Position numbers and translations under genes: made by a program. A stretch of DNA of 22,790 nt from a virus. Shown here in pieces: positions 1-22,790 of this stretch (positions are counted from its first letter, which is position 1; each line of letters starts with the position of its first letter). The notes beneath the pieces are model-generated. The model did no database searches. It was not told where the DNA came from and saw nothing but the letters and a program-made list of their open reading frames with translations. The stretch spans positions 1 through 22,790 of IMG/VR virus record IMGVR_UViG_3300030102_006515. One strand, 5' to 3'.

Positions 1-2
1 AT

Positions 3-575
3 GTTTGGGCACAAAACAACCCAGACAAAGCACCTCCATATAGAAGAAGACGCTTAGTTCTTTGTTATTTAGTAGATTCAAAAGGAGCACCTCTCCATAA
101 AAAACCATTAATACTTTCATTACATGGAGGAGCAGCTAAGATTTTATGTCAACGCTACGCTCAATTCTTAGAACAGCTAGAAGTTGCTTATTCAAATGCA
201 ACTGGTGATAAAGCTGCACAAGGATTTGGTGGTAAGATGTGTGCCTCTGTAATTTGGACTCCAACTTTTGGAAGTGAAAAATATGGAGAGACAAGAAAAT
301 CTGACATCGCTGTACCAAAGTCATGGGTTATACCTGATGAGGATACAATCCTTAACTTCTGGCCGCAGAAAGAATCTCTTATAGATGATTATGAGGATGT
401 TTATGAAACTTGTCCACCTGAAGTTTATGCTCAGAAATTCTTCAAGCAGTGCGAGCGAGAAATTGGAATTAATGCCCTAAAACCAGGTGTAGACATAACC
501 AATGCCGTTTTACCAGCTGCTGATGATCTAGGTCAAAAAGATGAAACTGGTGCTCTTGTAGGTGGATTAAGCTAA
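3..575 (+). CDS. Unrecognised protein, 5'-truncated by window edge
   Basis: The reading frame is open from base 3, so the gene began upstream; 190 residues are visible. The first internal ATG is at 237, but the frame before it (VWAQNNPDKAPPYRRRRLVL...) reads as ordinary protein, so 237 is not the likely start. The visible part has a basic stretch (PYRRRRLV), a mixed alpha/beta middle and an acidic Ala/Gly-rich tail (AADDLGQKDETGALVGGLS). I do not recognise the family with confidence; a distant link to cyanobacterial DUF5895 proteins crossed my mind but I cannot verify it. The acidic tail and the downstream Gp157/exonuclease/primase cluster would fit a single-stranded DNA-binding or recombination accessory protein, but that is only inference from position. 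A strong hairpin terminator follows the stop by 20 bases, so this is the last gene of its transcript. Confidence 0.75.
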   Translation, partial: VWAQNNPDKAPPYRRRRLVLCYLVDSKGAPLHKKPLILSLHGGAAKILCQRYAQFLEQLEVAYSNATGDKAAQGFGGKMCASVIWTPTFGSEKYGETRKSDIAVPKSWVIPDEDTILNFWPQKESLIDDYEDVYETCPPEVYAQKFFKQCEREIGINALKPGVDITNAVLPAADDLGQKDETGALVGGLS

Positions 576-595
576 GTTTTTTCAATATTATTTTG

Positions 596-630
596 GCAGG
601 GAGACTTTTTGTAGTTTCTCTGCTTTTTTT
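596..630 (+). terminator. Rho-independent terminator
   Basis: Ten-base-pair stem GCAGGGAGAC (596-605) with GTTTCTCTGC (614-623), including two G-U wobbles, an eight-base loop, then seven T (624-630). It lies 20 bases after the first gene's stop. It is the only textbook terminator I found in the window. Confidence 0.85.
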
Positions 631-709
631 ATGATTTTTTTTGCTTTATTTCTGTCAGTACAATTATCTGCTTTATTTATTAACTTAATTAGTCTGTAAT
701 TTGTATTCA

Positions 710-958
710 TTAATTTAAAGTAAATTTTGTAATTTTATCGTCACTTTCTAAATCAACTAATCTTTTACATAATGCTCGTATAAGTGCTTGTTTATGGAGA
801 ATAATTTTTAGTAATTGTTTAGAAGCTATCCTTAAATGTTCAGGATCTTCTAATTTTTCTAAGTCTTTACCAACTAAAGTCATCACAAATTCATCCTCTA
901 AAGTAGGTTCTGTTTCTTCAGGATCAATAGAAAGTTCTACAAGTTGATAAGATGACAT
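710..958 (-). CDS. Small unknown acidic/helical protein (82 aa)
   Basis: An 82-residue protein with an acidic N-terminal third (DPEETEPTLEDEF) followed by a predicted helical half rich in Leu, Ile and Lys (residues about 40-75, e.g. LRIASKQLLKIILHKQALI). There is no signal peptide, membrane segment or metal motif. It is transcribed divergently from the cluster that starts at 1042. The ATG at 958 lies only a few bases from a TATA-like element, so any leader would be very short. I do not recognise the family. Confidence is in the gene, not in a function. Confidence 0.6.
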   Translation of the reverse strand: MSSYQLVELSIDPEETEPTLEDEFVMTLVGKDLEKLEDPEHLRIASKQLLKIILHKQALIRALCKRLVDLESDDKITKFTLN

Positions 959-964
959 GATATA

Positions 965-1013
965 AGGCTTTTTTACTATTCTACTTCAATTATTGACAGC
1001 AACCGTAAAGCCT
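965..1013. promoter_or_regulatory. Inverted repeat in divergent promoter region
   Basis: AGGCTTT (965-971) and AAAGCCT (1007-1013) form a perfect 7-bp inverted repeat between two divergent genes. On each strand the motif is followed directly by an AT-rich TATA-like element (AAAGCCTTATA on minus, AAAGCCTATA on plus), so both divergent promoters carry the same element at a matching position. This could be a shared operator or a phage-specific promoter element; no binding protein is known here. Confidence 0.4.
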
Positions 1014-1020
1014 ATACAAT
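993..1020 (+). promoter_or_regulatory. Sigma70-type promoter for the early-type cluster
   Basis: A perfect -35 box TTGACA (993-998), a 16-bp spacer, and a -10 box TACAAT (1015-1020; five of six match TATAAT) stand 21 bases before the ATG at 1042. This is the best consensus promoter in the window and would let host RNA polymerase start the Gp157/exonuclease cluster early in infection. The early timing is inference. Confidence 0.7.
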
Positions 1021-1041
1021 TTAAACGATTAGATTTTTATT

Positions 1042-1644
1042 ATGGCTGACCCATTAACATATGAGCAATTACTTGAAAATAAAAAATTAATAGATAGTTT
1101 ACTAGATTCAAAAACTATAAATGAAGAGGATAAAAGAGAATTAGAATATATTTGGAAATCACTAGAATCACGAGAAGAATCAAAGTTTGATGCAATTATT
1201 TCTTTAATAAAAGATTGCGATAAACAAATTACAAGTAGAAAAAAAGATATAAATGAATTACAAAAAAATTTAAATTACTGGGAAAATAAAAGAAAAACTA
1301 TTATTAACATTATTAAGACTGCTTATGAAAAAAACTTAATAAGTTCAATGCCAACAGGTAATAAATATCAAGCAACAATTAAATCTGTAAAATCTAAAAT
1401 AGTAGATAACTTTAAATCTTGGACGCAAGAAGAAAAAAATAAATTTAGTTTATATAAAACCACTACGATACAAAGATTATTTGATGGCTCCACTGTCGAT
1501 TGGAAAGAGGAGCTGTTACCTGATAAAGAACAACTTAGAAAATTAATGATTGAGGATCCCCTTACCGCCCCTACAAAAGTAAAATTAGTGCATAGAGTAT
1601 CTTTAACGTACAACCTCAGAAAAAGGTTAAGAAAAGGTATATAA
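1042..1644 (+). CDS. Gp157-family (siphovirus Gp157-like) coiled-coil protein
   Basis: A 200-residue protein. Residues about 5-110 form a long charged coiled coil with the order typical of phage Gp157 proteins: a short N-terminal helix, a Glu-rich segment (EEDKRELEYIWKSLESREESKF), then DAIISLIKDCDKQITSRKK and a helix rich in Lys/Arg/Asn. From about residue 112 a beta-like segment follows (NKYQATIKSVKSKIVDNFKSW), then a Lys/Arg-rich C-terminal region. Gp157 genes commonly sit beside phage recombination or replication genes, and here it opens a cluster holding a PD-(D/E)XK exonuclease. The family's biochemical role is not settled. The start is the ATG following the promoter at 993-1020. The family call is from architecture, not from a database match. 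Confidence 0.6.
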   Translation: MADPLTYEQLLENKKLIDSLLDSKTINEEDKRELEYIWKSLESREESKFDAIISLIKDCDKQITSRKKDINELQKNLNYWENKRKTIINIIKTAYEKNLISSMPTGNKYQATIKSVKSKIVDNFKSWTQEEKNKFSLYKTTTIQRLFDGSTVDWKEELLPDKEQLRKLMIEDPLTAPTKVKLVHRVSLTYNLRKRLRKGI

Positions 1645-1693
1645 AGTTGATTTTATATTTACTCTTACTAAAATAATAAAAATTCTAATTAAA

Positions 1694-1837
1694 ATGAACA
1701 AAAAAGAAAAATTTAACAGATTTATAGAAAACGCTGCTAGATCTATAGAACCAATGTCTTTAGGAGAAATTATTAAAAGACAAAAAGATGCAATAAAAGA
1801 GGGAACTCTTGAGAGCTACAGTAATTTTGATAGATAA
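1694..1837 (+). CDS. Small unknown ORF (47 aa)
   Basis: A 47-residue ORF beginning MNKKEKFNRFIENAARSIEP, predicted largely helical, with Lys/Arg-rich first third and the phrase MSLGEIIKRQKDAIKEG in the middle. It lies 49 bases after the Gp157-like gene on the same strand and fills an otherwise empty gap between two genes. No clear Shine-Dalgarno is visible. The amino-acid composition is protein-like rather than random, but the family is unknown. Confidence 0.5.
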   Translation: MNKKEKFNRFIENAARSIEPMSLGEIIKRQKDAIKEGTLESYSNFDR

Positions 1838-1871
1838 TTATTTTATTTTTGTATTTTTACTATAAATTTTT

Positions 1872-1890
1872 GGATATAGGGCAGTTATCC
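1872..1890 (+). promoter_or_regulatory. Short hairpin in leader of the 79-aa gene
   Basis: GGATA (1872-1876) pairs with TATCC (1886-1890) around a nine-base loop, ending 22 bases before the ATG at 1913. There is no T-run after it, so it is not a terminator. A weak candidate for an RNA element. Confidence 0.25.
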
Positions 1891-1912
1891 TAAAGTTACT
1901 CAAAAATATAAA

Positions 1913-2152
1913 ATGGTGAGTACAAAGAACTTTAAGTATCGTGGACAAGCGAGTGAAATTCTTGAACCGATTATCTTTTCTGATTATGAAATTAAAAGTT
2001 TAAAACATGGTAATACTGGGCATGTTTTATATAAATTTCCTAGTAAAAATCATAATTGGGAAGACTGCTGGACGAGTAATCTTCAAGAGGCTCAAGCTGG
2101 AGTTACGAAATATCTACAAAACTTAAAAAATAAAAAGGATAAATTTAAGTAG
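1913..2152 (+). CDS. Unknown small protein (79 aa)
   Basis: Seventy-nine residues with a mixed beta/alpha pattern: aromatic-rich beta-like N-terminal part (FKYRGQASEILEPIIFSDYEI), a His/Trp-containing centre (NHNWEDCWTSN), and a basic helical tail (VTKYLQNLKNKKDKFK). No known motif is visible. It is co-directional with its neighbours and belongs to the early-type cluster. The start ATG follows an A-rich leader without a clear ribosome binding site. Confidence 0.6.
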   Translation: MVSTKNFKYRGQASEILEPIIFSDYEIKSLKHGNTGHVLYKFPSKNHNWEDCWTSNLQEAQAGVTKYLQNLKNKKDKFK

Positions 2153-2184
2153 AAATAAATTAGAATCAAGCTGTACAAAAAATT

Positions 2185-2451
2185 ATGTTAGTGACAACAA
2201 CGCCCAGTATGACTAAACTTATGGATGACTTAGCTAAAAATATTCATAAGCATCTTTATGAAGTTTCTACTGAGTTTGAAGGTAATCATTTTGTCTTAAC
2301 TCCTATTACTGATGTGGTTAAGAAATTTGATAGAAACCACAGAACAATTCAAAGACGGATCAATGCTTTGAAAGACGAAGGTTTACTTGTGCCAATCATA
2401 AAGAGAAACACAATAACCTTATATCAAATATTTAACACGGAGGAACAATGA
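2185..2451 (+). CDS. Winged-helix DNA-binding protein (88 aa)
   Basis: Residues about 30-85 read as a winged helix-turn-helix: helix ITDVVKKF, turn, recognition helix NHRTIQRRINALKDEGLL, then a short beta hairpin (VPIIKRNTITLYQI) as wing. The phrase TIQRRINALKDEGLL is characteristic of replication-initiator or transcription-regulator wHTH modules. The stop overlaps the next start (ATGA at 2448-2451), so the pair is translationally coupled. It could regulate this early cluster or bind an origin nearby; the sequence does not decide. The family call is by pattern. Confidence 0.6.
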   Translation: MLVTTTPSMTKLMDDLAKNIHKHLYEVSTEFEGNHFVLTPITDVVKKFDRNHRTIQRRINALKDEGLLVPIIKRNTITLYQIFNTEEQ

Positions 2452-2759
2452 CAACAAATGGTAATCCACGCCAAGATCCTTATATTGAGCATCTTGATTT
2501 TTTAGTTTCTTCTTTTACTGATAATGGTAAATCATTAAGAGGATTTACTATGAATCCACAAGAACTAGCAATTACTATGTTGACAGCAGGTTTATTAGCT
2601 AATTCAAAATTAATGATCAGCCCAGATGATGCTATTAAGTCGGCATTTGATATTCATAAAAGAATACAAGGTCATGTAGCAAACTATCAAAATATACAAT
2701 TTGCTGCAAAAATTGAAAATGCTTTTAATGAAAAACCACCTGAAGTGGAACACGATTAA
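2448..2759 (+). CDS. Unknown protein coupled to wHTH gene (103 aa)
   Basis: A 103-residue, mostly helical protein. The ATG overlaps the stop of the wHTH gene and is preceded by a strong Shine-Dalgarno GGAGG at 2439-2443, the clearest ribosome site in this cluster. The centre carries an Ala/Leu-rich helix (ELAITMLTAGLLANSKL) followed by SPDDAIKSAFDIHKRI; the C-terminus is acidic (PPEVEHD). No enzyme motif or membrane signal is convincing. Coupling to a DNA-binding protein suggests a joint role, but the function is unknown. Confidence 0.65.
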   Translation: MTTNGNPRQDPYIEHLDFLVSSFTDNGKSLRGFTMNPQELAITMLTAGLLANSKLMISPDDAIKSAFDIHKRIQGHVANYQNIQFAAKIENAFNEKPPEVEHD

Positions 2760-2807
2760 AAACGAAAGTTAAGAGGCGGTATCCTCCTATCAGTCTTAAA
2801 TACTTTT

Positions 2808-3626
2808 TTGGATTATAGATCTCAAGGTGATACAAGAGTTTCCATAAATGGATCTCGTCACTATAAAACACCTTATGGTGCTTTACCCTCTGTAACCACT
2901 ATCTTGTCTGAAACATCAGGAAGTAAAGCAGCTTTAGAAAGATGGGCTAAAAAAAATCCTGGAGGTAGAGAAGCTGCTGCAGCTAGAGGAACAAAAGTTC
3001 ACTCTCTAATGGAGGATTATTTATTAGGTGTAGATAGAGAACCTGAGATAAAAGATCCAGAAATAGCTGCTTTTTGGAACGGATTACCAGATAATCTAAG
3101 TAAATTAGAAAATGTTTTATGGGCGGAAAACCCTGCTAACATTGATGACTATGCTTGGTGTAAAGGATCTGATGGTATATCAAGAGTATGGCATCCTGGT
3201 TTTCATGAAGGTAAAAATTTTGGTTGGGCAGGGGCTCCAGATATTGTTGCTGAGTACAAAGGCAAAATTATTTTGGGTGATTTAAAAACTAGCACTGGAC
3301 CGTACTATTCTCAATGGCCTGATTCAAGTACGCCAAAAAATGAATATGGTAAAAAACGAGCTGGTTTTATGAAATATCAAAAATGTCAATTACAATTAGC
3401 TGCCTATGCTTTGGGATTAGAACATACTATTAATGTAATTCCTGAACTTTGTATGACTTTTGTTGCTACAAAAGAAACTTCTCAGGTTTTTGTTATACAA
3501 AGAAGAACTATCGAAAAATATAAAGAAAAATGGAAAGCTACTGTAAAAAAATATTATGAAGTAATATTACCAGAGAAACAACAGCGTGAGATTGAAATGT
3601 TAGGTATAGATGGCGATGAGATGTAG
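2808..3626 (+). CDS. PD-(D/E)XK exonuclease (RecB/Cas4-like)
   Basis: A 272-residue nuclease of the PD-(D/E)XK superfamily. Visible motifs in order: GTKVH with His65; D145 in AGAPDIVAEY; the (D/E)XK core GDLK with D158 and K160 followed by TS; and the QLxxY helix QLAAY (residues 196-200). This H...D...DxK...QxxxY order is that of RecB-type and Cas4-like exonucleases, which use Mg2+ or Mn2+ to resect DNA ends for recombination. No Cas4-type Cys cluster for an Fe-S centre is present. The frame opens at a stop at 2757; no ATG lies near the N-terminus, so TTG at 2808 is the probable start, giving MDYRSQGDTRVSINGSRHYK, which reads like a normal N-terminus. Placement between Gp157-like and primase-helicase genes supports a replication/recombination role. 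Confidence 0.8.
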   Translation: MDYRSQGDTRVSINGSRHYKTPYGALPSVTTILSETSGSKAALERWAKKNPGGREAAAARGTKVHSLMEDYLLGVDREPEIKDPEIAAFWNGLPDNLSKLENVLWAENPANIDDYAWCKGSDGISRVWHPGFHEGKNFGWAGAPDIVAEYKGKIILGDLKTSTGPYYSQWPDSSTPKNEYGKKRAGFMKYQKCQLQLAAYALGLEHTINVIPELCMTFVATKETSQVFVIQRRTIEKYKEKWKATVKKYYEVILPEKQQREIEMLGIDGDEM

Positions 3627-3788
3627 ACAAAGATAAAAACCTATGCATAATAAATTAAATATAGGAATCAGCACATTTAGTGCGTAAATAGAAAGAAAAT
3701 AGAAAATTTTCCTATATATAGGGGTTCCGCTGTTAGAAATAGAAGCTAACCTCTAGATGAATTATCTAAACATACAGAAAAGCAAATA
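3627..3788 (+). promoter_or_regulatory. Non-coding leader of the primase-helicase gene with hairpins
   Basis: This 162-base AT-rich gap holds two potential structures. One is a small hairpin, GCAC (3671-3674) with GTGC (3680-3683). The other is a pair of mutually exclusive stems: TAGGGGTT (3719-3726) can pair with AACCTCTA (3748-3755, one G-U), or GTTAG (3732-3736) can pair with CTAAC (3746-3750), sharing bases 3748-3750. No T-run or clear promoter consensus follows. A regulatory leader or origin element is possible; I see no gene in it. Confidence 0.35.
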
Positions 3789-6353
3789 ATGTCAAAAGCT
3801 TCTCAAGAACCCAATAATCATCTCAAAGCAGGACAAATCAATTTTGATTTAATACCTAGGGATTGGGCATTGACACCATTACAAGGTAAAAGAGCGTATA
3901 TTGCAGGTTGGACATCACAACCCTACACAATAGATGAAATAAAACGTGAGTTTGATCAGGGAAAGGCAACAGGTATAGGTTTAATAACAGGTGTTTGGTC
4001 TAACAAAGGAGGTTTAATTTGGGTAGATATTGACGGGCCAGAGGCTTTAAAAGATTTAGAGGAGTTAGCAGGAGCTCCCTTATCAGCTGCATTTCCTCCT
4101 ACCTTAACGATCTCCTCTGGTAAAGAATCAAGGCAACGTATGTTGTTTAGTATTCCAGCAGAAAAACTACCTTTGATACCAGATAAGGCAACAATAAAAA
4201 TTGGAATTCCTTCTTTTGAAATTTTATTTAGATCAAGGCAAGGGGCTATCATGGGAAGTCACCCAGAGACTAGCGGATATTTCACCACGCCTCATGGTGG
4301 CTTTGAATATGCTAAGAACCCTCCTGAACTCCCACAGTGGCTTTACGATGCAATTGTAAAAGCATACCCACTAAATAAATATAAAAAACCTATTAAGGAA
4401 GGAATATTAACCCAACAAGTAAATATTGATTATGAAGAAGATTCGGAGTATCAACAAGAATCTTATATTAATGATGCAAAAATTTATTTAGATCATCTTA
4501 ATTTAGAAAGAGCACAAGAATATGACTCATGGGTAAAGGTCGGAATGTGTTTAAAACAAATTGATGATACTTTACTTTCAGAATGGATTGACTGGTCAAA
4601 GCAAGCAGAAAATTTTGAGGAAGGTGCTTGCGAAAAAAAATGGAATACCTTTGAAGTAGTTGATGGAGGTCCTAACCCAGAAAATCATTGTGGACTTCAT
4701 CATTTAAGAGCAATGGCAAAAGAGGATGGATATGTAGATATTGGTGGATTTGTCGTTGAAAGTGGTAAATCATTAAAAGAAAAAGCCAAAAAGTTATTTG
4801 AAAATGATAATTCAGTTCCTGTGAATGTTGTTGACGATGTACTAAATGAAATACTAGGCCAACCTACTAATAAAGAATTAAGAGAAGTTTCACAAAAAAT
4901 ACAAAATAAAAGTAAACCAAAAACACCACCTGCATCTGAACTCTCAGAACATGTAACACCAATGGTAATTGAGTGTGGTTGGAGATATGATCCTAAATAT
5001 GATACCTTTATGTTCTACCAGTCCTCTAAAGGTACTTGGAGAAGAGAGGAATATAGAACAGAGTATAAACATTTTGTACAAGACTTATTTTTAAGAGAAA
5101 GTATACCTACACCAAGTGGCTTTACCTCACATCTTTTATCAGATGTTGTAAATCTTACACAAGCATATATTACTCAACCATATTGGAATGATGATCCTGA
5201 TAAGTTAGCTTTCAGAAATGGTGTCCTAGAAATGAGCACAGGAGAGTTTTTAGATCATGACCCTGAGCATTATTTAACTTGGGGTTTAGATTTTGATTAT
5301 GATCCTCAAGCAGACAGCGGACCTATTATTGAATGGTTGAAAAAAACTCAATATGGTGATTTAGAAAGAGTTCAAGTATTAAGAGCATGGTTAAAAGCTT
5401 GTTTAGTCGGTAAAGGCCATGAACTACAAAGATTCTTAGAAGTAATAGGACCTGGAGGTAGGGGTAAATCAACATTTGCTAATCTTTGCTGTGCTTTGGT
5501 TGGTAATGGTAATTATGCTAGTACAACATTAAATCAATTAGAGCAAAGTAGATTTGAAATTGCTTCAATAAAAGGAAAAAGATTAACTTTAATAAATGAT
5601 TCAGAAAGATATGGTGGTTCTGCTCAAATTTTTAAAGCTTTAACTGGAGGAGATAATCTAAGATTTGAGGAAAAAAATAAAAATGTTGGTGAACCATTTG
5701 TATATACAGGAATGGTTATGGTCTGTGCTAATGAACCAATTCAAACAACAGATAATACTTCTGGTTTAACACGAAGGAGACTAACTGTTGAATTTAACAG
5801 ACCATTATGGGATAAAAATTCTGAAGCAGTGGAAATGATAAAACTTGAAAATGGTGAAGTAAATGGCTTATGGAAGAGTTATTTACCAGGCTTAGTTAAT
5901 TGGGTTTTAGAAATGAAAACACAAGAAATGCGTGAATATTTATTAGATACTTATGAGAAAGTAAAACATTTAAAAGGTGTAAGAAATAATATTTTACTTA
6001 CAAGTAATAATTTAGTTGAATGGTTACAATCAGAGGTGGTTCATGATGATAAGGCCGTATCTGCTGTAGGTAAAAAAATTCCCGCTTCAAAAGAGTCAAA
6101 AGAAAGATATTGTAATACTAATTTTCATCTCTATGCAAGTTATTGTTCGTATTGTGAAGACACAGGATCAAAACCAGTAGGGCAAAAAAGATTTATAGCT
6201 CTTCTATTAGATTGTTGTAGAAATCAATTAGGACTTAAAGAGATAAAACAGTTTAGTCAAAAAGGTAGACCTTTCATTAAAGGTTTGGCAATAAGAAATT
6301 CAGATGTGAAATATAAAAATAAAGAAACTATATTACCAGAAAAGCAGTCATAG
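3789..6353 (+). CDS. Primase-helicase: AEP prim-pol, PriCT-2, D5-type SF3 helicase
   Basis: An 854-residue replication protein that would make primers and unwind DNA at the fork. Residues about 20-195 are an archaeo-eukaryotic primase/bifunctional prim-pol domain: the metal-binding DxD is D80-I-D82 in WVDIDG and the sxH motif is GSH at 156-158. Residues about 228-310 match PriCT-2 (DAKIYLDHLNLERAQEYDSW and the conserved Trp/Phe pattern WNTFE). A linker and D5_N-like region follow, then an SF3 helicase ATPase: Walker A GPGGRGKST (554-562), Walker B-like LTLINDSE (599-606), sensor-1 CANEP, and arginine finger TRRRL (661-665). All key residues look intact. This fusion is common in phages, plasmids and satellites and often initiates at an origin on the same molecule. 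The start is the ATG at 3789. Confidence 0.9.
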   Translation: MSKASQEPNNHLKAGQINFDLIPRDWALTPLQGKRAYIAGWTSQPYTIDEIKREFDQGKATGIGLITGVWSNKGGLIWVDIDGPEALKDLEELAGAPLSAAFPPTLTISSGKESRQRMLFSIPAEKLPLIPDKATIKIGIPSFEILFRSRQGAIMGSHPETSGYFTTPHGGFEYAKNPPELPQWLYDAIVKAYPLNKYKKPIKEGILTQQVNIDYEEDSEYQQESYINDAKIYLDHLNLERAQEYDSWVKVGMCLKQIDDTLLSEWIDWSKQAENFEEGACEKKWNTFEVVDGGPNPENHCGLHHLRAMAKEDGYVDIGGFVVESGKSLKEKAKKLFENDNSVPVNVVDDVLNEILGQPTNKELREVSQKIQNKSKPKTPPASELSEHVTPMVIECGWRYDPKYDTFMFYQSSKGTWRREEYRTEYKHFVQDLFLRESIPTPSGFTSHLLSDVVNLTQAYITQPYWNDDPDKLAFRNGVLEMSTGEFLDHDPEHYLTWGLDFDYDPQADSGPIIEWLKKTQYGDLERVQVLRAWLKACLVGKGHELQRFLEVIGPGGRGKSTFANLCCALVGNGNYASTTLNQLEQSRFEIASIKGKRLTLINDSERYGGSAQIFKALTGGDNLRFEEKNKNVGEPFVYTGMVMVCANEPIQTTDNTSGLTRRRLTVEFNRPLWDKNSEAVEMIKLENGEVNGLWKSYLPGLVNWVLEMKTQEMREYLLDTYEKVKHLKGVRNNILLTSNNLVEWLQSEVVHDDKAVSAVGKKIPASKESKERYCNTNFHLYASYCSYCEDTGSKPVGQKRFIALLLDCCRNQLGLKEIKQFSQKGRPFIKGLAIRNSDVKYKNKETILPEKQS

Positions 6354-6411
6354 CAGTAGACATAAGAAATATTTATACCTTATATAGGCAATATTAAGTT
6401 ATGTAAACTTG

Positions 6412-6428
6412 TGTTACAAAGTGTAACA
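6412..6428. promoter_or_regulatory. Inverted repeat upstream of the Hli operon
   Basis: TGTTAC (6412-6417) and GTAACA (6423-6428) are a perfect 6-bp inverted repeat with a five-base spacer, 33 bases before the first Hli ATG. A TAAAAT element (6433-6438) just downstream could be a -10 box. The repeat therefore sits where an operator would act on the Hli cassette. It does not fit the NtcA consensus GTA-N8-TAC. Confidence 0.4.
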
Positions 6429-6460
6429 TTGTTAAAATATAAAGAAGATATAAATACCTA

Positions 6461-6652
6461 ATGACAACAGTTACAGAAAGTGGCGGTCGCCAAAACATCT
6501 ATTCAGTTGAACCTGTCACTGATGTTGACCCGAATTATCAAGGCTATCCAGAAGAGGCTGAAAAAGCTAATGGACGCTGGGCAATGATCGGTTTTGTAGC
6601 TTTATTAGGTGCTTATTCAACAACAGGTCAGATTATTCCTGGCATTTTTTAA
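6461..6652 (+). CDS. hli: High-light-inducible protein 1 (63 aa)
   Basis: A one-helix chlorophyll-binding stress protein of the Hli family, acting in the thylakoid membrane near photosystem II to dissipate excess light energy. The C-terminal half has the full signature: EKANGRWAMIGF, with the chlorophyll-ligand Glu and its salt-bridge Arg both present, then a transmembrane helix (VALLGAYSTTG) and the TGQIIPGIF end common to marine picocyanobacterial and cyanophage Hlis. The N-terminal 30 residues are a soluble extension. It is the first of four consecutive Hli genes and the only one with both key residues. The next gene starts 20 bases later. Confidence 0.93.
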   Translation: MTTVTESGGRQNIYSVEPVTDVDPNYQGYPEEAEKANGRWAMIGFVALLGAYSTTGQIIPGIF

Positions 6653-6672
6653 ATTAAAACCCCTTTTTTATC

Positions 6673-6780
6673 ATGACTCCTGAAGCAGAAAGATTTAACG
6701 GCTGGGCAGCAATGCTTGGATTCGTAGCAGCAGTTGGTGCTTACGCAACAACAGGTAATATAATTCCTGGAATATTCTAA
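6673..6780 (+). CDS. hli: High-light-inducible protein 2 (35 aa)
   Basis: A minimal Hli of 35 residues starting MTPEAERFNGWAAMLGF and ending TTGNIIPGIF. The ligand Glu and Asn are kept (ERFNG) but the Arg of the NGR signature is Trp. It has a single transmembrane helix, almost nothing outside it, and would have to pair with another Hli or a photosystem subunit. It is too short to be found by length alone. Its TAA stop overlaps the next ATG by one base (TAATG). Confidence 0.9.
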   Translation: MTPEAERFNGWAAMLGFVAAVGAYATTGNIIPGIF

Positions 6781-6893
6781 TGAATAATAAAGATATATTT
6801 TTTAAAGCACAAGGACGAGCAGCAATGATGGGTTTCATCATTATCTGCACAGTTTATGGCTTAACAGGTCAATTAATTCCAGGCTTTGTGTAA
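6780..6893 (+). CDS. hli: High-light-inducible protein 3 (37 aa)
   Basis: A 37-residue Hli: FKAQGRAAMMGF followed by a hydrophobic helix (IIICTVYGLTG) and QLIPGFV. The Arg of the signature is present, but the ligand Glu is replaced by Phe8 and Asn by Gln11. This is the reverse of its neighbours, which keep Glu and lose Arg. The start overlaps the preceding stop by one base, and the stop overlaps the next start the same way, so expression is likely coupled. Confidence 0.85.
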   Translation: MNNKDIFFKAQGRAAMMGFIIICTVYGLTGQLIPGFV

Positions 6894-7036
6894 TGGATAT
6901 TCAATCTTATTCTAAACCAATCGAAAAGCAAAAAATAATTGCTGAAAGATTAAATGGACAATTAGCAATGTTAGGTGTTGTTGCTGCAGTTGGTGCTTAC
7001 CTAACTACAGGTCAATTAATACCTGGATTTATTTAA
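6893..7036 (+). CDS. hli: High-light-inducible protein 4 (47 aa)
   Basis: A 47-residue Hli: a soluble N-terminus (MDIQSYSKPIEKQK), then AERLNGQLAMLGVVAAVGAY and TTGQLIPGFI. The ligand Glu and Asn are present, the signature Arg is Gln. One transmembrane helix. The start is coupled to the preceding gene by a TAATG overlap, and its own stop overlaps the start at 7036 in the same way. Confidence 0.9.
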   Translation: MDIQSYSKPIEKQKIIAERLNGQLAMLGVVAAVGAYLTTGQLIPGFI

Positions 7037-7203
7037 TGGGATTTGAAGATCCTTATTCAATCCCCTCTTCTATGGCAGTACTATGGGTTTTATATCCCAT
7101 AGGCTCTCTAGTTTTAATAGAACTAATACTTAGAGCTATCGACGATGATGATGATGATCAAGGCGGTGGCGTTATGTCTCCTGTTTATCAACCAATACGA
7201 TGA
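7036..7203 (+). CDS. Small membrane protein with poly-Asp tail, in Hli operon (55 aa)
   Basis: Fifty-five residues: a short polar start, a transmembrane helix at about 12-33 (MAVLWVLYPIGSLVLIELIL), then Arg-Ala-Ile, six consecutive Asp (36-41), a Gly-rich turn and PVYQPIR. The acidic run just after the membrane helix could bind metal ions or sit against a positively charged partner. Start and stop overlap the neighbouring genes (TAATG and ATGA). I do not recognise a named photosystem subunit. Tight coupling to four Hli genes suggests a thylakoid function; that is inference. Confidence 0.7.
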   Translation: MGFEDPYSIPSSMAVLWVLYPIGSLVLIELILRAIDDDDDDQGGGVMSPVYQPIR

Positions 7204-7274
7204 ATCACATTCTTTTCACAATCTTAATTTCACTTTATCTTCTTACTAATGCTGGTTCAGCGGTATTTGCGTGA
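7200..7274 (+). CDS. Very short hydrophobic peptide in Hli operon (24 aa)
   Basis: The peptide MNHILFTILISLYLLTNAGS plus AVFA is nearly all one membrane helix; it also resembles a bare signal peptide ending in a signal-peptidase-like AVFA. The start overlaps the previous stop by four bases (ATGA) and the stop overlaps the next start (GTGA). Position in an unbroken chain of coupled genes is the main reason to think it is translated. No family recognised. Confidence 0.45.
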   Translation: MNHILFTILISLYLLTNAGSAVFA

Positions 7275-7372
7275 GAAAAATTTTTTACAGTCCCTATTAC
7301 TCATTATTTGAGTTTTTTTTCTTTGTTATTGTTGGTACAATAGCGGGAATGAGTGGCCTGTTAGAAGTATAA
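7271..7372 (+). CDS. Very short membrane peptide, GTG start (33 aa)
   Basis: Thirty-three residues with a Phe-rich single membrane helix (FEFFFFVIVGTIAGMSG). The start is a GTG overlapping the previous stop by four bases. It is the last gene of the coupled chain; the next ORF begins 34 bases later. Size and single-helix form resemble small photosystem or cytochrome b6f subunits, but I see no signature that identifies one. Confidence 0.45.
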   Translation: MRKIFYSPYYSLFEFFFFVIVGTIAGMSGLLEV

Positions 7373-7406
7373 ATAATAAAATTAAAATAGAAATACTAAT
7401 ACTTTA

Positions 7407-7538
7407 ATGCAAACTTATAAATTGAAAAATTTACCTTTTTTTACAGAGGCTAAGTTAATTTTAGAAAATAAAAAAAATCAAACAAAAGACACTAATCAAA
7501 AATGGTTTAAAGGCAGTAAAGATAGAGGTCTGAAATAA
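7407..7538 (+). CDS. Unknown small basic ORF (43 aa)
   Basis: A 43-residue Lys-rich ORF beginning MQTYKLKNLPFFTEAKLILE and ending KWFKGSKDRGLK. No membrane segment. It follows the Hli cassette on the same strand and ends two bases before the convergent gene that closes at 7541. No obvious Shine-Dalgarno. Composition is plausible for a real protein but the evidence is weak. Confidence 0.4.
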   Translation: MQTYKLKNLPFFTEAKLILENKKNQTKDTNQKWFKGSKDRGLK

Positions 7539-7540
7539 TT

Positions 7541-7882
7541 TTATTTATTGTGTTTATGCTGAGGATAATCTTTTTCCATAGCTTTTTTAGATAAATTAGG
7601 TCTTGCACCACCACCTTCATGTCCGTGAGCAATCCCTAATTCGTGTAATCTAGAATGCTCTTTAATTTCATCTCTTAAATCTTTACCACCTTTACCAAAA
7701 GTCATATAAATACCATAAATCATTAAAAATAAAACTAAAAATCCAAGAAAAACAGCAAAAGCAGCTCCCTGTCCTAAATGTCCATGAGGTATTAAAGTAT
7801 CATTACAACGTGCGATTTTATCTTGATCAATCCAAGTTCCTGGTAAAGTATAAACAGGAGGACATGATAAGAAATAATTCAT
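7541..7882 (-). CDS. Single-pass membrane protein, His-rich (113 aa)
   Basis: A 113-residue protein. The N-terminal 38 residues are polar with Cys7 and Cys26 and an HGH motif (33-35); one transmembrane helix lies at about 39-62 (AAFAVFLGFLVLFLMIYGIY); then a charged helix and a His/Gly segment AHGHEGGG (85-92) and a basic His-containing tail (PQHKHNK). Clustered His could bind metal, but no known site is recognisable. It is coupled to the upstream 67-aa gene by an ATGA overlap at 7879-7882 and is the last gene of the tail-fibre strand block. Family unknown to me. Confidence 0.7.
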   Translation of the reverse strand: MNYFLSCPPVYTLPGTWIDQDKIARCNDTLIPHGHLGQGAAFAVFLGFLVLFLMIYGIYMTFGKGGKDLRDEIKEHSRLHELGIAHGHEGGGARPNLSKKAMEKDYPQHKHNK

Positions 7883-8082
7883 AATTTAGCTATTTTTAAT
7901 TGATTTTTTAAATTTGTCCAAGAACCTTCTGGAGCTTCTTGTAATGAATTTTCTATTTTAAAAATAAAAAGAAGTCTATGATTACTTGTTTCAAGATCAT
8001 AGAGGTCATCCATCTTTTCATATAATATTTGACTTATTCTTAAATGCAAAGCTAAATGCCAGCAAACCACATTAAACAGCAC
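7879..8082 (-). CDS. Unknown small protein (67 aa)
   Basis: Sixty-seven residues, predicted helical, opening MLFNVVCWHLALHLRISQIL and with an acidic middle (EKMDDLYDLETSN). Its TGA stop overlaps the ATG of the 113-aa membrane protein by four bases, and it starts 24 bases after the tail-fibre stop at 8107. It resembles the short helical proteins found between phage tail genes, but no family is recognised. Confidence 0.6.
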   Translation of the reverse strand: MLFNVVCWHLALHLRISQILYEKMDDLYDLETSNHRLLFIFKIENSLQEAPEGSWTNLKNQLKIAKL

Positions 8083-8106
8083 GATTTTAAATTTTATTTA
8101 ATATTA

Positions 8107-9759
8107 CTAAGCAGCTTTTAATGCTGCAACTTCTGTTTCTAATGTTTCTACTTTAGTTTTTAATTCTTTAATTGCAGCAATACAAACTGGAATTAATTCT
8201 TGGTGTAAAACAGCAAAGTACTCTGTTTTATCATCACTGTCGTCATTCATAGAATTAGTTTGTTCAACACATTCTGGATATACCTCGTTTACAGATTGTG
8301 CCGTAATACCAAGATGAACTGTTCCATCTTTATCATTATTCCATTTATATTTCCAAGTATCAATTTTTACAATATCTGTTAAAGCATTAACAATATCTGA
8401 AACTTTTGTTTTTAATCTTATATCTGACATACTTCCAAAAGAAGTTCCCCCATTACTTATAAACACTCCACCGCTAATTCCTCCATTACCTGGTGACGTT
8501 CTTATATTGATCCTGCCTTCACTACTGTTACCTTCACCAATTGCTATCATACTAACGTCACCTCGACTAGCTGCACTTCTAGAATACATAAAATTATGAA
8601 ATTTATTATTAGCTACTGCAGTTTGATCCATTCTAAATGTCATATTATTTACAACTGTTCTGACTATATCTCCATCAGCTTTGATACGAAAACGTTCTGA
8701 AAACGTATTTGCTCCTGACCTTGTATAAAAAACGTGCTGGTTTCCAGTGCCGGGATTATTAGGACTTGTATGACCATTTGCATAATAGTTAATACCACCA
8801 CCAAAAACATCACTTGTTGGATTACCACCTCCTATTTGTATCGCAGCACCATTTAAAGCATCATTAAGGGTTGGTGCTGAGGAAGAGTTAGGTGTTAACC
8901 CTGCCCCTGCTGTAATAGTTAAACTTTCACTTCCTTGAGATATAGTGTGCCTTTGTATAATTGGAAATCTATTTGCTATTCGACCAACCATTAAATCATT
9001 TCCAGCGACAACACCTGCCACTTCTAATGTTTGGTCGGGATCTGTTACGCCAATACCTACGTTTGCAGAACCTCTTGGAATACTTATCGCATTAAGATCA
9101 TTTCCAGCAACAGAATCGTTTGCAGCGTGTGTACCTATATGAAAAATATTACTACTGCCATCGTAATGTATATAAGCACCTTGAAAATCAGACGTGTTTT
9201 CTGTAAAGCGAGTTCTTCCAGATTCAAACTGATTAGCACCAGCAGAAGGCGATATTCTTAAAGTCCCATCTCCATTGATATGCAATGTGTTTATTGGACT
9301 TGTTGTGCCTATACCTACTTTTCCAGACGAATCAACTCTGACTCTCTCACTACCATTAGTTTCTGCTGTAATCGTATCAGCAGCAGGGAATCTAATAGCA
9401 TTATTTGTATCTCCTGTATGAACAATCTTATCTGCAATACTTAAATCACCAGTGATGACAGGATCATTAAAGTTTGCATCTGCCGTGTCTACCTGCTGTC
9501 CTAAAACTAATCCGAAGAATGCTAACCCACTGGCTGGAGCAGTTGTAAAGGTAAGAGTGCTTGCAGCAACTGTATAGTCAGTTCCTGGATTTTGTACAAC
9601 ACCACCAAGAGAAACAATTATTGCATTAGAACTTCCCGGTGAAACATTCTGGCTGTTTACTTGAAGAGTAAAAGCAGTTGCATTCCCATTAAAACCGCTG
9701 GATATATCATCTACTTCTCTATTCTGCCCAGGATTGGGTTCTGCTCCTATGTATGCCAT
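8107..9759 (-). CDS. Tail fibre protein with S74 self-cleaving chaperone domain (550 aa)
   Basis: A receptor-binding tail fibre. Residues about 1-110 form an N-terminal module (MAYIGAEPNPGQNREVDDIS) typical of cyanophage fibre or appendage proteins. The shaft is low-complexity beta repeats, including GKVGIGTTSP (146-155) and a later ANVGIGVTDP. Residues 445-550 are the S74 intramolecular chaperone domain: SDIRLKTK at its start carries the Ser-Lys pair used in autoproteolysis, then GITAQSVNEVYPE, and a coiled-coil end (LKTKVETLETEVAALKAA). In this family the domain drives trimer folding and is then cut off before Ser445. It follows a second fibre gene by 47 bases on the same strand. Confidence 0.88.
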   Translation of the reverse strand: MAYIGAEPNPGQNREVDDISSGFNGNATAFTLQVNSQNVSPGSSNAIIVSLGGVVQNPGTDYTVAASTLTFTTAPASGLAFFGLVLGQQVDTADANFNDPVITGDLSIADKIVHTGDTNNAIRFPAADTITAETNGSERVRVDSSGKVGIGTTSPINTLHINGDGTLRISPSAGANQFESGRTRFTENTSDFQGAYIHYDGSSNIFHIGTHAANDSVAGNDLNAISIPRGSANVGIGVTDPDQTLEVAGVVAGNDLMVGRIANRFPIIQRHTISQGSESLTITAGAGLTPNSSSAPTLNDALNGAAIQIGGGNPTSDVFGGGINYYANGHTSPNNPGTGNQHVFYTRSGANTFSERFRIKADGDIVRTVVNNMTFRMDQTAVANNKFHNFMYSRSAASRGDVSMIAIGEGNSSEGRINIRTSPGNGGISGGVFISNGGTSFGSMSDIRLKTKVSDIVNALTDIVKIDTWKYKWNNDKDGTVHLGITAQSVNEVYPECVEQTNSMNDDSDDKTEYFAVLHQELIPVCIAAIKELKTKVETLETEVAALKAA

Positions 9760-9806
9760 CTATTTTACAAATACTATGTTATAAATATTTTAAATTGACT
9801 AATCTC

Positions 9807-10880
9807 TTAAGCTGCTTCTAATGTGGCAACTCTAGACTCCAAAGTTTCTCTCTTAGCTATCTCTTCTTGTAATGCAGCAGTTAATAAAGGAACAAGTTTA
9901 CTATTATCTATCATTTGATATAGAGGGTTGTTATCAGAATCTACTTCATCTTTAGTCCCAGTTATCGCTTCTGGAACTGCTGTTACTTCGTGAGCAAGAA
10001 ATCCGTCTTGTATTGTATTTGTCTCATCTGAAATCCAGTTAAATCTTTTAGGTTGTAAAGTTTTAAGTCTTGTTAATGCACCAGTAAGATCAATAATATT
10101 TTCTTTCAATCTATAGTCAGAGGTTGTAAAATATCTAGTTTCAGAATTAACAGTATTTATCTGACCGACATTACCATTTGGATTTACAAAAATTATTTGT
10201 GAAAACCCACTAGTGGCATTAGCTTCAGTAGAGATTGGACACACACCAGCACCTTTTACTGTAAGAACGGAATTATTTCGTATAGTATTAGTGGACATAG
10301 TGATTCTTCCAGTACTACTAGCTATAGACAAAGCATCAATTACACTTGAAGAACCATCTTTAACAGCAAACCTCAAATCTTCGCTGTCTGTGATTCTTAT
10401 AGATGCTTTTGCTTCAGTTCCAGAGGTTGTTCTTTCTAAAACTATTTCTGGGTTATTTGAACCAGCCAAATGAAGAAGTCTACCCCCATCACCATTTAAA
10501 AGTGTTGGACTTGTTGTCCCTATTCCAACATTGCCAGACGTATCTATACGCATACGTTCTGTGTTGTTAGTTGCAAAAAGTAAATTAAAATTACTTTGAT
10601 GCCACACATTTGCATCACCAGAAGCACCTAGGCCAAGATAATAACCTTGATTTGTTGAATTACCTGTATCAGTATTTGTAAATTGTATTGCTGAACCATT
10701 AGTTGATGAATTATGTATTCTCACTAAACGTGGTTCTGTACCGCCATTTGCAACTTCCAAAATAGTATCTGGACTTGTTGTACCGATCCCAACTCGGCCT
10801 GACGAATCTACAGTTATAGCATCATCTGCAGCTGCATTTATACTTAAACCATTAACTAATTCTGCTTTTGTCTGTGACAT
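9807..10880 (-). CDS. Tail fibre protein with S74 chaperone domain (357 aa)
   Basis: A second, shorter fibre. It opens MSQTKAELVNGLSINAAADD, followed by the beta-shaft repeats GRVGIGTTSP (about 30-39) and GNVGIGTTSP (about 118-127). Residues 254-357 are a complete S74 domain: SDYRLKENI with the Ser-Lys pair, GFLAHEVTAVPEA, the highly typical SKLVPLLTAALQEEI, and coiled-coil end ESRVATLEAA. The shaft differs from that of the 550-aa fibre while repeat and chaperone architecture match, so two distinct fibres, rather than one broken gene, are present. Likely roles are receptor recognition or a side fibre. Confidence 0.88.
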   Translation of the reverse strand: MSQTKAELVNGLSINAAADDAITVDSSGRVGIGTTSPDTILEVANGGTEPRLVRIHNSSTNGSAIQFTNTDTGNSTNQGYYLGLGASGDANVWHQSNFNLLFATNNTERMRIDTSGNVGIGTTSPTLLNGDGGRLLHLAGSNNPEIVLERTTSGTEAKASIRITDSEDLRFAVKDGSSSVIDALSIASSTGRITMSTNTIRNNSVLTVKGAGVCPISTEANATSGFSQIIFVNPNGNVGQINTVNSETRYFTTSDYRLKENIIDLTGALTRLKTLQPKRFNWISDETNTIQDGFLAHEVTAVPEAITGTKDEVDSDNNPLYQMIDNSKLVPLLTAALQEEIAKRETLESRVATLEAA

Positions 10881-10917
10881 TTACACTTAAATTATATTTA
10901 TCAATTCTAAGTTCTCT

Positions 10918-11100
10918 TTATCTACGAATTCTTACTGTTTCTATCGCTGGTTTTCCTAATTCTTGTTCAAAATCTTGTTCTACTTCTAGATCAGGAATAT
11001 TTGTACCCGATTGACTATACAGACCTTTTCTTCTTATATAACCATCTACAAAACTTTTACCTCCATTTGCCATTACTGCTGGAAAATCATTATCTCCCAT
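10918..11100 (-). CDS. Unknown small protein upstream of fibres (60 aa)
   Basis: Sixty residues starting MGDNDFPAVMANGGKSFVDG, with a basic patch YIRRKG, an acidic centre (LEVEQDFEQELGK) and an Arg-rich end (ETVRIRR). No membrane helix. It lies two bases downstream of the 96-aa gene and 37 bases upstream of the second fibre, so the four are probably co-transcribed. Function unknown; a minor virion or tail-assembly protein would fit. Confidence 0.6.
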   Translation of the reverse strand: MGDNDFPAVMANGGKSFVDGYIRRKGLYSQSGTNIPDLEVEQDFEQELGKPAIETVRIRR

Positions 11101-11102
11101 AA

Positions 11103-11393
11103 CTAACGACCCATCATTTTTAAAAAGGCATCTACCTTATCTCCAACTGGAGTCTCCTGAGATATAGCATTCATAGGATTATTTTTTTCAAAAGCTTTCT
11201 CATTTGCTTCTTCATATGGCTCACTAACTGCTACCCCTTGATTCATAGTATCTTCCTGTTTAAATTTAGGATCTTGCATCAAAGCACTATTATCAAAACC
11301 AGTAAAACCAGCTGCAGCTCGAATTGAACTAGGTAATTTATCAACTCCTGTAAGTCCACTTAAATTAGGGAAAGGCATTTTATTAATTTGCAT
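11103..11393 (-). CDS. Unknown small protein, first of the fibre operon (96 aa)
   Basis: Ninety-six residues. N-terminus MQINKMPFPNLSGLTGVDKL is Gly/Pro/Leu-rich; the centre is disordered and acidic (EPYEEANEKAFEKNN); the C-terminus is a short helix (VGDKVDAFLKMMGR). It is the first gene of the minus-strand fibre block and faces the large non-coding region. A virion-associated or assembly role is plausible from position only. Confidence 0.6.
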   Translation of the reverse strand: MQINKMPFPNLSGLTGVDKLPSSIRAAAGFTGFDNSALMQDPKFKQEDTMNQGVAVSEPYEEANEKAFEKNNPMNAISQETPVGDKVDAFLKMMGR

Positions 11394-11763
11394 TGTTTCT
11401 TTATATTAACATTCACAAAACTACTAGGGTTAGGAAGTGATTGTATATTATTTTTTTTCGAAATGTACAACCAATTACCCACCCCTACCTCGACATTTTT
11501 TATAATTAATATCCTTATATATAAAATAATAGGTATGGTTAATATTATTTTTGTCTTTACATTTCTTTAAAACTATTCTCTCGCAGTGAATTTACTATGA
11601 ACACCCAAATTTATAAAAAAAATCAAGGTTTTACTCGGCTAAGTGTATGTTGAGGATAGGTATGAGATTGTATATATGTAATTAAACACTCAAGTACCTA
11701 ACCTCACCCTCCTTAGAAGTAAATAAAATAGGTAAAAATTTTTAGGTTTTGGGTGTTCAATAA
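11394..11763. promoter_or_regulatory. Large repeat-bearing non-coding region between divergent blocks
   Basis: This 370-base AT-rich stretch separates divergent genes and holds no convincing ORF. It contains a 12-bp inverted repeat (arms 11598-11609 and 11748-11759), TAGGTA at three places in one orientation (11530, 11657 and about 11730) and once inverted as TACCTA (11695-11700), and a 10-bp direct repeat GATTGTATAT (11439-11448, 11666-11675). A promoter for each side must lie here. The repeats would also suit an origin, a regulator-binding array or a non-coding RNA; I cannot choose among these. Confidence 0.5.
11598..11759. repeat. 12-bp perfect inverted repeat, arms 138 bases apart
   Basis: TGAACACCCAAA (11598-11609) and TTTGGGTGTTCA (11748-11759) are exact reverse complements. 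The right arm ends four bases before the probable TTG start at 11764, so pairing of the arms in RNA would bury the start region. Arms mismatch immediately on both sides, so 12 bp is the full extent. Confidence 0.7.
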
Positions 11764-12954
11764 TTGCCATTGGTACAAAAGGGTTCTATACTAAAAATCA
11801 CCACACCCCCTACTTGCATGCAAATTGAAAACCCTTTCCTATACAACCTTTTGACACCATACGATCAAATTAAATTTGTAAATGCTTTTAGAACTGCCTT
11901 AAAAATAATCGGTAAAGAAAAATGTTGGTGTATGAAAAAAATAAAACATGCAGCTTTTGAAGGCTTTAATACCAGTAAAAAAAACAAGCTTTTATATCAA
12001 GGTGCAGATGCTAGAAAATTACTTTTATATTTAACTGGTAGGAAAGAAAAAGAAGAAACACCCATAATTGTTCGAAAAGGTTTCTGTCAATCTCCATATT
12101 GTTTAAATCCTAGTCACTATTATTGGGGTACTAGAAAAGATGTAGCTTATGAAAGTGCTTCAATAAATGAAAATAGTATAGATACTTTCTTAATAAGTAA
12201 GTTAAGAAAGGAAAGTAAGAGTGGTATCAGTAGTAGAAAATTATCAAAAACTTATCGATTACCATATCATTCTGTACGTAGAATATGTTCCTATGAGACT
12301 TATGAAGATGCTGAAAATAGGAAAAATGATTACAATGAGAAAGAAATCTGGGACAACCTTTCAAATATTTGTGAAAAAATTAGTTTGTCATTTCCAGAAG
12401 AATCCAAAAAATATAAATTAAATTTTCTTGTGACAAAACAACTTGAATGCCCTTGGCACATCAAAGATACTAAAACTCATATTGGTAATTTTGGGATTAT
12501 GGGGGAATGTCTTGATTGTATGCAACAAATAAAAAGTGGGCGATGTTTAGTTGATGTTAGAGAATTTGATTTTAAATGGTATTGGCAAGTAAAGAGATTC
12601 TGGGAACAAGTAGAAGTTAAAGATGAAGACTCTTGCTGGCCTTGGCAAGGAGCTACTCGTAAAAATAATACAGAATCTACTGCTTACTTCCCCTCTCCTT
12701 TTCATTCTGGAAAGACACAATCAGCTCCAAGAGTAGCTTTTTGGCTAAGCAGAGGGTATACAGGTAAATATCGCATATTTAGTAAAGCTTCGTGTGAATC
12801 ATTTTGCTGTAATCCTAAACATCTCACCATAAAAGAAATAAAAGATTTTGAAGAACCAAAAAAAATTACCTCGATTAAACTAAGTCATGACAACATATTT
12901 GAATATTACAAAAATAGACAAAAGTTAAACTGCCAAAAATGTCAAGATTCCTAA
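11764..12954 (+). CDS. Zn-binding protein with two degenerate HNH-like modules and HTH
   Basis: A 396-residue protein with three cysteine-containing units. Unit 1 ends in C108-x4-C113-LNP-x-H118 followed by WGT, the C-terminal half of phage HNH endonucleases (the CxNPxHL...GT pattern). Residues about 150-175 form a helix-turn-helix (ISSRKLSKTYRLPYHSVRRI). A zinc-ribbon-like C229-x2-H232...C249-x2-C252 follows. Unit 2 begins CWPWQG (291-296) and ends C344...C348-CNP-x-H353, another HNH-like module. In both units the catalytic His of the usual AHR motif is gone (DARK in the first, APR at 321-323 in the second), so cleavage activity is doubtful while zinc folding is kept. Start: TTG at 11764; ATG at 11818 is an alternative. 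It may be a DNA-binding regulator or a decayed homing endonuclease. Confidence 0.65.
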   Translation: MPLVQKGSILKITTPPTCMQIENPFLYNLLTPYDQIKFVNAFRTALKIIGKEKCWCMKKIKHAAFEGFNTSKKNKLLYQGADARKLLLYLTGRKEKEETPIIVRKGFCQSPYCLNPSHYYWGTRKDVAYESASINENSIDTFLISKLRKESKSGISSRKLSKTYRLPYHSVRRICSYETYEDAENRKNDYNEKEIWDNLSNICEKISLSFPEESKKYKLNFLVTKQLECPWHIKDTKTHIGNFGIMGECLDCMQQIKSGRCLVDVREFDFKWYWQVKRFWEQVEVKDEDSCWPWQGATRKNNTESTAYFPSPFHSGKTQSAPRVAFWLSRGYTGKYRIFSKASCESFCCNPKHLTIKEIKDFEEPKKITSIKLSHDNIFEYYKNRQKLNCQKCQDS

Positions 12955-13613
12955 CTACAATACCAAATAACACAGGTTTTGTTAATTTACAAAAAGTACA
13001 TGCTTATCCTACAGGTGGTTCAGGACCTACTGCATATGGTCCTACTTCATATTTTGGTTCAGATCCTTTACCATCGGAACAAGGTGATAATTTAAATAAT
13101 CCTATAGATCTTGGTGACTTCTCGCAGTTATTTCGCACTATAGAAATAAAAAATACTCATGGTGGTTTGACAAGAAAACAGACAACATTTTATAAATTAA
13201 AACTATCTAGTCCCAGAAGTGTTCAATTTACTCAAAATTTTTCTCAATTTTCATATGAAGAAAATACTAATCGTAATACTTTATTAGCGTTTTATGAAAT
13301 ATTAGAGGACGGTAGGAGAGAAGAATTACCAATAAATAACGAGGGGTATGTCCATAAAGAGAGCTCTATAAATTATTTAGACGATGACACAGGGGTACTT
13401 TTAGATGATTATCCAAAAACAAGACTAGAAAAAGGTACTTACTTGTTTTTAATTACAAATGACATAAGATATTTAGAAACAAACTACTCTATAAGTATTG
13501 GCGTTGCATCTTTAGACTGGCGATTCGTAAGAGAGAATTTTACGGAACAAATTAATTTTGGTCTGATAACAAACAGAGTTGAATCAATATTAAATTTTGG
13601 ATCTATTGTTTAG
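12939..13613 (+). CDS. PPC-like beta-sandwich protein (224 aa)
   Basis: A 224-residue protein starting inside the previous gene (16-base overlap). After a Gly/Pro/Tyr-rich N-terminus (GGSGPTAYGPTSYFGSDPL), residues about 75-190 follow the pattern of a pre-peptidase C-terminal (PPC) or related beta-sandwich domain: FYKLKLSSPRSVQFTQNF, then TLLAFYEILEDGRREEL, and EKGTYLFLITNDIRYLETNY. There is no signal peptide or protease domain. In phages such domains occur in virion decoration or tail proteins. The stop overlaps the convergent gene at 13610 by four bases. Function unproven. Confidence 0.55.
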   Translation: MSRFLTTIPNNTGFVNLQKVHAYPTGGSGPTAYGPTSYFGSDPLPSEQGDNLNNPIDLGDFSQLFRTIEIKNTHGGLTRKQTTFYKLKLSSPRSVQFTQNFSQFSYEENTNRNTLLAFYEILEDGRREELPINNEGYVHKESSINYLDDDTGVLLDDYPKTRLEKGTYLFLITNDIRYLETNYSISIGVASLDWRFVRENFTEQINFGLITNRVESILNFGSIV

Positions 13614-14200
13614 CGTTTTTCCATCTTCCCTGTATCAGGATTGTATTGCTTTGGTAATAGGTCTTCAACATTTTGAGTAGCATAAGAGGGAGTAGCACTA
13701 ATAGTACCTTTTGGACGAGGTTTTGATTTAGCTAATTTCACAGCATCTAAATATTCTTTTTTTGCATTATCTAAGTTAGTTTTTGCAGCATCTTTTACGG
13801 CATCCAATTGACTTTTAGGTCTACTAGCTGGTGCTGTAGATGCACCAGTAGTTGCAGATAGAGTTTGCCCAGGTTGTTGATTAAATGAACTTGGTGTTGT
13901 GGATAAATTTACTGGCCTAGGTGTAGTTTGGTAACTAATATCAGGGTCAGCTGTGGGAAGTGAAGATAAATATGCAGCAGCAGCTGTGTACTTTACTCCT
14001 TTACTTCTTGCCCCTATCTCCGCTGGGGTGCCAGTCTCATCATATCTTTGGTCTTGTATTTTAGCAGTTTCAGTTTCAATTCTTTTTTGTTGCTCTGCTA
14101 AGTCTTTAAAACTTTTTTCAGGTATTATTGATTGATACTGTTGAGGCTTAGTCTCAGCTGGCATAATAACTGTAGGTGCTGATGGTCTTCCTCCGCCCAT
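13610..14200 (-). CDS. Low-complexity Pro/Ala/Thr protein, probable virion component (196 aa)
   Basis: 196 residues, starting MGGGRPSAPTVIMPAETKPQ. Residues about 25-55 form a charged coiled coil (FKDLAEQQKRIETETAKIQ); 70-130 are disordered Pro/Ser/Thr-rich; 130-165 form an Ala/Lys helix (LDAVKDAAKTNLDNAKKEYL); the end is basic. This composition, particularly the MGGG...P..V.MP opening, is like short structural proteins of cyanophage virions, but I cannot name a family. It stands alone on the minus strand between two plus-strand blocks. Confidence 0.6.
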   Translation of the reverse strand: MGGGRPSAPTVIMPAETKPQQYQSIIPEKSFKDLAEQQKRIETETAKIQDQRYDETGTPAEIGARSKGVKYTAAAAYLSSLPTADPDISYQTTPRPVNLSTTPSSFNQQPGQTLSATTGASTAPASRPKSQLDAVKDAAKTNLDNAKKEYLDAVKLAKSKPRPKGTISATPSYATQNVEDLLPKQYNPDTGKMEKR

Positions 14201-14220
14201 TTTACTTTTTAAATCTAACT

Positions 14221-14230
14221 TCTATATAGA
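14221..14230. promoter_or_regulatory. Palindrome in divergent intergenic region
   Basis: TCTATATAGA is a perfect 10-bp palindrome in the 49 bases between the divergent starts at 14200 and 14250. It contains TATATA on both strands and could serve as a -10 element for either direction or as an operator. Confidence 0.3.
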
Positions 14231-14249
14231 TTCTATCGGTAACAAACTC

Positions 14250-14624
14250 GTGCAGATTAGTAACTCCCAAATATCCAAAGGGCACAAGAATCAAAATCAA
14301 CAACAACTCAGCATAAGTAATGGGGCGACGCATGATAAAAATTATCCTTTCTTAAATGATATTAGCCAACTTCTACATGATATGTCTACGGCTGAATTAT
14401 TAAAAGTATGTTCATTACAAGAGAATTTATTAGCTAAATCTCTTTGGGAAGCAGAAAATTACAGTGGTTCTATAGAAACGTGTAAAAAACGATTAACAGA
14501 AATATATGGAGAGAAATGGAGTGATCATGTGAATTTAAAAGACCATTTTAGAAGTATAAGATATTATTATATTTGGGTTTTACTAATTAGTCATAGACAA
14601 CAATGGGACTATTTTCAAAAGTAA
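14250..14624 (+). CDS. Unknown helical protein (124 aa, GTG start)
   Basis: 124 residues. The first 30 are Gln/Asn/Ser-rich and look disordered (KGHKNQNQQQLSIS); residues about 35-124 are helical, with ELLKVCSLQENLLAKSLWEA and an aromatic C-terminal helix (YYYIWVLLISHRQQW). The assigned start is GTG at 14250; an internal ATG near residue 44 is possible if the disordered part is not translated. It opens a four-gene block ending in the methyltransferase homologue. Family unknown. Confidence 0.5.
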   Translation: MQISNSQISKGHKNQNQQQLSISNGATHDKNYPFLNDISQLLHDMSTAELLKVCSLQENLLAKSLWEAENYSGSIETCKKRLTEIYGEKWSDHVNLKDHFRSIRYYYIWVLLISHRQQWDYFQK

Positions 14625-14632
14625 GCTAACAT

Positions 14633-15259
14633 TTGAAAAGATATGATCCTCACATGCCAGTAGAAATAACAGAGGATTGGTTAGATATTTTAGATACAAC
14701 TAATTATGCACCTCTTAAAGATCCTGATAATACTTATCAAAGTTATCGATTTAAACATTTAGATATTAATTCCGTAACAACCAGAAATTTTAGAAAAAAA
14801 CTTTGTGATTCTTTAATAGAACAAGTAGAAATATTTATACCGCCTCTAGGTAGTTTTAATAATGCTGATTTAAGAAGATATTTAGAGTTAATTTCAGGAT
14901 ATGAAACGAGCACGACAGATCTTGTTTTAGGTTTATCTTTAGCTGATCAAATAAGAATAACTTTTAGTGATATGAAAACTAGCACTATCTGTGACAGATA
15001 TCCAGATATAAATTTAGCTGAGAAAAGAAGATATCGTTGTGTAGCTGAATATCTTATAAGACAAGGAGAATTAACTAAATTGCGAGATGAAAATGGAAAA
15101 TTAATTAAAAAAATCGGAAATATGCAAAAAGCGGTAGTTTTATATCGGCCATTACCAAAATTGTTGGAAACATTAAGGAAATCTGGATTAAGTAAATTTG
15201 TAAAAATTGACAAAAAATTAAAAAATGATAAGAATGTAAAAGAACTAGAAAAAAAATGA
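14633..15259 (+). CDS. Unknown protein (about 200 aa)
   Basis: 208 residues from a TTG at 14633, or 201 from the ATG at 14654 (MPVEITEDWLDILDTTNYAP); neither has a clear Shine-Dalgarno. The protein is mostly alpha-helical with a Lys-rich C-terminal helix (KIDKKLKNDKNVKELEKK). The segment AEKRRYRCVAEYLIRQGELTKL looks like part of a winged-helix or TPR-like fold, but no family is recognisable. Its stop overlaps the next start (ATGA, 15256-15259), giving coupled translation. Confidence 0.6.
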   Translation: MKRYDPHMPVEITEDWLDILDTTNYAPLKDPDNTYQSYRFKHLDINSVTTRNFRKKLCDSLIEQVEIFIPPLGSFNNADLRRYLELISGYETSTTDLVLGLSLADQIRITFSDMKTSTICDRYPDINLAEKRRYRCVAEYLIRQGELTKLRDENGKLIKKIGNMQKAVVLYRPLPKLLETLRKSGLSKFVKIDKKLKNDKNVKELEKK

Positions 15260-15660
15260 GCAGAAGAAACGAGTTACTAAAAAAATTAATGCAAGGAGCT
15301 ATAGGCACTGATGAGGAAAAACTTTATCGATTAACAATAGAACGAATTTGTGCAGATATGTGTGATTTTTATTTAAAATTTCATAAAAATGAAGGTGCAG
15401 GGGCTATTGTTTATGTTCCAGATCATGAAGATGAAAAAAAATCTATGTTTTATTTAACAGTAAATCATTTAATTAATGCATTAGATGACTTTAATAAACG
15501 TGATATGGAAGGATGTGCTGATGTAATGAAAAAAGCAATTGCCAGAGCAGAAGAAATCGATCCTACAAAAGAGTCCCTTTTTATTATTCAAGATAAAGAA
15601 AAAATGTCATTAATACATTACAAACATGATAATGAAGGAGCTAGCTTTAAACAGATGTGA
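15256..15660 (+). CDS. Unknown protein (134 aa)
   Basis: 134 residues, alpha/beta. Helical N-terminus (NELLKKLMQGAIGTDEEKLY), a central IERICADMCDFYLKFHKNEG, a beta strand AGAIVYVPD, then the helical NHLINALDDFNKRDMEGCAD, which resembles the length and spacing of small helical-bundle proteins. It begins in an ATGA overlap and ends in a GTGA overlap, so it is coupled on both sides. I do not recognise it; coupling to the methyltransferase homologue hints at a joint role. Confidence 0.6.
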   Translation: MSRRNELLKKLMQGAIGTDEEKLYRLTIERICADMCDFYLKFHKNEGAGAIVYVPDHEDEKKSMFYLTVNHLINALDDFNKRDMEGCADVMKKAIARAEEIDPTKESLFIIQDKEKMSLIHYKHDNEGASFKQM

Positions 15661-16265
15661 ATAAGAAAAAGCCATATTTATCCACTCAGATAAAACACTT
15701 AAACGATGACTGGCTTACTCCATGTGATTTTTTACCTTATATAGATGCTCTTTTAGGAGATATTGATCTCGATCCTTGCTCTACTCATAGTGCTAATGTT
15801 GAATTTTTAAAAGCAAAAAAAATATTTACATTAAATGATGATGGGTTGAACATAGATGAACCTTGGACTGGCACTGTATATTTATTTCCGCCAACTATAG
15901 GTAGATGTTCTTTTTCTAAAGAAAGAGGTACTTGGAGGTGGAGTGTAACAGCTGGTACAGGAGCTAAAGCACCTAGTGTTATTTGGTTTCGTAGATTATT
16001 ACGAGAATGGAAGCTTAGAAATATTCATCAGGCTTTATTTTTTTCAACATATCCTGAAATGATGCGAATTTGTCCTGAAATATGGGATTATCCAATGTGT
16101 TTCCCTACAAAAAGAGTAAATCTTATTCATGGTAAAGATTTATACACACTTAGATCACCTATTTACTGGGGTTATTTTATTTATTTACCTAAACTAGAGT
16201 TTGGGTTTCAACAAACAGATAAATTTGTTGATATTTTTTCTCATATTGGTAAAGTTGTAACTTAA
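15657..16265 (+). CDS. Dam-like phage N6-adenine methyltransferase homologue, catalytic motif altered
   Basis: 202 residues matching the layout of phage Dam-type N6-adenine methyltransferases: DDWLTPCDF near residue 18 (usual D-W-TP), IDLDPCST (36-43; the SAM-binding DPAS/DPCS motif), ANVEFLKAKKIFTLNDDGL, and then WTGTVYLFPPTIGR. At that last site active enzymes have NPPY or DPPY; here it is F77-P78-P79-T80. Loss of Asn/Asp and Tyr removes the residues that hold the target amine, so methylation is doubtful. The rest of the fold (RWSVTAGTGAKAPSVIWFRR, HQALFFSTYPEM) is preserved and not frameshifted. GTG start in a four-base overlap with the upstream gene. It may be a binding-only derivative or a variant with another chemistry. 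Confidence 0.65.
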   Translation: MNKKKPYLSTQIKHLNDDWLTPCDFLPYIDALLGDIDLDPCSTHSANVEFLKAKKIFTLNDDGLNIDEPWTGTVYLFPPTIGRCSFSKERGTWRWSVTAGTGAKAPSVIWFRRLLREWKLRNIHQALFFSTYPEMMRICPEIWDYPMCFPTKRVNLIHGKDLYTLRSPIYWGYFIYLPKLEFGFQQTDKFVDIFSHIGKVVT

Positions 16266-16486
16266 GTATCCCTTGGAAACTCTTTATCTTTTAAATTCAT
16301 AGGTCGGGGAAAACCACTTTCATTTAAATTATTAACAAATGATGTTAAAAATTTTTTACTTGATTGATCATCCACTCCTGGCCTTACACCACGACGGTCT
16401 TTACTGATATCCTTTTTAGGATTCAGTGATTTATAAAATCTATAACGATTGTCAACGTCGTAACTGCTATTAAACTGAGGGTTCAT
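16262..16486 (-). CDS. Unknown small basic/polar protein (74 aa)
   Basis: 74 residues, MNPQFNSSYDVDNRYRFYKS at the start, then a Lys/Arg/Asp-rich stretch (KKDISKDRRGVRPGVDDQSS) and FLTSFVNNLNESGFPRPMNL. No membrane helix; likely partly disordered. It converges on the methyltransferase homologue, overlapping its stop by four bases, and is divergent from the Nmad1 gene. Stands alone on its strand. Family unknown. Confidence 0.5.
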   Translation of the reverse strand: MNPQFNSSYDVDNRYRFYKSLNPKKDISKDRRGVRPGVDDQSSKKFLTSFVNNLNESGFPRPMNLKDKEFPRDT

Positions 16487-16510
16487 ACAGTTATTTTAAT
16501 GGAGACTAAC

Positions 16511-16876
16511 ATGACAGAATCAGAATCAAAAATAGAATGCATCTGTGATGAGATTAAAGAATTACTTATATCTAAAAATAGAAAGTATGGTAATTCTGCT
16601 TTAGAACCCTGTAGAGTATTTAGCAAAAGCTCAGCAGTAGAACAATTATTAGTCCGTATTGATGATAAATTAAATCGAGTAATGCAAGGTGCAGGTTTAC
16701 TTGATAAAGATGAAGATGTAATTAATGATCTAATTGGATATTTAGTACTGCTTAAAATAGGAATGAATCAAGAAAAGATGATTAACTTACAAAATACTTT
16801 TGAACAAGGATATAAACACGTAAACGTGTCACCTTATACAAAAGATATACCACAAGAGGATGACTATGAAGTATGA
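16511..16876 (+). CDS. Nmad1/DUF1599-like protein (121 aa)
   Basis: A small all-alpha protein resembling nucleotide-modification-associated domain 1 (DUF1599): ICDEIKELLISKNRKYGNSA with the KxxxYGxS motif, LLVRIDDKLNRV, and EDVINDLIGYLVLLKI, where the acidic residues would bind Mg2+ as in MazG/dUTPase-like folds. Such genes occur in phages that alter or clean the nucleotide pool or modify bases. An ATG at 16499 gives four extra residues, but GGAG at 16501-16504 sits six bases before the ATG at 16511, so 16511 is preferred. Its stop lies inside the next small ORF. The substrate is unknown. Confidence 0.65.
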   Translation: MTESESKIECICDEIKELLISKNRKYGNSALEPCRVFSKSSAVEQLLVRIDDKLNRVMQGAGLLDKDEDVINDLIGYLVLLKIGMNQEKMINLQNTFEQGYKHVNVSPYTKDIPQEDDYEV

Positions 16877-17039
16877 GGATTTAATAGAAAATTATACACC
16901 AGAATTGCAATTATTAGACGCATTGGAGTATCTTAAGGATCAACCTTGGCTCGCTTCGGAGATCCTAGACCACTTGGCTTCTCATTCCAGTAACGAAAAA
17001 AACGACGTAGCACCTCCCCAGAAGGGTCTAATTCTATAA
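16866..17039 (+). CDS. Small ORF overlapping the lysozyme gene antisense (57 aa)
   Basis: Fifty-seven residues, MKYEDLIENYTPELQLLDAL then EYLKDQPWLASEILDHLA and a polar tail. It starts 11 bases before the Nmad1 stop and ends 107 bases inside the lysozyme gene on the other strand. The helical, acidic N-terminal 45 residues look like a real small phage protein. The long convergent overlap is unusual, so the ORF may be genuine with a recently extended 3' end, or spurious. Confidence 0.4.
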   Translation: MKYEDLIENYTPELQLLDALEYLKDQPWLASEILDHLASHSSNEKNDVAPPQKGLIL

Positions 17040-17649
17040 ATTTTTTTTCTAAGTACTCAATACCTTTGATCTGATTAGAAGAACCATTGTAGGTTTCGAC
17101 CAAATTTAAAAGACATACCTTAGCATGACAGGAGTGTTTATAAAATGTAGGTATTTCTTTATCTGCAGCAAAAAACATATCTAGCTCTGCTCTTCTTCGA
17201 GCAATCATTAAATCGCCTCCAGACATCCAGTAAGTATTTATATACGGACTCCACTCTTTTATAATTTTATTTTTAGATGCATAACTATTAATTAAATCTA
17301 ATAATTTGCAATTTTTAAATGATTGTATTCCAATACTATAAGCAAAACTTAAAATAGCAGCTCTTCTATTAGTATTTAAACTTACAAAAACATAATTATT
17401 TAATTTACTTGAAAAATTTTTTAAATCTAAATAAAACTGTTTATCTACCTCTTTTTGTGTAGCTTTATCGTTTGCTTTTAAAAAGTGACCATTTATTTCT
17501 TTACTTCCATAACCTATTTTCCAAGAATCCTCACCAAAGTCTTTGTAAGTTGCATACCTACCCAAACCTAAGTATGTTCTGGCTACAGTGTAAGATTTAG
17601 TTAATTTATAACCTTTTTCTGAAAAGAATAAATATTTATGGTACGTCAA
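16933..17649 (-). CDS. GH24-type phage lysozyme (endolysin), divergent
   Basis: 238 residues. The catalytic Glu is E11 in SEKGYKLT, followed by YKDF with D37, WKIGYG (43-48), the central LNTNRRAAILSFAYSIG and KLLDLINSYA, and ARRRAELDMFF, all hallmarks of T4/lambdoid GH24 muramidases that cleave the bacterial cell wall at lysis. Two departures: an insertion of about 17 residues between E11 and D37, where the family usually has about eight, and Lys44 where the third catalytic residue Thr (WTIGYG) is expected. The C-terminal 60 residues are an added tail. There is no signal peptide, so it would need a holin; a small membrane peptide is encoded upstream in the same operon. Overlaps the preceding gene by 14 bases. 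Confidence 0.8.
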   Translation of the reverse strand: MTYHKYLFFSEKGYKLTKSYTVARTYLGLGRYATYKDFGEDSWKIGYGSKEINGHFLKANDKATQKEVDKQFYLDLKNFSSKLNNYVFVSLNTNRRAAILSFAYSIGIQSFKNCKLLDLINSYASKNKIIKEWSPYINTYWMSGGDLMIARRRAELDMFFAADKEIPTFYKHSCHAKVCLLNLVETYNGSSNQIKGIEYLEKKFIELDPSGEVLRRFFRYWNEKPSGLGSPKRAKVDP

Positions 17650-18019
17650 CTGTGCCGTTATAACTTACTTCAGAGTAACCATCATATGTAAGTAAAACAA
17701 CATAATCCTTAGCAGCATTAGTTACCGTAACACCAACAGCTCCTTTTCCTCTACCAGCTTTTTCTATATCAAAGAATTTTTGATATCCAGTAGGAGCATT
17801 ACCAGTGGCAAAAGCATCTTTTTGAAATATTTGAACACTGCGTATTCCTGATGTCTTTTCGAGATTGACAATAATATTACCTGTTGAGCTAGGGTTTACT
17901 TCAAAACCCCTTACATCATCACTCCGATCGCCTGTGGTTGACCCACCAACGTATGTAATATCTGATCCAGTGTTTACACTGAATGTATCAAGTGTGCCTG
18001 AAATTCTTCTTGTAGCCAT
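17636..18019 (-). CDS. Small beta-rich protein, probable virion/tail component (127 aa)
   Basis: 127 residues, nearly all beta and Gly/Thr/Ser-rich: MATRRISGTLDTFSVNTGSD, GNIIVNLEKTSGIRSVQIFQ, AVGVTVTNAAKDYVVLLTYDG. The form is that of a single beta-sandwich such as a phage decoration or tail-tip domain. No signal peptide. Its gene lies between the NblA-like gene and lysozyme in a minus-strand operon, with a five-base gap to the former and a 14-base overlap with the latter. Named family unknown. Confidence 0.6.
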   Translation of the reverse strand: MATRRISGTLDTFSVNTGSDITYVGGSTTGDRSDDVRGFEVNPSSTGNIIVNLEKTSGIRSVQIFQKDAFATGNAPTGYQKFFDIEKAGRGKGAVGVTVTNAAKDYVVLLTYDGYSEVSYNGTVDVP

Positions 18020-18024
18020 GTTAT

Positions 18025-18237
18025 TTAAGAGATTTGACCTTCTGTTGATAGCTGATACTGAATATTTGCATCTATACCATGATCTTTTAAGATGCCATAA
18101 AACATCTGACGATCTAATGCTTTTTGATGTAAAAGCTCGATAAATGCTTCCTCTAGTTCAGCTCGGTCTAAAGTTTGGATTGCTAGGGCAGCAGCATGAA
18201 TTGCAAATTCCTGGTCTACTGGGAGATTAACATCCAT
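18025..18237 (-). CDS. nblA: NblA-like phycobilisome degradation adaptor (70 aa)
   Basis: NblA proteins are small two-helix proteins that bind phycobilisome subunits and hand them to Clp protease, dismantling the light-harvesting antenna. Aligned by eye without gaps, this protein keeps the NblA frame: LPVDQEF at residues 5-11, the LDR turn followed by ELEEAFIELLHQ, and the C-terminal helix RQMFYGILKDHGI where NblA has a Met-Tyr...Leu-Leu-Lys segment. Length is right (NblA is about 55-65 residues; here there is an extra tail ANIQYQLSTEGQIS). nblA genes are known in freshwater and some marine cyanophages. It is in the lysozyme operon. Alternative: a generic two-helix phage protein. If the host lacks phycobilisomes (most Prochlorococcus), the target must differ. 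Confidence 0.6.
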   Translation of the reverse strand: MDVNLPVDQEFAIHAAALAIQTLDRAELEEAFIELLHQKALDRQMFYGILKDHGIDANIQYQLSTEGQIS

Positions 18238-18276
18238 ATAAATTAAAACCTTTATACATATATTACCAAGACTGAA

Positions 18277-18426
18277 TTAAGGAGCAACATAAGAAGGTCG
18301 AATATACCTTGTATCTACTGTAAAGTAAGGATTGTCAGGTACATCATCAAATAAACCAGTCTGCTTTAGATCTCTTGATTCGATAAATTTTTGTAATTGT
18401 TTCTTTGGATCTATAGTTTGGTTCAT
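18277..18426 (-). CDS. Unknown small protein (49 aa)
   Basis: Forty-nine residues: MNQTIDPKKQLQKFIESRDL, then KQTGLFDDVPDNPYFTVDTR and YIRPSYVAP. Half helical, half Pro/Tyr-rich coil, a plausible composition for a small virion or assembly protein. It lies 39 bases upstream of the NblA-like gene in the same direction. The longer reading of the upstream membrane ORF overlaps it by 80 bases in another frame; this ORF looks more protein-like than the overlapping tail. Confidence 0.55.
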   Translation of the reverse strand: MNQTIDPKKQLQKFIESRDLKQTGLFDDVPDNPYFTVDTRYIRPSYVAP

Positions 18427-18529
18427 GGATTCTTACATTTTTTTTAAGCAAGATAGAACTTATACCGTAACTGCTACCAAATAATACAATAAAACTAATA
18501 GCGACAGTTCCCATTTGAAAATCCTGCAT
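18347..18529 (-). CDS. Small membrane peptide, possible holin-like, with A8 run
   Basis: Reads as 60 residues: a hydrophobic helix at about 6-28 (MGTVAISFIVLFGSSYGISS), then LLKK and a basic tail. The tail begins right after a run of eight A on the coding strand and overlaps the 49-aa ORF by 80 bases. If the run were seven A, the peptide would end LLKKM-stop (31 residues), six bases before the 49-aa ATG, giving normal spacing. The tail is therefore suspect. A short single-helix peptide in a lysozyme operon could be a holin or pinholin, but no motif proves it. The ATG start coincides with one arm of an inverted repeat. Confidence 0.45.
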   Translation of the reverse strand: MQDFQMGTVAISFIVLFGSSYGISSILLKKNVRIHEPNYRSKETITKIYRIKRSKADWFI

Positions 18530-18554
18530 TTACTAGTATTCTAAAACTAGTAAA
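18529..18554. promoter_or_regulatory. 9-bp inverted repeat in divergent promoter
   Basis: TTTACTAGT (18529-18537) and ACTAGTAAA (18546-18554) are a perfect inverted repeat with an eight-base spacer, filling most of the 33 bases between divergent starts at 18529 and 18563. Each arm itself contains the palindrome ACTAGT. It is well placed to act as an operator for both the lysozyme operon and the 2OG oxygenase gene. Confidence 0.55.
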
Positions 18555-18562
18555 GCTTTAGT

Positions 18563-19357
18563 ATGACTTTAGAAGAACTTGTAAAGTATTTTATGGAAGC
18601 TTCAGTCAGTGGAGCCAGTAAAACTCAGGTAGAGAGAACATTTAAAAAAAATTATAATCTTACAGATGATCAAATTAAAAAATTACTATTACTATCAAAA
18701 TTTAAAAAAAAGCCAAAAAAAATAAATTATAAAGAATTTTATGAAAATAAGATTACTAAGGAAGGAGAAAAAATTCATTATCCTTTTACACAAATTTATA
18801 AGATTCAAAATTTTTTATCAGATAATGAGTGTAATGAGTTAATGTCAATGATATCAAGTAATCTTAGACCTTCAACAGTTGCAGATCTTGGTGATACCTG
18901 TTTAGTAAATGATTACAGAACCAGCAAAACTTCTGATTTAAATTATTTTTCTAATCCTTTTTACTTAAGTATTGATAAAAAAATATCAAATTTAATGAAT
19001 TTAGAACCTTTTTTAGGTGAAACAATGCAAGCACAAAAATATGAAGTCGGGGAATATTATAAAGAACATTATGATTTCTTCTCTCCGTTTAACGCTGAAT
19101 ATAAAACTTATTGCGAATGGATGGGACAGAGAACTTGGACAACAATGATTTATTTAAATGATGTAGAAGCAGGAGGAGAAACTTATTTTAAACATCTTAA
19201 ATTAAAAATTAAACCTAAAAAAGGATTATTAATTGCATGGAATAACTTATATTCGAATGGATTTCCGAACTTTAAAACTATGCATGAGGCATTACCGCCT
19301 TTAAAAGGTTCAAAATATGTAATTACGAAATGGTGGAGAAGTTGGAGTCTTATTTAA
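18563..19357 (+). CDS. 2OG-Fe(II) dioxygenase, prolyl-4-hydroxylase-like (264 aa)
   Basis: Uses 2-oxoglutarate, O2 and Fe(II) to hydroxylate a substrate. Residues about 75-262 form the P4H-type double-stranded beta helix: iron ligands H169 and D171 in EHYDFF, distal H241 in TMHEALPP, and the 2OG-binding Lys K251, exactly ten residues after H241 as in prolyl hydroxylases; GGETYF and KKGLLIAWNN are also typical. Residues 1-70 are an extra N-terminal region with a helical, Lys-rich character (VERTFKKNYNLTDDQIKKLL). Such oxygenases are widespread in cyanophages; targets are generally unknown. It stands alone on the plus strand between two minus-strand blocks and its stop abuts the convergent gene with no gap. 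Confidence 0.88.
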   Translation: MTLEELVKYFMEASVSGASKTQVERTFKKNYNLTDDQIKKLLLLSKFKKKPKKINYKEFYENKITKEGEKIHYPFTQIYKIQNFLSDNECNELMSMISSNLRPSTVADLGDTCLVNDYRTSKTSDLNYFSNPFYLSIDKKISNLMNLEPFLGETMQAQKYEVGEYYKEHYDFFSPFNAEYKTYCEWMGQRTWTTMIYLNDVEAGGETYFKHLKLKIKPKKGLLIAWNNLYSNGFPNFKTMHEALPPLKGSKYVITKWWRSWSLI

Positions 19358-19645
19358 TTACCATTTAACTTTATGTGACCAATATCTTGCAGAAAACTTA
19401 TCAGGATTAGCATCTTGAGCATTATGACGAGCGTAATATGATTTTTTTCTAGCTTTTTCTTTTGCAGTCTTAGGATTTTTACCAGCCCCTTTTACTCCTT
19501 GCTGCCCAAAACGAATTATTTTCTCTTTACCATCTTTGCATGCTTTTACCACATGAGATTTTGTTTTATGACTAGGTGTCCTTTTAGGTTTATTACATTT
19601 CAAATGTTTTTTAGAAAGCTGTTTAGCTTTCACTCTCTTTGACAT
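19358..19645 (-). CDS. DUF6321-like basic protein (95 aa)
   Basis: A strongly basic 95-residue protein with the recognisable phrases LKCNKPKRTPSHKTKSHVVK, KEKIIRFGQQGVKGAG, KSYYARHNAQ and the end SARYWSHKVKW. This order matches a small protein common in phages that I know as DUF6321. No function is established; the charge would allow nucleic-acid binding. It overlaps the end of the Dps-like gene by 23 bases and closes the operon. Confidence 0.75.
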   Translation of the reverse strand: MSKRVKAKQLSKKHLKCNKPKRTPSHKTKSHVVKACKDGKEKIIRFGQQGVKGAGKNPKTAKEKARKKSYYARHNAQDANPDKFSARYWSHKVKW

Positions 19646-20135
19646 TTTCTTCAGAAATCTTATATGTCAGTGACGATCTTAGATGCCACTGATACGTTTT
19701 GTGTTTACGAGCACGATCTACAGCTAATCCTTGAGTAAGATCATCACCAATCATACCAGCATACTTTGCTAACTCTTCAAAAAAACTAGCAAGCATATCG
19801 TGAACTACACTATATTCTAAGATGACTTTTTCTTCGTCATATGGATCACTCATATCAACATCGTTAAGCCTTGTAGATAAAAGATTATCAACAGCTAAAG
19901 GAGTCATTAAATTAACTGATCTAGCATGTTCAGCAATAGTGTCAACAGCAACATGCATCTCATTTTGAATACTTTCAGTCAATAAATGAATTTGATAAAA
20001 TTTAGGGCCATTAATACCCCAATGTATTAGTCTAGTCTGTTCAAGAACAAATATAGAGTCTCTAAGAGATTGAATTATTAATTGATTTACATATTCTCTA
20101 TCTTTTGGATTTACATCATGAATAGCTATATTCAT
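19623..20135 (-). CDS. dps: Dps-like ferritin family protein (170 aa)
   Basis: Resembles Dps, the dodecameric ferritin that oxidises Fe(II) with H2O2, stores iron and can coat DNA. Numbered from the ATG at 20135, the ferroxidase residues are all present at Dps spacing: H38 in IHW, H50 twelve residues on (GPKFYQIH), D65 fifteen on and E69 four on (VAVDTIAEHAR). In Dps these lie at the dimer interface. A second helical pair follows (VVHDMLASFFEELAKYAGMI), then DRARKHKTYQWHLRSSL, the last helix of the fold. The C-terminal tail is charged. The ATG overlaps the preceding TGA by one base (TGATG), which favours it over the TTG at 20138. A host-derived auxiliary gene is likely. Confidence 0.75.
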   Translation of the reverse strand: MNIAIHDVNPKDREYVNQLIIQSLRDSIFVLEQTRLIHWGINGPKFYQIHLLTESIQNEMHVAVDTIAEHARSVNLMTPLAVDNLLSTRLNDVDMSDPYDEEKVILEYSVVHDMLASFFEELAKYAGMIGDDLTQGLAVDRARKHKTYQWHLRSSLTYKISEENVKESES

Positions 20136-20320
20136 CAAATTTTTAGTATACCTTTCTGTACTTTACCTCTAATACTTTGATCTTCGCCACCCTCTGTTCT
20201 CTGTAAAGCATCAGGTTGACGTTCTTGAGCTAATAATTGCATACGTTGTGCTATCTGCTGACTTTTTTTATTTAAAAAATCTTTAGGATTAGGTCGCATT
20301 CCATCCGAGGGAGAATTCAT
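20135..20320 (-). CDS. Unknown small protein upstream of Dps-like gene (61 aa)
   Basis: Sixty-one residues, MNSPSDGMRPNPKDFLNKKS, a Gln/Arg-rich helix (QQIAQRMQLLAQERQPDALQ), then EGGEDQSIRGKVQKGILKI. It begins within the last 32 bases of the HNH gene in another frame, and its stop is coupled to the Dps-like ATG. Likely a small accessory or assembly protein; unknown family. Confidence 0.55.
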   Translation of the reverse strand: MNSPSDGMRPNPKDFLNKKSQQIAQRMQLLAQERQPDALQRTEGGEDQSIRGKVQKGILKI

Positions 20321-20699
20321 TTTTTATAAACGGATTAACTTTATCAGAGGATAAAATCTTAATAGTTGGACTATTATTTTCTACCCAATGCTTTATTTTA
20401 ACAAGTCTTTCCTCTGTATAATTTAAATTTGATGGATTATACCAATCCTCCAGCATTGCTGATCCTTTTGATGTGTTACATTTTGAACAAGAACAAATCA
20501 TATTAGATTTAACATTATGACCACCTTTAAACTTTGGGATTACATGATCTATTGTTGCTGAATCTATATCTAATTTTAAATCACAATATGCACATTTCCA
20601 TTGCCATGACTGAAAAATTGACTGTCTAAATTTTCGTCGAGCATTCTGAGGAGATAATTCAATTAAATTTACTAATAAATCTTGCTCGCAATTAATCAC
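20289..20699 (-). CDS. HNH endonuclease (136 aa)
   Basis: A free-standing HNH nuclease. Zinc ligands C36 and C39 (CAYC), the catalytic D51-H52 in IDHVIPKFKGG, N66 (SNMI), and the second zinc pair C71 and C74 in CSKCNTSKG make a complete beta-beta-alpha metal core. The N-terminal ARRKFRQSIFQSWQW is a typical lead-in. Homing nucleases of this kind spread between phage genomes and may cut DNA of competitors; some phages also use HNH proteins at packaging. Start is a GTG at 20699. No intron or intein is visible beside it. Confidence 0.85.
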   Translation of the reverse strand: MINCEQDLLVNLIELSPQNARRKFRQSIFQSWQWKCAYCDLKLDIDSATIDHVIPKFKGGHNVKSNMICSCSKCNTSKGSAMLEDWYNPSNLNYTEERLVKIKHWVENNSPTIKILSSDKVNPFIKNEFSLGWNAT

Positions 20700-20754
20700 A
20701 TGTAAAATGCAGCCTTGAAAAAACTTTATGCTGCATAAACTTACACAAATTTAA

Positions 20755-20982
20755 TCAATGTTCAATTAATGGGACTAACTCAACGTCCTCTTCTGTCTCA
20801 CAGTCTGATTCTTCTAACAATCTTAATAAATAATAATGAATTTTTTCAGTGACCCACTTTAAGTCCTCATCTTTTACATCATTAAATATTGCATTTAAAG
20901 ATAAATCTCGTGATGGGGTGCGAATATGATCCGCTAATAATCTAAGAGCTTTATATCTTTCTTTGTTCATCTCAGATAACAT
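20755..20982 (-). CDS. Unknown small helical protein (75 aa)
   Basis: Seventy-five residues: MLSEMNKERYKALRLLADHI, then DLSLNAIFNDVKDEDLKWVT, EKIHYYLLRLLEES and an acidic end (DCETEEDVELVPLIEH). Entirely helical and acidic, no motif recognised. It starts one base after the stop of the 74-aa coiled-coil gene, so the two are probably coupled. Confidence 0.6.
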   Translation of the reverse strand: MLSEMNKERYKALRLLADHIRTPSRDLSLNAIFNDVKDEDLKWVTEKIHYYLLRLLEESDCETEEDVELVPLIEH

Positions 20983-20983
20983 T

Positions 20984-21208
20984 TCATGTTACCTCTGGTT
21001 CTATTTCTACTTCAGCTTTAGGTAAATTTTCAGCTTCATTCTTTAAATATTGAACTATTTCTATAGCTCCTAAAACTTTCAAGTAGGATTCTTTTGTTTG
21101 AGCTAACTCTAAATCTTTTAATTTTACTTCGTTAGACAAACTAGCCTGTTGTTGAGATAATTGCTTAAGCGTATCATCTAATTTTTCAAGAGAAATTTTA
21201 CAGGACAT
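20984..21208 (-). CDS. Unknown coiled-coil protein (74 aa)
   Basis: Seventy-four residues dominated by a heptad-like coiled coil at about 5-45 (ISLEKLDDTLKQLSQQQASL), then LGAIEIVQYLKNEAENL and an acidic end. It resembles short phage scaffold- or chaperone-like helices but cannot be assigned. The 50 bases upstream separate it from the membrane-protein pair. Confidence 0.6.
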   Translation of the reverse strand: MSCKISLEKLDDTLKQLSQQQASLSNEVKLKDLELAQTKESYLKVLGAIEIVQYLKNEAENLPKAEVEIEPEVT

Positions 21209-21258
21209 AACAAAAATATACTTAACTTGAGTATAGCTAAGTCAATTTTAACTAGCTA

Positions 21259-21807
21259 TTAACAATTATTAAAATCTCTAGCTATCTGTCCACCTATATC
21301 AGCTCCTTTGTCCTGACCAAACATAGTAATCCATCCTGCAGCTATCCAACCGATTATAGGAATATTGGTTACAGCTGGAGCTGCTTTAACGCCCATAGAA
21401 GCCCCTACAAGCCTCCCTGTAGACTCACCACTTCCTTCTATCTTGTAACATGCTATCTGTTCTTCTGTAAGCTCAGAGGGTTGATTATTACTCTTTAAAT
21501 TGTTTACCTCACCATTCATTGTAAATTCTTTTTTTATAATAATTGTTTCTTTTTTATTACCAAAAAAACCTTTAGGAGTTTCGCTGGTTTTTATACTCCT
21601 AAGAACTTTAGGATCATTCGCCATATAAGAGATTTTATAACCAAACTCTGAGGCATCAACTTGATAAGTTGTGTATGGTCCTACAGGTAAATTAATTACA
21701 GGGAGATTTGTTTTATTTGATAAATTGCTTATTAAACTTATATTTGATACACCTAACAAGGAAACCAACCCAATAATTCCCCAATTCTTTTTTGGTCTAC
21801 TATACAT
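21259..21807 (-). CDS. Membrane protein with Gly-zipper-like C-terminus (182 aa)
   Basis: 182 residues: a basic N-terminus (MYSRPKKNWG) and hydrophobic helix at about 10-28 serve as a signal anchor; the middle is a polar beta-rich domain (YTTYQVDASEFGYKISYM) with Cys119 and Cys182; the C-terminal third has a Gly/Ala-rich segment (GRLVGASMGVKAAPAV), a second hydrophobic helix (IPIIGWIAAGWITMFG) and DIGGQIARDFNNC. Cys pairing would be possible outside the membrane. Overlaps the preceding membrane gene by eight bases. Function unknown; envelope association is inferred. Confidence 0.55.
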   Translation of the reverse strand: MYSRPKKNWGIIGLVSLLGVSNISLISNLSNKTNLPVINLPVGPYTTYQVDASEFGYKISYMANDPKVLRSIKTSETPKGFFGNKKETIIIKKEFTMNGEVNNLKSNNQPSELTEEQIACYKIEGSGESTGRLVGASMGVKAAPAVTNIPIIGWIAAGWITMFGQDKGADIGGQIARDFNNC

Positions 21808-22225
21808 CTTTTTTATTAGGCACTTCAGTAACTATCTTAATAGGTGCTTGTTCAATTCGCAATATTTGAGTTGGTGCAGTCTGTGTAGCCTTTTCTATAA
21901 GCTTTTCGAAATCAGCTTTAGTTAGATTAGGAGTTTGGTTTTTATCTACTTTCATAGTGCCATCTCCTCTCTTACGTGCTGCCTCAACGCCAAAAGAACT
22001 AAGTACTCCCGTTAAAATCGAAGCGGGAAATGTGATATCCTTGGGTTCATTTGCATAGCCTGGTATAGAAATGTAGTTTAGGCTGACGATAAACCCAGAC
22101 CACCCAACTACGATAAGCCTTACTATGACTGAGATAAAGGCCAATTGCTCATCTTTATCATCTATATTTTCTTTAATCTTTTGAAAGACATTTTTCTTTT
22201 GTTGATCTTTTAAATTTTCAGTCAT
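21800..22225 (-). CDS. Two-TM membrane protein (141 aa), holin-like candidate
   Basis: 141 residues: a charged cytoplasmic N-terminus (KNVFQKIKENIDDKDEQ), two hydrophobic segments at about 28-50 (LAFISVIVRLIVVGWSGFIV) and 65-82 (FPASILTGVLSSFGV), then AARKRGDGTMKVDKN and a Thr/Pro/Lys-rich soluble tail. The two-helix form with charged ends resembles class II holins, but holins diverge fast and no motif confirms it. First gene of its minus-strand block; overlaps the next gene by eight bases. Confidence 0.55.
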   Translation of the reverse strand: MTENLKDQQKKNVFQKIKENIDDKDEQLAFISVIVRLIVVGWSGFIVSLNYISIPGYANEPKDITFPASILTGVLSSFGVEAARKRGDGTMKVDKNQTPNLTKADFEKLIEKATQTAPTQILRIEQAPIKIVTEVPNKKDV

Positions 22226-22295
22226 TTTATTAATTAACTATTTACTAAGTGTAGCTCCATTAAAGTTATGAATAGCTAACAATAAGAATAAAAAG

Positions 22296-22790
22296 ATGAG
22301 GAAATTAATCCCATTATTGATATTGTTTTATGCACCCGTAGCAAAAGCCGATATCACTTCAAAACTTAGTAGCAGTGTACAACTACAAGTTAATGCTGCA
22401 GCAACACAGGTTGAGCGAATAGGAACGAGTTACTCGGTAAGTGGTTCAGGAGTGGATACAACATATACACCAAGTGGTGGTAGTGCAGTTTCTGATGGTA
22501 TAGGAGGATTGACTATAGCTAGTGGGGTAGGTTCAATACCAGCTCTAGAAGTTACCCAGAAGACAGCTGGCAACAGCTTTTCATTCACACAATCCTTTAC
22601 CCAAGGAGATGCGGTTGCTACAAGTGCTCCTAGCGTCGGAGCAGTAGGTAACTTTAGTAGTCAAACTTCTACTGCATCAGGATCAGCAGGCGACCTTGCA
22701 GGTACAATCACAACTGCAGGCGCAATCACACTAGTTGGAGGTGGTGGTGGCACCAGTGCAATAGGTCAATTCGTAAGCGAGATTACTATT
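22296..22790 (+). CDS. Secreted Gly/Ser/Thr-rich protein, 3'-truncated by window edge
   Basis: The ATG at 22296 opens a frame that runs to the window end (165 residues) without a stop. MRKLIPLLILFYAPVAKA is a classical signal peptide with an A-x-A cleavage site, predicted to leave DITSKLSSSVQLQVNAAATQ as the mature start. The rest is Gly/Ser/Thr/Ala-rich and beta-like, with GGGGGTSAIG near the visible end. It lies 70 bases from, and divergent to, the holin-like gene. A secreted protein in a phage genome may act on the cell envelope or be a host-derived gene; the family is not recognised. Confidence 0.7.
   Translation, partial: MRKLIPLLILFYAPVAKADITSKLSSSVQLQVNAAATQVERIGTSYSVSGSGVDTTYTPSGGSAVSDGIGGLTIASGVGSIPALEVTQKTAGNSFSFTQSFTQGDAVATSAPSVGAVGNFSSQTSTASGSAGDLAGTITTAGAITLVGGGGGTSAIGQFVSEITI

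Follow-up and report, generated by a model that had tools for sequence, protein, structure and literature searches.

Conserved hli-linked micro-proteins with a predicted membrane helix in a probably coupled, proposed photosynthesis cassette of an S-EIV1-like cyanophage

Layout of the cassette

The window, that is, the whole stretch of 22,790 nt that was analysed (IMG/VR record IMGVR_UViG_3300030102_006515, positions 1 to 22,790), contained a gene run at 6461-7372. Four hli genes (6461-7036) were followed by open reading frames of 55, 24 and 33 codons (7036-7372), which are called P55, P24 and P33 here. The run was located immediately 3' of a primase gene (3789-6353). The features were as follows.

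6412-6428, no strand assigned: palindrome TGTTACAAAGTGTAACA (TGTTACAAARTGTAACA, core TTACAAARTGTAA), 47 nt 5' of hli1
6461-6652, plus strand: hli1, 63 aa, canonical ExxNGRxAM; phrog_178, E 2e-26
6673-6780, plus strand: hli2, 35 aa, ExxNGW (Arg lost); phrog_178, E 2e-19
6780-6893, plus strand: hli3, 37 aa, FxxQGR (Glu lost), TAATG overlap with hli2; phrog_178, E 2e-12
6893-7036, plus strand: hli4, 47 aa, ExxNGQ (Arg lost), TAATG overlap with hli3; phrog_20629, E 1e-20
7036-7203, plus strand: P55, 55-aa one-helix protein with an Asp6-Gln-Gly3 tail, TAATG overlap with hli4; phrog_7843, E 4e-21
7200-7274, plus strand: P24, 24-aa hydrophobic micro-protein, ATGA overlap with P55; conserved in length and position, dN/dS 0.26
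7271-7372, plus strand: P33, 33-aa one-helix protein, GTG start, GTGA overlap with P24; phrog_17067, E 0.0014

Five of the six junctions overlapped, by 1 or 4 nt (TAATG at 6780, 6893 and 7036, ATGA at 7200 and GTGA at 7271), since hli1 and hli2 were separated by a 20-nt gap. The original prediction had described this layout, and its coordinates and five stop-start overlaps were all exact on re-reading. It had also described the 55-residue protein as one helix plus six Asp. The six Asp were consecutive, and the AlphaFold2 model gave a single helix at residues 11-35. A single helix was also modelled for P33 (residues 8-32). No clear Shine-Dalgarno sequence was found at the six start codons after hli1 (0/6), which fitted reinitiation coupling without proving it.

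All four hli products matched the cyanophage Hli family profile phrog_178, with hli4 also assigned to phrog_20629. The chlorophyll-binding motif ExxNGRxAM was complete only in hli1. The motif losses in the other paralogues (6673-7036) were complementary: hli2 (NGW) and hli4 (NGQ) kept Glu and lost Arg, and hli3 (FxxQGR) lost Glu and kept Arg. An F/LxxQGR hli was followed by an ExxNGQ hli in all ordered loci where F/LxxQGR was seen. This pattern suggests possible obligate heterodimers; shared ancestry of these loci is also possible. Beyond the cassette, the opposite strand encoded a 113-aa one-helix protein (7541-7882, minus strand; phrog_8051), whose match to PsbN was sub-threshold (E 0.0007). 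Relatives keep this gene next to the cassette and in the same opposing orientation.

Conservation and selection of the small genes

Scans of IMG/VR yielded 111 distinct P33 loci, 97 of them with enough upstream sequence. A short way upstream of P33, P55 was present in 89/97 loci and hli in 89/97. P33 was confirmed in 89 viral stretches. The order of P55, P24 and P33 behind hli recurred in about 100 viral loci, and it was found in P-SSM4, P-SSM3, P-RSM3, S-SSM4, MED4-213, P-HM2, P-SSM2 and P-TIM68. The P55-P33 pair enclosed a hydrophobic ORF of 22-27 aa in every case (99/99), against 108 of 9480 random windows (about 1%). The commonest spacings were -4 nt between P24 and P33 and -1 or -4 nt between P55 and P24. 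In several relatives with the same genes, gaps of 25-70 nt replaced the overlaps at some junctions, so strict coupling was not universal.

Summed pairwise dN/dS in frame was 0.26 for P24, 0.11-0.18 for P33 and 0.17-0.24 for P55. With the frame shifted, these sequences gave 0.58-3.6; the sequence pairs are non-independent, and the contrast between in-frame and shifted values is large. These results show that P55, P24 and P33 are real, conserved genes under purifying selection. The original prediction would have been refuted by a lack of conservation near hli or by dN/dS near 1. The order was kept and dN/dS was 0.11-0.26, and the reading of the region as one overlapping gene run with three small ORFs conserved beside hli was borne out.

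Of 69 distinct viral loci, 65 had a P24 of exactly 24 aa. Loci that the first P24 profile missed almost always contained a diverged ORF of 24-25 aa in the gap. No CDS was annotated at the P24 position in eight cyanophage records, and tblastn with the 24-aa peptide alone gave no match; the family was recovered only via synteny and profiles. At one locus (L142, 8836-8973), a further hli followed P24 in the place of P33. A fourth micro-protein family (26-31 aa, xPxKxVPYIF) was seen in T4-like phages, often between hli and P55 with a TAATG overlap (L003 2652-2747, L005 2829-2918, L007 3457-3549, L266 2977-3057). It may have a relative in the host, and it matches the preprotein of the 'esterase' T4-GC438 at the N-terminus.

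P55 and P33 in host genomes

The phrog_7843 profile covered P55 residues 8-53, which include the helix and the Asp-run tail. P55 was aligned with the T4-GC437 members of P-SSM4 (PSSM4_181) and P-HM2 (PHM2_202). A study of 2008 had already described a host P55, PMED4_15491 of Prochlorococcus MED4, as homologous to PSSM4_181 and PSSM2_278 (PMC2518516), and both of these were P55 members in the present comparison. The P55 family is thus already known as a phage and host ORF, and the suggestion that it was undescribed did not hold.

The phage P33 profile matched 143/400 genomes of the family of Prochlorococcus AG-418-C09, and each genome with a match measured 0.9-2.0 Mb. With host sequences added to the profile, P33 was found in 80 of the 101 genomes of the genus of this strain, and P55 at E <= 1e-8 in 74 of the 101; many of these genomes are incomplete or appear so. 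Weak P55 matches in genomes above 2 Mb (E 1e-4 to 1e-7) were left aside, as the Asp run may drive them. The host copies of P55 and P33 were clearly chromosomal, on contigs of 1.7-2.0 Mb. Three host loci (L255, L256, L273) carried hli-hli-P55-P33-hli clusters with TAATG overlaps as in the phage cassette. Other host loci had stand-alone P33 or P55 copies in varied contexts, and no photosystem genes lay beside the stand-alone copies in the loci examined. P55 and P33 were thus widespread in Prochlorococcus, hli clusters included, which meant that they were host-shared auxiliary genes. The original prediction had suggested that all three may be phage peptides, and this did not apply to these two families.

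No host homologue of P24 was found outside a phage contig. Its sole match, in a Prochlorococcus single-cell genome (G001, from which the genus of the host genomes was taken), was on a contig listed as a virus in IMG/VR, so P24 looks phage-specific at the present sensitivity. The contig (C3; L078 / L238) is 189 kb long, and its presence in this genome means that phage genes can pass for host matches.

Association of P33 with psbA

P33 was aligned with PHM2_203 and PSSM2_279.1, and the profile that it matched, phrog_17067, corresponds to T4-GC594. Its cyanophage matches (E 9e-8 to 9e-7) were mostly without annotation; only some of the eight cyanophage records annotate it (T4-GC594 in P-HM2 and P-SSM2). 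Phage and host P33 shared the invariant motif E-F-x-F-F-x-x-x-G-x-x-A-G-x-x-G (Glu14, Phe15, Phe17, Phe18, Gly22, Ala25, Gly26, Gly29). This would give a membrane-edge Glu and a small-residue face, suited to helix packing or pigment contact.

In 24 IMG/VR contigs (L082-L088, L210, L291-L309, L313, L315-L318), which together held at least 10 distinct P33 sequences, the start of P33 lay at -1 (TAATG) or 0 nt from the stop codon of psbA. One of these, L210, carried both an hli-cassette P33 and a psbA-coupled P33, with a PhotoRC-II leader just 5' of its psbA. The position on the psbA stop codon points to photosystem II (PSII), and this independent association with psbA is the strongest functional clue. 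We considered whether P33 is the 33-aa Yfr6 peptide described for Prochlorococcus, and rejected this. The published description is of a leader RNA family, and no Downstream-peptide RNA (Rfam) was found before host P33 at the scanned loci L255, L261, L262, L265 and L268.

Virus lineage and upstream palindrome

The best isolate match of the primase was Synechococcus phage S-EIV1 (34% over 98%). The virus of the window is a marine relative of S-EIV1 and not T4-like. The 69 related primase loci in IMG/VR indicate that S-EIV1-like phages form a sizeable group in sea water; S-EIV1 itself is a freshwater phage. Ninety loci carrying the primase were compared within their fetched flanks. Where the primase was at least 81% identical to that of the window (and in L026, at 59%), hli-P55-P24-P33 lay behind it unless the locus piece ended; the exception among the cassette carriers was L142, with hli instead of P33. 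Among the loci with a primase of 74-79% identity, some had one or three hli, six of them together with a divergent P55, and others had none. At 72% or below, neither cassette nor hli was found within the fetched flank. P55-P24-P33 of the S-EIV1-like lineage formed one clade (support 0.995) nested among the T4-like cassettes, which was consistent with one acquisition. T4-like cyanophages appear to have passed the cassette to this lineage on a single occasion.

The palindrome core TTACAAA(N0-2)TGTAA occurred once in the window. In the 69 primase-scan loci it had 15 matches, all of them (15/15) within 200 nt 5' of hli, hli-only loci included. In the S-EIV1-like phages, the palindrome lay 47-86 nt 5' of hli (the window, L010, L011, L016, L101, L102 and others). 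It is likely an operator or promoter element of the cassette, at which a regulator of the phage or of the host might act. The T4-like loci examined had a TTGACA/TATAAT-like sequence upstream of the cassette where the S-EIV1-like ones had the palindrome. Two other promoter candidates were rejected. The T4-type late promoter TATAAATA at 6449 occurred 7 times in the window against 4.8 expected, and sigma-70 promoters in 6300-7600 gave fewer matches than in shuffles.

Proposed function and alternatives

We propose that the run is a polycistronic auxiliary cassette for PSII upkeep during infection, and that it is probably one coupled translational unit, expressed during infection of a picocyanobacterium. 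Its four high-light-inducible proteins and three one-helix membrane micro-proteins would insert into the thylakoid membrane and help PSII to keep working. Chlorophyll binding and quenching would be the task of the Hlips, while P33, possibly aided by P55 and P24, would assist D1/PSII assembly or repair. The cassette appears to have moved into the S-EIV1-like phage lineage. We infer membrane insertion, reinitiation coupling and the PSII role. The set ratios of one-helix proteins that the original prediction had suggested may likewise result from the cassette. A more specific proposal, which we hold tentatively, sees in P33, P55 and P24 low-molecular-mass thylakoid proteins of Prochlorococcus and its phages that have so far gone unrecognised and that work alongside D1 and Hlips when PSII is assembled or repaired; phages would carry them as micro-auxiliary genes and meter them by stop-start coupling to hli or psbA.

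The main rival that remains is hitch-hiking with hli. On this view, Prochlorococcus uses the micro-proteins generally in its membranes or under stress (as envelope-stress or regulatory peptides, for instance); they would accompany hli because genes are often exchanged at hli clusters, and would have no direct photosystem role. We consider this rather unlikely, with real arguments on its side: none of P33, P24 and P55 matched a photosystem subunit, the stand-alone host copies lie in varied contexts, and some hli genes are located in genomic islands (PMC2518516). It is opposed by the repeated placement of P33 on the psbA stop codon, and by the order and hli overlaps, which different phage lineages and the host clusters have in common. 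The original prediction had suggested undescribed photosystem-associated phage peptides. The 24 contigs in which P33 abuts psbA, and the presence of P55 and P33 in host hli clusters, lend independent support to a photosystem association; of the three families, P24 and P33 appear to be undescribed in the literature available. A lysis function of P24 or P33 (pinholin or antiholin-like peptides late in the operon) would agree with their small size and single hydrophobic helix, and it is very improbable. The endolysin (16933-17649) is encoded on the other strand at a distance of about 10 kb; P33 and P55 are chromosomal in Prochlorococcus, and the genes that regularly accompany them are hli and psbA rather than lysozyme.

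The overlaps could also mainly reflect genome compaction, with independent initiation of each cistron and no set ratio. This competes only with the coupling part of our proposal and is compatible with a PSII role. We regard it as a serious possibility, short of an even chance. The 20-nt hli1-hli2 gap and the 25-70-nt gaps in relatives agree with it, whereas the lack of Shine-Dalgarno sequences and the dominance of -1/-4 overlaps argue for coupling. Finally, the very short ORFs, the GTG start of P33 and the missing annotation in most cyanophage records might suggest that these frames arose by chance or are decaying within A+T-rich spacer DNA. This explanation is excluded by selection and synteny: the dN/dS values with their frame controls, the exact length conservation, the 99/99 position and the host homologues all refute it.

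Significance

Few photosynthetic systems on Earth are as abundant as Prochlorococcus and its phages, and the photosynthesis genes that phages carry serve as a model for how viruses take over metabolism. For years, most annotations have overlooked conserved photosynthesis-linked genes of 24-38 codons, and the original prediction was right in pointing to neglected, conserved hli-linked membrane peptides. In the phages as well as in the host, they are concrete candidates for a part in PSII repair that can be put to the test, with coupling to psbA and hli as the functional clue.

Comparison with known systems

The micro-proteins of the cassette share with PsbI, PsbJ, PsbT and PsaM-type subunits a size of 30-60 aa, one membrane helix and a presumed thylakoid context, but no detectable sequence similarity. 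Pfam, NCBIfam and PDB searches gave no significant similarity of P33, P24 and P55 to photosystem subunits and no entry matching P33 or P24. Without relatives of known function, they cannot be filed as known photosystem subunits. The likeness to PMED4_15491 (PMC2518516) concerns P55 only. In the literature available, no earlier description of P24, P33 or the hli/psbA coupling was found, and these, together with the spread into a non-T4 lineage, appear to be undescribed. Infection in the light is known to raise host hli and psbA transcripts (PMC5082946); hypothetical proteins were excluded from several supplementary tables of that study, and no expression, proteomic or interaction data for P55, P24 or P33 were found in the literature available.

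Like the psbA/D1 auxiliary genes of cyanophages, which P33 adjoins in the 24 contigs, the cassette consists of phage-borne genes linked to photosynthesis. The window itself has no psbA. In most cyanophage records with a P33 match, P33 is unannotated, T4-GC594 apart. The closest parallel is the hli cassette of T4-like cyanophages (P-SSM4, P-SSM3, P-RSM3, P-HM2, MED4-213, P-SSM2; T4-GC 267/436/437/594). It has the same hli-...-P55-P24-P33 order, with stop-start overlaps at most junctions as in the window. In the T4-like phages, the 'esterase' T4-GC438 comes next, then psbA in several, and the promoter region is TTGACA/TATAAT-like. In contrast, the cassette of the window stands behind a D5-type primase in an S-EIV1-like phage, with the palindrome upstream.
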